The translations under genes were made by a program, and so were the position numbers. Below are positions 1 through 64,000 of a DNA stretch of 64,000 nt, piece after piece. Source of the stretch: Microcaldota archaeon (GTDB lineage: Archaea; Micrarchaeota; Micrarchaeia; Micrarchaeales; CABMGC01); NCBI GenBank assembly GCA_021851065.1, contig JAJZJQ010000003.1:1-64000 (forward strand), read 5' to 3'. The notes beneath the pieces are model-generated. The model searched no databases. It was not told the DNA's origin and saw only the letters and a list, made by a program, of their open reading frames with translations. The stretch's first letter is position 1, and the number at the start of each line of letters is the position of its first letter.

Positions 1-96
1 AGTCACGCCTCTGGAGATATGGCCTATGCACCGCACGAAAGTGCGGCGAAAAGCCGTGTCGCTGAATCAGGAACTATACTTGGTGCTTCAAGATGA
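1..96 (+). CDS. tnpB: TnpB (IS605 OrfB) C-terminal fragment, cut by the window edge
   Basis: Frame 1 is open from the first base to a TGA at 94-96 and encodes a 31-residue tail that ends ESGTILGASR. The pattern of a GD, a run of Ala/Lys/Arg/Glu, then ESGT and a short Gly/Ala end is what is seen at the extreme C-terminus of many archaeal TnpB proteins, beyond the zinc ribbon and RuvC parts. The identification rests mainly on this tail together with the right-end hairpin that follows. The catalytic residues are upstream of the window. Confidence 0.6.
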   Translation, partial: SHASGDMAYAPHESAAKSRVAESGTILGASR

Positions 97-151
97 CCAA
101 TCAAAAAACACCATTGGAAGCCCACTCCGTTTACGGGTGGGAGGATGTCAC
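1..151 (+). mobile_element. Right end of an IS200/IS605-type element (tnpB tail plus terminal hairpin)
   Basis: The first 96 bases read as the C-terminal tail of a TnpB-like protein. They are followed by a GC hairpin at 121-141 (CCCAC-CCG pairing with CGG-GTGGG around a TTTA loop, one bulged T) and then GGATGTCAC at 143-151. A tnpB tail followed closely by such a hairpin is the typical right end of IS200/IS605 elements, where the overlapping omega (reRNA) guide scaffold is made. The body of the element lies outside the window, so whether it is complete cannot be judged. The exact cleavage point is inferred. Confidence 0.7.
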
Positions 152-271
152 AGTTTAATCAGTTGTTAGTTTAAATGGTGCACCAACCCCTGCACAGGTT
201 ATCTGATGCTCTATCTGGCATTCGTCTCTTCTATATTCCGCAAGAGCTCCTTAGAGGAACTGCGCAAGATA

Positions 272-1252
272 ATGAAATTCAAGATAGTCGGGGAATTCAA
301 CAACTTTCTTGTTATAGACTCGCGCAGCAAGAATGCACATGTGAAAACTGCAGGATTGGCGCTGGTTTACTTCGTCTTGCCGCTATATGTAAATGGCAGC
401 GTCAGCAAGGACGCATACCGCGAGTCCATACTAAGGCTGCTTTGTGATGCTGCAGTGGACAAGGGAGGTAACATGAAACTCGAGTGCATCAATCTCAACA
501 GCAAAACAGTTTATTCTGCAAAGGACCTTGAGGTATGGGAGGGGAGACGCCTTGAGAAGCTTGGATATGCAATAGACATGGAGAAGGAGCCTGTGACGCT
601 GGTTTACTTCGCTCTCCTTGACATGAAGTGCTATGTCGGGCACATGAAGGTTGCAGATATGCCAAGGCCATTCGTAAACCCGTTTAGGCATTACCACACA
701 CAGAGGCTTGTAAGCAGATCCGAGCTCAAGATAGAACAGGCATTCGATGAATTCGCCATAGATGGGGTAAGCGGAGTTGCGATTGATCTTGGGGCAGCGC
801 CTGGAGGATGGAGCTGCTATCTGGCAAGGAGAGGATATGACGTTATAGCAGTGGACAATGGGAAGCTTGATGCCAAGGCAATAAGGGAGTGCGGAGTGAA
901 AATAAAGACGGCAAAAGGCGGCAGGATAGGCACAGGGGACCTGGTAAGGGGCATACTTCACGTGAAGGAAAGATCGGCACAGGCTGCAGGAAGACTTAAG
1001 GTAAGAGGCGTCAGCCTTCTGGCAGACGACATGAACATCGACTGCTCTTCAACGTACAAAGCGCTGAGCAGATACTCGCAGTTCCTGGATAGCGGAGGGC
1101 TGGCAATAGTCACGATTAAATGCATAACAAAGTACCTTCCAGGGCATGCCAGAAAGGCAAGGAAGCTGTTCTCCGCTGGATTTAGGATCAGGAGAATGAG
1201 GGTGCTTCCTGCAAACAGGCAGGAATTCACCCTGTTTATCGAGAAGAAGTAA
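272..1252 (+). CDS. FtsJ/RlmM-type SAM-dependent RNA 2'-O-methyltransferase
   Basis: Predicted 326-residue cytosolic methyltransferase acting on RNA. The Rossmann core carries the SAM-binding motif DLGAAPGGWS (about residues 172-181). The four catalytic positions of the FtsJ family are all visible: Lys153 (SRSELK), Asp252 (LADD), Lys283 (VTIK) and Glu318 (NRQEF). The N-terminal 140 residues have no motif I recognise and probably bind the RNA, as in RlmM-like proteins. The ORF track starts at 206, but ATG 272 begins a better N-terminus (MKFKIVGEF). The stop lies one base from the 3' end of the RNase P RNA on the other strand. The target RNA is unknown. Confidence 0.8.
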   Translation: MKFKIVGEFNNFLVIDSRSKNAHVKTAGLALVYFVLPLYVNGSVSKDAYRESILRLLCDAAVDKGGNMKLECINLNSKTVYSAKDLEVWEGRRLEKLGYAIDMEKEPVTLVYFALLDMKCYVGHMKVADMPRPFVNPFRHYHTQRLVSRSELKIEQAFDEFAIDGVSGVAIDLGAAPGGWSCYLARRGYDVIAVDNGKLDAKAIRECGVKIKTAKGGRIGTGDLVRGILHVKERSAQAAGRLKVRGVSLLADDMNIDCSSTYKALSRYSQFLDSGGLAIVTIKCITKYLPGHARKARKLFSAGFRIRRMRVLPANRQEFTLFIEKK

Positions 1253-1253
1253 T

Positions 1254-1490
1254 GTGGTGTGCCGTAGCCCCCCTTCTGTTTTAGGTGGCATTTGACTAAG
1301 CGGCCTTCTAGGCCTTGCATGCTCATTGTGCGCGCATCGGCCGTTTCACCTGCACCGGCGCGCTCGTAGCGTCATCGCTTTATGCGCCGCAGCAGTATCG
1401 TTTCTGTTCCGAATCAGGCATTACACCACACGCACTCTGCATGGGGAGAGCTTCCTCAGTCACATGGACCGTGAGCCACCCGCACACCAC
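1254..1490 (-). ncRNA. rnpB: RNase P RNA, archaeal type A, compact (about 237 nt)
   Basis: Read on the minus strand, the region has the universal RNase P RNA elements in order: TGAGGAAGCTC (5' strand of the P4 core), GGAACAGAAACG, GGTGAAACGGCC, and near the 3' end AAACAGAAGGGGGGCTAC (3' core). Helices can be drawn directly. P1 pairs GTGGTGTGC (1490-1482) with GCACACCAC (1262-1254). P2 pairs GGTGGC (1480-1475) with GCCACC (1289-1284). P3 is a TCAC/GTGA hairpin (1474-1460). A further perfect hairpin, GGCCT-AGA-AGGCC, precedes the 3' P2 strand. A TATA box lies about 25-30 bases upstream. The RNA would cut 5' leaders off pre-tRNAs with protein partners. It is short for a type A RNA, so some distal helices must be reduced. 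The ORFs drawn over it are shadows. Confidence 0.9.
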
Positions 1491-1512
1491 GATAGGACTA
1501 TGCAAAAAGTGA

Positions 1513-1520
1513 TATAAATA
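1513..1520. promoter_or_regulatory. Two-way TATA box for RNase P RNA (-) and the BofA-like gene (+)
   Basis: TATAAATA sits 20-27 bases before ATG 1540 on the plus strand. On the minus strand it sits 23-30 bases before the predicted RNase P RNA 5' end at 1490. No other AT-rich box lies between the two transcripts, so one TBP site seems to serve both directions. Confidence 0.6.
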
Positions 1521-1539
1521 CTTTTACAGTAATCATTTT

Positions 1540-1842
1540 ATGCTCTTCTCAGATCCGACACTGAATTCGATAGTGTCCATAGTGCTCATCGTAGTTGGCG
1601 TGGCTGTGGTGGTCCTGGTGCTTAAGTTCCTTGGCAAGGGCTTGATGAAGCTTGTCATAGGGCTTGTGCTTAACACGGTGCTAGGTTTCATAGTGCTTCT
1701 TGCGCTCAACTACTTTTTCGGGATAACATTCCAGTACAGCATGGCGGAGATAGTGGCAGTGATACTTTTCGGGCTGCCTGCGGTAGGCACATTCATACTG
1801 CTCAAGCTGGTTGGAGGCGTTGCCCTTGTTGCCCTGCTTTGA
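1540..1842 (+). CDS. BofA-like (pro-sigma-K processing inhibitor family) membrane protein
   Basis: A 100-residue, very hydrophobic protein with about three membrane segments (residues 8-30, 33-58, 70-98). The segment reading VLNTVLGFIVLLALN followed by AEIVAVILFGLPAVG matches the layout of the BofA family, which in Bacillus holds back a membrane metalloprotease. Archaeal members have no known role, and the organism has no sigma-K. A site-2 protease is encoded 20 kb away (22182-23678); a link between them is speculation. The start ATG lies right after the TATA box spacing, so the message is probably leaderless. Confidence 0.65.
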   Translation: MLFSDPTLNSIVSIVLIVVGVAVVVLVLKFLGKGLMKLVIGLVLNTVLGFIVLLALNYFFGITFQYSMAEIVAVILFGLPAVGTFILLKLVGGVALVALL

Positions 1843-1847
1843 TGCAG

Positions 1848-2042
1848 TCATATGGCAAGTTCCACGTCCTCCTTCTTGACAGTGTTCCTCTTCGCATGCC
1901 GGGCAAGCTTTACTGCCTTGTTCGCGATGCCGTATGCAATCTTGTTTATCCTCTCGCTGAATTCCCTGGCCGCAGACCCGCTTACCCTTTCTGCACCGGC
2001 CTCCTTTAGTATCCTCTTGGCAGCCTGCCTTGAAAGTGGCAT
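1848..2042 (-). CDS. Archaeal histone (HMf-like)
   Basis: A 64-residue histone-fold protein. The N-terminus MPLSRQAAKRILKEAG, the middle helix with FSERINKIAYGIANKAVKLARHA, and the ending KRNTVKKEDVELAI match the three-helix archaeal histone that dimerises and wraps DNA. It has no tail and is slightly shorter than the usual 66-69 residues. The ORF track begins at 2114, which would add 24 unrelated residues, so ATG 2042 is chosen. The gene runs against the BofA-like gene with a 5-base gap. Confidence 0.92.
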   Translation of the reverse strand: MPLSRQAAKRILKEAGAERVSGSAAREFSERINKIAYGIANKAVKLARHAKRNTVKKEDVELAI

Positions 2043-2104
2043 GAAAAGACCACCATACCATTGCATTGCAAGCTTAAAAAAGATTCGCTGCCACTTATCA
2101 CCCG

Positions 2105-2599
2105 GTGTTTGCATTGCGCATAAGGGAACTGGAAAGCGGGGACCTTGGCGCGCTGACCGAATTCATACACGACGTATACAACGAGTATCCTTCTGCCATG
2201 TGGTTCGAGAAGGAGCCATCTGACGAGGAGATAGGAAGGGTGTTCTATAACAAGATGCGCGGCGTCGGGCTTGGAATGCTGGTGGACATGGTCGTTGATG
2301 ACATGGGCACCATAGCAGGCGAATGCGAGATAACAAGAGTAGCCCATGAGCGTGGCGTGGTCGGCATACTTGTAAGGGGCAGCTACAGGCATAGGCGCAT
2401 GGGGAGCAGGATTCTTGATGCAGCCGTTAATGGAGCCTGCAGCATAGGCATGCGCAGGTTCGATGCCGAAGTTGCCCAGGAAAATGAAGGTGCGATAAAA
2501 TTCTTCATGGTGAATGGATTTGCCCCTTGCGGCTATAGGGACATAGTGAAGGGAGGCAAGGAGCAGCGCTTTGTAGTAATGCAACTTGAGAAGGCCTAG
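2105..2599 (+). CDS. GNAT-family N-acetyltransferase
   Basis: A 164-residue protein with the GNAT fold. It begins with a conserved opening (LRIRELESGDLGALTEF). The acetyl-CoA loop is seen as VRGSYRHRRMGSRILDAA (roughly residues 92-110), where R-x-x-G-x-G/S is expected. AQENEGAIKFFMVNGF near the end is the usual final strand-helix motif. It could be a protein N-terminal or small-molecule acetyltransferase; the substrate cannot be told. The start may be GTG 2105 or TTG 2114, both close behind an AT-rich box at about 2072-2080. Its last four bases overlap the convergent gene at 2596. Confidence 0.8.
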   Translation: MFALRIRELESGDLGALTEFIHDVYNEYPSAMWFEKEPSDEEIGRVFYNKMRGVGLGMLVDMVVDDMGTIAGECEITRVAHERGVVGILVRGSYRHRRMGSRILDAAVNGACSIGMRRFDAEVAQENEGAIKFFMVNGFAPCGYRDIVKGGKEQRFVVMQLEKA

Positions 2600-3213
2600 C
2601 TTGTGCCGTTTGCCGCATACAGGAGCGTGCCGTTGCGCTGGGATATGCCAACATATACGGAATGATCTGCCTGTGGGTTCGAATACATAACCAGCCAGAT
2701 ATGGCTGTAATTACTGCCGCCAAGGGATATGACATCGTAGTAGTTGGCGGATACGTTGACATTTGAATAGCCGTACTGTGCAACGAAGTCCCTGACTGCG
2801 CTTATGTTGTAGTCGTAACTCTTTGCCATCGCTATCGGATAGGAGGTGATTATGTAATTGCCGCTGCTTGGCTCCCCGTTTATTATGCAGTTTGCAGTGT
2901 AGTTGTTTTCTAGCCTTGAGACGAAGCCGTACTGAGGATAGTCAAAGGAGTAAACATAATAGGCAGGGCATGCCTTTGTGGCGTTTATCACTACTGATGC
3001 CACTATATGCCAGCTGCCTGCATACTGCGATGAGTTGACGCTGGTTATCGTTACAAGGGCACCGGGATACGACGTATCTATGTAGCTTGTGACGTTGTCA
3101 ACGGCCTGGTGGCTGCTGACGTGCCTTGGGGCGCTTGCAACCGCATACCTTGCTATGACCAGAAGCACGACTATAGCTACAGCCACAACAAGGACTTTCA
3201 TTATAAGATTCAT
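2596..3213 (-). CDS. Exported or membrane-anchored protein of unknown function
   Basis: 205 residues. An N-terminal hydrophobic stretch (residues 4-27, MKVLVVAVAIVVLLVIARYAV) acts as signal anchor. The rest is an outside domain rich in Tyr, Asn and Ser with several N-x-S/T glycosylation sequons (NSS, NAT, NYT, NIS, NGT), as is common for archaeal surface proteins. No family was recognised. ATG 3213 is preceded by a TATA box at 3231-3243, which fits a leaderless message. It is convergent with the acetyltransferase and overlaps it by four bases. Confidence 0.65.
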   Translation of the reverse strand: MNLIMKVLVVAVAIVVLLVIARYAVASAPRHVSSHQAVDNVTSYIDTSYPGALVTITSVNSSQYAGSWHIVASVVINATKACPAYYVYSFDYPQYGFVSRLENNYTANCIINGEPSSGNYIITSYPIAMAKSYDYNISAVRDFVAQYGYSNVNVSANYYDVISLGGSNYSHIWLVMYSNPQADHSVYVGISQRNGTLLYAANGTS

Positions 3214-3230
3214 AGTTATACGTCAGCGAT

Positions 3231-3243
3231 ATAAGTATATAAA
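3231..3243 (-). promoter_or_regulatory. TATA box of the exported protein at 2596-3213
   Basis: On the minus strand TTTATATACTTAT centres about 26 bases upstream of ATG 3213, the archaeal TATA-to-start distance for a leaderless message. Confidence 0.5.
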
Positions 3244-3267
3244 ATTGACTCTGCGGAATTGGCAGCC

Positions 3268-4317
3268 TCACTGGACCTGCGCCTTCTTAAGTGACTGCCT
3301 CACGACCGCGTCCAGCTTCATCTCCTTTGCTATTCCCCTGAGCACTTTGACGCCGCAGCTCGTTGCGGGGTTCCTTGCATTTATCGAGCATACATCCCTG
3401 TACGGCCGGATAGACTGCTCGTACGTGCCTATTTCTACGGCCTTTCGTATTATCTCCTGCTTGTCAAACCCTATCAGGGGCCTTAGTATTGGCATTTCTA
3501 TTGCATCCTCCTCTGCAGCTATGTTTGAGAGAGTCTGCGATGCAACCTGCCCAAGGCTCTCGCCAGTTACTATGCAATCTGCTCCCTCCTTGCCAGCTAC
3601 CTGCCGGGCAAGCCTTAGCATGAATGATTTCATGAGCACGAGCTCGTATCTGCCAGCCTTTGCCTTTATTGCAGCCATCTGGAATACATGCGAGGGAATG
3701 TAGTAGGTTCTCTGCCCAGGCCAGTAGCCGGATAGGATGGATATTATGCGCGGTATCTTAGACTCCTGGGCCTCCTTGTTGCTCGCAAATCCGTGCACAT
3801 GCATATATACCGGAGTGAGCCCCCTCTTCATGGCATACCAGGCAGCTACAGGAGAGTCTATTCCGCCTGAGAGCAGGACAATGCACTTGCCACTTGCCAC
3901 TACAGGAAGCCCTCCGGCCCCTTTCCTCTTGTTCACGAAGACAAACGCCTTCTCCTTTGTAACGCTTATGAATATCTCGCCGTCGAAACCCTTGACCCGG
4001 GGTTCTATGCCAAGACTGCTGGCCCTTTCTGCAACCTTGTGTATTATGTCCATAGAGTCGAACTTGAACTGCTTGTAGGACCTGTGCGAATTTATCCTCA
4101 GGGCCTTTATCCCGCTCGCCTTGAGCAGCCGGGAGGAGAGATCCGTTATGTGCCTGAGATCCGGCTTTGTTGAGTGGGCTACTTCGTATGCGCTTATACC
4201 AAATATCCTTGATGCCTTTGCCTCAATGGATGCCAGGTCCGCGCCTACTGAGGGCTCTATTATCAGCCTGTCATACGCATCGTGTAACCTGAACTTCTCG
4301 CCGCTTAGTTGCAGCAT
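3268..4317 (-). CDS. thiI: ThiI, tRNA 4-thiouridine / thiazole sulfurtransferase (N-terminus incomplete as drawn)
   Basis: ThiI adenylates tRNA uridine 8 and supports its thiolation. The 349 residues drawn hold a THUMP domain (about residues 45-135) and a PP-loop ATPase domain with the signature VLLSGGIDSPVAAW. The archaeal form here has no C-terminal rhodanese domain. The ORF track starts at an internal ATG. The same frame upstream encodes LLILHFGELWLRGRNRRQY, the conserved N-terminal ferredoxin-like part of ThiI, but contains no ATG, GTG or TTG. The true start is therefore unsettled (see the separate entry at 4318-4430). It follows L24e in the same transcription direction. Confidence 0.88.
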   Translation of the reverse strand: MLQLSGEKFRLHDAYDRLIIEPSVGADLASIEAKASRIFGISAYEVAHSTKPDLRHITDLSSRLLKASGIKALRINSHRSYKQFKFDSMDIIHKVAERASSLGIEPRVKGFDGEIFISVTKEKAFVFVNKRKGAGGLPVVASGKCIVLLSGGIDSPVAAWYAMKRGLTPVYMHVHGFASNKEAQESKIPRIISILSGYWPGQRTYYIPSHVFQMAAIKAKAGRYELVLMKSFMLRLARQVAGKEGADCIVTGESLGQVASQTLSNIAAEEDAIEMPILRPLIGFDKQEIIRKAVEIGTYEQSIRPYRDVCSINARNPATSCGVKVLRGIAKEMKLDAVVRQSLKKAQVQ

Positions 4318-4430
4318 TATGTTGGATTTGAGTGCGTTGATGTACTGTCTCCTGTTCCTTCCCCTAAGCCACAGCTCACCGAAATGCAGTATGAGCAGCT
4401 TGTCCTGGGACTTTTGCTTCGTCGAATCAA
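4318..4430 (-). other. Upstream coding extension of thiI without a canonical start codon
   Basis: Codons 4401-4318 in the thiI frame give KLLILHFGELW, then the Arg-rich start of the ThiI N-terminal domain, so they are real coding sequence. Reading back, the frame has only CTG, ATA or ATC as possible starts until an in-frame TAA inside L24e. A TTG at 4430-4428 in the neighbouring frame would join this sequence if the A4 run (T4 on the plus strand, 4412-4415) had one more base. A rare start codon, a programmed shift and a one-base sequence error are all possible. Confidence 0.7.
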
Positions 4431-4477
4431 CCGGATTTGGGGCTTGGATTTTGAAGCAGACGCAGAGCGCAGGTCGA

Positions 4478-4648
4478 TCAGGTCCTTGCAGCCCTCTCGC
4501 TTACTTCCTTTGGATTTGGTCTTCTGTTGAGAACCACATTTAGCCTGTAGCACCTGCTTGAGCAGTAATACCGTATGGTGCCATTGCGCCTAACATAGGT
4601 AAGGCCTGTGCCCTTCTCTATCTCCCTTGTGCAGTACGAGCATTTCAT
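4478..4648 (-). CDS. rpl24e: Ribosomal protein L24e
   Basis: A 56-residue zinc-ribbon protein of the large subunit, too short for the ORF track. It opens MKCSYCTREIEKGTGLTYV and continues IRYYCSSRCYRLNVVLNRRP: the C-x2-C plus C-x3-C zinc ligands and the CSSxC signature of L24e. It begins two bases before the S28e stop, in the usual archaeal order L7Ae-S28e-L24e, and ends about 77 bases before the conserved part of ThiI. The usual tail (W-x-R/K in larger homologs) is replaced by a short Glu/Arg/Ala end. Confidence 0.93.
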   Translation of the reverse strand: MKCSYCTREIEKGTGLTYVRRNGTIRYYCSSRCYRLNVVLNRRPNPKEVSERAART

Positions 4649-4650
4649 GA

Positions 4651-4983
4651 TTATCTCGCCCTTATAGGCTTGTCCTCCCTGCTGGTGTCAGGCAGCCTCA
4701 TTATGTCGCCGATCTTTATCTTCCCTGCCACGTTCCTCCTTATGACCCTTCCCTTATCCTTGCCTTCCAGTATCTTGCACATTGCCTGCTTTATCTCGCC
4801 ATATATGCCTGTGCGAAGCACAGACACATCGACAACTTCAGTTAGCCATCCCTCGAACTTCTTCTCGGTGGCTTGATGCGATTGCTGCGCTGGGCTGCCT
4901 GCCTTGCCCTGATCGCCCTTGGCCTGGACTGGTGCTGGAGCTGCAGCGGATCCGTTTCCTTCAGGCTTCTGGTCTTCTGGCAT
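4651..4983 (-). CDS. rps28e: Ribosomal protein S28e with N-terminal extension
   Basis: The conserved S1-like fold of S28e fills residues 45-110, ending with LEGKDKGRVIRRNVAGKIKIGDIMRLPDT, the S28e signature. About 40 extra residues precede it, rich in Ala, Gln, Gly and Pro (EGNGSAAAPAPVQAKG); standard archaeal S28e is only about 70 residues. Second gene of the L7Ae-S28e-L24e operon. The extension resembles the low-complexity tails on L7Ae, S7 and L31e in this window. Confidence 0.93.
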   Translation of the reverse strand: MPEDQKPEGNGSAAAPAPVQAKGDQGKAGSPAQQSHQATEKKFEGWLTEVVDVSVLRTGIYGEIKQAMCKILEGKDKGRVIRRNVAGKIKIGDIMRLPDTSREDKPIRAR

Positions 4984-5001
4984 TGGCTCACTTATTTGCT
5001 A

Positions 5002-5493
5002 TTAGGCGGCCTCCTTTGGAGGCTCGGCAGGCTTTGGCTCTGCAGGCTTCTCAGTCGCAGGCTTTGCGGTCTTCTCCTTCTTAGGCTTCTCTGTCTTGGG
5101 CTTGGCTGCGTCAGGCTGTTTTGCCTGCTTTGAGGCAGGCTCAGTGGCAGACTTTCCAGTTGCCTTTGCTATTACCTCCTTGACTATCTGCTCTCCCTGC
5201 CCGGCCTTCTCTATCGCTATTGCAGAGCATGGAACGTTTATGCCGACTGCATTGCCTATCTCCTGCTTGGTAGGCACATATACGAACGGTATCTTCTTCT
5301 GCTCGCAGAGCGTTGGTATGTGCATTACCACTTCCTTCGGTTCCACATCCTCGGCGATAAGCACAAGGGTTGCGAGATTTCTCTCTACACTCTTTGTGAC
5401 TTCATTGACCCCTTTCTTGACGGAGCCGCCCTGCTTTGCCATTTTAGCTGCTTCAAGTGCCCTGTCGGACACCTCTTTTGGTACGTTTGCCAT
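5002..5493 (-). CDS. rpl7ae: Ribosomal protein L7Ae with Lys/Pro/Ala-rich C-terminal tail
   Basis: L7Ae binds kink-turns in 23S rRNA, in C/D and H/ACA guide RNAs and in many archaeal RNase P RNAs. Residues 1-120 form the typical fold, with GVNEVTKSVERN and LVLIAEDVEPKEVVMHIP as the K-turn-binding signature. The last 43 residues are an added Ala/Lys/Pro/Glu tail. ATG 5493 is preceded by GAGGTG six bases upstream, a good Shine-Dalgarno site, and by a TATA box about 100 bases upstream, so this message has a leader. Confidence 0.95.
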   Translation of the reverse strand: MANVPKEVSDRALEAAKMAKQGGSVKKGVNEVTKSVERNLATLVLIAEDVEPKEVVMHIPTLCEQKKIPFVYVPTKQEIGNAVGINVPCSAIAIEKAGQGEQIVKEVIAKATGKSATEPASKQAKQPDAAKPKTEKPKKEKTAKPATEKPAEPKPAEPPKEAA

Positions 5494-5585
5494 ATTCTAC
5501 ACCTCGTTTCATTGGTGCAACAAATAGTTGCATTAGCGCTACGAATAACTTTGCTAAAAACTTTGAATACTTATTAGCCAGATAG

Positions 5586-5596
5586 GCTTATAAACG
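5586..5596 (-). promoter_or_regulatory. Probable TATA box of the L7Ae-S28e-L24e operon
   Basis: GTTTATAAGCC on the minus strand gives a predicted start site near 5565 and a leader of roughly 70 bases before the Shine-Dalgarno site GAGGTG. A second AT-rich stretch (CTAATAAGTATTC) lies downstream, so the choice between them is uncertain. Confidence 0.4.
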
Positions 5597-5643
5597 TTCT
5601 TGGCACACAGCCGGCAGGCGCTTGCCCGGCATTTCGCTGCCCT

Positions 5644-7836
5644 TTAGTCCAGGAACTGCTCTGGCTTTGGAGGCTCCTCTGGAACGCCCTTGCGCTTCCT
5701 TATGTCCCTTACTATTTTTTCCTGCATATCCCTTGGCATCTTTTCGTAGCCTGAATACTCGGGATACCAGATGGCCTTGCCCTGGGTGAGACTGCGTATC
5801 TCGTTTGAGAATCCCTTTATGACCTCTGCCACAGGCACCTTGGCTATCACAGTCGCAGCCTCGCCCTCCTGCTGTACGTCAAGTATCTGGCCCCTCTTGC
5901 CCTGCATGAACGTTATTATGTCAGAGAGGAAGTCCTGCGGTATGTTTATAGTGAACTTCTGCTTGGGCTCAAGAAGCACCACGCCTGCGGAGAGCATGCC
6001 TGCATAGATCGGCCTGCGCATGGCAGGTATTACCTGCGCAGGGCCCCTGTGGACAGGATCTTCGTGTATGCTGGCGTCAGTTATGGTAACCTTTATGCCA
6101 ACGCACTTCTCCCTTGCAAGGGGGCCGTCCTTCATGGCTTCCTCGAATCCCTCTATAAGCAGTTCCATGACCTCGTTAAGGTACTGCACCCCCTTTGTTG
6201 CATCTATGAGCACGCTGCTGTTGCATATGTCAACTACGCCCTTGGCCTCGTCCCTTGACATTCCTGCCTTTATGAACTCCTCTATGTGGGCCTTGCCCTT
6301 TGGCTTGCCGTCCTTGTATGCTCCCTGCTCTAGCAGGTCCAGTACGCCAGGTTCTAGCGGGCCTACGTTTATGTAGAACTTTGTGTGCCTGTTGGGGCTC
6401 TTGCCCTCTACGTCCATTGCTGTTTTCTCCACTGTTTCCTTGTACACGACTATCGGCTCCGAGGTAGTGACAGGTATCTTGAACTCGTCCTTTAGCTTGG
6501 TCTCTATGACTTCAAGATGCAGCTCCCCCATTCCGCTCACAAGGTGCTCGCCTGTCTCCTGGTTAAGCTCCACTAGTATGGTCTGATCGCCCTTTGACAG
6601 TTCCCTTAGCGCCTCGATCAGTTTGGCCATGTCCCTTGTATCCTTTGCCTCTATGGCCTTTGTGACAACTGGCTTTGAATAGTGCCTTATCTGCTCGAAT
6701 GGCTCTATGTTTTCCTCGCTCGCCGTATCGCCTATTGACACGTTGTCAAGTCCGACAACGCCGGCTATGTTGCCTGCTGTAATCGAGTCAACTATGACTC
6801 TGTCAGGACCCATGAACAGGCTGACCTGCTGCACCCTCTGCTTGTTCTGCTGGCCGCTAAGGAAGAGCTCCGTGCCTTTGCGAACAGTGCCGGAGAAGAC
6901 CCTGCCTATGGCTATCTCCCCGCTATGCTGGTCGTATGACACCCCGAACATGACCATATTCACTTTGGCGTCCTTGTCCACATTGATCATTGACTGGCCT
7001 GCAGTGCTATTTATGTCCCCATGCCACAGGTGTGGGATACGATAGGATTGCGCCTCGCTTGGATTTGGCAGGTGCTCTATAACCATGGCAAGAGTGGCCT
7101 CGTCTATAGGCGCTACCTCCTGCAGCTTCTTCTCATCGTTCTTTGCAGTAAGCTCGAATATATCCTTGAATGTGACGTTGTACTTCTTCATTATGTGGGT
7201 GGATATCGCCCACTTCTTGTATGCCGAACCAAACGCCACTCCCCCGCCCTCAACGCTAAGCTGCCATTTCTTGGCAAACTCTTCCGGGGCATACTGCGAT
7301 ATGAGCTTGTTTATCTCGCCTATTAGCTTTAGGAGCCTCTCAAACGTCTGCTCCGGAGTCAGCTTGAGTTCGTTGAGCAGCCTGTCGGTCTTGTTCACGA
7401 ACAGCACTGGTTTTGCCTTCTCCTTGAGCGCCTGCCTAAGCACAGTTTCGGTCTGCGGCATGACTCCTTCAACAGGATCTACAACCAGAACCACGCCGTC
7501 TACTGCGCGCATGGATCTTGTTACGTGGCCGCCGAAATCCACGTGGCCGGGAGTGTCTATCAGGTTGATTATGTAGTCATTTTCCTTATATGGGAAGGCA
7601 AGGGAGATGTTGGCTGACTTGATTGTCATGCGCCTGTCCTTCTCTATTGCCTCGAAGTTGGTGTATAGCGCATCGCCTGCAACCTGCCTTGAGATTATGC
7701 CTGCCCTTGCAAGAAGAGAATCTGTGAGCGTTGTCTTGCCGTGGTGCACGTGGGCGATTATGGCTACGTTCCTTACATGGGCAGTGTCGCTCATTATCTT
7801 TGCGACTTCCTCTGCAACGAATTCCTTCCTTACCAT
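5644..7836 (-). CDS. fusA: Elongation factor 2 (aEF-2)
   Basis: 730-residue translocase GTPase of the ribosome. The G-domain motifs are AHVHHGKTT (P-loop), DTPGHVDFGG and NKTD. Domain IV keeps HEDPVHRGPAQ, with the histidine that becomes diphthamide. The Asp that normally stands in AH(I/V)DHGKT is His here, and the switch I motif reads KDRRMTIKSA instead of the usual RGITI; both are unusual for EF-2. Length and the rest of the sequence are normal. It is the last gene of L30e-S12-S7-EF2 and starts two bases after the S7 stop. Confidence 0.97.
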   Translation of the reverse strand: MVRKEFVAEEVAKIMSDTAHVRNVAIIAHVHHGKTTLTDSLLARAGIISRQVAGDALYTNFEAIEKDRRMTIKSANISLAFPYKENDYIINLIDTPGHVDFGGHVTRSMRAVDGVVLVVDPVEGVMPQTETVLRQALKEKAKPVLFVNKTDRLLNELKLTPEQTFERLLKLIGEINKLISQYAPEEFAKKWQLSVEGGGVAFGSAYKKWAISTHIMKKYNVTFKDIFELTAKNDEKKLQEVAPIDEATLAMVIEHLPNPSEAQSYRIPHLWHGDINSTAGQSMINVDKDAKVNMVMFGVSYDQHSGEIAIGRVFSGTVRKGTELFLSGQQNKQRVQQVSLFMGPDRVIVDSITAGNIAGVVGLDNVSIGDTASEENIEPFEQIRHYSKPVVTKAIEAKDTRDMAKLIEALRELSKGDQTILVELNQETGEHLVSGMGELHLEVIETKLKDEFKIPVTTSEPIVVYKETVEKTAMDVEGKSPNRHTKFYINVGPLEPGVLDLLEQGAYKDGKPKGKAHIEEFIKAGMSRDEAKGVVDICNSSVLIDATKGVQYLNEVMELLIEGFEEAMKDGPLAREKCVGIKVTITDASIHEDPVHRGPAQVIPAMRRPIYAGMLSAGVVLLEPKQKFTINIPQDFLSDIITFMQGKRGQILDVQQEGEAATVIAKVPVAEVIKGFSNEIRSLTQGKAIWYPEYSGYEKMPRDMQEKIVRDIRKRKGVPEEPPKPEQFLD

Positions 7837-7838
7837 TA

Positions 7839-8603
7839 TTATCTTGCCCTCTTTGCTATCCTCTCCGCTTCTACCCTCTTCTTCACAGCATAGCTGTCAG
7901 GGCTGTTTGATGCCGCAAGCATTATCTCATTGGCAAGAGCTTCCGAGAGCGTCTTGCGGTTCTTGAATGCGCTCATGAGCCCTGCAAGTGCCACGTGCCT
8001 TAGCGCTACGTCAAGCCTGCGCTGCGAGCTTATGCCTACTGCGACGTTGTAGCTTATTCCACCGTACCTGACCCTGGTCGTATCTTCTATTGGAGCAGCG
8101 TTCTGAAGCGCTTCTATAAGCACCTGCACAGGATTCTTCCCTGTCCTCTTCTGTATCATCTCGAATGCCTGCTCCACAACGTGCACGACCTTGAGCTTCT
8201 TCCCCTGAAGCGCGCCCTTCCTGCGTATTACCTTTCCTGACACCTTGCGTCCTGTTCCGCCGCGCATCAGCTTGCCTATGAGCCTCTCCACTATGTCCAC
8301 GTGTGAATTGTAGTATGCCTGATGCTTCCTCCTGCCGAATATATTTGGGTATGACCTCTTGCTTAGTCGTATGTATGAGACCAGGCTCTGGTCTTCTACG
8401 GCAAAACCGCTGACAGGATATTTGCCAAAGAGCATCTGCTCCTGCATCGGCATCTCACCTGCAGACGCAGATGTCTTGCGCGGAGCTGGCTTTTTTGGTT
8501 TTGACTTGTCCTGCTGCTGAGCCTCAGACAATATGTCGGCTTTCTGCTCGATTGCAGCAGGGGCATCATTCTTTGCATTTGCAACATCAGTATCTTCTGC
8601 CAT
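7839..8603 (-). CDS. rps7: Ribosomal protein S7 with N-terminal extension
   Basis: Small-subunit head protein that binds the 3' major domain of 16S rRNA near the E site. The conserved part begins near residue 57 (QMLFGKYPVSGFA) and includes HVDIVERLIGKLMRGG and VRYGGISYNVAVGISSQRR, typical of archaeal S7. The first 55 residues are an Ala/Lys/Glu/Gln-rich extension absent from most archaeal S7 proteins. Seven bases separate it from S12 and two from EF-2. Confidence 0.95.
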   Translation of the reverse strand: MAEDTDVANAKNDAPAAIEQKADILSEAQQQDKSKPKKPAPRKTSASAGEMPMQEQMLFGKYPVSGFAVEDQSLVSYIRLSKRSYPNIFGRRKHQAYYNSHVDIVERLIGKLMRGGTGRKVSGKVIRRKGALQGKKLKVVHVVEQAFEMIQKRTGKNPVQVLIEALQNAAPIEDTTRVRYGGISYNVAVGISSQRRLDVALRHVALAGLMSAFKNRKTLSEALANEIMLAASNSPDSYAVKKRVEAERIAKRAR

Positions 8604-8609
8604 AAATCA

Positions 8610-9038
8610 TTACCTCTTGGGCTTCTCCTTCTTACCCTTTACTATCTGGTAAATATCAGTTCCGTTAACAGCTATCACCCTGTACTTAAGGCCAGGTATG
8701 CTGCCCATCTGGCCTCTTTGCGATCCGCCCATTCCCTGTATTGTGACTTCGTCGTGCTCCTCTATGAAATTTATTGTGCCGTCGTATGGGACGTATGCGC
8801 CAACTATCTTGCCGTTCTTGACAAGCTGGACTCTTACGCACTTTATGAGGCCTGAGTGCGGCTGCTTTTGCTGCAGCACGAACTTCTGCAGCACCAGGGC
8901 CTTTGCCATTGGGACTGTGCCCACGGGATCGTACTTCTTCTTGAGCTTGAAATATTTCCTCTTCCACCATTTCTTGAGCATCCTGTACCTCTTCCGCTTC
9001 CTTATGAGCTCCTTTGCTGCAAATTCTCCTTTGGGCAA
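8610..9038 (-). CDS. rps12: Ribosomal protein S12
   Basis: Decoding-centre protein, 142 residues, near the usual archaeal length of about 147. KQPHSGLIKCVRVQL and VTIQGMGGSQRGQMGSIPGLKY are the conserved loops; the first lies at the A site. The start is TTG 9038, preceded by GGTGA five bases upstream. It lies 13 bases after L30e. Confidence 0.95.
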   Translation of the reverse strand: MPKGEFAAKELIRKRKRYRMLKKWWKRKYFKLKKKYDPVGTVPMAKALVLQKFVLQQKQPHSGLIKCVRVQLVKNGKIVGAYVPYDGTINFIEEHDEVTIQGMGGSQRGQMGSIPGLKYRVIAVNGTDIYQIVKGKKEKPKR

Positions 9039-9051
9039 TTATTCACCAATA

Positions 9052-9351
9052 TTAATACTGTTCGTTTAGTATGTTGGAATGGCCCGGATCCATTATGGCT
9101 GCGCTGTTTACCGAATATGGCTTGCCGCACACCGTGCCAAGCTCCATTGATCCGCCTTTGTAGGCTATAAGCCTTATGCCTGCAACCTTGCATACGTGCG
9201 CTATGTCGTCAATCATGCTGCGCTTCCCCTTCTCAGCTACGACAACGGCCTTGGCCGAATTGGAGTTTAGTGACTTCATGACCTCCCTGTGGCCTAAGCT
9301 AACCTTTCCCGTGTCAACGGCAAGTCTAAGATCGTTGGTTAAGTCGGCCAA
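9052..9351 (-). CDS. rpl30e: Ribosomal protein L30e
   Basis: A 99-residue protein of the L7Ae/L30e/S12e fold. The opening DLTNDLRLAVDTGKVSLGHREVMKSL is the L30e signature, and SAKAVVVAEKGKRSMIDDI forms the core strand and helix. First gene of L30e-S12-S7-EF2, the usual archaeal order downstream of RNA polymerase genes; no polymerase genes are present here. The leader is about 45 bases from the predicted start site. Confidence 0.93.
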   Translation of the reverse strand: MADLTNDLRLAVDTGKVSLGHREVMKSLNSNSAKAVVVAEKGKRSMIDDIAHVCKVAGIRLIAYKGGSMELGTVCGKPYSVNSAAIMDPGHSNILNEQY

Positions 9352-9418
9352 GCTATCAACTTTACAGGATGCGAGCTGCGCTGCATCCCACGAAATAGCG
9401 ATAGAATATTGTGCAAAA

Positions 9419-9430
9419 GGTATTTAAACC
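9419..9430 (-). promoter_or_regulatory. TATA box of the L30e-S12-S7-EF2 operon
   Basis: GGTTTAAATACC on the minus strand, the only strong AT box between coaD and L30e. It predicts a start near 9398 and a leader of about 47 bases. The rest of the 175-base gap 9352-9526 shows no gene. Confidence 0.5.
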
Positions 9431-9526
9431 TGAGCAGGATGCACATGTGCTGCGCGTATTTGTTAGCTGCTACGCCTTCCCAGCAGGAAGGCACAGCAGA
9501 CAGGACATGGGACATGGCAGCATGAA

Positions 9527-10024
9527 TCATCCATGATGTTTTTTGCGAGTGATTCCAATATTGGCGGCCATGCCGCTTTTGCCATGGCCATCGATCTCAG
9601 CGCGCGCTATTCTTCTTGATGATATTGGTTTGCCGTCATATGCGCGGACATATGGGACTACGACTATGCGCATTGCCCTGCGACCTCTTCTCCTCCTCAT
9701 CAGGTTTATCCTTTCGGCCACAAGCTTGGTCTCTTTGCTCACCACTATTGCGTCGAAGTCGGCAGATAGCGTTGGACCGTATCTGTTGCGTAGAGGTACT
9801 ATGGAATACCTCTTGCCAAACTTGCTTACGAAATCCCTAAGTGCCCGTCTCCTTATTGCATAGCTCTGCGAATAAGCTTTGCGCTTGCCCACATATGCGT
9901 CCGTAGTAAGGCCTATCAAGACGTAGTCGCCTATGCTGAACGCCCTTCGCAGTAGGCACCTATGGCCCTCATGAAGAAATGCAAACGTGCCGCCTACTAC
10001 AACCTTCTTCTTTGCCGGCATCAT
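9527..10024 (-). CDS. coaD: Phosphopantetheine adenylyltransferase, archaeal type
   Basis: Nucleotidyltransferase of coenzyme A synthesis: 4'-phosphopantetheine plus ATP gives dephospho-CoA. 165 residues. Signatures are VVVGGTFAFLHEGHRCLL (the T/H-x-G-H nucleotide-binding motif) and ISSRRI near the end, equivalent to the ISSTRI/KMSKS-like loop. ATG 10024 overlaps the permease stop by four bases, with a second ATG at 10021. It is thus the last gene of the ABC-transporter operon, an odd but probably accidental pairing. Confidence 0.88.
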   Translation of the reverse strand: MMPAKKKVVVGGTFAFLHEGHRCLLRRAFSIGDYVLIGLTTDAYVGKRKAYSQSYAIRRRALRDFVSKFGKRYSIVPLRNRYGPTLSADFDAIVVSKETKLVAERINLMRRRRGRRAMRIVVVPYVRAYDGKPISSRRIARAEIDGHGKSGMAANIGITRKKHHG

Positions 10025-11310
10025 AGTTCACGCAAGGCTTCTATAGGCTGCAGCTTTGATGCCCTCCATGCAGGGTATACTCCGGCTATTAGGCTTACAA
10101 TCATCGCCACTACCACTGCAGATACCACCGTGGACGGGCTGAACACAGGAGAGTATGAAAGGGATGACCCGGATGAACCTGAGCCGGATACTGCTGCTCC
10201 TGCTGCGCCACGGTCACTTCCCTGCACAGCAGCACCGCCATGCGCGGCGCCGCCTGATGTGGAGGATGAGGATGCATGTGATATGCCATATGCCAGGCCG
10301 TATGATGCACCTGCGCCAAGGAATATGCCCACTATCCCGCCTATGAACCCTATTATCAGCGCCTGGACCATGAAGATCATTAGTATGTGCCGGCTCTTGA
10401 AACCAAGCGACTTGAGTATGCCTATCTCGTGGGTGCGCTCGTAAACAGCTATTAGCATTATGTTCATTATCCCAACTGCTGCTACGAGCAGTGATATGCC
10501 TGCTATCACTATGAGCAGTGAGCTTATTGACCCTATTATCTGATTTGCGGTCTGCATTATCTGCTGCGTTGTTATGACTCTGACGGAGCTGCCGTATATT
10601 GCGGTTGTCGTGTTGGCGACATAACCCACTGTGCTAGTGTTTTTGGCCTTCATCAGAATCAAGTTATACGATGACCTGTGCAGAAGCTCGTCAGCAGCAG
10701 ATGAAGACATTAGAAGCGAGGTATCAACAGGAAGGATGAGGCTACCATATGACTGCATTATTCCCACTATCGGAACCGTAACGACGTCAGTGCTCAGCCC
10801 GCCTACTGCGAGTACGGCTGACTGGCCTATGAACAGGTTCTGGTGGCCTGCAAGGGATGATGGAAATGCAACGCTATGCCCTGCGACCACGGTAGGGGCT
10901 ATGGTATCCTGGTACATCGAGCCCTGGTAAAGGCTGGCGTTGTTGCCAAGCAGCAAATCGAGATCCTGTGGGGCTATACCTATAAGCGTGACGGACGTGT
11001 TCTGGCCGTTCGAAAGCAGGGTACCTGAACCCTCTACAATAGGCGTTACGCTGCTTACATTGGGTATTGAGGAAAGCTCTGCCACGTCTGCGGCCGTGAA
11101 GCCCGTACTCTTTGTCGTAGTAACAAGAACTGATGTGGGCCCAAGCGAGTTGAGCGAGGATTGTATAGCCGAACTTATGCCGGCAGTCTGCGACACCAGG
11201 GCTATTATCGAAGCTACGCCTATTACAACCATTACCACGGTAAGGGCCGTCCTTATCTTCTTCTCGGTGAGATCCTTGAAGCTCAGCCAGAAGATGTCAT
11301 CTGCGTTCAT
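10021..11310 (-). CDS. MacB/FtsX-type ABC transporter permease
   Basis: 429 residues. One N-terminal membrane helix (LTVVMVVIGVASIIALV, about residues 20-38) precedes a large outside MacB_PCD domain. Three membrane helices near the end follow, with YERTHEIGILKSLGFKSRHIL, the FtsX motif that couples to the ATPase. An unusual Gly/Ser-rich loop of about 50 residues sits between the last helices. It overlaps the exported protein upstream by 14 bases and coaD downstream by four. Such transporters often drive export or mechanical work across the membrane rather than uptake. Confidence 0.85.
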   Translation of the reverse strand: MNADDIFWLSFKDLTEKKIRTALTVVMVVIGVASIIALVSQTAGISSAIQSSLNSLGPTSVLVTTTKSTGFTAADVAELSSIPNVSSVTPIVEGSGTLLSNGQNTSVTLIGIAPQDLDLLLGNNASLYQGSMYQDTIAPTVVAGHSVAFPSSLAGHQNLFIGQSAVLAVGGLSTDVVTVPIVGIMQSYGSLILPVDTSLLMSSSAADELLHRSSYNLILMKAKNTSTVGYVANTTTAIYGSSVRVITTQQIMQTANQIIGSISSLLIVIAGISLLVAAVGIMNIMLIAVYERTHEIGILKSLGFKSRHILMIFMVQALIIGFIGGIVGIFLGAGASYGLAYGISHASSSSTSGGAAHGGAAVQGSDRGAAGAAVSGSGSSGSSLSYSPVFSPSTVVSAVVVAMIVSLIAGVYPAWRASKLQPIEALREL

Positions 11311-12535
11311 TCAAATGCCTGCGTGTTTTCTTCCTCTCCATATACAGCAGCACTACCAGCGCTATTATTACAAGTATCAGCACAAGGTCAAACAGTCCGG
11401 CTCCGCTGCCGCGGTTCTGGTGCAGCGCTGTGGAGTTCAGAGCAGAAGCGGATGCTATCTGCACTGGCACGTATATGGTTTTGCTTACAGGCTGCCTTAG
11501 GCTGTTTAGGTAGTCCAGGCTGATTGGTATCGTGTAGGACCCTGGCTTGATGGTTGAGTTTGCGGTGAGGGTCAGGGTGACAGGAGACTGTGTGTCTGCA
11601 GCTATGTCCCCAACAAAAGTGGAACTGGAGCTGAATGCGGAGAAACCGCTGGGAGGCATCTCTGTGGCTGTGACTGCAGCTGCAGAAGAAGTGCCCACAT
11701 TCGTAAGTATGAATGATATGGAGAAGACGCTGCCTGCAGAAGGCGTTGATGGGGATATGGCAACGCTAGAGTAAGTCATGTTTATCAGGCCCGTGGAAAG
11801 GGCACCCACCATAAGCGCGCTTTGGCCAAGGGAATTGCCGGCGTAGTAGTTGCTTGTCACGTTCATGCCAAACGCAGGCGATGCGCTTGTGTATACGAAA
11901 ATACTTGCATTTACGCTTGCTGTGCTGTCCGGTTCGATCCTGCTTATCTCTATTGGCTGGCTGGTAAGGATAGCGGCATCAGAGCTTGGCAGTGACAGGT
12001 AAGTGACTATTGAATTGATTGGCGATGACCCTGAGTTGGTGAATGTGAGTGTCAGGTTTTGTATCGTTCCTGCGCTGAGTATAGTTGGAGAGAGTTTTAT
12101 CGATAGCGGCAGTGGGCATGACTGAGCCTCGAGAGTGATATTCTGCGATTCGCTGTCAGTATACAGGGAGTAATAGTAGTAGTTTATTGTAAGCGCAGTC
12201 TGTATGAGGGTTGAGGAATTAGCATTGACGAAAAGCGGCACTTCGACCATCTTGGTCTGGCCAGCATTTAGGGTGCCTGCAGATATTGTAGTTCCGTGTA
12301 TGTTTTGTGAGTTTGCAAAGCCGACCTGTACGTTCTGCATGCTGGCAACGCTTGTCTTGCCCAGGTTTGCAATAGACACCGGTATGTAGTTTGTTGTGCC
12401 CCTGCACACAGTAAGCGCAGAGGTGTTCATGGTGTATCCTGGCGGGCTTGGCACTGGAGATGGGCCTGCGGTTCCGGCAAATACCACGGACATTATCGCA
12501 ATTGCAGCTATTGTCGCAAATGTTGCTATTCTCAT
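11297..12535 (-). CDS. Exported beta-sandwich protein paired with the ABC transporter
   Basis: 412 residues. A signal peptide (residues 1-20, [21 protein letters not shown]), then three Ig-like or CARDB/NEW3-like repeats (for example [27 protein letters not shown] and [14 protein letters not shown]), and a C-terminal membrane helix ([19 protein letters not shown]) followed by basic residues. It lies between the ATPase and the permease genes and overlaps both by 4-14 bases, so it is very likely the outside partner of that transporter. Its ligand is unknown. Confidence 0.8.
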
Positions 12536-13230
12536 TTCAAAACCTCTTCTTTAAGCATCCTGCCGTCCCTTATGTGTATTATCTTGTCACATTTCCTTGT
12601 TATGTCAAGGTTGTGCGTGACCATCACTACTGTCACGCCATTGTCATCGCATATGCTACGCAGCAGTTTCACTACCTCGTCTCCGGACTTGGTGTCAAGG
12701 TTGCCAGTAGGCTCATCTGCCAGTATTAGCGCCGGTTCGTTGACAAGGGCGCGGGCTATTGCTACACGCTGCTGCTCCCCGCCGCTTAGCTGAGTTGGCT
12801 TTTGGTGCAGCCTGTGCCCAAGGCCCAGCTGCGTGAGGAGCCTGTCTGCCTTTTCCCTTCTTTCCTGGTGTGAAGCGGGGCCCACAATAAGAGGCAGCTC
12901 CACATTCTTCTGCGCATCAAGGCCGTTTATGAGATTGAAGGCCTGGAACACAAAGCCCAGTTTCTTGTTCCTGAAATCGGCAAGCTGCGCCTCGTCCATG
13001 TGCGATGTCGCAATGCCATCTATGTATACTTCGCCGTGGGAGGGCTTGTCTATTGTGCCCAGTATATTCATGAGCGTGGACTTGCCGCTGCCAGACGGCC
13101 CTACTATGGCAGCAAAGTCGCCTTTCTTGAATGTGAATGATACGTCCTGCAAAGCCCTCACCTCGATGCCTTCCGACCTGTACGTCTTGCCGACATTCGT
13201 TACTCTGACGGAATAGTTATCTTTGGGCAT
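12532..13230 (-). CDS. ABC transporter ATP-binding protein (LolD/MacB type)
   Basis: 232 residues. Walker A is [15 protein letters not shown], the ABC signature is [15 protein letters not shown], Walker B is [13 protein letters not shown], and the switch histidine is in VVMVTHN. The insert with [15 protein letters not shown] is typical of the LolD/MacB group that pairs with FtsX-type permeases. The ORF track starts at 13272, but the TATA box at 13248-13260 lies inside that longer frame, so ATG 13230 ([10 protein letters not shown]) is chosen. First gene of the four-gene operon. Confidence 0.92.
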
Positions 13231-13247
13231 GATATTCATCTGCATTG

Positions 13248-13260
13248 CATTTATAAAAGC
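13248..13260 (-). promoter_or_regulatory. TATA box of the ABC transporter-coaD operon
   Basis: GCTTTTATAAATG on the minus strand centres 24-26 bases before ATG 13230. This both predicts a leaderless message and rules out the longer ORF. Confidence 0.6.
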
Positions 13261-13345
13261 ATTGCCAGGCACTTCGCCTTTTCAGGTATTTTTGATGGCC
13301 TCCAGTGGCAGGTTATTTTAGCTAGCCCTAGCCTGTCCCATCTTC

Positions 13346-16300
13346 CTACATATTGGAACTGGCGCGACGGCGGCCGCGCCTTGCAGCTATGCGGTATACC
13401 ATAAATGCGATTACAGTGGCGACAATTCCTGCAGCAAATATAGCTGCGTATGAGAGGTACTGGCTGTTCTGCGCTTGTGCAAGGTTGCCGTAGACAAGGG
13501 CTATTGTTGCGCTGCTGCCTGGAGTGCTGAACGTTACTGTGCATGAGCTAGGATCAGCAGTATAACCCGGTATCTTTCGCCATGTGCCGTTAGTGAGCTC
13601 GTATGGTGCTATGGAGCTTGCGTTCTCGCTGCAAGGATACTTCAGCGTCTCTGAAATCATTGCGAGTCTCTGATGAGAGGTTATGTTTATTGCAAGTATA
13701 GTGGATGCATCAGGAGGAAGGAGTATCTCGCCTTTTATGTTCTCTATGGATACGTTTATTCCAGTCGATTTTGTTGAATTGGAATAAAACCGCAGGATAG
13801 CGTTCGAAGAGGTGAAGTTCACAACTGCTGGGGATTCGAGGGATGAATTTGTGCTCACGGTGAATGCATTGGAGGGAGCCGGAATGGGCTTTACCGTTAT
13901 TGGGACCGTAGTAGTTGTGTAGACTGTGGTGCTAAGCGATGTTGCAGATGAGGTTGATGCAGATATTGAAGAAGAAGTTATTATGGAAGTGGTGGGAAGG
14001 GTGGTTGGAGTGGAAGCCCCATATGCGCCCGTGCCGCCTGAGCCACATATGCCGCCTGTGCAGCCTGCCTGGCCCACAGTGGTTGTGCTGGCAGAAGTCG
14101 GTGGAGTGGTGGCACTAGTGGTAGTTGGCGGAGCAGTGATAGTAAACGAGCCTGTTGATAGGCTATTTGAACTCTGGCCCAAAACATCAGCTACAAACAC
14201 GTTGGCAGCAATGGTGCTCCCTAGTAGATTGGAATTAGTGGCGAATGTAAAGCTATTTGAAGTAGTGGTAGTCGAGTTGATGGCCGCAAACGTCACCGTA
14301 TTGTAAACCTGGAAGGTGTACGTAAATGGAGCTGCCCCCGAAGTCACAAGAGCATTGAAAATGATCCTGTTACCTGCAGCAATAGACGATGGTGATGGAG
14401 TGGCTTCTATGCTGACCGATGGCTGCGACGTGTAGTTCTGAAAGCCAGCATAGCCCACCGATGGCATAACACCGTCAGGAGGGAAAGTTCGTGTGCGTAT
14501 CCACTGAGAATTTTCGGTATAGGGGCCTGCCGTGCGGTATACAAACCATGCCCCAGGATAATAGCTAGGCGGCATTGGATAAACAGTGTTGGCACCGGTG
14601 AGCACGTAGCCATAATTTACCTGTATCAGTTCATTGCCTGCTGCGCCCCATGCTGATGACCCTATAAACGATGATGGCCAACTAGCTATATATTGCGACG
14701 TTACGGCGAACCCGCCATATGCACTTTCCAGCTTTTCCGAGCCGCTGCTGCCGAACACAGGTGACGCTTCAAAGTCGTAGTTTGTACTAGTATCTTGTGT
14801 TCTACTAAAGCCAAGTCTTATCTGAGCGTAGTGGGAAGTGTACGAAGTCACATATATATCGGCAATGCTTGGGGCACTTACAGGGATCTTCCCGTACAGC
14901 CACACATAATCAGAGTTGCCTGAAATATATAAGCCGTTATTTACAGCCAGTGTAGCGGTGCCATTTGTTGACCATTTGGATGAATTGAGTCTGCTTCCTG
15001 CAAAATTGTCATAGAAGCTGAACACATTGGCTCCGTCATCATATTCCCCATATGAGTAGCTGAGCTGCGGCGCCTCTCCGGTGCTGTATTGGTTTAACAG
15101 GGAATACGAAAGCGGCGCGAATCCCATGTATACTTCGTTCGCGCCGTAGGCCGGCAGGAAAACGTTTGCAGCAGAGATGAGGAGCCAGTATATTGTATTG
15201 GTTTGGGTGTTGGATGGGGCTGAGATTTCATTGAACGCGTTGCCCTCCATCCACGAGTTTATCACAGTCCCGTTTCCGTAGAAGAACTCGATGTTCCCAA
15301 GGCTGCCTGCCTCATATGGCCTATAACTGAGGCTGTTTATCGGCAGCATTATCTGCATGTTCGCAGGATAAGGGACCGGGTTTGTGTTCGAAATAACCAT
15401 GCATGCTGAATAGAACACGTTCGCAGGGACCGTGGCTGGCGGAGAGCATGAACTGACTGTTATGGCTGCAGACTGCACGGAGTTTGCGTAATATCCCTCG
15501 CTGTCAGTTACGACGACATTGGCTACAAGGGAGTTGCCATCTGCAGGTATGGCATAGGAGAAGGTGTTCGATGCGCCGAGAATGTTTGCCACAAGTGCGC
15601 CGGTGACCGAATTGTATACCATGAAATTGTAGGTGTACGGCGGGGCTCCGCCTGTTTCGTAGGCTGCAAACGTAACGCTCTGGCCCGAGACCGCATTAGA
15701 AGGCGACAGCAGATCCATTGTCGGGATGGATAGTCGTTGCGGCGAATTTGAAGGGAAGAAGCTTGTTTGCGGCATGATTCCATTTGGAGGGTAGGCACGC
15801 ACAAAAACATATCTGTAGTAGTTGCCTGAGGCTTCGCCAGACATGCCAAGGCCAACATATCCTACAGTATATGTGGTGTCTGTCGCGGATACATTATAAA
15901 GAAATATATCTGGGGCATCGCCTCCTCTAACTGTAATTTTGCCATTGTCGTAACTTGTCTCAGTATACTGCCATGAATCTACATTTTCTGGGCCAGTACT
16001 GGCGAGAGTAACTGGTGAATTAGACGTAAATTTGTTTATACTTATATATGTGTTGCCTGCACCTGTTCCAGCGCCACTAAGATAGCCACCTCCAGAATTC
16101 GATGAATCGAGTGCGTATCCCACCATATCGCCGGTTTGAGTAGTATAGCTGTATCCATCAACTATAAAGTTTGAATATGGATTGGCAAATCCTGCCCAGT
16201 TCCAAAATCCGTTTGTACCGTAAAAAGATAACACCGGTTCCCCATTAAATGATGTATCTGATACAGCACTTTCGTAAGTGGTGAATAGATTGGGGGAAGT

Positions 16301-18235
16301 AGTTCCGTCTATGTATGCTCCAAACACGTTCGCCCCATCATCATATTCTCCGTAGCTTGGGGAGAGCTGGGGAGCCTCCCCGATGAAGTTGCCGTCAAGA
16401 AGGCTGTTTGATGGTGCACCGAAGCCAATGATCACCGTATTTGAAGTCGCAGCGCCCGTGTCCGCCGCAAGGAACGTGTCCGTATTTGGCGATCTGAGCC
16501 ATATTCTAACGTTCGACGCCTGATAGAGGGTGTTTGCCGCGGACTGCCCGTTGTACACGTTCCCCTCGATCCACGAATATGCAACTGTTCCGTTCTGGAA
16601 CGCTATTGCGGTGTTGTTGAGCGAATTGGATTCCCACCCTGTAAAGTTGAGCGCGTTGAAGGTTATCATCAGCTGGGTGTTTGCAGACACGGCAGAGCCC
16701 TGCGAGTTCGTAAACGTGAGGGTAGTAGAGTGCAAGATGCTGATTCTCCTCACCCACTGCGTGGCGCTGTTTGCTGCATGGGTTATGTCATTGGCATAGA
16801 TGCCCGTGTAGCCTGCGGAGAGGCTGTTTATTGGAATTGACACGGTAGTCGCACCAGATGCAATGGCGGATGCGCCCCCAGTTTTCCAGATCTGGCACAT
16901 GTCGCCACTGCTGCAGGATGCTGTTATGAGGGCATTGTCCGATGGATATCCGATAAGCACGTCGATCCCGTGGCCATAGGATATGGAATTTGCAACCGTG
17001 AGAACAGGTATCGGAGGCGTGAGGTTGGCAACCACCGTGCCGAACGTAGAGCCTGGCATGATCCCGTTTGGAGGAAGCTGGCGCAGATAGAACCACTGGA
17101 AGTTAGCTGGATTTGGGATTGTGACTGAGCCACTGTAAACCGATGCACTTACCCCAACATATCCAGATGTTACTCCGCCATTATTGGCGGCGCTATATGG
17201 AGTTGGACTTAGTGATGTCAGCGGTGTACCGGTTTCAGCGCCGTAGCCTGCGTAGAGGTTGCCAGACCATGTGCCGCTATTATCATAGATTACCAGAGTG
17301 TATGGTGTGTTTACGCTGGCGCCGGAGTACGAGCCGCCTGACACCCAGACTAGATTGTCGTTTAAGAAGGAGATAAACCCGGCGCCGTTGGTGGATGACT
17401 GCCCTATGAAACGATAGGCCTTTACATCCCCTGGCACAGGCGTGGCTACTGCAACAAGACCAACCCTTGGATAGGTAGCGACACTGTAATTGAAGGCAGT
17501 CGCGATAACATAGTTGCCTGATGCTATATAATTCGCAGACGCTATGTAAGCTGCTGGACCGGCACCATATGTGGTAGCAGAACTGCTTGAAGTCTGCTGG
17601 AGATACCCATTTGCAGTTGTCCACGTACCACCAAAGGTAGTAAACTGTGACCACCCTGCTGGCCCTCCGCCGCCGTACTGTGTGAACACGCTTGCGCCAT
17701 TGTCATATGCGCCATAGGCGGCACTTAGGACTGGGGCCTCGCCTGCGCCTATCGAATTTGTAAGCAGATTGTTGGCTGTGCTTACAACATTGCCTGCCCA
17801 CCCCAGATATAACGTGTTCTGTGTGAAAGTTGCAGTGTTTGCGCCAAGGAACCCATTAGGAACGTCTACCCAGTAAAGAACATTTGCACTTTCGACAAGA
17901 GAATTGGAGGATGCATCTGAAGTGCACGTGGCATTTGAGGTTCCTTGCACATCCCCTTCCATCCAGCTGTTTAGGACAGTCCCGTTGGCAAGGAAGAACT
18001 CGGCGTTGCCCATGTTGCACGTCTCATACTGCCGGTATGCAAGGGCGTTGAAGCCTACGATGCTGCTGTTGAAAGAATTAGTTGCGCCTATAGCTATCGG
18101 TGTATTGGCCGCAACTGCAGAATCCTGGTAGTTGGTTAGTGTTATTGGCAGGTATGCGACAATATTCTGCGGCACAGTTATGGCAAAGGCTGGCGTAGCG
18201 AACGACAGAAATAACAGCAACCACGCTACCCGCAT
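13346..18235 (-). CDS. Giant cell-surface protein with DUF2341-like repeats
   Basis: 1629 residues. A signal peptide (MRVAWLLLFLSFATPAFA) starts it. Three long DUF2341-like units follow, each with an FxNGTVxxSWxEG core, then GEAPxLSxxYGxYDxGAxVF, and ending near an NGIMP motif. Two PKD/Ig-like domains follow the second and third units (GGAPPYTYNF and SGAAPFTYTF). A Thr/Ser-rich stalk of about 100 residues contains CTGGICGSGG. A membrane helix (YAAIFAAGIVATVIAFMVY) and a basic tail end the protein, anchoring it with nearly the whole chain outside. It may be an adhesin or glycan-binding protein; the function is not established. ATG 18235 has GGTGAGG just upstream. Confidence 0.85.
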   Translation of the reverse strand: MRVAWLLLFLSFATPAFAITVPQNIVAYLPITLTNYQDSAVAANTPIAIGATNSFNSSIVGFNALAYRQYETCNMGNAEFFLANGTVLNSWMEGDVQGTSNATCTSDASSNSLVESANVLYWVDVPNGFLGANTATFTQNTLYLGWAGNVVSTANNLLTNSIGAGEAPVLSAAYGAYDNGASVFTQYGGGGPAGWSQFTTFGGTWTTANGYLQQTSSSSATTYGAGPAAYIASANYIASGNYVIATAFNYSVATYPRVGLVAVATPVPGDVKAYRFIGQSSTNGAGFISFLNDNLVWVSGGSYSGASVNTPYTLVIYDNSGTWSGNLYAGYGAETGTPLTSLSPTPYSAANNGGVTSGYVGVSASVYSGSVTIPNPANFQWFYLRQLPPNGIMPGSTFGTVVANLTPPIPVLTVANSISYGHGIDVLIGYPSDNALITASCSSGDMCQIWKTGGASAIASGATTVSIPINSLSAGYTGIYANDITHAANSATQWVRRISILHSTTLTFTNSQGSAVSANTQLMITFNALNFTGWESNSLNNTAIAFQNGTVAYSWIEGNVYNGQSAANTLYQASNVRIWLRSPNTDTFLAADTGAATSNTVIIGFGAPSNSLLDGNFIGEAPQLSPSYGEYDDGANVFGAYIDGTTSPNLFTTYESAVSDTSFNGEPVLSFYGTNGFWNWAGFANPYSNFIVDGYSYTTQTGDMVGYALDSSNSGGGYLSGAGTGAGNTYISINKFTSNSPVTLASTGPENVDSWQYTETSYDNGKITVRGGDAPDIFLYNVSATDTTYTVGYVGLGMSGEASGNYYRYVFVRAYPPNGIMPQTSFFPSNSPQRLSIPTMDLLSPSNAVSGQSVTFAAYETGGAPPYTYNFMVYNSVTGALVANILGASNTFSYAIPADGNSLVANVVVTDSEGYYANSVQSAAITVSSCSPPATVPANVFYSACMVISNTNPVPYPANMQIMLPINSLSYRPYEAGSLGNIEFFYGNGTVINSWMEGNAFNEISAPSNTQTNTIYWLLISAANVFLPAYGANEVYMGFAPLSYSLLNQYSTGEAPQLSYSYGEYDDGANVFSFYDNFAGSRLNSSKWSTNGTATLAVNNGLYISGNSDYVWLYGKIPVSAPSIADIYVTSYTSHYAQIRLGFSRTQDTSTNYDFEASPVFGSSGSEKLESAYGGFAVTSQYIASWPSSFIGSSAWGAAGNELIQVNYGYVLTGANTVYPMPPSYYPGAWFVYRTAGPYTENSQWIRTRTFPPDGVMPSVGYAGFQNYTSQPSVSIEATPSPSSIAAGNRIIFNALVTSGAAPFTYTFQVYNTVTFAAINSTTTTSNSFTFATNSNLLGSTIAANVFVADVLGQSSNSLSTGSFTITAPPTTTSATTPPTSASTTTVGQAGCTGGICGSGGTGAYGASTPTTLPTTSIITSSSISASTSSATSLSTTVYTTTTVPITVKPIPAPSNAFTVSTNSSLESPAVVNFTSSNAILRFYSNSTKSTGINVSIENIKGEILLPPDASTILAINITSHQRLAMISETLKYPCSENASSIAPYELTNGTWRKIPGYTADPSSCTVTFSTPGSSATIALVYGNLAQAQNSQYLSYAAIFAAGIVATVIAFMVYRIAARRGRRRASSNM

Positions 18236-18273
18236 GCGCCCTCACCAATCAGCATGAGATGAATGGTGCATAC

Positions 18274-18290
18274 GCTTATAAATAATATCC
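18274..18290 (-). promoter_or_regulatory. TATA box of the giant surface protein
   Basis: GGATATTATTTATAAGC on the minus strand predicts a start near 18256 and a leader of about 20 bases containing GGTGAGG before ATG 18235. The rest of 18291-18406 shows nothing recognisable. Confidence 0.5.
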
Positions 18291-18406
18291 GCATCGCCCA
18301 ACAGCCGGCGCACACGGCCCGAGGACTTACGGCAACAGCCCGTTTATCCTTGAGGGTAGTATGAAGTAGTTGATTTGCAGTATGGCCATCGCAGAGGTAC
18401 CTAGGA

Positions 18407-18735
18407 TCAGCCTGGCCATGTTCCACGAATGCAGGAATATGCCTGGGCAGTGGCCCTTCGCCTGGGCCACCTGGCAACCGTGTTTATGAATGCACGCGCC
18501 TTCTTGAAATCCTTGGACTTCAACGCGATATAGATCGCCCTGCCACCCATGTCCCAGCCATCAGCCAACTTGAAGTGCCTGGCCGCCTCGGACTTTGGGA
18601 CGGATCTTGCTACCTCTTTGAAGGTCTTGCTCCTGCGCTGTGATGGCTTTATGGGATTTTATCCGCTTTAGGAACCTCTACGCGTTGCGGTACTTTGGCT
18701 CCCGCAGGCATGTACAGGAAGCCTGCAGCAAACAT
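18407..18735 (-). pseudogene. Probable frameshifted small gene
   Basis: Two minus-strand reading frames adjoin. ATG 18735 opens MFAAGFLYMPAGAKVPQ and stops at a TAA near 18653. Immediately after, the next frame stays open to a TGA at 18407 and encodes a balanced, protein-like sequence (SEAARHFKLADGWDMGGRA, then FKKARAFINTVARW). Moving one base at the junction joins them into a protein of about 108 residues. Its product is not recognised. It could be a decayed gene, an assembly error or chance; the second part looks most protein-like. It diverges from the HxlR regulator. Confidence 0.4.
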
Positions 18736-18762
18736 CTTATGTTTTACGATGCATGATGGATT

Positions 18763-19143
18763 ATGCAAAAGCCTGGATTGCCATGTAAGACGTTGTCGCT
18801 GGCACACCTGTTAGGCAACAAATGGACAATCCCAATAATTGAGCTGTTCCCCGCTCGCGAAGGATCGGAGATGCGTTTTAATGAGATGCAGGAGCAGATA
18901 CGCCGTATACAGCCAAGGAACCTTAGCATTGGGCTTAAGGAACTATGTGATGCGCAGATGCTTGAGAAGAGCGCTGCCAAGGCGCCAAATACGGGCTACA
19001 GGCTCACAGGCAAAGGAGTTGCGCTTATAGGCCTTGTCCACAGCATCAAGAAGCTTGGGGTGCAGATATATGGAATTGATGCATCATGCATAGGCAGGAA
19101 GTGCGGCGTGTGCATGGCCATGCAGAAAGGCCGCAGCGTCTAA
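18763..19143 (+). CDS. HxlR-type winged-helix transcriptional regulator with C-terminal cysteines
   Basis: 126 residues. The winged helix reads LAHLLGNKWTIPIIELF, then MRFNEMQEQIRRIQPRNLSIGLKEL and a wing with NTGYRLTGKG, the HxlR/MarR-like pattern. The C-terminus carries CIGRKCGVCMAM, where three closely spaced cysteines could bind a metal or sense redox state. It has an AT-rich box (ATCTTATG) about 25 bases before ATG 18763. It stands between the broken gene 18407-18735 and the convergent secretion ATPase, so no target is suggested by context. Confidence 0.8.
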   Translation: MQKPGLPCKTLSLAHLLGNKWTIPIIELFPAREGSEMRFNEMQEQIRRIQPRNLSIGLKELCDAQMLEKSAAKAPNTGYRLTGKGVALIGLVHSIKKLGVQIYGIDASCIGRKCGVCMAMQKGRSV

Positions 19144-19153
19144 ACACACCGGA

Positions 19154-20464
19154 TCAGTCAAGGGTGCCTAGATCCGCAGAATTTATCCTTGCCAGTGCCT
19201 TGGCCGGATTGTCGTAGTAGTCCCTGCAGAATTCGTTTATGCTGCGCAGATCGCGTATGCCCGTCTTGTTTAGCCGCTCCAGTATCTTTGCCCTCCTCTC
19301 CTCCTCCATTATTATCTCTGTTGGCGAGTGCCCGCTTGCCTTCGCAAGAGTGTCGCGGTAAGTAACGCTTGGAAGCATCTCCGAAGATTTCTGCGTCTTG
19401 TAGTCGTAGTTATATAGATCAGAAAGCAGCACCTGTGTCTCCATCCCGGATATTTCCGATACCTGCGTCACGGTCCTGTGTTTCTTGCCTGCTTTTTGGA
19501 CCTGGGATACCACTACAAGAGCATCGACCAGCGATATCATGTCCTGCGGTATGCGCATGGGATCGTGTTCCATCCTTTTTATTATGTCCCTTGTGCTGTA
19601 TGCGTGAAGCGTGCTCATTACGGACTTGCCGATGCTCATCGCAGCCATCATGTCCTTGGCCTCGACGCCCCTGACCTCCCCTATTATTATTATGTCTGGG
19701 CGCATGCGCAGTGCGTTTGACAGAAGGTCCTGAAGCGACATGTCAGGGCTTGTCTCAAGGTTGATGCAGTTCTCCTGTGTCTTGGTGTTTATCTCGTATG
19801 TCTCCTCTATAACTATTATGCGCTCTTCGGGCCTGTAGAAACTGAACATGGCATTTAAAAGAGTAGTCTTTCCGCTGCCTGGCAGGCCTCCAAGCAGCAT
19901 GTTCGCAGGCTCGATGCCGAGCCCTTCGGAGTACAGCCAGAACCTTGCTGCCAGATTGTAGCTGAGCTCCCCGAAGTTTATAAGGTCTATTATGCTGTAG
20001 GCTATGGGCTTGTGGTTTCTTATGGTTATGGCAGGCCCCATCGGAGTATCGACCACGTTGCACCTTGAGCCGTTTGGCAGGTGTACATCGTAGATGTGGC
20101 CGTTTGCCACGTTGCTTGTGGAATACATGTTGAGCTTGCTGACAAGAGTATCTAGCTGCTCTACGGAGTTTAACCGCTCAGGGGCCTTCTTGCTGCCGTC
20201 AGATGCATGATACACGAATATGTTCTCGGTATTGTTTATCATTATGTCCTCTATCTCAGGATCGCGTATGTATCCGTCTACCGGATCGAACTTTTGGGAA
20301 TGGGCGAATATTGCGTCTACCTTATCCTTGTCTGCAGTAGGGTCAATAGACTTTACCGCAGCCTCTATATAGGCATATATTTCCGCATCAGTGTGGACGC
20401 TCCCAAGCTTTCCCGAAAGGCTCTTGAACACTTTCCATTCAAGTGAGTCGAAGTTCTCTGACAT
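19154..20464 (-). CDS. Type II/IV secretion system ATPase (TadA/VirB11 family), apparently orphan
   Basis: 436 residues. The N-terminal domain (IRDPEIEDIMINNTENIFVYH) is followed by the hexameric ATPase domain. Walker A is GGLPGSGKTTLLNAM, the Asp box is IVIEETYEI, Walker B is DIIIIGEVRG, and the His box is STLHAYST. Archaeal relatives power pili, the archaellum or adhesion filaments. Here no TadC-like membrane platform, pilin or prepilin peptidase lies nearby, so its partner proteins must be elsewhere or absent. ATG 20464 has a TATA box about 30 bases upstream. Confidence 0.88.
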   Translation of the reverse strand: MSENFDSLEWKVFKSLSGKLGSVHTDAEIYAYIEAAVKSIDPTADKDKVDAIFAHSQKFDPVDGYIRDPEIEDIMINNTENIFVYHASDGSKKAPERLNSVEQLDTLVSKLNMYSTSNVANGHIYDVHLPNGSRCNVVDTPMGPAITIRNHKPIAYSIIDLINFGELSYNLAARFWLYSEGLGIEPANMLLGGLPGSGKTTLLNAMFSFYRPEERIIVIEETYEINTKTQENCINLETSPDMSLQDLLSNALRMRPDIIIIGEVRGVEAKDMMAAMSIGKSVMSTLHAYSTRDIIKRMEHDPMRIPQDMISLVDALVVVSQVQKAGKKHRTVTQVSEISGMETQVLLSDLYNYDYKTQKSSEMLPSVTYRDTLAKASGHSPTEIIMEEERRAKILERLNKTGIRDLRSINEFCRDYYDNPAKALARINSADLGTLD

Positions 20465-20490
20465 CCCTATCTGCTTATATCAAGGTTAGC

Positions 20491-20503
20491 AAGCTTTTAT
20501 ATG
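20491..20503 (-). promoter_or_regulatory. TATA box of the secretion ATPase
   Basis: CATATAAAAGCTT on the minus strand predicts a start near 20471, seven bases before ATG 20464. Confidence 0.5.
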
Positions 20504-20568
20504 TTGCTGCAGGACTTTGGCATAAATTAAGGGAATTTGGATTGCGCATGCGCGCGGCCGATGCGCCG

Positions 20569-21627
20569 TCACATCCAGGCAGCCATGCCTTTTTGGCCTT
20601 TCGCGCCGCGTATTTCCTCGAGCTTGTCTGCAACCTTCGTTACCCGATCTACAGAGAAGCCATGCTCATCGCACATGAACCTTGTTATTGCTTCCTTGTC
20701 AGGTCTTTGCCCGGCCACAAGCTTTCTGAACGATTCCTCGCTTATGTCATCGCATTCGGGCTTCATGAATATTTGCTCTACCTCGCATGGATCTGAATCG
20801 AACTCGGCATTGTACTTCGATTTCACGTACCTTACAACGCCATCAAGGTCAGGATTCTCCTTGACTATCTTGAGCGCGGTTTTTGGGCCCACCTTGTCTA
20901 TGCCAGTGTTGAAATCTGTGCCCATCAGCATGCCAAGCATTATTAGCTGCCTGCGCGTTATCCCAAGGCCCTGAAGCAGGCTGTCCAGCATTATGCGCTC
21001 TGGCTGTATGTCCACATACACGTTCTTTCCTGGCAGTTTCCTCCTACCGCTAGTGGCCATGTTGCGCAGAACCACGTTCGCCCCGAACAAGAATGAGTCG
21101 TAGTCCTGGCTTGCGCTTGCGTACACAAGGCCCTTGCTCGCCATGACGGCCGCCTGGGCCTCGCCTTCGCTTGGAGCCTGTATGCAAGGTATACCCATCA
21201 TGCCAAGCAGCGCTTTTGCACTCTCAGTGACCTCTTTTGTTATGCGTGTACTTGCCATTGCATGGCTCCTTGCCTGCTCCATCTGCCCTGCGGCCTTTGC
21301 CGCCTCCCACTCCTTTCTAGCACTCTCCCTCCTGTTGGCCCTGGCCTCTAGAGTGCGCCTCTTGAGAAGAGGCGGCAGCCCGTCGAACACATAAACTGGC
21401 GTTATCCTATACTCCAGCAGGTTCATGGTGCGGTATAGCAGGCCTGAGAGGTGGCTGGTGACCCGCCCCCTCGAATCTGTGAGAGGCGTGCCATCAGGCT
21501 GCCTTATTATCGACAGGAACTGGTATATCGTGTTGTACGCATCTATGGCTATGGTCTTTCCGCTCACGTCGCCCAGGCTTATCTGTTCCTTCACAGAAGC
21601 AACAAGCTTCCCAAGCGCTACTGCCAA
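20569..21627 (-). CDS. fen: Flap endonuclease 1
   Basis: 352 residues, structure-specific nuclease that removes 5' flaps in Okazaki-fragment maturation and repair. The N domain has KTIAIDAYNTIYQFLS and the I domain APSEGEAQAA, both carrying metal-binding acidic residues. GTDFNTGIDKVGPKTALKIVKE is the helix-hairpin-helix part. The chain ends QKGMAAWM, which fits a non-canonical PCNA-binding motif (Q-x-x-M-x-x-W). It starts with TTG 21627 directly after the MBF1 stop. Confidence 0.95.
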   Translation of the reverse strand: MAVALGKLVASVKEQISLGDVSGKTIAIDAYNTIYQFLSIIRQPDGTPLTDSRGRVTSHLSGLLYRTMNLLEYRITPVYVFDGLPPLLKRRTLEARANRRESARKEWEAAKAAGQMEQARSHAMASTRITKEVTESAKALLGMMGIPCIQAPSEGEAQAAVMASKGLVYASASQDYDSFLFGANVVLRNMATSGRRKLPGKNVYVDIQPERIMLDSLLQGLGITRRQLIMLGMLMGTDFNTGIDKVGPKTALKIVKENPDLDGVVRYVKSKYNAEFDSDPCEVEQIFMKPECDDISEESFRKLVAGQRPDKEAITRFMCDEHGFSVDRVTKVADKLEEIRGAKGQKGMAAWM

Positions 21628-22095
21628 TCAATCATCCCCGCTCAGGTCCTTGCGGATTATCGCAGCATCGCCAAGGGTAACTCCCTGCGGGCGTGATTGC
21701 GAATAATGCTGCCGGTTGCGGCCCTCTTTTATTATTAGCTTTATGCCAAGCGCATGCTCGAGCTTTCTGGCGAGCCGATCGTCAGGAAGGGCATGGCCGC
21801 TCTCGACCCTTACAATGGTGCTCTCCTTCTCGTTTATCCTCTCAGCAAGAACCCTGGCAGGCAGGCCCAGTGCCTGCCTTGCGCCACGTATGACGCGGCC
21901 GTAGTCCTCTATTATCTCATCGCTCTCCTCTTCGGCGCGCGAATGCACAGGGATTCTTGTCTGCTGCTCCTTTCCGAATGTCTGCAGCACCTGCTTGCCG
22001 ACGGAGCATCTCCTGCAGGCCCGCATCTGAGCTCCCTCGATGTCGACCAAATACAGCTCCTGCGCCTTCCTGCCGCAGACCTCGCATTCTTCCAT
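21628..22095 (-). CDS. Multiprotein bridging factor 1 (zinc ribbon plus HTH)
   Basis: 155 residues. An N-terminal zinc ribbon (CEVCGRKAQ, then CRRC) is followed by an acidic linker and a Cro/XRE-type helix-turn-helix (VIRGARQALGLPARVLAERINEKESTIVRVESG), the archaeal MBF1 layout. Archaeal MBF1 is linked to transcription and to the 30S subunit. ATG 22095 is preferred over the track start TTG 22131 because the zinc ribbon begins directly after it, and GGAGAT lies just upstream. It runs into fen without a gap. Confidence 0.88.
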   Translation of the reverse strand: MEECEVCGRKAQELYLVDIEGAQMRACRRCSVGKQVLQTFGKEQQTRIPVHSRAEEESDEIIEDYGRVIRGARQALGLPARVLAERINEKESTIVRVESGHALPDDRLARKLEHALGIKLIIKEGRNRQHYSQSRPQGVTLGDAAIIRKDLSGDD

Positions 22096-22149
22096 GCAAT
22101 CTCCAGACGCATGCCTACCCGGTATGCACAATGGATTTTTGTGCTCACC

Positions 22150-22160
22150 TTTATTTATAC
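22150..22160. promoter_or_regulatory. TATA box between MBF1-fen (-) and the site-2 protease (+)
   Basis: TTTATTTATAC on the plus strand centres about 26 bases before ATG 22182, giving a leaderless message for the protease. Read the other way it could start MBF1 with a leader of about 30 bases. Confidence 0.55.
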
Positions 22161-22181
22161 TTTCGTTGCATTAACTACCTG

Positions 22182-23678
22182 ATGCCAAAGACAACGAGAG
22201 CCCCCAGTGCAAGCAAGGCAGGCGAAGCTAAGATAAACAGGATAAGGTGGCCGCAGACCATTCTTCTTTTCATCTTGTTCGTCGTAATTATAAGGGAGCT
22301 GTACTACTGGAGCGCCGTGCCTGTGATCTACAGGGCAGTACTTGCTCTGGTCTCGCTTGTAGTCGTTGGCGAGATGCTCATAAGAATAAACGGGTTCCTT
22401 AGGCTCACTGCAGGCATATACATGGTCAGGAGTCTTCTTGGGCTTAAGAGAATGGACTTGATTGCCAGGAAGCATCCACGCTTTTGGAACGCCCTTGCTG
22501 ACTGGGGAATGGTGATGGGCTTTGGCATTCTGGCTTATGTCTTCTTCAGGAAGGACATAAGCAGGAAGTCCATAGTGTTTGGGATAATCTCACTTGTGTT
22601 CGTGCTATTTTTCGTTATACCGCAGTCTCTGCTGGCGTTTTCTTTCCTAAACCTGCCGCAGATAACTTCCAGGGTGCAATCCGGTGCGTCAGCAGGCGCA
22701 GGAGGCATAAGCTATCTGGGCATAGTGATTTATGCGCTTAGCATATTCGGAGGGTTCGTGCTGTACGTCATAGCTGCACTGGCATACAACGCAGCGACAG
22801 TAGTGTATGGGATAGTGCTAGCCCTGGCAGGAATAATAACTACTGGTACGCCTAACTACACCGGAGTTAGCAGCAGCATACCTGGCGTGGCCCCCATAAT
22901 ACCAGGCATAACGATACCCCTTGCGGCCGGTCTGCTCGCGTTTGCAGTGGTGATAATATTCCACGAATTCTCGCATGGAATACTCGCGCGCATATCCAAG
23001 GTCAGGGTGAATTCCTCAGGGCTGCTAATGTATGGCATAATACCTATAGGCGCATTTGTAGAGCCTGAAGAGAAGAGCATAGGCAGGCTCAGCAGGAAGG
23101 AGCAGAACAGGATATCCGTTGCAGGGGTATCTGCAAACATGCTAATAGCCCTGATAATGGCAGTGCCTATGCTGCTGCTCTATCTCTATGTAATGCCGCA
23201 CCTGTACAGCAGCTATGTCTACATACAGGGCACTGTGCCAGGATCGGCTGCAAGCGTGATGAAGCCAGGATCAGCCATAATCAAGTGGGACGGCTATGCG
23301 GTAAACAGCATATCGGATTTCAAGATAGCCGCAAGGAACGATACTGCAGGAGCCGTTATACCGGTAGTTACAAGTAACGGGACTTATAGCCTTACTGCAA
23401 ACAGCACGGGTAAGGTCGGAGTGTACGTGGTCCAGGGCGTGCTGCTTGGCGCAGGGGTAATGGGCAGCGCAATATCCTTTGCATATACTTTCTTCTCGCT
23501 CGCATTCCTGCTCAGCCTGTTCATAGCCCTTGTTAACTACCTTCCGCTGCCATCGTTTGACGGATGGAGGATATTCAATGCCAGCATAAAGAACAAGAGG
23601 CTTGTGAACTACATAACTGCGTTCGTTATACTAGTTATAATACTGAATGCGCTGCCATGGCTTTGGATACTGTTCTGA
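22182..23678 (+). CDS. Site-2 protease family membrane metalloprotease (M50)
   Basis: 498 residues with about ten hydrophobic segments. The zinc site is IIFHEFSHG (HExxH), the third metal ligand is in NYLPLPSFDGW (NxxPxxxxDG), and a PDZ-like domain lies between them (GTVPGSAASVMKPGSAI). This is the S2P layout used for regulated intramembrane cutting or quality control. ATG 22182 matches TATA spacing; the longer ORF from 21957 would read through the divergent MBF1 gene. Substrates are unknown. Confidence 0.9.
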   Translation: MPKTTRAPSASKAGEAKINRIRWPQTILLFILFVVIIRELYYWSAVPVIYRAVLALVSLVVVGEMLIRINGFLRLTAGIYMVRSLLGLKRMDLIARKHPRFWNALADWGMVMGFGILAYVFFRKDISRKSIVFGIISLVFVLFFVIPQSLLAFSFLNLPQITSRVQSGASAGAGGISYLGIVIYALSIFGGFVLYVIAALAYNAATVVYGIVLALAGIITTGTPNYTGVSSSIPGVAPIIPGITIPLAAGLLAFAVVIIFHEFSHGILARISKVRVNSSGLLMYGIIPIGAFVEPEEKSIGRLSRKEQNRISVAGVSANMLIALIMAVPMLLLYLYVMPHLYSSYVYIQGTVPGSAASVMKPGSAIIKWDGYAVNSISDFKIAARNDTAGAVIPVVTSNGTYSLTANSTGKVGVYVVQGVLLGAGVMGSAISFAYTFFSLAFLLSLFIALVNYLPLPSFDGWRIFNASIKNKRLVNYITAFVILVIILNALPWLWILF

Positions 23679-23681
23679 GCG

Positions 23682-24191
23682 CTACCAGGGAACTTCCTTT
23701 ATCTTCAGCCTGTGCGCGCCAAGGTTTGTAAGCCTGTGCATGGCCCAGGTAAGCGCAAAAAGGAATATTATCCCGTAAATGCTTGGAAAGTGGGAAACTA
23801 GAGGCAGGGCGAACGCAAGAGCAAGGACGAGGAACGGATATTGGTCTAGCAGCGGGGCAGGATGGCCCTCCTTAACCTGGATCTGCCTCTTTATGAAGCT
23901 GCCCAGCAGATCCCCAGCATGAGTGCCGATGGACTCAAGAATGCCCACAGCAAGCATGAACCCGAATCCGGGAGCAAGAGACTCGAGAAATCCTGCCAGC
24001 ACGCCGCAGAGTATTCCTGCAGCAAGCCCTCTTCTTGTCTTGTGGCTTCCCAGTACGGGCCTGCCCCTGAATCTGGCTGAGGTTATGGGTTTTGAGCCCT
24101 TGCCGAATATGACTGGTGCTCCGTTCGCAGCGTATGCAGGGAAGATGAATATTATCGGATATATTATTATCGTGTAGAGCCAGCCGTACAT
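23682..24191 (-). CDS. carS: CDP-archaeol synthase (CarS)
   Basis: Membrane enzyme that activates digeranylgeranylglyceryl phosphate with CTP in archaeal phospholipid synthesis. 169 residues, the family's normal length, from ATG 24191. Signatures: FPAYAANGAPVIFG, LGSHKTRRG, the GDLLGSFIKRQIQVKEG motif with its Asp, and PLLDQYPFL. Four to five membrane helices. It ends the alaS operon, after a cysteine-rich small gene. The upstream extension in the ORF track overlaps that gene and is not used. Confidence 0.9.
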   Translation of the reverse strand: MYGWLYTIIIYPIIFIFPAYAANGAPVIFGKGSKPITSARFRGRPVLGSHKTRRGLAAGILCGVLAGFLESLAPGFGFMLAVGILESIGTHAGDLLGSFIKRQIQVKEGHPAPLLDQYPFLVLALAFALPLVSHFPSIYGIIFLFALTWAMHRLTNLGAHRLKIKEVPW

Positions 24192-24196
24192 CTTGT

Positions 24197-24442
24197 TCAC
24201 TTTGCTTGTGCGCCATGCCCATTGGCAGGCCTTGCGATTTCGTGCGTGTCTTTTCCAGTATGAATGCTTCTGCATTTGGTAAGGCTATTTATCCCTCCGT
24301 ATGCAACTGCCTTTGAGGCGTGTTCAACGCAACAACATATGGGAGGCGCTTGAGGCGATATAACAACTCCGCAGCCGCAGACGAGCAGTATGGCCTGCGG
24401 TTTTTTGCAAGAAGAGCATATGAACGCGCGCGATTGCACCAC
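24197..24442 (-). CDS. Small cysteine-rich (zinc-ribbon-like) protein, unknown role
   Basis: About 80 residues from GTG 24442 or the next GTG at 24439; an AAGGTG stretch overlaps the starts. The N-terminal half carries ICSSCKKPQAILLVCGCG and then PPICCCVEHASKAVAYGG, enough cysteines and a histidine for one or two metal sites. The second half is basic and not conserved in appearance. It sits tightly between alaS (1-base gap) and carS (5-base gap) in the same direction, so it is probably a real operon member. No family recognised. Confidence 0.5.
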   Translation of the reverse strand: MVQSRAFICSSCKKPQAILLVCGCGVVISPQAPPICCCVEHASKAVAYGGINSLTKCRSIHTGKDTHEIARPANGHGAQAK

Positions 24443-24443
24443 C

Positions 24444-27113
24444 TTATGCTATTTTTCCCTCGGCGAACTTATGCGATCCGCCGCCGATGAACTTTTTGCT
24501 GCCTATTGCCTTCTTGATGAACTCGAGCGCGTTTGCGCCGGAGTTGCTGCCTGCTATGCACACGATCTCCCCTGGCCTGTTCCTGAGCAGCACTATGGAT
24601 CTTGGATTTATCGTAACTGCCTTTGTGGCTATGGACCTTAGCATGTCCTTGGGCGCATCTATCTCCTTGTTGACCTCATTTGACCTTGCAATCGATTCTG
24701 CCATCTGCCCCGCCATGACGTCCCTTTGCTCCTGAAGCTGTCTGCGCATCTTCCTGTTCTCCTCATCCAGCATTGCTACTTTCTCATCAAGGCTGAACAT
24801 ATCGGAGTTGAGCCTGTGTGCGGCTGTAGCTAGTTTGTGCAGGGTCCTGTTGAAATAATCCACTGCGGCATTGCCTGCCACAAGAACTATCCTGTCAACC
24901 CCATCGCTTATCCTCTCCGTGCCTATTATCTTAACAGTGCCTATAGCCTGCTCCATCCCTGCCACATGCAATCCCCCGCAGGCTTCTGCGTCTATGAACT
25001 TGCCGTCCTTTGAGTCTATCAGTACCATGCGTATGCTCTGTGCAGGCACGCCATGGCCCTGGTATATCTCGAAACCATACTTGCCCTCGGCATCTTTTCT
25101 GTCCATGTACCTTACAGTAACCTTTATGCCGTCGAATAGGTGGCCGTTTATGAACTCCTCCATCCTTTTAGTATCCTCATCGCCAAGCTTGTCGTAGTGC
25201 GCTATGTCTATGTGCGCCTTCTCGTACGATTTCCTAGTCCCCTCCTGCCATGCATGCTTGCCAAGTACGGCCCTTGCGGCGGCGCTCATAAGATGCACGG
25301 AGGTATGGTGCACCATCAACCTCCTTCTCCTGTCGCTGTCAACTTCGCACATGGCCTTTGCGCCGGCCTTGAAGTCTTTCTTGCCGCCCACATCGCCATC
25401 CATTACGTGAACTATCACATCGCCCAGCTTCTGCGCGTCGATGACCTTGATCCCGTTAATGTGGCCATGGTCGGCCTCCTGCCCCCCTCCTTCAGGATAG
25501 AAAGGTGTGCGATCAAGTATGACGTAGTTCTTCTCTGACCTTATGACCGTTGATCTGGACTGCTCTGCAAGCTTGTAGTAGAGCTGCTCTGTCTTTTGTA
25601 TGCCCGCAACATCCACATCTATCCTGTCCGCCTTCTCCCTTGATACAAAATCGCCCTTCAGGATATCCTCGTAGGAGCTGTTTGGCATGGCAAGAGATAT
25701 CCTTTTCTTCGCAGCCTCGGCCTCGATGAGTTCAGGGGTTATCCCATTGCTTTCGTATAGGGTCCTTAGCTGCTTTGCATCTATCTTAGCGCTCCTTGAT
25801 ATAACCCCATCTATGACCCTGCTGGCGTTCTCCCTTGTCCTAGCATATCTTTTCTTTTCTATGTCTACTACGCGTGAGAAAAGATCCAGGCTCTCACCGA
25901 GTTCTGGGAAGATTCCTTTAAGTTCTGCGGCCTCAAGAGCAGCCACTTCGTCAAGCGTAAATCCGAACCCGTATTCGCCCATGAAGCCAAGAGACCTGCG
26001 CAGTATCACCCTAAGGTTATAGCCGCCGCCGATATTAGATGGCAAGGCGCCGTCGGTTATTGCGAATAGCAGTGTCCGGGTATGGTCGAGCACCGCGTAT
26101 AGTGCCTGCAGGGGCTTCACGCTCTTCTCGTACTGCTCCGATGTTATGCCTGCCTTTTTGAGCAGCGCGTTCTCCCTCTCCCTGCCCCCGCTTTCGGTCA
26201 CGTCAAGCTCGCTTGACACCGCACTGAACTTGCGAAACAGACTGCTATCGGCCTTGAACTCTGCCTTGCTCTCTAGCTTTTTCAGTATGTCGTGGAATAC
26301 TGCTTCATAGGCGGTGTCGAACCCCGAATAGAACCACATCAGCCTCTCGAATCCCCACCCGACGTCAACAACCTTGCCGGCAAGCTCGCCTATCCTCCCG
26401 TTGCTGTATTCGAACTGCGTGAACACGCTGTTGACAAGCTCTGCGCCGTTTGCAAAGCTCTCAAGTGATGGCCCAAACTCCGAGAAATCGCCCATGGCCC
26501 ATACATCCTCGCCGTATATCAGCTCATCCTTCTTCACCCCAAGCACCTTCGTTAGGTAGTCGAAGTTGAGATCTATGGTTCTGTCCTTCCAGTACCCCTC
26601 CTTTGGATAGTTGAAGGACTGCTGGCCGCCCATGGTAAAGCCTGTGAAATGCCTGCCTGTCACCCCGACGTTCTGCACATCGCTGAACCTAAGGCACATC
26701 TGCGGCACGATAAGGGGATTTGAAGAGTACTCGAAGCTCATCTTGCCGCCCTCTATGCGCTGGAAGTCCTGTATGCTTGCTATGGTGAAGTATAGGTCCT
26801 GCCTCCACCTGCTTACTACTGGATACCTCTTGACCTCCTTATGGCCGTTCTTCTTGAAGAATCCTGCAAAATCGCTCCAGAAATCGGCATACTTTATCTG
26901 CCTTGGCCTATCCCTGAAGAAACTGTAGGCAGTATGGCTGCTGTCCCCGCATGATTCTGTCTCTTTGGTGGCCCAGAAGTTCTTTGAGCAGAACTTGCAG
27001 GTGTGCCTTGTGAAGCCTTCCCTCTCGAACAGCTCGACCTTGTAGTACTCCTCAGGCTTCTTCGCGAACTCCTTGCGAAGATTGGGCTTGCTTAGCTCGT
27101 TTGGGCTTATCAA
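24444..27113 (-). CDS. alaS: Alanyl-tRNA synthetase
   Basis: 889 residues, archaeal AlaRS. The N-terminal archaeal zinc region is CKFCSKNFWATKETESCGDSSH. The class II catalytic core includes FSDVQNVGVTGRHFTGF. The editing domain has HHTSVHLMSAA and ACGGLHVAG, giving the His/His/Cys/His metal site that removes mischarged Ser/Gly. An oligomerisation part (about residues 750-889) follows. It starts with TTG 27113, right after the stop of the Cas4/Exo5-like gene, and is followed by a small cysteine-rich gene and carS. Confidence 0.96.
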   Translation of the reverse strand: MISPNELSKPNLRKEFAKKPEEYYKVELFEREGFTRHTCKFCSKNFWATKETESCGDSSHTAYSFFRDRPRQIKYADFWSDFAGFFKKNGHKEVKRYPVVSRWRQDLYFTIASIQDFQRIEGGKMSFEYSSNPLIVPQMCLRFSDVQNVGVTGRHFTGFTMGGQQSFNYPKEGYWKDRTIDLNFDYLTKVLGVKKDELIYGEDVWAMGDFSEFGPSLESFANGAELVNSVFTQFEYSNGRIGELAGKVVDVGWGFERLMWFYSGFDTAYEAVFHDILKKLESKAEFKADSSLFRKFSAVSSELDVTESGGRERENALLKKAGITSEQYEKSVKPLQALYAVLDHTRTLLFAITDGALPSNIGGGYNLRVILRRSLGFMGEYGFGFTLDEVAALEAAELKGIFPELGESLDLFSRVVDIEKKRYARTRENASRVIDGVISRSAKIDAKQLRTLYESNGITPELIEAEAAKKRISLAMPNSSYEDILKGDFVSREKADRIDVDVAGIQKTEQLYYKLAEQSRSTVIRSEKNYVILDRTPFYPEGGGQEADHGHINGIKVIDAQKLGDVIVHVMDGDVGGKKDFKAGAKAMCEVDSDRRRRLMVHHTSVHLMSAAARAVLGKHAWQEGTRKSYEKAHIDIAHYDKLGDEDTKRMEEFINGHLFDGIKVTVRYMDRKDAEGKYGFEIYQGHGVPAQSIRMVLIDSKDGKFIDAEACGGLHVAGMEQAIGTVKIIGTERISDGVDRIVLVAGNAAVDYFNRTLHKLATAAHRLNSDMFSLDEKVAMLDEENRKMRRQLQEQRDVMAGQMAESIARSNEVNKEIDAPKDMLRSIATKAVTINPRSIVLLRNRPGEIVCIAGSNSGANALEFIKKAIGSKKFIGGGSHKFAEGKIA

Positions 27114-27998
27114 TCAAGCACCCGGATACCATGCTGTGCACTGCTTGCCGTAGAACCTGCAGATGCGGCATTTCCACTTCTCGCTCTGCGCTACAGGGCT
27201 TGCCTGGCGCTCCCCATTCCAGTACCCCATGGCGTATGAGAGCTGGGACCCGAGCTCATCGGCGTTGTACTGAACGCCAAGCTCGCCTGCCTGCTGGCCG
27301 GTGTTCCTGTTCACGTAATGCAATATGAGAGAATCTGAAAGCTCGGGAAGCGATGACATTGCGGTGAACATGCGGGAGTATATTGCAACTACAGTCATCA
27401 GCTCGCTTTTGACGCCTATCTCGCGCAGGCCCTGGGCGAAGCCCGCAGAGAGCTTTAGTGTATTTAGCTTGTAGAGCGCGTCAAGGTTGCCATAGCCGTA
27501 CGAGCCTTCCCTTAGCTCCTGGAGCATCTTGCGGTACAGCATTATCTGCACTACGTGAGGCTTTGTATATTCGGGATTGAAGCTTGATGACGTCGTCGTC
27601 TTGTTCTCCACTATCACTGCCTTCCCGCCTGCCATTCGCAGTTCGTCTATCTGTCCTGCCACAGTGTAGCCGTTTATGGAACCGTATATCTTTATCTCTC
27701 TTGCCATCATCTTCTCCGCGAGAGTGTTAAGAGACAGGATGTTCTCGTAGGCCTGCTTGTACATCCTGTCCGGCCAAGTCGCAGGCTCCACTGAAAGCGG
27801 CCGGTATACCTGCTCCTGCAGCTGCGCGTGTATGGCGCTTCCCTTGTTCATGGCCGCAGTAGGCGCCGCCTGCGTAGCGTAATTTAGCTCCATCTGCTTC
27901 TCGCACCAGAACTGGTTTGCTATGTCCTTGGCAGAGATGGACTTCTTGTGGAGCCTCTCAAGCGCAGTGCTTCTCTTGGGTGGTGGTTGTGTTGGCAT
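27114..27998 (-). CDS. Cas4/Exo5-like PD-(D/E)XK nuclease with iron-sulfur cysteines
   Basis: 294 residues. One cysteine near the N-terminus (FWCEKQMELNY) and three at the end (KCRICRFYGKQC) match the four-cysteine Fe-S cluster of the Cas4/AddB/Exo5 group. The nuclease core reads GSAIHAQLQEQ, then VAGQIDELRM and KAVIVENKTTT (D, E-x-K), and VVQIMLYRKM (the Q-x-x-x-Y motif). No CRISPR array or cas gene is in the window. With its place beside alaS, a DNA repair role like eukaryotic Exo5 is more likely than CRISPR adaptation. Confidence 0.78.
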   Translation of the reverse strand: MPTQPPPKRSTALERLHKKSISAKDIANQFWCEKQMELNYATQAAPTAAMNKGSAIHAQLQEQVYRPLSVEPATWPDRMYKQAYENILSLNTLAEKMMAREIKIYGSINGYTVAGQIDELRMAGGKAVIVENKTTTSSSFNPEYTKPHVVQIMLYRKMLQELREGSYGYGNLDALYKLNTLKLSAGFAQGLREIGVKSELMTVVAIYSRMFTAMSSLPELSDSLILHYVNRNTGQQAGELGVQYNADELGSQLSYAMGYWNGERQASPVAQSEKWKCRICRFYGKQCTAWYPGA

Positions 27999-28061
27999 AG
28001 ATAATCAGACTGCCTACCGATCGTCATCGCATGGGCTCGGCGATCACCCTTATCATCATAT

Positions 28062-28073
28062 GCTATTTTAAGC
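28062..28073 (+). promoter_or_regulatory. TATA box of the HAD phosphatase gene
   Basis: GCTATTTTAAGC centres 26-29 bases before ATG 28097. It is close to palindromic and might also serve the nuclease-alaS operon on the other strand with a leader of about 40 bases. Confidence 0.45.
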
Positions 28074-28096
28074 GTTGGTAGCGCTTAATAACCTTT

Positions 28097-28717
28097 ATGC
28101 TGGCCGACAGATATGACCTGTTCATATTCGACTGGGACGGCACCCTTGCTACAACAACGGCTATAGTCAGGTTCGCAAGGCTGCTAAAGCCACGCTACAA
28201 CGTATCGCGCATAGAGAGGAGGAGTGATTCGTATAAGTATGAGACTGCCTCGGAGCTTAAGGCGCAGCAGGACATGAACAGAATCTACGACTTTGCATAC
28301 TCGCTTTACTCTATGCTGTACAGGCCAAGGCTAAAACCAGGCGCGATAGAGATGCTGATGGAACTGAAAAAAAAAGGGAAGAAGATTGCCGTATTCAGCG
28401 ACTCTAACAGGTACAGGCTGCTGATCGAGACAAGGAAGCTTGGCATAACCAGGTACGTAGACCTCGTGCTCAGCGCAGATTCGATAAAGATGTTCAAGCC
28501 AAATCCGGCGGGATTGAATGCCATACTTAAGAAGTTCAGGGTACGACGCGGCAGGTGCGTGTACATAGGAGACATGGCAGTTGATGTTTTCGCAGCCAGA
28601 TTCGCAGGCATAGCCTCCTGCGTAGTCAGGGATGGAGTAGACCCGTATAAGACGCTAAAGAGCGCAAGGCCAGACCACGTTGCAGCGACCCTGGGAGACA
28701 TAATGCGCCTTAGATGA
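28097..28717 (+). CDS. HAD-family phosphatase (phosphoglycolate phosphatase-like)
   Basis: 206 residues. Motif I is FDWDGTLA (nucleophile Asp), motif II AVFSDSNRY, motif III the Lys in KMFKPNPAGL, and motif IV VYIGDMAVDVFAA. A small helical cap of about 60 residues follows motif I. This is the subclass of phosphoglycolate phosphatase and related sugar- or nucleotide-phosphate phosphatases; the substrate is not evident. ATG 28097 is at leaderless distance from its TATA box. Confidence 0.85.
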   Translation: MLADRYDLFIFDWDGTLATTTAIVRFARLLKPRYNVSRIERRSDSYKYETASELKAQQDMNRIYDFAYSLYSMLYRPRLKPGAIEMLMELKKKGKKIAVFSDSNRYRLLIETRKLGITRYVDLVLSADSIKMFKPNPAGLNAILKKFRVRRGRCVYIGDMAVDVFAARFAGIASCVVRDGVDPYKTLKSARPDHVAATLGDIMRLR

Positions 28718-28787
28718 GCTAGTGGCGGAAAGTCCTGCGAGCGGTGTGCTGCTTTCTTGTGCAGGTTACGGCCTAATATTTACCCAG

Positions 28788-28800
28788 TATTTATTATTGT
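28788..28800 (+). promoter_or_regulatory. TATA box of polX
   Basis: GTATTTATTATTG centres 26 bases before ATG 28819. Confidence 0.5.
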
Positions 28801-28818
28801 TGGCGGCACTTTAGTATC

Positions 28819-30546
28819 ATGTACAACTCGAAGATCTCCGAACTCCTTGAGGAGATAGCGGCAATGCTAGAGCTTGACATGCAGTCGGAGCGCAGATTCG
28901 AGGTTCTGGCATACAGGAAGGCTGCGATGACCATAGGCAGCATGCAGCAGGATGTTGGCGACATATATAGCAAAGGCGGGGTGGCTGCGCTTATGGAGCT
29001 GCCTGGCGTTGGGAAGGGAATAGCAGGCGCGATAAAGGAGTATGTCGAGACCGGGCACATGGCCAAGTATGACGACCTGAAGAAGAGATACCCGGTAGAT
29101 TTCAATACCCTTACCAAGATACCTGGGCTAGGGGCGAAGCGGGTGTTCAAGCTCTACAGCGCACTGAAGATTAGAGACCTCGCTGATCTCAAGAAGGCCG
29201 TCGAGAGCAACAGAATACGTAGTCTTGAGGGATTTGGAAAGAAGAGCGAGCTTGAGATCGCAAAGGGCATCGCCATATTGGAGTCCGGGCATGGGCGCAT
29301 GGTTCTTGGAAAGGCCTTGCCTGAAGCTGAGGCCATGGTGGCAAAGCTTAGGGAGTCTGGCCTTGTCGGCAAAATAGCCATAGCCGGATCCGCTAGGAGG
29401 ATGCGCGAGACTGTTGGCGACCTTGACATACTGATAGCGTCAAAGTATGCAGACAAGGTCAGCAAGTTTATATCGTCAATGCCGCAGGTCGATAGCATTG
29501 TGCTCAGCGGACCTACAAAGACCACCGTGAGGCTTAGGATAGGCCTCAACTGCGATTTCAGGATAGTCAATGATGAGAGTTTTGGCGCCGCTCTGCAGTA
29601 CTTTACAGGCAACAAGGATCACAATGTCAAGGTCAGGCAGATAGCCATAGGGCTCGGATACAAGCTCAACGAGTATGGGCTCTTCGATGGCAGGAAGCGC
29701 AGCGTGGGCGGACCTGAGGAGGAAGACATATACGCGAAGCTGGGCATGCAGATGATGGACCCTGAGATGCGCGAGGATCGGGGAGAGGTTGAGCTCTCGC
29801 TCAAACACGCAATACCCAAAGTAGTGCAGACGGGCGATATAAAAGGCGATCTGCATACCCACACCAAAGCTACGGACGGCATGAATAGCGTACTTGAGAT
29901 GGCGCAGTATGCAAAGAAGCTCGGCAGGCAGTATATAGGCATAAGCGACCACAGCAAGAGCGAGTACCAGGCCCACGGTCTTGACGACAAGAAGATGCTG
30001 AAGCATCTTGCGGAGATAGACCGGGCTAACGGGCTTATCGAAGGGATAAGGATACTTAAAAGCTCGGAGATAGACATACTAAAGGATGGAAGCCTGGACC
30101 TGGAGAGGAAGACCATGGAGCAGATGGATTACACACTGTGCAGCGTGCATACGAGCCTTAACATGCCAAAGGAGGAGATGACTAAACGAGTCATAACGGC
30201 AATGGAGAGCGGTTATATGAGCGTATTCGCACATCCAACTGACAGGATCATAAACCAGAGAAGGCCAATAGAGATGGACCTGGACAGAGTCTTCCAGGCG
30301 GCGCAGGATAACGGAGTAGTGCTTGAGATAGACGCATATCCGGATAGGCTTGATCTCAACGATGAGAATATAATAAAGGCCATGGGCTACAAGATCATGT
30401 TCTCGGTAGACACAGACGCGCACAGAACAGACCACCTGGACTTCATGAAGTATGGCGTAAGCATGGCAAAGCGCGGCTGGCTGACTGCTGGCAGGATAGT
30501 GAACACAATGCCTGTGGAGAAGATGCTCGCGCAGATGGGCAGATAG
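28819..30546 (+). CDS. polX: Family X DNA polymerase with PHP domain
   Basis: 575 residues. The 8-kDa-like domain and helix-hairpin-helix motifs come first (LMELPGVGKGIAGAI, TKIPGLGAKRVF). The nucleotidyltransferase palm follows with VGDLDILIAS, the catalytic Asp pair. A C-terminal PHP domain starts GDLHTHTKATDGMN and ends with VDTDAH. Homologs fill short gaps in base-excision repair and the PHP domain has 3'-5' exonuclease activity. The length is normal for the family. Confidence 0.93.
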   Translation: MYNSKISELLEEIAAMLELDMQSERRFEVLAYRKAAMTIGSMQQDVGDIYSKGGVAALMELPGVGKGIAGAIKEYVETGHMAKYDDLKKRYPVDFNTLTKIPGLGAKRVFKLYSALKIRDLADLKKAVESNRIRSLEGFGKKSELEIAKGIAILESGHGRMVLGKALPEAEAMVAKLRESGLVGKIAIAGSARRMRETVGDLDILIASKYADKVSKFISSMPQVDSIVLSGPTKTTVRLRIGLNCDFRIVNDESFGAALQYFTGNKDHNVKVRQIAIGLGYKLNEYGLFDGRKRSVGGPEEEDIYAKLGMQMMDPEMREDRGEVELSLKHAIPKVVQTGDIKGDLHTHTKATDGMNSVLEMAQYAKKLGRQYIGISDHSKSEYQAHGLDDKKMLKHLAEIDRANGLIEGIRILKSSEIDILKDGSLDLERKTMEQMDYTLCSVHTSLNMPKEEMTKRVITAMESGYMSVFAHPTDRIINQRRPIEMDLDRVFQAAQDNGVVLEIDAYPDRLDLNDENIIKAMGYKIMFSVDTDAHRTDHLDFMKYGVSMAKRGWLTAGRIVNTMPVEKMLAQMGR

Positions 30547-30575
30547 GGGATAGTGGTGGCGTAAGGCGGGCGCGG

Positions 30576-31847
30576 CTAGTACCAGCCGCGCGCCTTCATC
30601 GCAGTAGCGACCCTGTTCACAGCAACTATGTATGCAGCCATCCTTGGGCTTATTCTCTTGCTCCTGGACTTGTACTGCGCCTGAGTCTTGAATACCTCGC
30701 CAAAGGACCTTGTTATTATTGTATCGAGCTTCTTGTAGACGTCTCCCTCTGACCAGTAGTAGCCGTCTATGTCCTGCACCCACTCAAAGTAAGACACAAT
30801 AACGCCGCCGGAGTTTACCAGGAAATCGGGCAGGTCCAGAATGCCCCTCTCGAAGAGAATCTTGTCGGCCTCCGGAGTCACAGGCCCGTTTGCAAGCTCG
30901 AGAACTATCTTGGCCTTGACTTTGTCAGCATTCTTTCGGGTTATGGCATTCTCTATTGCCGCAGGTATTATTACGTCGACGTCAAGATCGAACAGGTCCT
31001 CGTTTGTTATGGTTTGAGTGCCCTTGCCGTCGTAGTTCTTGACGCTGCCGGTGTTGTCCTTGGCCTTGCCGAGCTTGGCATAATCGAGGCCCTTTGGAGA
31101 ATAGACGCCGCCCTCTGAATCGGTAACTGCAACCACGTTGGCCCCTGAAAGCTTCTGAGCTATCTCGAAGGCGAATCTTCCGGCGTTGCCAAATCCCTGT
31201 ATGGCAATCCTGGATTTCTTTAGGTTGAGCTTGCGCATTTTAGCTGCCTCCCTCAGCACGTACATTCCGCCCATGGCCGTGGAGTCGTACCTTCCTGCGC
31301 TGCCCCCAAGCTCCACAGGCTTCCCGGTTATCACGCCAGGCTCGTCGTGCCCCACTATCTCCTCGTATTCATCAAGCATCCATGCCATTATCTGCGGATT
31401 GGTATATACGTCCGGAGCAGGTACATCTACTCTTGGACCTATAAGCCTGCCTATCGCCCTTATGTAGCCCCTGGACAGGTTCTCAAGCTCGGTGGTATTC
31501 ATGGACTTAGGATCGCATATGACTCCGCCCTTTGCCCCCCCGAAAGGGATGTTTGCAAGAGAGCATTTCCAGGTCATCCATGCAGAAAGCGCCTTGACTG
31601 TGTCGAGATTCTCCTGCGGATGGAACCTTATGCCGCCTTTTCCAGGACCCCTTGCGTCATTGTACATGACCCTAAAGCCCGTGAATACCTTCACCTTTCC
31701 ATCACGCATCTTGACAGGTATGTTTACGGTCACCTGCCTTCTTGGCTCCCTGAGTATCGCGTGCGCAGTCTTGTCCAGCCCCATTATGTCTGCAGCCTGA
31801 TCAAGCTGCTCCTGTGCTATCCTGAATGGATCGAGTTCCTCTGGCAT
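30576..31847 (-). CDS. gdhA: Glutamate dehydrogenase
   Basis: 423 residues, hexameric GDH: glutamate plus NAD(P)+ and 2-oxoglutarate plus ammonia. KGGIRFHPQENLD and MTWKCSLANIPFGGAKGGV carry the catalytic lysine. IAIQGFGNAGRFA is the dinucleotide-binding loop, and the last part VNSGGVIVSYFEW is typical. It joins amino-acid metabolism to the TCA enzymes at 54050-58618. An HTH gene lies eight bases upstream in the same direction and may regulate it. Confidence 0.96.
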   Translation of the reverse strand: MPEELDPFRIAQEQLDQAADIMGLDKTAHAILREPRRQVTVNIPVKMRDGKVKVFTGFRVMYNDARGPGKGGIRFHPQENLDTVKALSAWMTWKCSLANIPFGGAKGGVICDPKSMNTTELENLSRGYIRAIGRLIGPRVDVPAPDVYTNPQIMAWMLDEYEEIVGHDEPGVITGKPVELGGSAGRYDSTAMGGMYVLREAAKMRKLNLKKSRIAIQGFGNAGRFAFEIAQKLSGANVVAVTDSEGGVYSPKGLDYAKLGKAKDNTGSVKNYDGKGTQTITNEDLFDLDVDVIIPAAIENAITRKNADKVKAKIVLELANGPVTPEADKILFERGILDLPDFLVNSGGVIVSYFEWVQDIDGYYWSEGDVYKKLDTIITRSFGEVFKTQAQYKSRSKRISPRMAAYIVAVNRVATAMKARGWY

Positions 31848-31855
31848 AGATTCAC

Positions 31856-32164
31856 CTAAGCGTCATATGCGAGCCTTGTGCATAGCTCGTTTATCAGCAC
31901 GTCTATTGCACCCTGATTGGTCATGGATGCGACCTTGCGCACGGTCTCGTTGACCAGCATGCTGGAAGTGATTCTTTCCTTTATCTGCTTGACGTGGGCG
32001 GAATATTTCCCGTTAAGGTACTTGCTGACCGCCACCTGCGCTATCCCAAGCCTTCTTGCTATTTCCGACTGCTTCATCCCGTACCTGCTGCTTAGCTGCT
32101 CTGCTGCATATATGCGCACTGCAGGAAGAAGTTCGCGTGTTATGTTTGAACATTCTAGGTTCAT
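31856..32164 (-). CDS. Small HTH transcriptional regulator (XRE-like)
   Basis: 102 residues. A helix-turn-helix is plain at about residues 23-55 (YGMKQSEIARRLGIAQVAVSKYLNGKY). The C-terminal helices have no known ligand-binding signature. Archaeal proteins of this kind are short DNA-binding regulators. It sits eight bases before gdhA and 13 bases after the RpiB-like gene. An AT-rich box (AAACTTAAAC, near 32187) inside the end of the RpiB-like gene could give it its own start. Regulation of gdhA is inferred from position only. Confidence 0.7.
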   Translation of the reverse strand: MNLECSNITRELLPAVRIYAAEQLSSRYGMKQSEIARRLGIAQVAVSKYLNGKYSAHVKQIKERITSSMLVNETVRKVASMTNQGAIDVLINELCTRLAYDA

Positions 32165-32177
32165 GGTAAGCGCCTGT

Positions 32178-32837
32178 TTAAGTTTTATCAGGTTTTTGTC
32201 TCGCCCTGTGGTCCTTGGCGTCTGTTTTTGGCTTCTCCACGTCCACTATTCCAAGCGCGTCCTTTAGCCATCCGCCGACACCTGGCCTTTTTGGCATCTG
32301 TGGTTCTTCGTAAGGCTCCTGCTGCGCCACAGGCTCGTCCTTTGGCCTGAATGCTATCTTCCTGACAGTATCTTGCTGCGCATGCACATGATGCTGCGGC
32401 TGCTCCGCAGCAGGATCGCTGTGCTGCATCGGGGCTTTTGATACCGCCGGCACTCTCAGCCTGGGCCTGAAGCCGCCGCCTTTCATGAAAGCGCCTATTA
32501 TGTCGCCCGCTGGCGTGCTATCGCCAGCTTTGAGAACTATGGTGTTTGCGTCGTTTTCTCTGGCGCTTCTGGCATCGTCAATGTCTCTGCACACCGTGGC
32601 AACTATGCCTTCGTGCCTCCTTAGCGCAACGTCCGTGGCAGTAGGATTGTCCGATATCACCACCATTGCATCGTAATTGCCTGAGGCGAAGAAATCGCCA
32701 GAGTATTTGGCTAGGGCTCTTGCATCATGGCCAGTCTCCTTCGCGACTATTGTGGCGCCGTCCACTTCAAGAGACGAGACTGCGCTATCGCCTGCTCCAG
32801 GAACGTTGCTTACGACCAGAATCCTTATTTCAAGCAC
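32178..32837 (-). CDS. RpiB/LacAB-like domain protein with long charged C-terminal region
   Basis: 219 residues from GTG 32837. The first 115 residues resemble the RpiB/LacAB sugar-phosphate isomerase fold: ILVVSNVPGAGDSAVSSL, then DAMVVISDNPTATDVALRRHEGIVATVC. The C-terminal half is rich in Gln, His, Pro and Lys and ends with GVGGWLKDALGIVD, probably a linker and helix. Catalytic residues of RpiB are not clearly present, so this may be a non-enzymatic relative. The track's longer N-terminus overlaps the TATA region and is rejected. Confidence 0.55.
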   Translation of the reverse strand: MLEIRILVVSNVPGAGDSAVSSLEVDGATIVAKETGHDARALAKYSGDFFASGNYDAMVVISDNPTATDVALRRHEGIVATVCRDIDDARSARENDANTIVLKAGDSTPAGDIIGAFMKGGGFRPRLRVPAVSKAPMQHSDPAAEQPQHHVHAQQDTVRKIAFRPKDEPVAQQEPYEEPQMPKRPGVGGWLKDALGIVDVEKPKTDAKDHRARQKPDKT

Positions 32838-32867
32838 CTGATATGTACTTACACTATAGACTGTATC

Positions 32868-32879
32868 ATATTTAAATAT
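32868..32879. promoter_or_regulatory. Palindromic two-way TATA box: RpiB-like gene (-) and rps26e (+)
   Basis: ATATTTAAATAT is perfectly palindromic. It predicts starts about 11 bases before GTG 32837 on the minus strand and about 18 bases before TTG 32918 on the plus strand, with no better box in the 80-base gap. Confidence 0.55.
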
Positions 32880-32917
32880 CAGAAGGATTATCCTGTATAC
32901 TGACCAACGGTGTTTTA

Positions 32918-33151
32918 TTGAGAGGAAGAGAACCGCTCGTAAGGTGCGACAACTGCGGCAGGAGCGTGCCAAGGAACAAAGCAGTAGAAGATGAAAGGAT
33001 GATAAGGTATGGCACAGACATGAACAACAAGGACATAAAGTTCATGACTCGAAGGCAGGTATACTACTGCATAAGCTGTGCAAAGCACAAGGGCATATTC
33101 CAGAAGAAGGCAGAGAGGGCGGCGAGATTGGCAGCGCGATTCGACAGATAA
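32918..33151 (+). CDS. rps26e: Ribosomal protein S26e
   Basis: 77 residues. RCDNCGRSVPRNKAV and YYCISCAKHKGIF give the CxxC...CxxC zinc site and the S26e signature. S26e lies at the mRNA exit channel and is missing from many euryarchaea, so its presence is informative about lineage. It starts with TTG 32918, with GGTG five bases before. The B-box membrane gene follows 20 bases on. Confidence 0.9.
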   Translation: MRGREPLVRCDNCGRSVPRNKAVEDERMIRYGTDMNNKDIKFMTRRQVYYCISCAKHKGIFQKKAERAARLAARFDR

Positions 33152-33171
33152 TAAGGTGATGGGGTGTTAGG

Positions 33172-33981
33172 TTGGGTGATCAGGACAACAATCTTGACCT
33201 CCTGATATTCAAGTACAGGGGAATGCAGAGCCCGGCCATCAAGGCCAAGCCAAAGCAGCAGGCAGAGCCGCAGCAAAAGCAGATTGCTGTACCAAAGGAG
33301 AATGCAGTGCAGCCGGCCAAGGTGCAGCAGAAGAGGGAGATTGCCGAGACAGAGCAAAAATCCGCTGAGGGATTCTGCGTCAACCACCCATGGCGCAGGG
33401 CATATGCAACATGCGACATCTGCAAGCTTCCGTTCTGCTATGCCGAGATAATGGAGCATGACGGAATGTACTACTGCCTAAGCGACATAGATGCAGTCAT
33501 GAACAAAGAAGGGCCAGTAAAGCGCAGTAGCAGCGCTGGAGTCAATACCTTCTCTGTAGTGGCGTCTGTCCTTCTGCTGGTGAACTCTGCAGTCCTTGGA
33601 GTGTTCACTTACCCCCAGATAGAATTTGTTGTCTCAAGCGCGCTAAAGCAGGGCGTAGTGAGCTTTATAACCAGCATAAACCAGCTATACTACCCACCGC
33701 TGGCAAATGCATTCATAATAGTATTCGGGCTGCTGGCTGCGCTTGCAGTTACCAGGAAATCAACACTGATGTTCACATTCGCATTCAGCATAGTATTTGC
33801 GTCGCTGTTCCTTATTGTGTACGAGTACCTCGCCACAAGCGTATACTACTTCCTGCCTTCAGGAATGCTACTAGTCATAACCGTGATGTTCTCTGCATAC
33901 AGCAGGATGAGCTCGTTGACTGACACCAGGCAGGAAATTGCAGCAACTGCATTGAACTGGCCTAAACCAGAGACATTCTGA
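33172..33981 (+). CDS. Membrane protein with B-box-like zinc finger
   Basis: 269 residues from TTG 33172. A short N-terminal part and a Gln/Lys/Ala-rich linker lead to CVNHPWRRAYATCDICKLPFC, then DGMYYCLSD (about residues 68-105), a B-box-type zinc finger. Four membrane helices follow (about 125-145, 160-180, 185-210, 215-240). B-box fingers in front of membrane helices occur in archaeal and bacterial proteins of unknown role and may bind proteins inside the cell. It probably shares a message with rps26e. Confidence 0.65.
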   Translation: MGDQDNNLDLLIFKYRGMQSPAIKAKPKQQAEPQQKQIAVPKENAVQPAKVQQKREIAETEQKSAEGFCVNHPWRRAYATCDICKLPFCYAEIMEHDGMYYCLSDIDAVMNKEGPVKRSSSAGVNTFSVVASVLLLVNSAVLGVFTYPQIEFVVSSALKQGVVSFITSINQLYYPPLANAFIIVFGLLAALAVTRKSTLMFTFAFSIVFASLFLIVYEYLATSVYYFLPSGMLLVITVMFSAYSRMSSLTDTRQEIAATALNWPKPETF

Positions 33982-34018
33982 TGCATCCTGCGCATCCCAA
34001 AGCACCTGCCGGACAGAT

Positions 34019-34028
34019 CTATTTATAA
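34019..34028 (+). promoter_or_regulatory. TATA box of pyrB
   Basis: CTATTTATAA centres about 33 bases before ATG 34057, giving a leader of about seven bases. Confidence 0.5.
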
Positions 34029-34056
34029 TGGCTAAGGTTGAATAGAATTGATATGC

Positions 34057-35016
34057 ATGCCAGGTTCACAGGAGCATGATGGCGCGAATAACCCTCTTTT
34101 TGGAAAAAGCCTGTTATCGATAAGGCAGTTGTCAAGGAGCGACATTGAGCGCATTCTTGGTGAAGCGGAGTCTATGAAGCTCATGCTTGATGATGGCAAG
34201 GTGGAGCAGCCCCTGCGCAACAGGATAATGGCAACGCTGTTCTTTGAACCAAGCACAAGAACAAGGCTAAGCTTCGAGAGTTCGATGCAAAGACTTGGCG
34301 GCGGAGTGATAGGCTTTGCGGACGCAAACACTACCTCAAGCGTGAAGGGCGAGAGCCTTGCAGACACAGTCGAAGTGGTTTCGAACTATGCCGACATAAT
34401 AGTGATAAGGCACCCGAAAATAGGATCTGCCGATGAAGCCGCAATGCATTCCAGGGTTCCAGTGGTGAATGCGGGAGACGGCGCAGGGCAGCATCCCACC
34501 CAGGCCTTATATGACATGTTTACCGTGAAGGCAGAGAAGGGAAGGCTGGAAAAACTTAATGTAGCGCTTGTTGGGGATTTGAAGAATGCGAGGACCATAA
34601 GATCATTTGCATACGCTCTTGCGATGTTCGGCAATAACCTCACATTCATAGGCCCAAGGCAGCTGCAGATGCCAGGCGAGGTGCTCAGGGAGCTTTCTGA
34701 GAGATACGGGATAGGAGTAGAGACATCGGAGTCGCTTGACGACGCCCTTGACGCGGATGTAGTCTACATACCGCGCATACAGAAGGAGAGGTTCGCCGAT
34801 GTGGAGGAATACAAAAGACATGCGTCCAACTTCTACACAATAGACAAGAAATTCATGGACAGGGCTACGCGCGACCCTATAATAATGAGTCCCCTGCCAA
34901 GGCTTGGCGAAATATCGACCGAGATAGACGGGATGAAGAATGCAGTATACTTCAGGCAGGCCGGATACGGGGTTCCTGTGCGCATGGCCATACTTAAGAT
35001 GATGCTGGCAAGATAA
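34057..35016 (+). CDS. pyrB: Aspartate carbamoyltransferase catalytic subunit
   Basis: 319 residues: carbamoyl phosphate plus aspartate gives carbamoyl aspartate in pyrimidine synthesis. FFEPSTRTRLSFESSM binds carbamoyl phosphate, HPTQALYDMFT is the family motif, and SPLPRLGEISTEID the aspartate-side loop. The regulatory subunit gene pyrI, often next to pyrB in archaea, is not here. ATG 34057 is chosen over TTG 34048 because the latter adds only MIC. A related carbamoyltransferase, argF, lies at 59379. Confidence 0.95.
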   Translation: MPGSQEHDGANNPLFGKSLLSIRQLSRSDIERILGEAESMKLMLDDGKVEQPLRNRIMATLFFEPSTRTRLSFESSMQRLGGGVIGFADANTTSSVKGESLADTVEVVSNYADIIVIRHPKIGSADEAAMHSRVPVVNAGDGAGQHPTQALYDMFTVKAEKGRLEKLNVALVGDLKNARTIRSFAYALAMFGNNLTFIGPRQLQMPGEVLRELSERYGIGVETSESLDDALDADVVYIPRIQKERFADVEEYKRHASNFYTIDKKFMDRATRDPIIMSPLPRLGEISTEIDGMKNAVYFRQAGYGVPVRMAILKMMLAR

Positions 35017-35099
35017 GTAAGCTGGCCCAGGTCACCTGATCTTGGCAATGTTGTTGGATTAATTGCTTTTGTGCAACATCCCCCGCCCGCTTATGCAAA

Positions 35100-35122
35100 G
35101 CCCGCGCCCCTCATTGGCGGGC
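35100..35122. terminator. GC hairpin between convergent pyrB and argS
   Basis: GCCCGC (35100-35105) and GCGGGC (35117-35122) pair perfectly around an 11-base loop, just past the argS stop and about 85 bases past pyrB. There is no strong T-run next to it, so a terminator role is only suggested by position. Confidence 0.25.
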
Positions 35123-35125
35123 AGT

Positions 35126-37027
35126 TTACATCTCGTCCACCGTTCTTATGCCAAGAAGGCCAAGCATGCTGCGCAGAGTTATTGCATAGGCATCGACCAG
35201 AGCCAGCCGCAATGGCTGCGCCTCGCTGCCTATAACAGGCATGCTCTCGTAGAATGTGCTGAATAATGCAGTTAGGTCTGATACATAATCGGCTATTACA
35301 TTTGGGCTGTACTGTGAAGCTGCCTTCTCCACGTGCTCCTGCGCAGATCCTATAAGCTTTATCAGCTCGAAGTCACTGCCTTTGGTGAGCGCAAGATACG
35401 CTTGGTCGTCAAGGCCGGCCTTCTTGTAGCCTGCCTTCTTTAGTATGCGCATGGCTCTTGCATAGCTGTACAGGCAGTACGGGCCGCTGCTTCCTTCAAA
35501 CGTCAGGGCCTTGTCCCATGAAAACTCTATGGTTTTCTGCGGAGATACCCTGAGGAACTCGAACCTTATTGCAGATAGGCCTATGGCCTCCGATATGGCA
35601 GGAGCATTGCCCGGGTCCGAGAGCTTCTTGCTGCTTTTGGTGACCTCAAGGGCCTTTGCCCTTGCCTCGTCCAAAAGCACGTCGGCAGTGTAGTCCCTCT
35701 CCCTGCCCCTCCACGTACCCTTGCGCGTACTAAGCTTTATGCCCTCAAGGCCCACCATGCCGTACGAGAGATGGATTAGATTTTCTGCTATGTCATCCCT
35801 GCCCAGAAGGTTGAAAAGGACCTTTATGATAAGCTGCTCGTATGCCTGGTGCTCTGCTATCACATTCACGACTTTCTTTACGTTGCCAAATCCCATCGGC
35901 TTCCCCTGCGGAGCTGTGGTTAGAAGCTGCTTCCCGTTTGGCTGTTGCATGAACTGCTCGTAAGTGAAGCTTTCGCCAAGCAGCCCGAATTTCCACAGAT
36001 GGAAGGCGAAATCTTTGGCTATGTAAGTGGCTGCGCCGTTGCTGCGGATCATGACTTTCGAATCTTCCCTGCTGCCTTCAAGCTCCTTTGCAAATTTTGT
36101 TATCCGGTCCAGCTTTACGACAACGCATCCTGCGTACTTTCCCTGGGAGGGTTTTTCGAATATGCCCTTGGACATGCCAAGCTCGATGGCTTTCTCAAGA
36201 AGCCTTGCACGTATTATGTCGCTCTCCCATACAAGAACGTCGTGGAATATGCCATAGCGGAACAGGGTCTCGCGCTGGGCCTCAAGGCATCTTTGCGCTA
36301 TCTCCCTAAGCAGCCTGGAATCGCTGGTGTTTGTGTCTTCTATTGTCTTAAGCAGGGACCTTATCTGCCCTTTCATCTGCTCCCCTCCCTGCTCCAGCCT
36401 CTGATTAACCAGCACGTATTGCTCGCCAAGCCACTGGTCGAACTTCTTGTCAGGGCTGCTGGAGATGTTCTTCCAGCCCCATAGCGTCTCTGCCATCTGC
36501 AGCCCGAGGTTGTCTATGTAGTCCTCGCGCTCCACGGTGTATGAGCATGCCTGGAGTATGTTGGACATGCTGTCGCCAAGCAGCGCGTTCCTTAGGTGGC
36601 TGACCACATATGGCTTGTTCGGATTCAAGCTGGGATACTCTACGATGATCTTTGTGCCTTTGCCTATGCCGCTGCTGCAGTATTCCTCTACGGCAAGTGA
36701 TACTGATCCGATAACAGTGCGGGCGTATTCGCATGGATCTAGCGAGGCGTTTATGTATCCCGCGGAACTGGTAAGCCCGGTTATGAGGCTGCCGCCTTTC
36801 TTGGCCGCCTTTATGATGTCATCGGCTACGTTCGCAGGACTCTTCTTTGCAATCCTTGCAAGCCTGAGTGCGACTGAACTGCTGAGGTCTCCGAATTCCT
36901 TCTTGGGGACAGTTATGGATGCAAGCACCTGGTCCGAGTCTACCCCGCAGTCCCCATACAGTTCGGCTATGGCGCCACAGAGCATATCTGCAAATATCTT
37001 CTTTGCGTTCAGGCTTGGAGAGTTCAT
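35126..37027 (-). CDS. argS: Arginyl-tRNA synthetase
   Basis: 633 residues, class I synthetase. An N-terminal Add1 domain (about residues 1-120) recognises the tRNA D-loop. The HIGH-type motif is PNKPYVVSHLRNALLGDS. The second signature region reads YGMVGLEGIKLSTRKG, and the C-terminal DALR anticodon-binding domain ends RSMLGLLGIRTVDEM. Its ATG overlaps the stop of the HD gene upstream by four bases (ATGA), so the two are co-transcribed. Confidence 0.95.
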   Translation of the reverse strand: MNSPSLNAKKIFADMLCGAIAELYGDCGVDSDQVLASITVPKKEFGDLSSSVALRLARIAKKSPANVADDIIKAAKKGGSLITGLTSSAGYINASLDPCEYARTVIGSVSLAVEEYCSSGIGKGTKIIVEYPSLNPNKPYVVSHLRNALLGDSMSNILQACSYTVEREDYIDNLGLQMAETLWGWKNISSSPDKKFDQWLGEQYVLVNQRLEQGGEQMKGQIRSLLKTIEDTNTSDSRLLREIAQRCLEAQRETLFRYGIFHDVLVWESDIIRARLLEKAIELGMSKGIFEKPSQGKYAGCVVVKLDRITKFAKELEGSREDSKVMIRSNGAATYIAKDFAFHLWKFGLLGESFTYEQFMQQPNGKQLLTTAPQGKPMGFGNVKKVVNVIAEHQAYEQLIIKVLFNLLGRDDIAENLIHLSYGMVGLEGIKLSTRKGTWRGRERDYTADVLLDEARAKALEVTKSSKKLSDPGNAPAISEAIGLSAIRFEFLRVSPQKTIEFSWDKALTFEGSSGPYCLYSYARAMRILKKAGYKKAGLDDQAYLALTKGSDFELIKLIGSAQEHVEKAASQYSPNVIADYVSDLTALFSTFYESMPVIGSEAQPLRLALVDAYAITLRSMLGLLGIRTVDEM

Positions 37028-38274
37028 GATATCTTCCTCATGTATGTTGCTACCCTGGCCTTGTATTTTGGGTGCACATATATCCTTGCATCATAAAGTC
37101 TCTTGCTCCCAACAAGATGCATTATGAGCCCATGGCTCTTTAGAACGCTCTTTGCAGCGCCCTTGCCCTTTATCAGTATAGGAGTCTTGTCATCTACAAG
37201 GCCCAGATCCCTCAGGTACTCGGGGAATGCCCACTTTGCCGGGATGCCGGCTTTGCGCGCAAACTCCTCAGTCTTTCTGTCGTCATACTGCATGGACCTT
37301 ATCATAAGGTTGGCTGAAGATCTCTCGCTCTGCTCTGGGAGTGGGTTTATGAACGCTGCGTACAGCGGCTTTCTGGCAAGAAGCATGCGCACCAGCTCCT
37401 TTAGGAAAGCGTCTTTTCCATCTCCAGCGTATTCACGCAGCGCGTGGTATAGCATGTGATCGTCATATGCGGTTATCTCGTCTTCATCCTGGGAGCCGAC
37501 AACATCGTTGGGGTGCTTTATCCTGCCCTCGGCTACCAGCAGCTCGAATATCCTGCTCATCATAGTGTAGAAAGCCACCACTGTCTTGTGGTGGTACACT
37601 GACCGGTACATGTGGTACCTGCCCAGCAGGTAGCTCTCGACAACTTCTTCGTCCTTGTCAAATATTATCCTGCCATCCTCGAAGGACGCAGAGCGCATGA
37701 GCCTTTGGATGCCCACCTTGCCGTATCCCACTCCGGTGTGGTACGAATCGCGCAGCAGGTAGTCGGACTTGTCTGCATCGAATGCCGACGAGAGCAGCAT
37801 TCCAAGGGCACTTTTGTCATTGCCGCCTGCTATGCCGGTTATATCGCGCACATCGTAGCTGGAAAGCGCATCGCCAAGGAACCGCCTTGCGAAGATCTCT
37901 CCGGCTTTTTCATGTCCGCTGCCATGCATCCTGCGTGTTATGACATTCTCGAACGTATGCGACATGGGATAATGGCCTATATCGTGCAAAAGCGCTGCAA
38001 GCCTCATCTTCTGGATCACATCGGGGTCCTCGGTGATCGGTTCGCCCATGCTGCGTACATGCTGCAGGAACTGGTCCATCATGAACATAGTGCCAAGGCA
38101 GTGCTCAAAGCGCGTGTGAGTTGCTCCCGGATACACAAGACTTGCAGGACCCAGCTGCGTTATGCCCCTTAGCCTCTGGAATATTGGAGCATCAACTACG
38201 CCCAGCTCTACGTCGGTTAGGCCTATGTACCCGTGGACATTGTCATATATCTGCTTGCTGGCTTTTAGGGGCAT
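37024..38274 (-). CDS. HD-domain phosphohydrolase (SAMHD1/dGTPase-like)
   Basis: 416 residues. The metal site is formed by ATHTRFEHCLGTM and LLHDIGHYPMSHTFE (H...HD), with a further Asp in FDADKSDYLLRDSYHTG, as in dNTP triphosphohydrolases of the SAMHD1 group. Typical opening: KQIYDNVHGYIGLTDVE and FQRLRGITQLG. Homologs hydrolyse dNTPs or related nucleotides; the substrate here is unproven. First gene of a pair with argS. Confidence 0.85.
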   Translation of the reverse strand: MPLKASKQIYDNVHGYIGLTDVELGVVDAPIFQRLRGITQLGPASLVYPGATHTRFEHCLGTMFMMDQFLQHVRSMGEPITEDPDVIQKMRLAALLHDIGHYPMSHTFENVITRRMHGSGHEKAGEIFARRFLGDALSSYDVRDITGIAGGNDKSALGMLLSSAFDADKSDYLLRDSYHTGVGYGKVGIQRLMRSASFEDGRIIFDKDEEVVESYLLGRYHMYRSVYHHKTVVAFYTMMSRIFELLVAEGRIKHPNDVVGSQDEDEITAYDDHMLYHALREYAGDGKDAFLKELVRMLLARKPLYAAFINPLPEQSERSSANLMIRSMQYDDRKTEEFARKAGIPAKWAFPEYLRDLGLVDDKTPILIKGKGAAKSVLKSHGLIMHLVGSKRLYDARIYVHPKYKARVATYMRKIS

Positions 38275-38349
38275 GAAACACGCCGTTTTATTATATTTGC
38301 TCTCACAGTTATACTATCCAATGTTTAATAAAAATGGAGGTGTGTGGTA

Positions 38350-39222
38350 GTGGCAAGGATAGTCAAATCGCAAAAAGGCAGGCTGGTAGTGTATCTCCCC
38401 CCTGACGTGGTTAACGGGCTTGAACTGAAGGAGGGCGATGAAGTGAGTTTCTTTAGGGGTAAGGGAGGCTCGTTCATATTTGCAAAGAACTCTGACGTTG
38501 CAATGATGCTTGGAGGTGAACAGGCGGCGCAGGTAGAAGCAAGGCCGGAGCAAAGAATGCAGCTGCAGGTTACTGGGCAGGATGTAGAGGTTCTGAAGAA
38601 GATGGATACGCTAAGATACGATGATAGGACAGTGGATAATGTGAACAGGCTGCTTAGCGAACAGGAGCGCAGGGTGCTGCAGATGATGGTCCTTTCCGGA
38701 TTTGTCGGCAAGTTCAGGAAGGGGAACAAGGAGCTTTACAGCATATCGAAGCAGGTCTATGACAGGTACCTCATGAGAAAAAGGCCGGTGCAGGCCTCTG
38801 CACAGCAGGCAGGCGCGCCGTTCAAGCCGTCGTTCAAGGCCGGCGTTACTGCAGCGGCAAGGCAGCAGCAAAAGGGGCAGGATGAGGATGTCTCGTCGCT
38901 TGAGCGCGAGGGCTTTGTTGTACTCCCAACCGAAGCCGAAGCAAGCAGGGTGTCGCTGCTTTTGGAGCACAGCATAAGGACCGGACAGGTTCTTGGGACT
39001 AGGTCGTTTAGCAAGGACAGGGAGTTCTACATAGTGATGCGCGGATATTTCGACAGGCACGGAAGCGCCATGCTGAAGAAGCTCAGGGAGAAGGATTACA
39101 GGGTGGCGGACCTTTCAAGAGAGCTTGGAATGGACGAGAACGGAGCCAGGGCAGTGCTATACCTTCTTGCTGAGAGCGGAGACGTCATGGAAAGACGTAG
39201 AGACATGTTCACGCTTGCATAA
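38350..39222 (+). CDS. AbrB/SpoVT-fold N-terminal protein with predicted winged helices
   Basis: 290 residues. ARIVKSQKGRLVVYLPPDVVNGLELKEGDEVSFF is an AbrB-type DNA-binding fold. Two helical segments follow (LLSEQERRVLQMMVLSG, and near the end LREKDYRVADLSRELGMDENGARAVLYLL), which look like winged helices. A Gln/Ala-rich linker joins them. Probably a DNA-binding protein of unknown target. GTG 38350 is chosen because GGAGGTG lies seven bases upstream; the track start GTG 38344 is too close to it. Confidence 0.6.
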   Translation: MARIVKSQKGRLVVYLPPDVVNGLELKEGDEVSFFRGKGGSFIFAKNSDVAMMLGGEQAAQVEARPEQRMQLQVTGQDVEVLKKMDTLRYDDRTVDNVNRLLSEQERRVLQMMVLSGFVGKFRKGNKELYSISKQVYDRYLMRKRPVQASAQQAGAPFKPSFKAGVTAAARQQQKGQDEDVSSLEREGFVVLPTEAEASRVSLLLEHSIRTGQVLGTRSFSKDREFYIVMRGYFDRHGSAMLKKLREKDYRVADLSRELGMDENGARAVLYLLAESGDVMERRRDMFTLA

Positions 39223-39402
39223 TCAGAGCAGGGAAGCATGGTCGAATATAAGTATTACAATTGCGAAGATTGCCACCAATGCAAGGATTATCCTTGGATT
39301 TATTGAGGGCCCTTTCTCCGGAGCATCATAGAAGCTGAGCACCCCGGCGCTGTTTTGCGGCGTTGATAGCTGCATCGTTATCGCATCTATTTGCAACTGC
39401 AT
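39223..39402 (-). CDS. Sec61-beta (SecG) subunit of the protein-export channel
   Basis: 59 residues, hidden inside a longer spurious frame of the ORF track. After a short cytosolic part, NSAGVLSFYDAPEKGPSINP matches the conserved archaeal Sec61-beta stretch (SAGL-R-Y-D...I-P), and a single membrane helix follows (RIILALVAIFAIVILIFDH) up to the C-terminus. This is the archaeal counterpart of eukaryotic Sec61-beta at the SecYE channel. ATG 39402 lies about 26 bases after an AT-rich box near 39430. secF and secD are encoded 4 kb away. Confidence 0.75.
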   Translation of the reverse strand: MQLQIDAITMQLSTPQNSAGVLSFYDAPEKGPSINPRIILALVAIFAIVILIFDHASLL

Positions 39403-39403
39403 C

Positions 39404-39413
39404 CTATTTAAGC
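39404..39413 (+). promoter_or_regulatory. TATA box of the membrane protein at 39435
   Basis: CTATTTAAGC centres 26-27 bases before ATG 39435. It lies directly upstream of the Sec61-beta start, too close to serve that gene. Confidence 0.5.
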
Positions 39414-39434
39414 TTTCGAGCCGATTTTCATAAC

Positions 39435-40007
39435 ATGAAGGACAAGGCAGGGAAGCGGAAAGCATATGCAGAAGGGGATTATGGAACAGATGAGGAAAGC
39501 GAAGATGGACCAAGGAGCCGCGCGGAGCGCAGGGTGAGCACAGACAGAAGGGCCAAAGGGAGCGTAAACATCGGCGAACCGATGTCGCTTTGGATACTGC
39601 TGCTCCTGCTTGCAGTTGCAAGCAGGTATGTGCTACAAAGCACGTCACTTGTGCCGCATGGCAACGGGATATACCGGCTATTGAGCCTGTTCCCTGATTT
39701 CCTGCTTACGATGCCAGGCATACTGGTGCTGCCGCTGGTAGTTGGCGCCATAATAGGAGCTGAAGTCGGATCCAGGTCGTTTAGCATGGCCTCGGCGGTA
39801 AGGAGCGGCTTGCTAAACGGCATCTATGCAGTAGTGGTGTACGCCATGATAATAGCTGTTGTGTATATAGCCCTGGCTTATATAACTCCTCAAACGCCGT
39901 CCTTGTCAGGAGTAATACAGAACAGCGTACTGCTGCCTGCTATAGTCATGCTTCTTTCTCTTGAGGCATTTGCCGTGCTCTCGCACTCGCGGCGCGTGGA
40001 CAGCTGA
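39435..40007 (+). CDS. Membrane protein with charged N-terminus, unknown function
   Basis: 190 residues from ATG 39435. About 45 charged residues (Lys, Arg, Glu, Asp) precede four membrane helices (roughly 50-66, 82-106, 122-148 and 158-180). The second ends near GAIIGAEVGSRS. No family recognised. The longer frame from 39363 runs through the Sec61-beta promoter region and is rejected. It converges on the amidotransferase gene with a one-base gap. Confidence 0.6.
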   Translation: MKDKAGKRKAYAEGDYGTDEESEDGPRSRAERRVSTDRRAKGSVNIGEPMSLWILLLLLAVASRYVLQSTSLVPHGNGIYRLLSLFPDFLLTMPGILVLPLVVGAIIGAEVGSRSFSMASAVRSGLLNGIYAVVVYAMIIAVVYIALAYITPQTPSLSGVIQNSVLLPAIVMLLSLEAFAVLSHSRRVDS

Positions 40008-40008
40008 C

Positions 40009-40722
40009 TCATTCTACGAATCCAGCTATCCTTAGGAAGTTGGCAAACAGCCTGGCTCCAACGGCCCTGTATTCTTCTTTTGCCGCTTTATAATCTGCAC
40101 GCAGCGCTGATGCGTCGAGCTTCCTTAGATCAGTATCCTCCCTAAGCCACCTGCCAAACATCCCGTCCGTAAGCTCTAGATGGCCCTGTATCCCGTATGC
40201 GTTCTTGCCAACCTTAACAGCCTGGTTATGGCACACAGAGCCAGTTGCAAGCAGGCGCATGCGTGGTGCAGGAACGAACATCTCGCCGTGCAGATGGAAT
40301 ACCCTTAGCCTGTTGCCCATGCCCTCGAAAAGGGGATCCTGTTTTCCGTTTCCATTAAGCACCATCTCAAAGGGTTCGCCGTTTGCAGGGTTCCTCCACC
40401 CTATCTCACTTTCTTTGGCACTGACAACTGATCCGCCGCAGGATACTACAAGTATCTGGGCACCCAGGCATGTTCCAAGGTATGGGATACCAAGATCTGC
40501 GGTCTTCTTCACGAATTCGCGCTCTGCGCCGATTAGGGCAGTGCCATCATTTGCGCTGCTTGGGCCGCCCATCACATATACTGCATCATATCCGATGGGA
40601 TCCGGAAGTGGACTGCCCCTTGCCAGATCCACTACGTCGAATCTTATGCGATGCTTGCGCAGAACTGAAGCTATGGCTCCGGGCCCTTCCCTTGATATGT
40701 TCTTTACCACAAGTGCTTTCAT
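40009..40722 (-). CDS. Class I glutamine amidotransferase-like protein
   Basis: 237 residues. The nucleophile elbow is LGTCLGAQILV (Cys), and the catalytic His is in GIQGHLE, followed by a Glu. YVMGGPSSAND is the usual oxyanion strand. The overall look is that of stand-alone GMP-synthase-like amidotransferases (YfeJ/GATase1 group), longer than the archaeal GuaA subunit A of about 190 residues. No synthase partner is adjacent, so the acceptor is unknown. Confidence 0.78.
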   Translation of the reverse strand: MKALVVKNISREGPGAIASVLRKHRIRFDVVDLARGSPLPDPIGYDAVYVMGGPSSANDGTALIGAEREFVKKTADLGIPYLGTCLGAQILVVSCGGSVVSAKESEIGWRNPANGEPFEMVLNGNGKQDPLFEGMGNRLRVFHLHGEMFVPAPRMRLLATGSVCHNQAVKVGKNAYGIQGHLELTDGMFGRWLREDTDLRKLDASALRADYKAAKEEYRAVGARLFANFLRIAGFVE

Positions 40723-40737
40723 CCCTACCTCCCCCCA

Positions 40738-41904
40738 TCATTTCACGCTGACTATCTTTATTATGTCACCATCTTTAAGAAGGTGATTCTTCTGCAGCCG
40801 CATCTTTGTGCGCGCGTCCACAGCATACTTCATCCCCTTTGCAATGTCCGAATGTATCCTGGCAGCCAGGTCATATGCAGTGGAGCCCCTGTCCATAAGA
40901 ATTGAGTCCGGCAGCACGTTGCCGGAGTGGTCTGTGTAGTGGGCTTCGTCTTCTACGGGATAGACAACTACCTTGCCCATTGAAGAGAACGCAATCTCCT
41001 CGAGAAGCCGCCCTACCCCTGTGCCGCCGTGTTTTTGTATGTAATCCCTCATGTACTCCAGCGCTTTGGATTGCTCTGCGCCGACTTCCTTGATAATTGC
41101 AAAATCAGCTGACCCAGGCGCGTATTCGATGATGCCTTTCTTTGCCGCCCTGGAAAGGGCAAGCTCTATTGCAGCGCAGCAGCCGAACACCTGCACTGGG
41201 CCTAGCCTGCCGCGCAGGTTTTCTAGGGCATTTGCTCCGGCCTGATCCATCTTATTGGCCGCCACAACAAGAGGCTTGTTTATCCTGAGAAGCTCTGTGG
41301 CGAACCGTTTTGTGGCATCCCTGTCCCAGGATATTGCAGACAAAGACAGATAGCTCCTGTCTGCAGCCTCCTTTATCTGCTGCCCGCTTGCCCGCATGCC
41401 TGACAGCAGCTCGCACAATGCAGCATCCCCATCCGTTCTTTTCGACAGTTTTGGCATATGCTTTGATATTATGTCGGTAAGCCACTGCGCTATCTCGTCT
41501 TGCACCATCTGCACCTCTATGGCAGGGTCGCTGAATTCGGACTTGTTCCCATTGACATCGGTCCTGCCGCTTGCGTCGACAACCTGTATAAGCGCATCGG
41601 CGCCTATAAGGTCGTTTAGGAACTGGTTGCCCATCCCCTTCCCAAGATGCGCGCCTGGAACAAGACCGGCAACATCAATGATGTTGACAGGTATCTGCCT
41701 TATGCCGTTTATGCATGCCGAGTTCCTCGGATTGCATTTGATCCCAAGCCCGGCATCCGGGCATCTCCTGCCCATGTATGCAACCCCAAGATTAGGCTTT
41801 ATGGTGGTGAACGCATAGTCTGCTATCTGGGCATCGGCAAAGGTAAATGCCGAGAACAGCGTGCTCTTGCCCTTGTTAGGCGCTCCGACAAGTCCTACAA
41901 GCAT
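40738..41904 (-). CDS. OBG/DRG-YchF-type GTPase with TGS domain
   Basis: 388 residues from ATG 41904. G1 is GAPNKGKSTLF, G3 region DVAGLVPGAHLGKGMGNQFL, G4 ANKMD. An insert after G1 with four cysteines (CPDAGLGIKCNPRNSAC) is typical of the archaeal branch. The chain ends in a TGS domain (KMRLQKNHLLKDGDIIKI). Relatives bind ribosomes and may act in translation control or assembly. The ORF track adds 20 residues upstream of the real start (MLVGLVGAPN). Confidence 0.9.
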   Translation of the reverse strand: MLVGLVGAPNKGKSTLFSAFTFADAQIADYAFTTIKPNLGVAYMGRRCPDAGLGIKCNPRNSACINGIRQIPVNIIDVAGLVPGAHLGKGMGNQFLNDLIGADALIQVVDASGRTDVNGNKSEFSDPAIEVQMVQDEIAQWLTDIISKHMPKLSKRTDGDAALCELLSGMRASGQQIKEAADRSYLSLSAISWDRDATKRFATELLRINKPLVVAANKMDQAGANALENLRGRLGPVQVFGCCAAIELALSRAAKKGIIEYAPGSADFAIIKEVGAEQSKALEYMRDYIQKHGGTGVGRLLEEIAFSSMGKVVVYPVEDEAHYTDHSGNVLPDSILMDRGSTAYDLAARIHSDIAKGMKYAVDARTKMRLQKNHLLKDGDIIKIVSVK

Positions 41905-41935
41905 GAAAACCAGACAGATACTATTAGGGCTCACC

Positions 41936-41946
41936 TTTAAAATATA
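41936..41946. promoter_or_regulatory. Two-way TATA box: OBG-type GTPase (-) and tRNA-Leu (+)
   Basis: TTTAAAATATA ends 26 bases before the mature tRNA-Leu 5' end and lies about 37 bases before ATG 41904 on the other strand. No other box is present in the 67-base gap. Confidence 0.5.
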
Positions 41947-41971
41947 GCTGCGATAATAAAGCACTGGACAG

Positions 41972-42058
41972 GCAGGGGTGGCAGAGCTTGGTCAAATGCG
42001 ACGGGTTCAGGGCCCGCTTCCTTTAGTGGATGCGTGAGTTCAAATCTCACCCCCTGCA
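41972..42058 (+). tRNA. tRNA-Leu (CAG)
   Basis: 87 bases including the discriminator A. The acceptor stem GCAGGGG pairs with CCCCTGC. The D arm contains TTGGTCAAATGC, the anticodon loop TTCAGGG holds CAG, and a long variable arm (CTTCCTTTAGTGGATGC) marks a class II leucine tRNA. The T arm is GTGAG-TTCAAAT-CTCAC. The first pair of the anticodon stem is A-C, a mismatch. No intron is seen and CCA is not encoded. Confidence 0.95.
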
Positions 42059-42084
42059 TATTGCCATGCCGCCTGGCCTTCGCA

Positions 42085-42690
42085 TCAATTTCTTTTGATT
42101 CTGAATGCCCTGATCAGTTCACGCCCGTTTAGCTCGTTCACTACATTCAGTTCAACCAGCGCGGCAAGCTGTTCCCTTGCCCTGCGAAATGTTTCGTGAG
42201 CAGTGAGCATGCCCCTGATGTCCACCCTCCCGGCCCTCTCGAATTCGTGCGGGCCGATGTATACCATAGCCACTGCGCCGACCCATCCTGCTGGCCTATT
42301 CGCATCTAGATGGAGTATCCCGCTTTCAGTATATGCCCACACGCGCCCCTCGCCCGGATGGAGCACCATCCCCACGCCCCTCTCCAGTCTGTTAAAGCTG
42401 CCGTAAAATGGCACGTACCCTCCGCTGCGCGTTATGGTGTAATTGCCTTGCCCATGTGGCTGCTGGCTGCTGCCTGGCACATGCATAAGTGCAATGTGGT
42501 CTATCCATGCGCCTTCAGGAAGGCTGAATTCCTGTGTGTTTCTATATGCGGCGAGTATGTCGCCCATTCCTGCCACCTTGAAGCTGCTGCTCCTTGACGC
42601 CATGGAAAAGCTGCGCTGTGACACGCTTAGCGGCGTAGAGTATATTCTCCTGGCGTTTGCCATTGATGCGGGCTGCACTGTTATCAGCAC
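42085..42690 (-). CDS. Conserved-looking hypothetical protein
   Basis: Up to 201 residues. The body (GAWIDHIALMHVPG, VPFYGSFNRLERGVGMVLHPG, GWVGAVAMVYIGPHEF) reads like a mixed alpha/beta cytosolic protein, ending in a helical basic stretch (FRRAREQLAALVELNVVNEL). No signal, membrane helix or known motif. The start may be ATG 42690, or ATG 42603 where MASRSSSFKVAGMGD begins; the first 30 residues look less protein-like. The TATA box at 42741-42750 could serve it in the minus direction. Confidence 0.5.
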   Translation of the reverse strand: MLITVQPASMANARRIYSTPLSVSQRSFSMASRSSSFKVAGMGDILAAYRNTQEFSLPEGAWIDHIALMHVPGSSQQPHGQGNYTITRSGGYVPFYGSFNRLERGVGMVLHPGEGRVWAYTESGILHLDANRPAGWVGAVAMVYIGPHEFERAGRVDIRGMLTAHETFRRAREQLAALVELNVVNELNGRELIRAFRIKRN

Positions 42691-42740
42691 CTATCGCCGC
42701 CTGCCTCATATTTATGCATATCGCGATGCCATCCGAAAAG

Positions 42741-42750
42741 GTTATATAAG
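42741..42750 (+). promoter_or_regulatory. TATA box of the small membrane protein at 42774
   Basis: GTTATATAAG centres 26-28 bases before ATG 42774. Being nearly symmetric, it may also act on the opposite strand. Confidence 0.5.
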
Positions 42751-42773
42751 GCTTTCTAGCAATCGTATATGTG

Positions 42774-43064
42774 ATGTTGATGGCCAGAGAGGCTAGCAAT
42801 AGGAACGTAGTTGTGATAGACCCCAAGCTGGTGATGGATAGATTCCTGCACTACAGGGAGAGGCACCAGGGATGGCACATATTCAAGACGATGTACTGGT
42901 CGATATTCTTCGTGGTAGTCGGGATATTTCTTTTATATTATAACCAGATCGGATTCGGCATTACTCTTTTTTTCGGAGCGGTCTCGCTGCTTTTTGCGGT
43001 AATGCTCATACTGTTCGGGCTAACTGAGGCTCTGCACCACAAGCTGATGAGAAGGTACGGCTGA
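42774..43064 (+). CDS. Small two-helix membrane protein
   Basis: 96 residues. A polar N-terminus (NVVVIDPKLVMDRFLHYRERHQGW) precedes two membrane helices (about residues 42-58 and 62-84, IFFVVVGIFLLYY and FFGAVSLLFAVMLILFGL) and a short basic end. No family recognised. It lies directly before secF with a gap of under 20 bases and probably shares its message; a role in export is only a positional guess. Confidence 0.6.
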   Translation: MLMAREASNRNVVVIDPKLVMDRFLHYRERHQGWHIFKTMYWSIFFVVVGIFLLYYNQIGFGITLFFGAVSLLFAVMLILFGLTEALHHKLMRRYG

Positions 43065-43082
43065 AGAAATTTGCTGATACAC

Positions 43083-44240
43083 ATGGCATTCACATTGCCT
43101 AATATATACCATAATAGGAACCTGAAGATATTCGTTGCGATACCTGTGGTCATGATGATCATAGGATTATACCTTTCGCGTGGCATTACTCTTGATTCTA
43201 CGCTGAGCGGAGGCCAGAGCATAACGCTGCAGACAAACACCACGCTTAGCGCGTCGCAGATAGCATCAGGCATAACGCAGACTACCCATGTCTTAAACCC
43301 TAGCGTTACGGTTAGCAGCGGGCAGGTCTCCATAACCCTTGCCGCAAACAAGACGCTCTCTGATGCCGAAAGCTACCTTATAGCAGCAGACCAGTACGAA
43401 GCCAACTACACAAGCGCGCTGGTCAACACCACCAATTACCAGCTGATCCTCAAGAGCGATCCGGCCAACCAGACAGCGCAGACGCTTCTTGCGCAGAGCA
43501 TGGCAGTTGGTAACTCTTCTGCGGCAGCTACTGCAAGATATTCTGGACTTGTGATGTCGTCTCTTGCCCCCTTTGGCATACCTGCCAGCCTTAACGCAAG
43601 CTCCCCAACTGCAATGGTTGCAAGCGCACAGAGCGCGTATTCTAACGCAAGCAGCTCATACAAGCAGATGATAATATCAGGGATATCAAAGGTTGTGCCT
43701 TTCTCGTCGTACTCTTATCAGGACATAACAGTGCTGCAAAGCACCTTCTTTTTGCATGAGCTTGAGACGATAATAATAGCCGCATTCATACTGATCTCCA
43801 TAGTTGTCTTCGTGATATTCAGGAGCGTGGTGCCGTCGTTTGCAGTAGTATTCGGAGCAGCTAACGACATGGTGGTCGCGCTTGGCGCCATGGCCCTGTT
43901 CGGCATACCTCTTGGCGTAGCCAGCATAGGGGGGCTGCTCATGCTGCTTGGCTACTCAATAGATACTGACGTGCTTACAGCAGTAAGGATACTTAAGAGA
44001 AGGGAGGGAACAGCGGAGGAGAGGGCGTACGGATCTATGAAGACAGGGCTTACAATGACTGCAACCGCAATAGTTTCATTTGCTGTGCTCTTTGCAGTAT
44101 CGCTAATAGCGTATGTGCCCACCTATTACGAGATATCCGGAGTAGTGCTCTTTGGGCTTATAGGCGACCTGTTTACAACGTGGCTTGGCAACGCCTCGCT
44201 GATACTGCTTTACGTAAAGAGGAAGGAGTCGGGTAGATGA
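43083..44240 (+). CDS. secF: Protein-export membrane protein SecF
   Basis: 385 residues. A first helix (VAIPVVMMIIGLYLSRGITL), a large outside domain with many Asn/Ser/Thr, then five membrane helices with the SecF signature DMVVALGAMALFGIPLGVASIGGLLMLLGYSIDTDVL. Works with SecD at the SecYE channel, using the proton gradient in later export steps. The archaeal order secF-secD is kept with a one-base gap. ATG 43083 is preferred over TTG 43071. Confidence 0.92.
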   Translation: MAFTLPNIYHNRNLKIFVAIPVVMMIIGLYLSRGITLDSTLSGGQSITLQTNTTLSASQIASGITQTTHVLNPSVTVSSGQVSITLAANKTLSDAESYLIAADQYEANYTSALVNTTNYQLILKSDPANQTAQTLLAQSMAVGNSSAAATARYSGLVMSSLAPFGIPASLNASSPTAMVASAQSAYSNASSSYKQMIISGISKVVPFSSYSYQDITVLQSTFFLHELETIIIAAFILISIVVFVIFRSVVPSFAVVFGAANDMVVALGAMALFGIPLGVASIGGLLMLLGYSIDTDVLTAVRILKRREGTAEERAYGSMKTGLTMTATAIVSFAVLFAVSLIAYVPTYYEISGVVLFGLIGDLFTTWLGNASLILLYVKRKESGR

Positions 44241-44241
44241 C

Positions 44242-45834
44242 ATGGCAGTTTTAGACTATCTAAAAGACAGGCGCGTGCTTGCGCTAATAGCCATAGTCGC
44301 ACTGCTTGGCATACTCGATTACCATTATGGCATACACCTTGGAATAGAATTCGCTGGAGGCACCCAGATACCGATAACCCTGGAGCACCAGGTGACTGCG
44401 GCGCAGATGGACCAGCTCATATCCATACTGCAGCAGAGGCTGTCCACATTCGGCCTAAAGGAGATAAATGTCCAGGGGATAGGGTCATCGCAGGTCACGG
44501 TGCAGATACCAAGCGTGTCCCAAAAGGACATACAGGATGTCGTCTCAATAATACAGAGCCAGGGGGTGTTCCAGGGAGTTGTGAACGGGAAGGTTGCCAT
44601 AGACGGCTCATCCATAGTGAGCGGCAGCGTAGGCGCCGGGCAGCCCACAGTGTCCAACGGCAATGTCTCGTGGTCTGTGTCGTTTTACGTTACCCAGCAG
44701 GGTGCAGAGCAGTTCGCCAAGGTTGCATTCGGGCAGGCCAATAAGCCCCTTTACATGTTCCTTGACAGGCCAACAAGCGCAATAGTTCTTCTTAACTCCT
44801 CAGTGCTTGGAAGCGCAGGCACATCGCAGCAGCAGGCCCTGCAGGCGCTGGCAAGCGCAATGCAGGTAGGCAACAGGACAATACCTGTGGAGCTTCTTAG
44901 CTCCGATGCAGGAAACTGGAACTCGCTCTACAGCTTCTTCAAGGCCAATGCAGGAAAGTACCAGGACGTGATACTTGTAAACGGAACATCGCAGCGCATA
45001 ATAGACAACCTCACCGCCCTCAATTACACGGTAGTCACTGAGAGCATTGCAAACATGACCCCTACGCTCACTACAGGATCAGGGATAAGCCAGGGAAGCT
45101 CGTTCATAGTGCAGTCATGGCCTGCAGTAGGCCTGCTCTCGGCCCCTCTGCTCAACCCGGGAGTGACAAACGGCTCCATAAGCCAGAGTTATGTGATAAA
45201 CGGTGCTGCGCCAACTACCCTTCCTCTGGCGCAAAAGGAGACGTATGCAACGCAGCAGGCCACACTCATACAGAGCGTGCTAAATGGCGGGGCTCTTCCG
45301 GTTCACGTGATAGTCGGAGTGCCCACAGTGACTCCGCCGACCCTTGGCAGCAGCTTTGAGCGCATAAGCGTGATAGCCCTTGTGCTTGCGATCATAGCAG
45401 TCTCGATTGTGATAGCCGTAAGGTACAGGAAGGCGTTCCTCATAGCGCCGATAATACTTACAACGCTTGCCGAGCTGTTCATAATAATGTCCATAATAGG
45501 CCTCATAGGCACAATAGACCTGTCTGCCATAGCGGGAATGATAGCCGTTATAGGCACAGGAGTGGATGCGCAGATAATCATATCTGATGAAGTGCTGGGC
45601 ATGCACAGGGATTCTACCATGAAACTTAGGCTTGGCAGCGCCTTCTACATAGTCTGGGCAGATGCGTTCCTGCTCACTGTGGCAATGCTGCCACTGTTCT
45701 TCTCAACTTCCCTTGTGACTGTGATAGGCTTTTCAGAATCGACGATAATAGGGGCGCTGCTTGGTGCATTCATCACAAGACCTTCGTACGGCGCTATAAT
45801 AGGGAGGCACTACGCGGGGAAACAGAATGCCTAG
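44242..45834 (+). CDS. secD: Protein-export membrane protein SecD
   Basis: 530 residues. The opening helix is followed by the SecD motif HLGIEFAGGTQIPI (D1 motif, usually G-L-D-L-x-GG). A large outside domain follows, then membrane helices with VIGTGVDAQIIISDEVL. It overlaps the nmd3 start by eight bases. The outside domain is longer in Ser/Gln/Thr-rich loops than usual, which fits an organism living in acid, though that link is inference. Confidence 0.92.
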   Translation: MAVLDYLKDRRVLALIAIVALLGILDYHYGIHLGIEFAGGTQIPITLEHQVTAAQMDQLISILQQRLSTFGLKEINVQGIGSSQVTVQIPSVSQKDIQDVVSIIQSQGVFQGVVNGKVAIDGSSIVSGSVGAGQPTVSNGNVSWSVSFYVTQQGAEQFAKVAFGQANKPLYMFLDRPTSAIVLLNSSVLGSAGTSQQQALQALASAMQVGNRTIPVELLSSDAGNWNSLYSFFKANAGKYQDVILVNGTSQRIIDNLTALNYTVVTESIANMTPTLTTGSGISQGSSFIVQSWPAVGLLSAPLLNPGVTNGSISQSYVINGAAPTTLPLAQKETYATQQATLIQSVLNGGALPVHVIVGVPTVTPPTLGSSFERISVIALVLAIIAVSIVIAVRYRKAFLIAPIILTTLAELFIIMSIIGLIGTIDLSAIAGMIAVIGTGVDAQIIISDEVLGMHRDSTMKLRLGSAFYIVWADAFLLTVAMLPLFFSTSLVTVIGFSESTIIGALLGAFITRPSYGAIIGRHYAGKQNA

Positions 45835-46471
45835 ATACTGCCCCACGTGCGGGAACTCCAGCGACAGGATGCAGTTCTTTGGCAACTTCTGCGAGGAATG
45901 CACGAGGAAGAAGTTCGCGGAGTCCCTTATCTCTTCAATTGAGGTATATCGGTGCAAGAGCTGCGGGAGGATAAAGGCAGGCGGCGGGTTCGCTCAGCCT
46001 GGATCAGACAGCCTTGCCGCTGCAGTAAAAAAGCAGCTTGGAGGCTATGCCATCAAAATCATAGGCATCGGCGAGGATGAGTGCAGCGCGAAGGTGCTTG
46101 TGTCGCAGGACACCGCGCATGGCACGATATCTTCTGAAAAGGAGATAGTGATATCATACAAGAAGGTACTGTGCGAGAGATGCTACAGGAAGGCGTGCAA
46201 CTACCACGAGGCAGTTGTCCAGCTGCGCGGCGATATGCAAAGGGCACAGAAAATGCTTGCCAGGATAACCAAATATTTCGAGGATCGCAACGGGTTCATA
46301 ACCAAGGTTGAGGAGAATGACAACGGGATGGATGTGTATTTGAGCAGCAAGAAACTTGCCAGCGCGTTCATGTCCAGAATGGATCTTAAGCCAGTCATGT
46401 CCTACACGTTGGTAGGGGTGAGGAAGGGCAAGAAGGTCTACAAGAACACGTACGCCCTGAGGTTCGGATGA
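45827..46471 (+). CDS. NMD3-like zinc protein of ribosome maturation
   Basis: 214 residues. The zinc-binding start is YCPTCGNSSDRMQFFGNFCEEC, then YRCKSCGRI and later CERCYRK. This is the archaeal NMD3 N-terminal module; eukaryotic NMD3 joins the 60S subunit for nuclear export. In archaea it is thought to act in 50S assembly or quality control. The gene starts inside the end of secD and its TGA overlaps the next ATG (ATGA). Confidence 0.85.
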   Translation: MPRYCPTCGNSSDRMQFFGNFCEECTRKKFAESLISSIEVYRCKSCGRIKAGGGFAQPGSDSLAAAVKKQLGGYAIKIIGIGEDECSAKVLVSQDTAHGTISSEKEIVISYKKVLCERCYRKACNYHEAVVQLRGDMQRAQKMLARITKYFEDRNGFITKVEENDNGMDVYLSSKKLASAFMSRMDLKPVMSYTLVGVRKGKKVYKNTYALRFG

Positions 46472-47142
46472 TGAAGGAGTACGTTTCCATAGTGATACCT
46501 GCTCTAAACGAGGAGAAGAACCTAGGCAGGCTTATGCGCGAGGTTAGGCACATAATGGCGGGCGGGAGCTATGAGGTCATAGTGGTCGACGGCCACTCGT
46601 CGGATAAGACAGTAGACATAGCAAAGAGCCTTGGGGCGAGGGTGATTTATGACAGGATAGGCAAGGGATCCGCCCTCATAAGGGGCCTTAATGCCGCAAG
46701 GGGGGATGTGATAGTGTCAATGGATGCAGACCTCTCCAATGAGCCAAAGGAACTTGGGCTGCTCATAGACAGCATAAGAATAGGCTACGATGTCTGCATG
46801 GGCTCAAGATTCATGTCGGGGGGCAATTCCGAGGACATTTCCCTGGTAAGGAAACTCGGCAACAGGTTTTTCGTAACCATGGTCAACATCATCTTCGGCG
46901 GCAGCTACAGCGACATGTGCTATGGGTACAGGAGTTTCAGGAAAGGAATACCAAAACGCCTGCGCCTCATGGAGAAAGGGTTTGGCATAGAGACCGAGAT
47001 AAACATAAAGGCAGTGAAGCTGGGCCTGAAAGTCGTAGAGGTGCCTAGCGTTGAGAAGAGGAGAGCTGCAGGGGACCCTAAGCTAAGGACATTTCGGGAT
47101 GGCTACGCAATACTAAAGACAATAATAAAGAACATTCGCTAG
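46468..47142 (+). CDS. Family 2 glycosyltransferase (dolichol-phosphate mannosyltransferase-like)
   Basis: 224 residues. SIVIPALNEEKNLGRLM is the GT2 opening, VVDGHSSDKTVDIAKSLG the nucleotide-sugar strand, and MDADLSNEP the D-x-D region. No C-terminal membrane helices, as in DPM1-type enzymes. It probably transfers a sugar to a polyprenyl phosphate for protein N-glycosylation, fitting the many sequons in exported proteins of this window. The last gene of secF-secD-nmd3-GT2. Confidence 0.85.
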   Translation: MMKEYVSIVIPALNEEKNLGRLMREVRHIMAGGSYEVIVVDGHSSDKTVDIAKSLGARVIYDRIGKGSALIRGLNAARGDVIVSMDADLSNEPKELGLLIDSIRIGYDVCMGSRFMSGGNSEDISLVRKLGNRFFVTMVNIIFGGSYSDMCYGYRSFRKGIPKRLRLMEKGFGIETEINIKAVKLGLKVVEVPSVEKRRAAGDPKLRTFRDGYAILKTIIKNIR

Positions 47143-47165
47143 GCGCACCGGGCATACTGGCGCAG

Positions 47166-48383
47166 CTATAGGACCATATGGGCGAATACCTTTGCATCCC
47201 CAAGAACATAGCTTATGCGAGTGTATTCGTTGGGCTGGTGGGCTATGTCGGGTTCCGTGGACCACACAGCAGCCTGCATCCCCTTCTTGCGCGGGAACGC
47301 GGCGCAGGTGCCTCCCCCTATGCCCATAAGCCTAGGCTTTATCCCCTTTAGCCTGTGCACCGACGACGCCAGGATCCTCACAACTTCTGAATCAGCCTGG
47401 GTGGCTGCTGCAGGATCCTCCCTCACTATTGGATCTATGCTTATGCTGACCTGGGGGAATCTTCTTGCTATGGCCTTTATGTCGCAAAGCACATCGTCCA
47501 GTCTGTAATCTGGCAGCACCCTGCAGTCGATGTATGACACCTCTATGCCCGGTATTATGTTGGTGCTGTCGACGTTCTTCTCGTGCTTTGTCATCTCGAA
47601 AGTAGAGACATTTGGATTGAACAGCGAATTGGTCTTGCCGTACTTGGAGTGCAGCATCTCGTCAGCCTCGTAGAGGAAACGTATTGAATAGCGGTATGCG
47701 TTTACCCCAAGGTCAGGTGTGCTTGCATGGACCTGCTTGCCCTTTACTGTGACTTTGAGCCACAGCAGGCCCTTCTCCCCAACCTCTATGATGTCGCCGC
47801 GGTCATTGCCCCAGTCAGGCACGACGAACATGTCGGAGCTCTTGCTGAACAGGCCCTTTTCCTCGACCAGCTTCTGCATGCCGTACCTGCTGCCTACCTC
47901 TTCGTCTGCTGCAAGTACGAGACCGAAGTTGTATCCGGTATCTATGCCGGATTCCTTTATAGCCCTCATTGCATATATGGACGACATAACGCCCTGGCCG
48001 TTGTCGTTTGTGCCCCTGCCATACATCCTGTCGCCGTCGATCCTTACGCAGAACGGGTCGCCCTTCCACAGGCTCCTGTCGCCCTCGGCAACAGTATCGG
48101 TGTGACCTACGAACCAGATCGTCTTCTTTGCATTGCCTATCCTTGCGATTATGTTTGGTCTGATGGCACCGGTGTCATCCTTATAGTCGTAGCGTCTCGT
48201 TTTGATGCCCCATGACCCAAGCAGCTTGTCCAGGAACATGGCCCTCTCCAGCTCCCCTTCGCCCCCGCTGGAAGGAGATATGGCCCTGATTGGTATCATT
48301 TCCTTCATCCTGCCAATCATGTCCTGCCTGTACGAGTCTATAAGGCCGCTAACGGCACCAAATCCATCAGTCATACAATCCAC
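47166..48383 (-). CDS. M20-family metallopeptidase
   Basis: 405 residues. Zinc-site motifs: FVGHTDTVAEGD (H-T-D), YGRGTNDNGQGVMS (bridging Asp), LAADEEVGSRYG (catalytic Glu and Glu ligand), and YIDCRVLPDYRLDD. A lid domain sits between. Members are DapE, ArgE, CPG2 and Xaa-His-type peptidases. The archaeal group like this one is usually annotated as a peptidase, and the substrate is undetermined. It converges on the glycosyltransferase with a 23-base gap. Confidence 0.88.
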   Translation of the reverse strand: MDCMTDGFGAVSGLIDSYRQDMIGRMKEMIPIRAISPSSGGEGELERAMFLDKLLGSWGIKTRRYDYKDDTGAIRPNIIARIGNAKKTIWFVGHTDTVAEGDRSLWKGDPFCVRIDGDRMYGRGTNDNGQGVMSSIYAMRAIKESGIDTGYNFGLVLAADEEVGSRYGMQKLVEEKGLFSKSSDMFVVPDWGNDRGDIIEVGEKGLLWLKVTVKGKQVHASTPDLGVNAYRYSIRFLYEADEMLHSKYGKTNSLFNPNVSTFEMTKHEKNVDSTNIIPGIEVSYIDCRVLPDYRLDDVLCDIKAIARRFPQVSISIDPIVREDPAAATQADSEVVRILASSVHRLKGIKPRLMGIGGGTCAAFPRKKGMQAAVWSTEPDIAHQPNEYTRISYVLGDAKVFAHMVL

Positions 48384-48392
48384 AATTAAGCG

Positions 48393-48950
48393 CTATATTC
48401 TGCCCCGCGATTCGCCTGATGATACCCCACTTGCAATCAGGTGCGCAAGGCGCAGCAGGCTTGCGCAGCCCGCGACATGCCTTGCTGCGCCGTCCTTCCC
48501 GATGCCTGCCGCCTGCACATACAGGCCGCCCTCCGTGAATACCTGTGCATTGCCGGATATCTTTTTTATGGTTTTGACCTTGCCTGCGTATCCATAGGGC
48601 TTTGCACGGGCTATGGTCCTGCACAGCAGCGATGGGTGCGGCTTCTTTCTTGTTATGGCAAGGACCGGGGCGCCAAGATCTCTGTTGACTTTTAGTATGT
48701 CGATTATGTTCATCCCGGCAACCGTGGTACCATTTATGGCTATTAGCTTTATCTGCTCAAAAAAACGCGACGAGCCCGCAGCCTTTATGAGTTTTGCAGT
48801 GGCATCGTTGCCATCGGTCTTTACCATAAATGACAGTATCCCCTCCACAAGATCCCTCCTGCCCACTACTCCGATTATACGCACTGTGCTGTCCCCTCTG
48901 GCAAACCTGGAGTCATCTACGGCCAGGATGCGTATACCATCCTTCATCAT
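48393..48950 (-). CDS. DUF99-family protein (endonuclease V-like fold)
   Basis: 185 residues. IRILAVDDSRFARG opens the protein with a paired Asp like that of endonuclease V, followed by IIGVVGRRDLVEGILS, and IKLIAINGTTVAGMNIID and PVLAITRKKPHP. These are the DUF99 hallmarks. The family's biochemical activity is not established to my knowledge. Its ATG overlaps the rpoL stop by four bases, so it is co-transcribed with the polymerase subunit. Confidence 0.82.
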   Translation of the reverse strand: MMKDGIRILAVDDSRFARGDSTVRIIGVVGRRDLVEGILSFMVKTDGNDATAKLIKAAGSSRFFEQIKLIAINGTTVAGMNIIDILKVNRDLGAPVLAITRKKPHPSLLCRTIARAKPYGYAGKVKTIKKISGNAQVFTEGGLYVQAAGIGKDGAARHVAGCASLLRLAHLIASGVSSGESRGRI

Positions 48951-49213
48951 TTCTTAGGCAAGCTGGCGGAAAGTCCCTTTATGTCGTCCTGCAGTTCCTC
49001 CACAGCATTAGCCACCAGCGTTCTTGCATTCTTGCTCGACTTCACTATGAGCCTTGGCCTGTTTATCTCCGGATGCGTCTTGACCACGCCTACGAAATCC
49101 ACATCCTTGTTGCTTATGAGCTTGCTCTTTATCATCTCTGCGATGCTCCTGTCAGCGCCGACGAATTCTACCACAAGGTTCTTCGCATCGTCCTCTATGA
49201 AATTTATCTCCAT
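48947..49213 (-). CDS. rpoL: DNA-directed RNA polymerase subunit L (Rpb11-like)
   Basis: 88 residues from ATG 49213. Subunit L pairs with subunit D to form the platform for polymerase assembly. MEINFIEDDAKNLVVEFVGADRSIAEMIKSKLI and VGVVKTHPEINRPRLIVKS are the typical alpha-like dimerisation motif. The ORF track adds 14 residues from ATG 49255. The standard subunit L begins at MEI, though the TATA box near 49296 would allow either. Confidence 0.92.
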   Translation of the reverse strand: MEINFIEDDAKNLVVEFVGADRSIAEMIKSKLISNKDVDFVGVVKTHPEINRPRLIVKSSKNARTLVANAVEELQDDIKGLSASLPKK

Positions 49214-49329
49214 TTGATCAACCGCCACTGGCAGCGCAGGCGCGCCTAAAGGCATACCTAATGCTGTCGGAAAGCAATATACCTATGAATAGCAATGAAT
49301 ATATACTTGACGCATGATATAGTAAAACT

Positions 49330-49340
49330 GGTTTATAACA
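49330..49340 (+). promoter_or_regulatory. TATA box of the S19e-ftsY gene cluster
   Basis: GGTTTATAACA centres 25-26 bases before ATG 49360, indicating a leaderless rps19e message. A second box for rpoL (GTATATATTC, near 49296) lies on the other strand in the same gap. Confidence 0.6.
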
Positions 49341-49359
49341 CTCTTACGAGGTATATTAG

Positions 49360-49776
49360 ATGGCAAATGCACTTGAGGCAGACGCACAAAAGCTCATATC
49401 GCTTGCTGCACAGAAGCTTAAGGCTGACGGCGTACAAAAGCCAGGATACATAGTATATGTGAAGAGCGGTGCAGGCAGGGAGAGAATACCGCAGAGCGAG
49501 GATTTCTGGTACATGAGGTGCGCATCCATACTCCGGCAGGTGTACCTGAATGGGCCGATAGGCATCTCAAAGCTGAGGACCAAGTACGGCAGCAAGAAGA
49601 ACCATGTAGTGACCAGGCACCACCACTACAAGGCCGGAGGCAGCATAATAAAGGATGCGTTCGAAGTGCTCGAGAAGAAGGGATACGTGAAACCTACCAA
49701 GCAAGGTCGCATAATAACGCCTAGCGGCAAGTCGTTCCTGGACAAGCTCTCAGGCGAGATACTCAAAGGTGGCTGA
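49360..49776 (+). CDS. rps19e: Ribosomal protein S19e
   Basis: 138 residues. DFWYMRCASILRQVYLNGPIGISKLRTKYG and the basic HVVTRHHHYKAGGSIIKDAFEVLEKKGYV are the S19e winged-helix signatures; the length is normal. S19e acts in 30S head maturation. First of the cluster S19e-PDCD5-hypothetical-L39e-L31e-aIF6, with a two-base gap to the next gene. Confidence 0.95.
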   Translation: MANALEADAQKLISLAAQKLKADGVQKPGYIVYVKSGAGRERIPQSEDFWYMRCASILRQVYLNGPIGISKLRTKYGSKKNHVVTRHHHYKAGGSIIKDAFEVLEKKGYVKPTKQGRIITPSGKSFLDKLSGEILKGG

Positions 49777-49778
49777 AA

Positions 49779-50084
49779 GTGCCCGAAGAGGCAGAGGAAC
49801 AGGATAAGCTCAAGAGAAAGCAACTTGAAAAGAGAATGCGCGCAATGCAGATAGAGCAGCAGAAGAGGAGCGCGATAAGGAAACTGCTTACACCTGGCGC
49901 GTATGACAGGCTCTCCAACGTGAGAGTCTCAAGCCCTGAACTCTATTCGCAGGTCGTGGATCTGCTGCTGTCAATGGCGCAGGCGGGGCGTATATCCGCG
50001 ATAATAACAGAGGAGCAGCTCAAGCAGATACTTGGCAAGATGACTGCGCGCAATGAGCCGCACATAGAATTCAGGCATAAATGA
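49779..50084 (+). CDS. PDCD5-family DNA-binding protein
   Basis: 101 residues from GTG 49779. RKQLEKRMRAMQIEQQKRSAIRKLLTPGAYDRLSNVRVSSPELYSQVVDLL and QILGKMTARNEPHIEFRHK are the PDCD5/DUF122 signature of a three-helix bundle. Archaeal members bind DNA in vitro in the studied case, and the gene is regularly next to S19e. The cellular role is not settled. Confidence 0.92.
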   Translation: MPEEAEEQDKLKRKQLEKRMRAMQIEQQKRSAIRKLLTPGAYDRLSNVRVSSPELYSQVVDLLLSMAQAGRISAIITEEQLKQILGKMTARNEPHIEFRHK

Positions 50085-50100
50085 TTTAAGGCAGATATCA

Positions 50101-50547
50101 ATGAAATATGTAAAGAGGCAACAAAATCCGCTTACGCTAATTGAAAGGCTTGGTGTAGTAATACCTGTTAGGGAAACGGATAAAGAAAGCAGCCTGCGCA
50201 AGGTAAGCTACACTGTGCCTGACATAGGCGAGGATAAGATGCTGGCCAAGTGGATTGATGCACTGGCCTACCTCTATACGATGAGAGAGAAGCCGGTAAA
50301 CGAGGGGTGTACAACATACCACAGTGTGCAGACAGCTTTGCGCACCCAGCAGCCAGATACGCTGTTTGCCGTCAACTTCTTGGTGCAGCATGGATTAGTC
50401 AGGCACGCAGTATCAGAGCCCCTTGCCCTGGCAATAACCCAGCAGGGAATAGATACAGTAGAAGCCATGCTTGCCATGAGGCCGGCAATGGACAGGGTTG
50501 GCAGACTGGCGCTTGGCAGAGCCAGACGTGGCCATGATTTATATTAG
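50101..50547 (+). CDS. Hypothetical protein of the S19e-L31e cluster
   Basis: 148 residues, cytosolic. No family recognised. The second half (DTLFAVNFLVQHGLVRHAVSEPLALAITQQGIDTVEAM) has the helix-turn-helix-strand feel of a winged helix. It is embedded in one direction between PDCD5 (16 bases) and L39e (30 bases), so it probably belongs to the same transcript; some archaea have other small genes here. Real by codon use and placement, but its function is unknown. Confidence 0.65.
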   Translation: MKYVKRQQNPLTLIERLGVVIPVRETDKESSLRKVSYTVPDIGEDKMLAKWIDALAYLYTMREKPVNEGCTTYHSVQTALRTQQPDTLFAVNFLVQHGLVRHAVSEPLALAITQQGIDTVEAMLAMRPAMDRVGRLALGRARRGHDLY

Positions 50548-50577
50548 TGATCTGCAATTGAATAAGGAGTTGATCGA

Positions 50578-50736
50578 ATGAGCAAAAAATCGCTTACAAA
50601 GAAGATGAGACTTGCCAAGATGCGCAAGAGGAACAGGAGGATGCCAGTGCTGGCAACAGTAAGGACGCATAGAAAGCTTGGGTACAATAAACTCCAAAGA
50701 GATTGGAGGAGAAGGAAGCTGAGGATAAAGGAGTGA
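50578..50736 (+). CDS. rpl39e: Ribosomal protein L39e
   Basis: 52 residues, below the ORF-track limit. Very basic: KMRLAKMRKRNRRMPVLATV, then the ending RDWRRRKLRIKE, the L39e signature. L39e lines the polypeptide exit tunnel. A Shine-Dalgarno GGAG lies eight bases before ATG 50578. Four bases separate it from L31e, the normal archaeal pair. Confidence 0.95.
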   Translation: MSKKSLTKKMRLAKMRKRNRRMPVLATVRTHRKLGYNKLQRDWRRRKLRIKE

Positions 50737-50740
50737 TCGC

Positions 50741-51301
50741 ATGGCAGGAACTACGATGACCATAAGATTCAGGAAAGCCATGGCTGGGCTTAGGTCGACA
50801 AGGAAGAAATACAAGGCAGCTGATCACCTAAGAGAGCATGTGGCAAGGTTCAACAAGGTTGACGCAGGCTCGGTGTCAATAGATCCAAAGCTCAACGAGT
50901 ATATCATTAAGAATATAATAAACAGCGGATCTGCGCTTAAGGTGGAGATAGACCGGAACGCAGGAGCCATAAGCGTAAAGCTTGCCTCCGGCCCTGCTGT
51001 CCCACAGGCAGCAAAGCCCGTCCAGCCAGCCCAGGGCAGCAAGGAAGGCTTCCCACAGATAGGCGCTGCAAGAACCGCTGCGCCTGCAGCACAGGAGAAG
51101 AGGCAGGAGCAGCAGGCAAAGCAGGGCTTCCCGCAGGGAGGTGCTGTGGCGAGCGCGAATAAGGCAGCAAAGAAGGATGCGGCGGATAGTAAGCCCAATG
51201 CGGCAAAGAAGGAGCAGAAGGCCAAAAGCCAGGATAAGGGGCCGCAGTCTTCTGCATCAGAGGCTGCAGCGGAGAAGCAGGCCGGAGATGCCAAGCAGTA
51301 G
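50741..51301 (+). CDS. rpl31e: Ribosomal protein L31e with long Ala/Lys/Gln-rich tail
   Basis: 186 residues, of which only the first 85 form L31e: TMTIRFRKAMAGLRSTRKKYKAADHLREHVARFNK and VSIDPKLNEYIIKNI. L31e sits at the tunnel exit. The other 100 residues are a repetitive low-complexity tail with the near-repeats SKEGFPQIGAA and AKQGFPQGGAV. Such a long tail on L31e is unusual and, being at the tunnel exit, could meet nascent chains or export factors (inference). Confidence 0.93.
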   Translation: MAGTTMTIRFRKAMAGLRSTRKKYKAADHLREHVARFNKVDAGSVSIDPKLNEYIIKNIINSGSALKVEIDRNAGAISVKLASGPAVPQAAKPVQPAQGSKEGFPQIGAARTAAPAAQEKRQEQQAKQGFPQGGAVASANKAAKKDAADSKPNAAKKEQKAKSQDKGPQSSASEAAAEKQAGDAKQ

Positions 51302-51309
51302 GTCAAGCG

Positions 51310-51978
51310 ATGGGAATAGCAAAGGCAACGATAGGCAACAACAGCTATATCGGAGCCTTTGCGCTAGCTACTGATTCATATGCTGTAGTTGCAGCAAACT
51401 CCACAAAATCAGAGCGGTCCATAATAGAGGAGAATCTGGGCTGCAAAGCCGTGCCCACCACGGTAGACGGCTCAGACCTTGTCGGAGTCTATGCAATAGC
51501 CAACGCAAGAGGCATACTCTTGCCGGAGATGGCGGACCGCGTTGAGATATCGCTGCTTAAAAAGCACCTGCCAGGCGTGGTTGTAGATGTTATCCCAACA
51601 GGCCTAAACGCCCTGAGGAACAATATCCTTGCAAATGACAAGCTGGCCATAATAAACCCCGAGTATAGCAGGATGGAAGCAGGCAAGATAGGCGAAACGC
51701 TGGGGGTTGAAGTGATAAAAAGGCGCATCGGAAGCTTTGGCACAGTAGGTGCGAACAACATAATCACAAACAAGGGCATTGTAGTAAACAACAGCGCTAC
51801 GGATGATGACATAGAGTTTGCAAAGGGGCTTGGACTGCAGGTGTCGCAGACAACAGCAAACCTGGGGTCGCTCAGCATAGGCCTTTCGGCGGTTGCCAAC
51901 TCGAAAGGAGCCGTGGTAGGAGACCAGACAACGGGCTTTGAGCTTGCCAGGATAAGCGAAGGGCTTGACATTGAGTAG
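51310..51978 (+). CDS. eif6: Translation initiation factor 6 (aIF6)
   Basis: 222 residues, anti-association factor that binds the 50S subunit and keeps it from joining 30S. The five-fold pentein repeat is visible in lines such as NSYIGAFALATDSYAVV, VDGSDLVGVYAIANARGILLPE and GTVGANNIITNKGIVVN. Normal length and normal place between L31e and prefoldin alpha. The ribosomal LX gene often found just after it is not seen. Confidence 0.95.
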   Translation: MGIAKATIGNNSYIGAFALATDSYAVVAANSTKSERSIIEENLGCKAVPTTVDGSDLVGVYAIANARGILLPEMADRVEISLLKKHLPGVVVDVIPTGLNALRNNILANDKLAIINPEYSRMEAGKIGETLGVEVIKRRIGSFGTVGANNIITNKGIVVNNSATDDDIEFAKGLGLQVSQTTANLGSLSIGLSAVANSKGAVVGDQTTGFELARISEGLDIE

Positions 51979-52011
51979 CAATAGGCAATATGTTGCTTGT
52001 TGGGCTGAATC

Positions 52012-52167
52012 ATGGGTCAGATTAGACGCATAATAGAAAATGCCTGGGTACGTGCCGATAACTATCTTTCCGTGGAGCCGGAGTGCAGAAATGGCAACAG
52101 ATACCGATCCACCCGCGAACTGCCTGTTTCCCAATGCATTTATAACTTCGCGATGCAATATACTTAG
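52012..52167 (+). other. Short ORF in the place of ribosomal LX; probably not a gene
   Basis: A 51-residue frame (MGQIRRIIENAWVRADNYLS...) fills the gap between eif6 and prefoldin alpha, where archaea often carry ribosomal LX (L18ae). It does not resemble LX, and the TATA box of the prefoldin gene (52137-52146) lies inside it. Listed so that the gap is described; a chance ORF is most likely. Confidence 0.2.
52137..52146 (+). promoter_or_regulatory. TATA box of the prefoldin alpha-ftsY pair
   Basis: CATTTATAAC centres about 34 bases before ATG 52176, giving a leader of up to nine bases and separating this pair from the aIF6 transcript. Confidence 0.5.
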
Positions 52168-52175
52168 GGACATTT

Positions 52176-52619
52176 ATGGCAGAAGACCAAGAGGCAAATG
52201 CACAGGATGTCATAATGCAGTTAAGGTATCTTCAGAACCTCTACACGCAGCAGTATGAGAGCCTGCAGAACAGCATAACGTCATATTCGCTCAGCGCCAC
52301 TGCACTTCAAAGGAACATAGACCTTCTGGTGAGGTACAATATGGTGCAGGATTCCAATATAATGATAAGCGGAGAAGGCGGGGTATATGTTCCCGGAAAG
52401 ATAGGGAAATCGGAGCAGGTGCTTACGTATGTGGGAGGAGGTTACCTTATAGAGCAGGAGCCTGCCAAAGCCCTCGAATTCATGAGGGAGAACCAGAAGA
52501 AGGGCGAGGCAGCGCTAAGCCGCATGCTCTCTGACAAGAAGAAGCTGGAGGGCGAATTGCTGGATATAGACTACAAGCTCAATGCGCTGGAATACCAGCA
52601 GCAGGGCCGTAGGCAGTAG
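52176..52619 (+). CDS. pfdA: Prefoldin subunit alpha
   Basis: 147 residues. Two coiled-coil arms (residues 10-55 and 98-140) flank a beta-hairpin region with GEGGVYVPGKIGKSEQVLTYVGGGYLIEQ, the prefoldin alpha signature. With the beta subunit it forms a hexamer that holds unfolded proteins for the thermosome. Lies before ftsY by six bases, the usual archaeal arrangement. Confidence 0.92.
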   Translation: MAEDQEANAQDVIMQLRYLQNLYTQQYESLQNSITSYSLSATALQRNIDLLVRYNMVQDSNIMISGEGGVYVPGKIGKSEQVLTYVGGGYLIEQEPAKALEFMRENQKKGEAALSRMLSDKKKLEGELLDIDYKLNALEYQQQGRRQ

Positions 52620-52625
52620 CAGGTA

Positions 52626-53996
52626 ATGCCCATGTTCGACGGGCTTAAGAAGAAGTTCTCAAGCTTCATAGATTCGCTTTCTAGGAAGGAGCAGCAGAAT
52701 GCGCCAAAAGAAGAAGTAGTGCAGCCTTCAGCTGTAGCTGAAGGCAAACCGCATGGCGGGGATAAGATCAGCGGGTTTCTGGAGCCAGACACGACAGCGC
52801 AGCATAAGCAAGCCAGCTCCGATAAACATGAAGCGGATACTAGGCGACGCGTATCTGAAGCGGCACAGGAGCACAGGCAACCAGAACACAGGCATGAAAA
52901 GGCTGAAACGGAGGCTCAAAGGCATGAATCTGCGCACATGATGCAGGAGCCTCATGCACACAAACCAAATGAAGAGCCCAAAGCGCCTGATCCTGCAGTG
53001 CCTAGTCCTGCTGCGGATAAACTCCGTGGGATGAGACCCTCAGAGCAGGGCCGTACGCAGCCGCAGTACGAAGCAAAGCCGCGCAAGGAACCCGGCGTAT
53101 CCGCCGCCACAAGAATAAAGGGGCTCATATTCGGCCGCGTGAGGATAAGCGAGAAGGATGCGGATCCGTTCATAGAGGAGCTTAAGATCGGCATGCTCCA
53201 ATCCGACGTAAACTACGATGTGGCAGAGAGGCTGTCCGAGAGCATACGCAGCAGCCTTGTCGGCAAGGAGGTGAATTCGCGTGAGATAGGCATGGAGATA
53301 CGCAGCACTATGCGCAGCTCCATAATGGGCATTCTCACAAAGCGCTCTGCAGTGGACATAGTCGGGATGATAAGGCAGAGCGGGCAGAATGGCGAGCTGC
53401 CGTTTAGGATACTGTTTCTTGGGCCCAACGGGGCAGGCAAGACAACCACAATGGCAAAGATAGCGCGCATGCTTCTTGACAGCAACATAACGTGCGTGAT
53501 GTCTGCAAGCGATACCTTCAGGGCTGCAGCCATAGAGCAGACTGTGCATCATGCAGGCAAGCTGGGCATAAATGTCGTGAAGGGCACATACGGGGCAGAT
53601 CCTGCAAGCGTCGCTTTCGATGCGATATCGCATGCCAAGGCCCACGGGATAATGGCGGTGCTAATAGACAGCGCGGGAAGGCAGGAGACAAACAGGAGCC
53701 TTGTAGAGGAGCTCAAGAAGATAGTGAGGGTATCTAAGCCCAACATGAAGATCTTCATAGGCGAGAGCATATCCGGCAACGCCCTGCTCGACCAGGTAAA
53801 GGCCATAAACGAGGCAGTAGGCCTTGACGGCATAATACTGACCAAGCTGGATGTAGATGCCAAGGGCGGAAACACGCTGTCGATACTAAGCGATACCACA
53901 GTGCCGATACTATTCTTCGGGACTGGAGAGAAGTACACCGACCTCATGCCATACGATCCCCAGTTCGTCGTTGACAGCATGCTGCCAAACAACTGA
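52626..53996 (+). CDS. ftsY: Signal recognition particle receptor FtsY
   Basis: 456 residues. An N-terminal amphipathic helix (MFDGLKKKFSSFIDSL), then a charged Glu/His/Gln/Pro-rich region to about residue 155, then the NG domain: GPNGAGKTTTMAKIA (G1), SDTFRAAAIEQ, DSAGRQETN (G3) and TKLDVDAKGG (G4). It docks SRP-ribosome complexes at the Sec channel. The acidic A domain is long and low in complexity. ATG 52626 or 52632 are both possible. Confidence 0.94.
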   Translation: MPMFDGLKKKFSSFIDSLSRKEQQNAPKEEVVQPSAVAEGKPHGGDKISGFLEPDTTAQHKQASSDKHEADTRRRVSEAAQEHRQPEHRHEKAETEAQRHESAHMMQEPHAHKPNEEPKAPDPAVPSPAADKLRGMRPSEQGRTQPQYEAKPRKEPGVSAATRIKGLIFGRVRISEKDADPFIEELKIGMLQSDVNYDVAERLSESIRSSLVGKEVNSREIGMEIRSTMRSSIMGILTKRSAVDIVGMIRQSGQNGELPFRILFLGPNGAGKTTTMAKIARMLLDSNITCVMSASDTFRAAAIEQTVHHAGKLGINVVKGTYGADPASVAFDAISHAKAHGIMAVLIDSAGRQETNRSLVEELKKIVRVSKPNMKIFIGESISGNALLDQVKAINEAVGLDGIILTKLDVDAKGGNTLSILSDTTVPILFFGTGEKYTDLMPYDPQFVVDSMLPNN

Positions 53997-54049
53997 GTGC
54001 AAAGGCCAGATCAACTTACATATTGCAGGAATCGTATTAGGCAGACATG

Positions 54050-55441
54050 CTAGCCTTTTTGCAAAGCCTGCCTTCTTGGATTTAGGATTCTGCCGAGCTC
54101 CTCCTTCTTCATGATCCTGTGATCGAGGCATACCTGCCTTACGCTCTTTCCTTCCTTATATGCGGTCCTCGCAACCCACGACGCCTTTGCATAGCCGATG
54201 TAGGGGCTTAGAGCAGTTGCAAGGGAGATGTCCATCTCTATGTGCCTTGCTATGTTCTTTGCGTTTGCGCTTATGCCGCTTACGCATCTTTCTGAGAAAG
54301 TGGCTATGGCATTTGATAGTATCCGTATTGAGCTTATGAGCTCGTATGCAATCACAGGAGTGAATACATTTATCTCTAGCTGGCCTCCGTTTGCCGCATC
54401 GGTTACAGTTGTGCAGCTGCCTATGACCTTAAGGCACACCATGTTCATCATCTCGGCTATGCTCGGATTTATCTTGCCGGGCATTATAGACGAGCCGGGC
54501 ATGACTGCAGGAAGGGTTATCTCCCCCATGCCCCCGATAGGGCCTGATGTGAGTATGCGCAGGTCGTTTGCTATCTTGTTCACTGCGGTTGCAACCTCCT
54601 TGAGAGCATCGGCAACTTCCAGCTCCTCGAGGCGCTGCTGCATCTGCGCGAACCTGTTACGGGTTATCGAGAAGTGTGCGCCGGTTATCCGGTTTAGGTT
54701 TGAGACTGCATACCGTGCGTACCTCTCGTCTGCATTAAGAACCGTGCCGACTGCAGTGCCGCCAAGAGGAATTGCAAGGAGCCTGCTGTGCGCATCCTTA
54801 AGCATCGCCGTTGCACCTGCCACAGAAGCCTCGTACCCGGAAAACTCCTGGCCCAGGGTGATAGGCACTGCATCCTGCAGGTGCGTCCTGCCTATTTTCA
54901 CAACTCTTTGAAACTGCGCCGCCTTCCTGCCGAGGGACTTTTGCAGCATGGAGAGTGCAGGCAGCAGCTCTTTTTGTATGGCAAGGTAAGTGGCTATGTG
55001 AACCACGGAAGGCATTGTGTCATTCGTGGACTGCGACATGTTAACGTGGTCGTTTGGATGCACCAGTTTGTAGTTGCCGCGCCTGCCGCCAAGTATCTCT
55101 ATTGCCCTGTTGGCGATGACCTCGTTAACGTTCATGTTCAGCGAGGTTCCCGCACCTGCCTGGAATACATCCACGACGAACTGGCCATCAAGCCTATGCA
55201 AGAGGGCGTCATCGCATGCCCTTACTATCGCCCTGCCCCTGCGCGCATCCAGCTTCCCGATCTTCATGTTTGCAAGAGCAGCCGATTTCTTTAGCATTAT
55301 GTATGCAAGTATAAGCTCCGCTGGCTCTTTTATCCCGGATATGCTGAAGTTGTTTACTGTTCTTTGGGTGTCAGAGCCGTAATATGCATCCGCAGGCACC
55401 CTGACTTTGCCAAGAATATCGCGTTCTATCCTGTATTTCAT
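54050..55441 (-). CDS. Class II fumarase/aspartase-family lyase, probably fumarase
   Basis: 463 residues from ATG 55441. GSSIMPGKINPS is the superfamily signature with the catalytic loop, FQAGAGTSLNMNVNEVIANRA and HPNDHVNMSQSTND are the substrate-binding stretches. Fumarases usually have N-D-D-V-N-K-S-Q-S-S and aspartases N-D-H-V-N; the sequence mixes the two. Placement straight after succinate dehydrogenase favours fumarate hydratase. Aspartate ammonia-lyase remains possible. The ORF track adds 43 residues with no family match. Confidence 0.82.
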   Translation of the reverse strand: MKYRIERDILGKVRVPADAYYGSDTQRTVNNFSISGIKEPAELILAYIMLKKSAALANMKIGKLDARRGRAIVRACDDALLHRLDGQFVVDVFQAGAGTSLNMNVNEVIANRAIEILGGRRGNYKLVHPNDHVNMSQSTNDTMPSVVHIATYLAIQKELLPALSMLQKSLGRKAAQFQRVVKIGRTHLQDAVPITLGQEFSGYEASVAGATAMLKDAHSRLLAIPLGGTAVGTVLNADERYARYAVSNLNRITGAHFSITRNRFAQMQQRLEELEVADALKEVATAVNKIANDLRILTSGPIGGMGEITLPAVMPGSSIMPGKINPSIAEMMNMVCLKVIGSCTTVTDAANGGQLEINVFTPVIAYELISSIRILSNAIATFSERCVSGISANAKNIARHIEMDISLATALSPYIGYAKASWVARTAYKEGKSVRQVCLDHRIMKKEELGRILNPRRQALQKG

Positions 55442-55449
55442 GGCACCAC

Positions 55450-56439
55450 TTACTCGCTCTCCTGGGCTATGCTCTTCATAAGGCTGCCCTTTAGCATCTG
55501 TATTGCAGAGGCCGGGTCCACGCCTTTGGGGCATGCCTTGGAACATGCGCCTGCAAATTCGCATCCCCATGCTCCATCCCAGCTATCCATGTCAAAGAGC
55601 CTCCTCTTTCCTTTCTGGTCCCTTGAGTCCTTGTAGTAGCGATAGGACTGCGCCAGGGCCTGGGGCCCTATGAAATTCGGGTTTGAATTCACCACGGGGC
55701 ATGCATCAAGGCACAGGCCGCACATTATGCAGTAAGAGTAAGGCAGGTACTTGTCAAGCTCCTCCTTGGACTGCTTGAACTCCTTTCCCTGGGCGTATTT
55801 CTCGCCGGCGTTCTTACGGTACAGGGTAGGGTCCACTGACTTGTGCCTCTCGAAGAAATCGTTGAGGTCAGGCACTATGTCCTTTGTCAGAGGATGGCCG
55901 AGCATGGGAGTGACTTCCACAGTGTTGCTGCTCGCACTCCCAAGAAGGTTGGTCTCGCATGCAAGGACGGGCTTGCCGTTGACCACCATGGCGCATGAGC
56001 CGCACACGCCCATCCTGCAGTTGTAGCGCATTGAGAGGGTGTTGTCCTGGTATGATTTTATGCTTAACAGGGCATCTAGGACGGTAGTGAACTTTGTTGC
56101 GCGGAACTTGTAGGTTATGCTGTCGAACTTCTTTGAGAGGCTGTTGAACCGGTTCACAACCACTTCTACGCGTTCTCCATGCCTGCCGCTTGGCATTTTG
56201 CCGCTTTGCGTTTCGGCCCCGGCAACAATCCAGTTTCCGCTGTTTGTATAATGGCCATGTACGAATATCTCCTTTACGCCGGTTACGGCATACACTGCAA
56301 GGGCAATTACAAGAAGCGCCGGAAGGACGCTAAACGCATATGGGCTGGCGTAGTACAGTGCGACAAGAGTAATAAACATAAGAAGAGGCACGCCCAGCAT
56401 GCCGCCGTACATGAATATCGCATATCTTGACGACCTCAT
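55450..56439 (-). CDS. sdhB: Succinate dehydrogenase iron-sulfur subunit fused to two N-terminal membrane helices
   Basis: 329 residues. The C-terminal 240 are SdhB: CRMGVCGSCAM plus a later Cys for the [2Fe-2S] centre, CIMCGLCLDACPV for [4Fe-4S] and CEFAGACSKACPKGVDP for [3Fe-4S]. The first 65 residues (YAIFMYGGMLGVPLLMFITLVAL and FSVLPALLVIALAVYAV) form two membrane helices not found on ordinary SdhB, as if the anchor protein SdhD were joined to it. ATG 56439 overlaps the stop of the anchor gene by four bases. Confidence 0.88.
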   Translation of the reverse strand: MRSSRYAIFMYGGMLGVPLLMFITLVALYYASPYAFSVLPALLVIALAVYAVTGVKEIFVHGHYTNSGNWIVAGAETQSGKMPSGRHGERVEVVVNRFNSLSKKFDSITYKFRATKFTTVLDALLSIKSYQDNTLSMRYNCRMGVCGSCAMVVNGKPVLACETNLLGSASSNTVEVTPMLGHPLTKDIVPDLNDFFERHKSVDPTLYRKNAGEKYAQGKEFKQSKEELDKYLPYSYCIMCGLCLDACPVVNSNPNFIGPQALAQSYRYYKDSRDQKGKRRLFDMDSWDGAWGCEFAGACSKACPKGVDPASAIQMLKGSLMKSIAQESE

Positions 56440-56873
56440 ACAAACCACATATATAACAGCGCAACAAATCCCATGGCCCATGCCGCAAGCACTGCATATG
56501 GCGCAACCTTTAGCACTGCAAACAGGGGCTCCTTCCAGGCAGTCTTGGATCTTGAATTCAAAAAGGACTGGTTCAGCCTGCCAAAGGCTATGCCCCCGCT
56601 TGCTATTATTGATGCAGCCTTGAATGTCTCAAACAGCTGCGGAGTGAACAGTATCCACACTGCCACTATGAGCGTCTTTGTTGACCAGGTGAACGCGGTG
56701 GAGTAGTAGGCCATGCCAATGATAATGCTCGCTGCAAGAAGTATGGAAATGAACACCGCTGCCCTGTAGAAGAGCATGTGCAGCAGCGCCTCCCTGTCAA
56801 AGTGGATGAGGCGCAGTATCCTTGACTGGCTGCCACGCACATCGTACTTGACCGCATTTGCAACCTGTTCCAT
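56436..56873 (-). CDS. Probable succinate dehydrogenase membrane anchor subunit
   Basis: 145 residues with three membrane helices (about 42-60, 70-90 and 120-143). A His is present before the first helix (RLIHFDREALLHMLFYRAAVF) as a possible haem or quinone-site residue. Sequence alone does not name it, but its position between SdhA and SdhB and its overlap with both make it the SdhC-type anchor. ATG 56873 is preferred over GTG 56882, which overlaps the SdhA stop. Confidence 0.65.
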   Translation of the reverse strand: MEQVANAVKYDVRGSQSRILRLIHFDREALLHMLFYRAAVFISILLAASIIIGMAYYSTAFTWSTKTLIVAVWILFTPQLFETFKAASIIASGGIAFGRLNQSFLNSRSKTAWKEPLFAVLKVAPYAVLAAWAMGFVALLYMWFV

Positions 56874-56881
56874 TTTCACCA

Positions 56882-58618
56882 CTAATACTTTCTTTCCTCT
56901 GGCTCAAACTCGCCCAGCTTCACAGGCAGGTATGATATGCTTACCCCTGACTGCGAGAGGTATGCTATGGTATGCTTTAGCCAGTGCCTATCATCGCGTT
57001 TTGGATGCTCTATGACTACATGGGCGCCGCGGCTCTCCCTCCTGTTAAGGGCGCAGTGCGTCACAACCATTGCCAGGTCCACAAGGTTTATGGTCTCGAA
57101 TGCGTCGCGCAGATTGGTGTTGTACGTGCTGCCCTTATCCGCAACATGCATCCTCGCTACAGACTTGCGCAGACCAGCCAGCTCCTGCTGCGCCCTGGCC
57201 ATCCCTTTCATGTTCCTGAACACATACATATACCTGCCCATTATTCCCTGCAGTTCATCCCTTATCTGATATGGGGTTATGTCTCCTTTATTGTCAATGA
57301 CATCGGCTATGTGCGCCTCTTCGTCTTGGGCAATTGAATAGAACCTGTCCGGATCTGGCGCTGCGCGCTGCGCGTATGCCGCAGCCTCTTTTCCGGTTAT
57401 GCTGCCCCATACCGAGCACTGGCTAAGGGAATTGCTGCCCAGTCTGTTGGCTCCGTGGACGCTGACGCATGCGCATTCGCCTACGGCCCACAGTCCCTTG
57501 AACAGGCTGCCATTGCCGTGCACAACGTTCCCGTTTATGTCAGTATGTATGCCCCCCATGGTAAAGTGGGCAACAGGCCGTATTGGTATCATTTCTGTTG
57601 CAGGATCTATGTTGAGCATCTTCATTGCAAGCTCCTTGACCATTGGCAGCCTCTCGTCTATTCTGCCCTTTGGCAGGTGCCGTAAATCAAGATGCACGTA
57701 TTCGAGACCGGAGACGGGATCCTTTAGGCCCCTGCCAGCATTTATCTCGCTGATTATGGCCCTTGAAACAATGTCCCGGGGGGCAAGCTCCATCTTGCTC
57801 TTTGCATAGCGCTCCATGAAGCGCTCTCCCTTGGAATTGCGAAGGTATCCGCCCTCGCCCCTTGATGCCTCGGTTATAAGTATCCCGCTTGGCACAAGCC
57901 CGGTAGGATGGAACTGGACAAACTCCATGTCCTTTAATGCTGCGCCTGCGCGCATGGCCATGGCAGTGCCGTCGCCCGTATTTGAATATGAGTTTGTGGT
58001 GAATCCGAATATCCTGGAAAATCCCCCTGTCGCTATGATCACTGATTTTGCCTTGAATGCCTTTACGCTGCGGTCAGCCATGTCGAATGTGACGAACCCG
58101 TGCACATTGCCCTTGTCTGCCACAAGTGACGTTGCAAAATGCTCGTGGAAGACGTCTATGTTGCCATGGCCTATAAGCTCGTCGTACAGGGCCCTCATTA
58201 TGAAGAATCCGGTCTTGTCTGCTGCAAACGCAGTGCGCGGCACGCTCATTCCCCCAAAAGGCCTCTGGGCTATCCTGTCGTTGTCAGTCCTGTTCCATGG
58301 CACGCCTATGTTGTTTAGGAAACGTATAGCCTGTGGGGCGTTCTTTACAAGCACGTCAACCGCATCCTGGTCTGCCAGATAATCCGAGCCTTTTACAGTA
58401 TCATACGCGTGCAGCTTCTCGCTGTCCTTATTGTGCTGGGGATACAGCACCCCTGAAATGCCCCCCTCGGCGGCCACCGAGTGGCTCCTCATCACATGGA
58501 GTTTTGAAACAATGGCTATCCTGAGTTTGCCCTTGGATTCGACACTGGCATGTATTGCAGCCGAAAGACCCGCTATCCCGCTCCCAAGCACTGCGATGTC
58601 ATAATCGAGTATTTCCAT
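56882..58618 (-). CDS. sdhA: Succinate dehydrogenase flavoprotein subunit
   Basis: 578 residues. FAD-binding AVLGSGIAGLSAAIHAS, the flavin-linking region RSHSVAAEGG, RGEGGYLRNSKGE at the active site, and HGANRLGSNSL. Oxidises succinate to fumarate with electrons passed to SdhB and a membrane quinone. First gene of the sdhA-anchor-sdhB-lyase operon. With glutamate dehydrogenase this indicates a partial or full TCA route and a respiratory chain, unusual among very small archaeal genomes but reported for ARMAN lineages. Confidence 0.95.
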   Translation of the reverse strand: MEILDYDIAVLGSGIAGLSAAIHASVESKGKLRIAIVSKLHVMRSHSVAAEGGISGVLYPQHNKDSEKLHAYDTVKGSDYLADQDAVDVLVKNAPQAIRFLNNIGVPWNRTDNDRIAQRPFGGMSVPRTAFAADKTGFFIMRALYDELIGHGNIDVFHEHFATSLVADKGNVHGFVTFDMADRSVKAFKAKSVIIATGGFSRIFGFTTNSYSNTGDGTAMAMRAGAALKDMEFVQFHPTGLVPSGILITEASRGEGGYLRNSKGERFMERYAKSKMELAPRDIVSRAIISEINAGRGLKDPVSGLEYVHLDLRHLPKGRIDERLPMVKELAMKMLNIDPATEMIPIRPVAHFTMGGIHTDINGNVVHGNGSLFKGLWAVGECACVSVHGANRLGSNSLSQCSVWGSITGKEAAAYAQRAAPDPDRFYSIAQDEEAHIADVIDNKGDITPYQIRDELQGIMGRYMYVFRNMKGMARAQQELAGLRKSVARMHVADKGSTYNTNLRDAFETINLVDLAMVVTHCALNRRESRGAHVVIEHPKRDDRHWLKHTIAYLSQSGVSISYLPVKLGEFEPEERKY

Positions 58619-58684
58619 TAATTAGAGTGCTGCTGTTTTAGTATTAAAAAGTATTGCAGGGGAGCCCATGTAGTTGTGTAAAGG

Positions 58685-59371
58685 TTACTTTACAACGCTG
58701 CCGTTATGTTTCTTGCCTGCAAGGGCCAGCCTGAATTCTTTTATATCATCGTTTATGAACCGTATCTCTATTCCTGCCCTCTTTGCAAGCTTGCTTGCGA
58801 ATAAGTCGAAGATGAAAGTGGCATCAGCCTCCCTGGTATCGTACTTTGATGCAATCCCTACAAGCGTGCTGTGGGTGAGCTCTGGAAGCCTCTTCGCGCC
58901 CTTCATTGATGGGGGCCTATCGTAGACATACGAGCCGTTGCCTATGTTTATCATGACCTTGCTGTTTACCACCTCTGAAGCGAGCACAGCCACAGCGTCA
59001 GTAGTCATGCCTGGCAGAAGGCCACCCATTACCACCACATCGCTGCTGCGGGTTGCGGCTCTTAGCTCCTCCAGGCTTGTTACGACATTGGGATAGGTCT
59101 GCATCGTTGAGAATATGTCCTTGACTATTAGCGCATTTATGCGCGTTATGGCTATGGCTATTTCATCGAGCACTTCATTGTTCTTTATTATCTGCCTTGC
59201 AGGCTGTGTGTATAGCCTGCTGGCATACCCTCCTCCCACAATTACTATGAATTTGCATCTCCCGGTGTACCCCTTTATAGCATCAAGCAGCTTCTTGATG
59301 TAGTTTACGTTTACGCCGTTCTTCCTGAATACTACATGCCCGCCAAGCGATATGCATATGGTTTCCATCAT
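58685..59371 (-). CDS. pyrH: UMP kinase, archaeal type
   Basis: 228 residues of the amino-acid kinase fold: ICISLGGHVVF (phosphate-binding Gly loop), IVIVGGGYASRLY, and VVVMGGLLPGMTTDAVAVLASE (nucleotide-binding). The archaeal UMP kinase length is about 225. It phosphorylates UMP to UDP. It follows argF by seven bases. A carbamate kinase, expected beside argF in arginine fermentation, would be over 300 residues, so UMP kinase is favoured. Confidence 0.85.
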   Translation of the reverse strand: MMETICISLGGHVVFRKNGVNVNYIKKLLDAIKGYTGRCKFIVIVGGGYASRLYTQPARQIIKNNEVLDEIAIAITRINALIVKDIFSTMQTYPNVVTSLEELRAATRSSDVVVMGGLLPGMTTDAVAVLASEVVNSKVMINIGNGSYVYDRPPSMKGAKRLPELTHSTLVGIASKYDTREADATFIFDLFASKLAKRAGIEIRFINDDIKEFRLALAGKKHNGSVVK

Positions 59372-59378
59372 TGCACCT

Positions 59379-60281
59379 TTAGCTTACCTTGTTCAACAAA
59401 TATAAGAGTATCGCCTTGCCGACATGCAGCTTGTTTTCGGCCTGCACCCAGGCTATACTGCTTTTGCCATCGAGTACTTCAGAGGTTATCTCCTCCCCGC
59501 GGTGTGCAGGCAGGCAGTGCATCACTCTGGCACCGTCACTGGCAAAACGCAGTGTTTTGCTGTTGAGCTGGTACGGGGCGAATAGTTTTCTTCTCTTTGA
59601 AGCCTGCGCTTCCTCCCCCATGCTCACGAAAGTGTCGGTATAGACTACGTCGCACCCTTCAAGCCCGTCTTCCATGTCGTCAGATACCTCTACAGTGGAA
59701 TATTTGCTTGCCGCATCGACATACTTGCGGCTGGGCACGCATGCATCGGGACCTACTAGCGAGACCTGCATGCCCGTCTTGGCTGCGGTGACCATTAGCG
59801 AGTTGGCCGTATTTGTGGCTATGTCACCTACAAAGGCTATCCTTAGCCCTTTCAGCTTTCCGAAGACCTGCTTTATTGTATATACATCGGCAAGGGCCTG
59901 CGTGGGATGCTCGGCATCGCTAAGTGCGTTTATGACAGGCACGCCTGCCGCTGCGGCAAGATCCTCTATGTCGCTGTGCTTGTACACCCTTGCGGCTATT
60001 ATGTCTACATAGGAGCCAAGCACCCTTGCCGTGTCATGGATAGTCTCCCCGCGGGAGATCTGCGAAGTGTGCGAATCTATATACACGCAAGACCCTCCAA
60101 GTTCATGCATTGCAGCCTCAAGCGAGACTCTTGTACGCGTGGAGGTCTTCTCGAACAGAAGTGCGAGCAGGGGGCTGGACTTAGAAAGCGGACTTGCTGC
60201 AGACCTCTTCAACCTGCTGGAAAGATCAAGCAGTGTAGCTATCTCTTTTTGCGACAGATCAAGCGAGCTGAGCAGATTCAA
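59379..60281 (-). CDS. argF: Ornithine carbamoyltransferase
   Basis: 300 residues. FEKTSTRTRVSLEAAM binds carbamoyl phosphate, HPTQALADVYT is the family motif, and VMHCLPAHRGEEIT is the HCLP ornithine-binding loop that separates OTCase from aspartate carbamoyltransferase. It makes citrulline in arginine synthesis, or runs backward in arginine breakdown. No other arginine genes are close, except argS at 35126. In one operon with S8e, a hypothetical gene and pyrH. Confidence 0.92.
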   Translation of the reverse strand: MNLLSSLDLSQKEIATLLDLSSRLKRSAASPLSKSSPLLALLFEKTSTRTRVSLEAAMHELGGSCVYIDSHTSQISRGETIHDTARVLGSYVDIIAARVYKHSDIEDLAAAAGVPVINALSDAEHPTQALADVYTIKQVFGKLKGLRIAFVGDIATNTANSLMVTAAKTGMQVSLVGPDACVPSRKYVDAASKYSTVEVSDDMEDGLEGCDVVYTDTFVSMGEEAQASKRRKLFAPYQLNSKTLRFASDGARVMHCLPAHRGEEITSEVLDGKSSIAWVQAENKLHVGKAILLYLLNKVS

Positions 60282-60285
60282 GTTA

Positions 60286-60669
60286 CTACCCGAAGATCAT
60301 TCCAAGCCCTTGCTCGCTCTCTGATCTTTCCTTCTCTATCTCCCCGACTATCTTCTGCTCCAGATCGGAATCTGCGCGCTTGAGTTCAGGGTATAGCTTT
60401 TTGAGCTTTGATTCGGCCTTCTCGAGGAAATCGTCTGTGGAACTTATCGTTAGATAGCATTTCTCCCTGTCCAGCCCAAGGACTATGCCGTCCTTTAGCC
60501 AGTAGTCCTGGCGCGCGAATATGACATTGGCCTCTGCATCCTCCTTTAGCTTTGCCAGCTCCTCGTCAGTCTTGCTCTTGTCCAGGTATGGATCGTACTC
60601 TAGGGTTTTCTTCAGGGACTCGAAGTCCTTCCTGTCGCAGATGTATGTTCTAGCTGGGATCCCAAACAC
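60286..60669 (-). CDS. Hypothetical charged helical protein
   Basis: 127 residues from GTG 60669, directly after the S8e stop. Rich in Lys, Glu and Asp and mostly helical (DKSKTDEELAKLKEDAEA and FLEKAESKLKKLYPELKRAD look like coiled coils), with a central strand part (GIVLGLDREKCYLTISSTDDFL). No family recognised. Tight packing between S8e and argF argues that it is expressed. Confidence 0.6.
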   Translation of the reverse strand: MFGIPARTYICDRKDFESLKKTLEYDPYLDKSKTDEELAKLKEDAEANVIFARQDYWLKDGIVLGLDREKCYLTISSTDDFLEKAESKLKKLYPELKRADSDLEQKIVGEIEKERSESEQGLGMIFG

Positions 60670-61062
60670 CTATACTTTAACAGCGTTGATGAAGCCTTCC
60701 CTTCCGGGCCTGTTGGTAACCATGGCCTTGCCTTCTTCTGTGTCTATGACTGTGCCCTTTGTTATTATGTTAAGACGCGCAAAGTTCCTGTTGTCCTTGG
60801 ACTCAAGGATTGAGGTTATCTTTACCTTCTTGTAGGATTTTCCGATCAGCAGGTTGGCGTAGCCGGCGTACTGCATCCTATCCCTTGCGCTCCCGCCCCT
60901 TATGCGGGCCTTCTTGGAGCTGTTCTGTGCTGCAAGCCTTGTAGACGCGAAATATCCCCCCATCTCATGCCTCTTCTTGTCCCTGTTCTTAAGCCTCTTC
61001 TTTCCGTTGCCCTTAAGCTTCCTGTGGGACTTGCCGTGGAATTGCGATCCGAACTGGCTCAT
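60670..61062 (-). CDS. rps8e: Ribosomal protein S8e
   Basis: 130 residues. The opening SQFGSQFHGKSHRKLKGNGKKRLKNRDKKRHEMGG and the end GTVIDTEEGKAMVTNRPGREGFINAV match archaeal S8e with its usual length. ATG 61062 is about nine bases downstream of the start predicted from the TATA box at 61092-61102. Confidence 0.95.
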   Translation of the reverse strand: MSQFGSQFHGKSHRKLKGNGKKRLKNRDKKRHEMGGYFASTRLAAQNSSKKARIRGGSARDRMQYAGYANLLIGKSYKKVKITSILESKDNRNFARLNIITKGTVIDTEEGKAMVTNRPGREGFINAVKV

Positions 61063-61091
61063 ATCATCATCTAATCGTTAGTATATGCCAA

Positions 61092-61102
61092 TTATATAAA
61101 TA
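61092..61102. promoter_or_regulatory. Two-way TATA box: rps8e (-) and Cgi121 gene (+)
   Basis: TTATATAAATA centres 28 bases before ATG 61125 (plus) and about 35 bases before ATG 61062 (minus). The 62-base gap has a weaker second box (AATTTAAAC at 61109) too close to ATG 61125. Confidence 0.55.
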
Positions 61103-61124
61103 TGAAGGAATTTAAACATATCTT

Positions 61125-61586
61125 ATGGTGGAAGAGAGTGCAGCCAGGAGCGTAAAGCTGCCTGTTTTCGGTAATCCGGTGGCCTACAGGGCTGACTTGA
61201 CAGGCAGTGTGGATGCCATGATAAATGAGGCCATGAAGCTGTCCAGGGATGATGACTTTGTACTGATAATTAAGGACAGCAGGGAGATCGAGAAAAGGCT
61301 GCTTGCCGCCTATGTGAGCGCTGTGATAAGGCATAATGACAACTCGATGCACTCAAAGTCCCTCTCCCTTGAGACCATGCTGTTCGCGGCGGGCACGATG
61401 AATATAGGGAACGCTGTTGGGAAGGTGAAGGCAAGCAGCAGGTTCATAGTCTTCTCCACTAAGGAAAAACTTGCGCAGGAGCTGTTCTCAAGGTTTGGGA
61501 TCAGAAAGCCAAGAAAATGCAGTCTGGAGCTTGACCCTGCCATAACAAGCGATGTGGCACTGGCTGCGATAAGGGAGGATAAATAG
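61125..61586 (+). CDS. KEOPS complex subunit Cgi121
   Basis: 153 residues. The core VSAVIRHNDNSMHSKSLSLETMLFAAGTMNIGNAVGKV matches the Cgi121/TPRKB pattern (S-x-x-x-E-x-L-x-x-x-G-x-x-x-I-x-x-A-I), followed by RFIVFSTKEKLAQELFSRFG. Cgi121 brings tRNA to KEOPS, which makes t6A37 on ANN-decoding tRNAs with Kae1 and Bud32. The other KEOPS genes are not in the window. ATG 61125 is at leaderless distance. Confidence 0.75.
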   Translation: MVEESAARSVKLPVFGNPVAYRADLTGSVDAMINEAMKLSRDDDFVLIIKDSREIEKRLLAAYVSAVIRHNDNSMHSKSLSLETMLFAAGTMNIGNAVGKVKASSRFIVFSTKEKLAQELFSRFGIRKPRKCSLELDPAITSDVALAAIREDK

Positions 61587-61609
61587 CCATATGGCATGGC
61601 GCACGCTAA

Positions 61610-62269
61610 TCAAAGACTATCCTGGAACTCCGCATTAAGTATCGAGCATATATGCTCGGCCTTCTTCTTGCCTATCTTGTCTACCTTCATGAGTTCCTTT
61701 GCGTCTGCGCTCGCTACTCCCTTTATCGTCTTGAAGTGAACAAGCATCTTGTGTGCGAGCTTTGGGCCTATCCCGGGTATGGACCCGAGTATGAGCGTTT
61801 GCCACTCGTAAGTAGTGTATGCCTTCTTTAGCCCTGTAAGCCTGGGCTCCCTTTTCTCGGCTGCCTGCTCCCTCTGTGCGACCTTGGATAGTATTGCGGC
61901 CGTGTGCTGGGGGCCATGCGAAGCGATGACCTGGATGTTATAGTCGATATATAGCTTGAGTATCGTGCCAAGTATCACGTTGTCGCCCAGCCTGTGCTGT
62001 GCCTCATCCCCCTCGATTATCAGTATCGGCTTGCCGAAACTCTCATGCAGCCTTCCAACTTGCTCAAAGAGCCTGCCGTCCATTATGGAACTTTCAAAAT
62101 CGCTTATTGTCTTGCGCTCCACACATATCCTGTCTGATATTATGTAGTCGCCTACAGGCAGCTGTGCGAAGTTTAAGTCTACGCCCGATACGGATAGAGA
62201 GTCCATTATATCCATGTTCCTCTCCCTATTGTCTACTATTATCTTTAGAGACTGCTGTTGCATAAGCAT
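61610..62269 (-). CDS. XPF/ERCC4-type structure-specific nuclease (short form)
   Basis: 219 residues. The nuclease core is IIVDNRERNMD, then LPVGDYIISDRICVERKTISDF (ERKxxxD motif), with helix-hairpin-helix motifs near the end (LILGSIPGIGPKLAHKML and LMKVDKIGKKKAEHICSIL). It lacks the helicase part of euryarchaeal Hef, so it resembles the small crenarchaeal XPF that works with PCNA on flaps and forks. ATG 62263, two codons into the drawn frame, fits the TATA spacing equally well. Confidence 0.9.
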   Translation of the reverse strand: MLMQQQSLKIIVDNRERNMDIMDSLSVSGVDLNFAQLPVGDYIISDRICVERKTISDFESSIMDGRLFEQVGRLHESFGKPILIIEGDEAQHRLGDNVILGTILKLYIDYNIQVIASHGPQHTAAILSKVAQREQAAEKREPRLTGLKKAYTTYEWQTLILGSIPGIGPKLAHKMLVHFKTIKGVASADAKELMKVDKIGKKKAEHICSILNAEFQDSL

Positions 62270-62282
62270 CTTTGGCTTGCTA

Positions 62283-62293
62283 AGTATTTAAGC
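62283..62293 (-). promoter_or_regulatory. TATA box of the XPF-type nuclease
   Basis: GCTTAAATACT on the minus strand centres about 25 bases before ATG 62263. Confidence 0.5.
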
Positions 62294-62373
62294 ATGCGTA
62301 GGCGCAGACCTGATTCTGCCATTGGCTGGCAGATTGCAATAGGCATTCCCATTGGCTCCAGAAACTCCATTCC

Positions 62374-62381
62374 TTTATATT
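62374..62381 (+). promoter_or_regulatory. TATA box of the RIO1 kinase gene
   Basis: TTTATATT lies 31-38 bases before ATG 62412, which supports that ATG over the ORF-track start at 62352, since the box lies inside the longer frame. Confidence 0.45.
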
Positions 62382-62411
62382 ATTGCTCGCAGATCCATAA
62401 TCATTGATAAG

Positions 62412-63176
62412 ATGGCAAGAAAGCTCAGCACGAGAAAACGCCCGGATAGGGACGTCCACATGATAAGGGAGCAGCTAAAGATCGAGGAAGGGATATTTGA
62501 TACCAGGACCATGATGTGCCTGTGGCGTATGTTCAACCACAGTGTAGTAACAAGGCTGGACTTCGTGCTAAAGACGGGCAAGGAAGCCGATGTGTATATA
62601 GCCGATGCAGGAGAGAAGGCGCAGGGGAGCGAATACGTGATACTTAAGATATTTAGGATTGAGACCTCAAGCTTCCCAAAGCGCATGGATTACATTATAG
62701 GCGACCCGCGCTTTGGAAAGGTAAAGAGCAGCGTGCATGAAGTGGTAAATACATGGTGCAAGAAGGAGTATGGCAACCTCAAGGCAGCCGAGATAGCAGG
62801 AGTGCATGCCCCAAGACCTTATTACTTCAAGGGTAATGTGCTTGCGATGGAATTCATAGGAGTTGGGGGAAAACCAGCAAAGACGCTCAAGGAGACCGAG
62901 CTCGATGAGCCGCAGCAGACTCTTGACCTGATCCTGGCCGACATAAAGAAGCTCTATGCGGCAGAGCTTGTTCACGGCGACATAAGCGAGTACAACGTGC
63001 TTATGGAAAGGGATGTGCCGTATCTCATTGACTTCGGGCAGGCTGTGGTGCTGAATCATCCAAGAGCGCAGGAGTTTCTTGAGCGCGACGTGCGCAACAT
63101 ACTTGGCTACTTCTCAAGGAGATACAACATAACCAAAGATGAGGACAAAGTCATTGATGAGATTACGGGAAGATGA
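62412..63176 (+). CDS. rio1: RIO1-type atypical serine protein kinase
   Basis: 254 residues from ATG 62412. TGKEADVYIA (ATP loop), LKIFRIETSSF (the RIO1 lysine region), LVHGDISEYNVL (catalytic Asp) and LIDFGQAVV (metal-binding Asp) are all present. IIGDPRF is part of the flexible RIO1 loop. RIO1 acts in late 40S/30S maturation. The stop lies directly against the stop of the convergent aIF1A gene. Confidence 0.92.
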   Translation: MARKLSTRKRPDRDVHMIREQLKIEEGIFDTRTMMCLWRMFNHSVVTRLDFVLKTGKEADVYIADAGEKAQGSEYVILKIFRIETSSFPKRMDYIIGDPRFGKVKSSVHEVVNTWCKKEYGNLKAAEIAGVHAPRPYYFKGNVLAMEFIGVGGKPAKTLKETELDEPQQTLDLILADIKKLYAAELVHGDISEYNVLMERDVPYLIDFGQAVVLNHPRAQEFLERDVRNILGYFSRRYNITKDEDKVIDEITGR

Positions 63177-63527
63177 TTATGCCTGTGGTATCTGGAATCC
63201 CTTCTGCTTGAGCGTGTCCTTGTCCATCAGGCTGTACCTGTAGATTACATCGCCCTTCTCGTCCCCCTGAACGACCCACGGCTTCACAAGCACTGGATCT
63301 CCCTCCTTTATCCAGAATTGCCTCTTTAGCCTTCCGGGTATGGCGCATATGCGCTCCTTATTGTCAGAGCACAACACAAGGAATTTCGATGCGCCAAGGG
63401 CCCTTACTACTATGCCCACTATTTCGTTGTCCCTTGGAAGCGTTATCCTGCGCTCCTCCCCAGGGCTTGCGCTCCTGCCGCGTTTCCTGTGGAACCCTCC
63501 TCTGCCTCTTCCTCGTCCAAACGGCAT
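63177..63527 (-). CDS. eif1a: Translation initiation factor 1A (aIF1A)
   Basis: 116 residues, OB-fold factor that binds the 30S A site. A basic Gly/Arg-rich start (GRGRGRGGFHRKRGRS) leads into EIVGIVVRALGASKFLVLCSDNKERICAIPGRLKRQFWIKEGDPVLVKPW, the eIF1A signature. It follows aIF2-beta by four bases; both are initiation factors sharing a message. Confidence 0.93.
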   Translation of the reverse strand: MPFGRGRGRGGFHRKRGRSASPGEERRITLPRDNEIVGIVVRALGASKFLVLCSDNKERICAIPGRLKRQFWIKEGDPVLVKPWVVQGDEKGDVIYRYSLMDKDTLKQKGFQIPQA

Positions 63528-63531
63528 AACA

Positions 63532-63939
63532 TCACGAATTCTTGACAGTGTACTTTGCGCCGCATGCTTCGCATACTATTGTGGTGTAGCCGCGGCTGAT
63601 TGCCTGCACATGGGTGTCTGGTTTGTGGCACTCCTTGCAGATTATATATAGCTCGAAGTACCTCCTAAGCTTCTCGTTAAGCGTATTTAGTTGTATCTTG
63701 GCCATTATGATTAGACTCTGGTTCTCCACAGATACCGGAGCTGCTAGCTCCTTTGTAAGGTACTTGGCCACCTCGTCCTTGTCCCTGCGTGCAACGTCAG
63801 CAATCTGAGCCAGATTGCGTATTACCGTACGATTGCCCTGGACCAGCACATCGGCGTCAGGTATCTTGAAGTCCGACTTCTCCTCCGATAGACTGGGCAA
63901 CTGGCTAAATGCGCGGTCTAGCAGCTGGTCGTAATTCAT
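63532..63939 (-). CDS. eif2b: Translation initiation factor 2 subunit beta
   Basis: 135 residues from ATG 63939 (MNYDQLLDRAF). DADVLVQGNRTVIRNLAQIADVARRDKDEVAKYLTKELA is the central domain, and YIICKECHKPDTHV plus TIVCEACGAKYTV give the C4 zinc ribbon. Part of the aIF2 heterotrimer that brings initiator tRNA. The ORF track starts four codons upstream; the shorter form fits the TATA box. Confidence 0.94.
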   Translation of the reverse strand: MNYDQLLDRAFSQLPSLSEEKSDFKIPDADVLVQGNRTVIRNLAQIADVARRDKDEVAKYLTKELAAPVSVENQSLIIMAKIQLNTLNEKLRRYFELYIICKECHKPDTHVQAISRGYTTIVCEACGAKYTVKNS

Positions 63940-63961
63940 GGTAATTATCATGCTGCCAATA

Positions 63962-63970
63962 GTATATATA
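63962..63970 (-). promoter_or_regulatory. TATA box of the aIF2-beta-aIF1A pair
   Basis: TATATATAC on the minus strand centres 26-27 bases before ATG 63939, the standard leaderless distance. Confidence 0.55.
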
Positions 63971-64000
63971 GCTATTTATCTCAGTTACGCTGGCGTTGCT

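Follow-up and report, generated by a model that had tools for sequence, protein, structure and literature searches.

An RNase P RNA gene of apparent type M architecture in an order of Candidatus Micrarchaeota, and direct repeats of its 3′ end in relatives

Positions 1254-1490 of the minus strand of the window, by which we mean the whole 64-kb stretch of DNA that was analysed, very probably hold the single, functional archaeal RNase P RNA (RPR) gene of its genome, with type M architecture and with a product that acts as a ribonucleoprotein. RNase P RNA is a tRNA-trimming ribozyme, and the host is a tiny acid-loving archaeon, a member of Candidatus Micrarchaeota. The gene is best regarded as real, ordinary and essential; the most interesting part of the analysis is a side result at its 3′ end, where several relatives carry inserts bordered by duplicated RPR ends.

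The RNase P RNA gene and its fold

A cmscan search matches the archaeal RNase P model RF00373 to 1254-1490 (-) with a score of 116.2 bits (E 8.3e-32; gathering score 84 bits), and model positions 1-288 are covered completely between 1490 and 1254; in an Rfam scan of the stretch no other family scores above RF00373 at this place. This is the only RF00373 match in the host genome (36 contigs, 1,132,126 bases), a single-copy count that holds for these 36 contigs of a genome estimated to be 87.5% complete. The earlier note had placed an archaeal RPR at exactly these ends, with a P1 of nine perfect pairs and the other blocks in order on the minus strand, and had proposed an Rfam search, a drawing of the fold and a look for a better RPR elsewhere in the genome. 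The search bears out the placement, with a score above the gathering threshold; no second match was found in the incomplete assembly; and all of the blocks could be located, in the order P1, GAGGAAGCTC, ACAGAAACG, GGTGAAACGGCC and ACAGAAGGGGGGC. Conserved regions CR-I to CR-V are likewise present in order, both in the model alignment and in the alignment of relatives, and we judge the open reading frames that overlap the region to be spurious. The features of the gene and its surroundings are as follows.

206-1252, plus strand: FtsJ-like 2′-O-methyltransferase gene (PF01728, 6.5e-11), convergent, 1 nt from the RPR 3′ end
1254-1490, minus strand: rnpB, the RPR gene, 237 nt; RF00373 match, covariation in 48 relatives
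1482-1490, minus strand: P1 5′ strand, pairing with 1254-1262; 9 pairs, 6 with two-sided changes, 99.5% paired
1475-1480, minus strand: P2 5′ strand, pairing with 1284-1289; 6 pairs, 5 two-sided
1457-1471, minus strand: P3 hairpin; 5 pairs, 4 two-sided
1444-1452, minus strand: P4 5′ strand with the universal bulged U, forming a pseudoknot with 1266-1273; 8 pairs, 100% paired, 4 two-sided
1439-1443, minus strand: P5 5′ strand, pairing with 1318-1322; 3 of 5 pairs two-sided
1431-1435, minus strand: P7 5′ strand, pairing with 1328-1332; 5 of 5 pairs two-sided
1417-1427, minus strand: P9 hairpin; 4 of 4 pairs two-sided
1409-1411, minus strand: P11 5′ strand, pairing with 1338-1340
1399-1407, minus strand: CR-II ACAGAAACG, 5′ part of the T-loop module, near-invariant in the 48 relatives
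1384-1395, minus strand: P12 and P12.1 5′ strands, pairing with 1350-1361; 10 of 10 pairs two-sided
1362-1378, minus strand: P12 tip, GC-GAU-GA-CGCUAC-GA-GC, a K-loop-like predicted L7Ae site with a 3-nt bulge and tandem G.A
1339-1349, minus strand: CR-III GUGAAACGGCC, 3′ part of the T-loop module (model and relatives' alignments)
1315-1317, minus strand: J5/15, CAA, conserved; a probable A-anchor by homology to L5-15 of M. jannaschii (PMC6565675)
1302-1314, minus strand: mini-P15 hairpin without P16/P17 or an L15 RCCA-binding loop; 5 pairs, all two-sided
1287-1302, minus strand: CR-IV CGCUUAGUCAAAUGCC (model and relatives' alignments)
1266-1273, minus strand: P4 3′ strand, part of CR-V (covariation alignment)
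1254-1262, minus strand: P1 3′ strand (covariation alignment)
1512-1518, minus strand: putative TATA box, TTTATAT, 21 bp upstream of the RPR 5′ end
5002-5493, minus strand: gene for L7Ae (eL8), an RNase P and ribosomal protein (TIGR03677, 140.9 bits; matches to L7Ae in the PDB reach 9e-35)

The one-base gap between the RPR 3′ end and the methyltransferase stop codon is as the earlier note had described it, with the FtsJ-like reading frame ending at 1252, and an FtsJ-like gene is the downstream neighbour of the RPR gene in many relatives. At the other end, most RPRs of the order have a TTTATATA-like box at a similar distance upstream.

The fold was drawn by hand and its pairs were counted in an alignment of 48 RPRs from both families of the order. 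Standard pairs occupy 97.0% of the 2,922 cells, and two-sided changes are seen in 48 of 62 pairs against a shuffle mean of 27.3, with none of 500 shuffles reaching the observed value on any measure; we conclude that the fold is more than chance. When partners are slid by one to three columns as a control, pairing falls to 29-42%. Compensatory changes back P1, P2, P3, the P4 pseudoknot, P5, P7, P9, P12, P12.1 and mini-P15, and the bulged U of P4 is invariant in the alignment. The folding energy of the single sequence is unremarkable (z -1.48), and being uninformative it was set aside as support for the RPR.

Inserts at the 3′ end of the gene in relatives

In two genomes of one genus (G032 and G273), and in G142 and G047, a direct repeat of the final 42-65 bp of the RPR stands 1,344-1,729 bp downstream; locus L119 has a 16-bp copy about 0.75 kb downstream. 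These RPR 3′-end duplications, of 16-65 bp around inserts of 0.8-1.7 kb, fall into four lineages.

L189, 631-2427: RPR 3′-end duplication and insert
L102, 1903-3699: RPR 3′-end duplication and insert
L185, 3887-5399: RPR 3′-end duplication and insert
L258, 1435-2846: RPR 3′-end duplication and insert
L119: RPR 3′-end duplication (16 bp) and insert

In all four lineages the right edge of the repeat is the RPR 3′ terminus itself or lies within a base or two of it. Among the 164 genomes of the order, a second copy of the RPR 3′ end was found in G032, G273, G142 and G047, with G204 and G252 ambiguous, and a reversed-pattern control gave a second copy in none of the 164. We did not count G204, in which the RPR 3′ end lies on two contig ends and could be an assembly overlap, and we dropped a 16-nt RPR repeat at L105, which is inside a coding sequence.

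The inserts of G032 and G273 carry AbiEi/AbiEii, as does that of G142, which is a separate event in the opposite orientation; the L119 insert carries VapB/VapC, and that of G047 encodes a 409-residue AAA ATPase resembling the candidate defence family PDC-S01. There are no integrase genes in any of the 0.8-1.7-kb inserts; tyrosine recombinases are encoded elsewhere in the insert-bearing genomes, and some of these are probably the host XerA. Empty sites with matching flanks are found in G034 for the G142 insert (FtsJ) and at L063, L077 and L184 for the G047 insert (TFB gene). The site is also empty in the window itself, where a single base separates the RPR 3′ end from the FtsJ stop codon and the 64 kb contain no second copy of that end.

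Taken together, the repeats and inserts look like the signature of site-specific integration into the 3′ end of the RPR gene by cargo-only inserts. Two marks of an integrated element are seen, namely a direct repeat that restores the gene and an empty site in relatives, and a third, an integrase encoded by the element, is absent. We give roughly even odds to a reading in which a recombinase of the host or of a helper mobilises the inserts in trans and the window holds a site left empty. A less probable but still serious reading is that the duplicated ends arose by chance homologous or illegitimate recombination at insertion, and not by a site-specific integrase acting on the RPR; in its favour, the inserts have no integrase and one of the repeats is just 16 bp. 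Against chance recombination, the right boundary is common to all four separate lineages, matches of at least 13 nt to the RPR 3′ end occur downstream and never upstream of the RPR at 142 loci, the cargo always consists of toxin-antitoxin-like or candidate-defence genes, and the relatives with an empty site have the same flanks. No paper in the literature searched describes integration with rnpB as the target, or the RPR gene as a landing site of mobile toxin-antitoxin units; those papers checked that mention both rnpB and integrase terms do not describe integration into rnpB.

Architecture and its distribution

Type M RPRs are characterised by the loss of P8 and L15 and, in Methanococci and Archaeoglobi, have lengths of about 235 to 258 nt (PMC7191817); in the 252-nt RPR of M. 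jannaschii P15 is small and lacks the RCCA element, and a K-turn lies beyond P12 (PMC6565675). In the cmscan alignment of the RPR described here P8 is missing, as a gap between P7 and P9, and the distance from P4 to CR-II is short across the whole order, which fits the absence of P8. A 34-nt deletion relative to the model covers P6/P16/P17, and a covarying 13-nt P15 hairpin stands in its place; because J5/7 is only 3 nt and this hairpin replaces P15-P16-P17, neither P6 nor a tRNA-CCA-reading L15 is possible. The P6 pseudoknot with P16/P17 and the L15 of type A are thus both lacking, whereas CR-II, CR-III and P12, the S-domain parts that are lost in type T/P, are all present, with P12 covarying. 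Judged by these alignments, the RPR at 1254-1490 appears to be of type M architecture, with no P8, no P6/P16/P17/L15 and a length within 235-258 nt; for type M, 237 nt is an ordinary size and not an unusually compact one.

The earlier note had described a compact type A RPR with several distal helices reduced. The reduction is confirmed, with P6, P8, P16 and P17 gone and P15 present only as a mini-hairpin, and the RNA is indeed shorter than usual for type A, but the type A label is wrong, the absence of P6, P8, P16, P17 and L15 being that of type M. It is very improbable that this is a true type A RPR in which P6, P8 and P16 are merely shortened, since the 3-nt J5/7 and the 3-5-nt loop of the P15 hairpin leave no P6, P8 is deleted in the model alignment, and the covariation of mini-P15 throughout the order is that of a closed hairpin. 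What can be said for the type A reading is that two members of the same class (L032 and L034) retain a long P15-P16-P17-like insertion, which makes a type A-like ancestor plausible.

The reduction is not peculiar to this genome, as it is common to the whole order (228-244 nt), with RPRs of 235-244 nt in the family of the window and of 228-239 nt in its sister family. The rest of the class spans a wider range, from 191 to 340 nt. The simplest reading of these sequences is a reduction within Micrarchaeota, parallel to that in the methanogens. The type M architecture, which published work links with Methanococci and Archaeoglobi, is extended here to a whole Micrarchaeota order, backed by compensatory changes. 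We found no earlier description of a type M-like RPR from this phylum in the literature searched. A 2026 study (PMC12974513) reports losses of P6/P16/P17 and of P8 across several archaeal lineages and attributes them to protein support; its main text leaves Micrarchaeota and DPANN unmentioned and lists P9 as fully conserved.

Several further observations concern RPRs of the class at large. In most members of the sister family (L016, L055-L066) P3 has shrunk to an ACC-GAAA-GG hairpin. RPRs of 201-221 nt from further families of the class (L044, L071, L195, L209, L226 and L068) have lost distal P12 and its K-turn and keep CR-II/CR-III, a route opposite to that of type T, and Rpp21 is retained. 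At L067 (1999-2189, plus strand) a 191-nt RPR has neither P8 nor P9, and P7, P10 and P11 are fused in one continuous helix in the predicted fold (z -5.7), which appears to break the fully conserved status given to P9 in PMC12974513. A pattern combining the P12 tip with CR-III (18 specified bases plus a variable gap) was scanned against 257 Gb and matches sequences in Candidatus Micrarchaeota, including the closed genome of Candidatus Micrarchaeum sp. A_DKE; the archaeal matches alone were used, the bacterial ones being set aside because they occur at about chance frequency in 257 Gb. FK_Sedi records titled Candidatus Marsarchaeota (L157, L102 and others) bear Micrarchaeota-type RPRs, and their titles look misassigned. 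Two bins contain two distinct full RPRs each, G025 (L002 and L073) and G252 (C27 and C33), and were rejected as probable contamination, on the grounds that G025 is 5% contaminated and that L002 is unlike its order.

The Micrarchaeota thus offer a graded series, from RPRs of deeper relatives in the class that keep P8 and P15-P17-like elements to others as short as 191 nt, for testing the replacement of RNA by protein in RNase P.

Protein partners, tRNA substrates and comparison with known systems

The tip of P12 reads as a K-loop: a short C-helix is joined by a three-base bulge and two G.A pairs, and a loop replaces the second helix of a K-turn. The motif GC-NRU-GA-(4-8 nt)-CGAGC is present in 49 of 49 RPRs examined from the order and in none of 50 other RPRs examined, and relatives in the class have, by sequence, K-turn-like motifs at the same place in P12 in which one or two further pairs follow the G.A pairs. 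The closing pair of the K-loop is invariant, as is the motif, so covariation cannot test it, and RNAalifold places different pairs within the loop. L7Ae sites lie in P12 and P16 of type A RPRs and in P12 alone of type M (PMC4245976). Since only the P12-tip motif remains here, one predicted L7Ae site is left as against two in type A, and the RPR should hold one L7Ae. The suggestion in the earlier note of more dependence on L7Ae is therefore unsupported, although its statement that L7Ae is also encoded here is correct; what would be expected from type M is a greater dependence on the proteins taken all together. The L7Ae of the window has a C-terminal tail of about 50 residues past the conserved domain, rich in A, K, P and E.

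Pop5, Rpp21 and Rpp29 are encoded in the host genome, above curated cut-offs in profile searches; for Rpp30 there is no Pfam, NCBIfam or PDB profile match in that genome. A reading frame of about 165 residues on contig C19 (L054, 907-1407, plus strand) lies just upstream of Pop5, whose start it overlaps, and aligns with counterparts in relatives, four of which give sub-threshold PF01876 matches, beside Pop5 in the cases examined. Because profile searches failed in the host genome, we base its identity on position, synteny and these relatives' matches, and its product seems to be a short, divergent Rpp30-like protein (compare 212 residues for P. horikoshii Rpp30), of a kind that falls below or outside the Pfam profile across the order. 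All 25 genomes searched lack the protein-only RNase P HARP (PF08745), in agreement with the report that HARP is found in no DPANN member (PMC6380272). We regard as negligible the chance that the RPR of the window is a decayed or second copy, with the working enzyme, another RPR or HARP, elsewhere: the incompleteness of the genome (87.5%) leaves some room for this, but all conserved regions are intact with strong compensatory change, the RF00373 match is the sole one, relatives also have one RPR copy in the orthologous place, and HARP is lacking.

An encoded 3′ CCA is lacking from all 31 distinct tRNA genes on the Micrarchaeota loci covered (nearly all of them from this order), including the tRNA-Leu gene of the window. 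The absence of L15 fits tRNA genes without CCA, paralleling the argument made for M. jannaschii (PMC6565675), and the coincidence of L15 loss with CCA-less tRNA genes is a testable link.

We envisage that the RPR gene is read leftwards from a TATA promoter of its own and abuts the convergent FtsJ gene at its end, and that the RNA product, which keeps the catalytic core (P1-P5, the P4 pseudoknot and CR-I/IV/V) and the T-loop module (CR-II/III on P11/P12), would cleave pre-tRNA leaders as a ribonucleoprotein, by homology to the M. jannaschii enzyme. The particle may comprise (Pop5-Rpp30)2, Rpp21-Rpp29 and one L7Ae on the P12-tip K-loop, with proteins substituting for the lost RNA struts and the tRNA 3′-CCA presumably going unread.

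Among known systems, the RPR most resembles type M, as found in Methanocaldococcus jannaschii, other Methanococci and Archaeoglobus, in lacking P8 and P6/P16/P17, in having a small P15 without an RCCA-reading L15, and in retaining the T-loop module and the P12 extension. It differs from the type M members known so far in belonging to another phylum and in its short, divergent Rpp30-like partner, and from M. jannaschii in particular in that the P12 tip is K-loop-like, whereas M. jannaschii has a K-turn and a P12.2 stem. With type A (Pyrococcus, Methanothermobacter) it shares the core, P9, the P10-12 T-loop module and, as predicted here, an L7Ae site at the P12 tip, but type A has in addition P6, P8, P15-P16-P17, L15 and a second L7Ae K-turn in P16 (PMC4245976). 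Small size is common to this RPR and the type T/P RNAs of Thermoproteaceae (Pyrobaculum); in type T, however, most of the S-domain is gone, CR-II/CR-III and P12 with it (PMC7191817), and the S-domain is present here.
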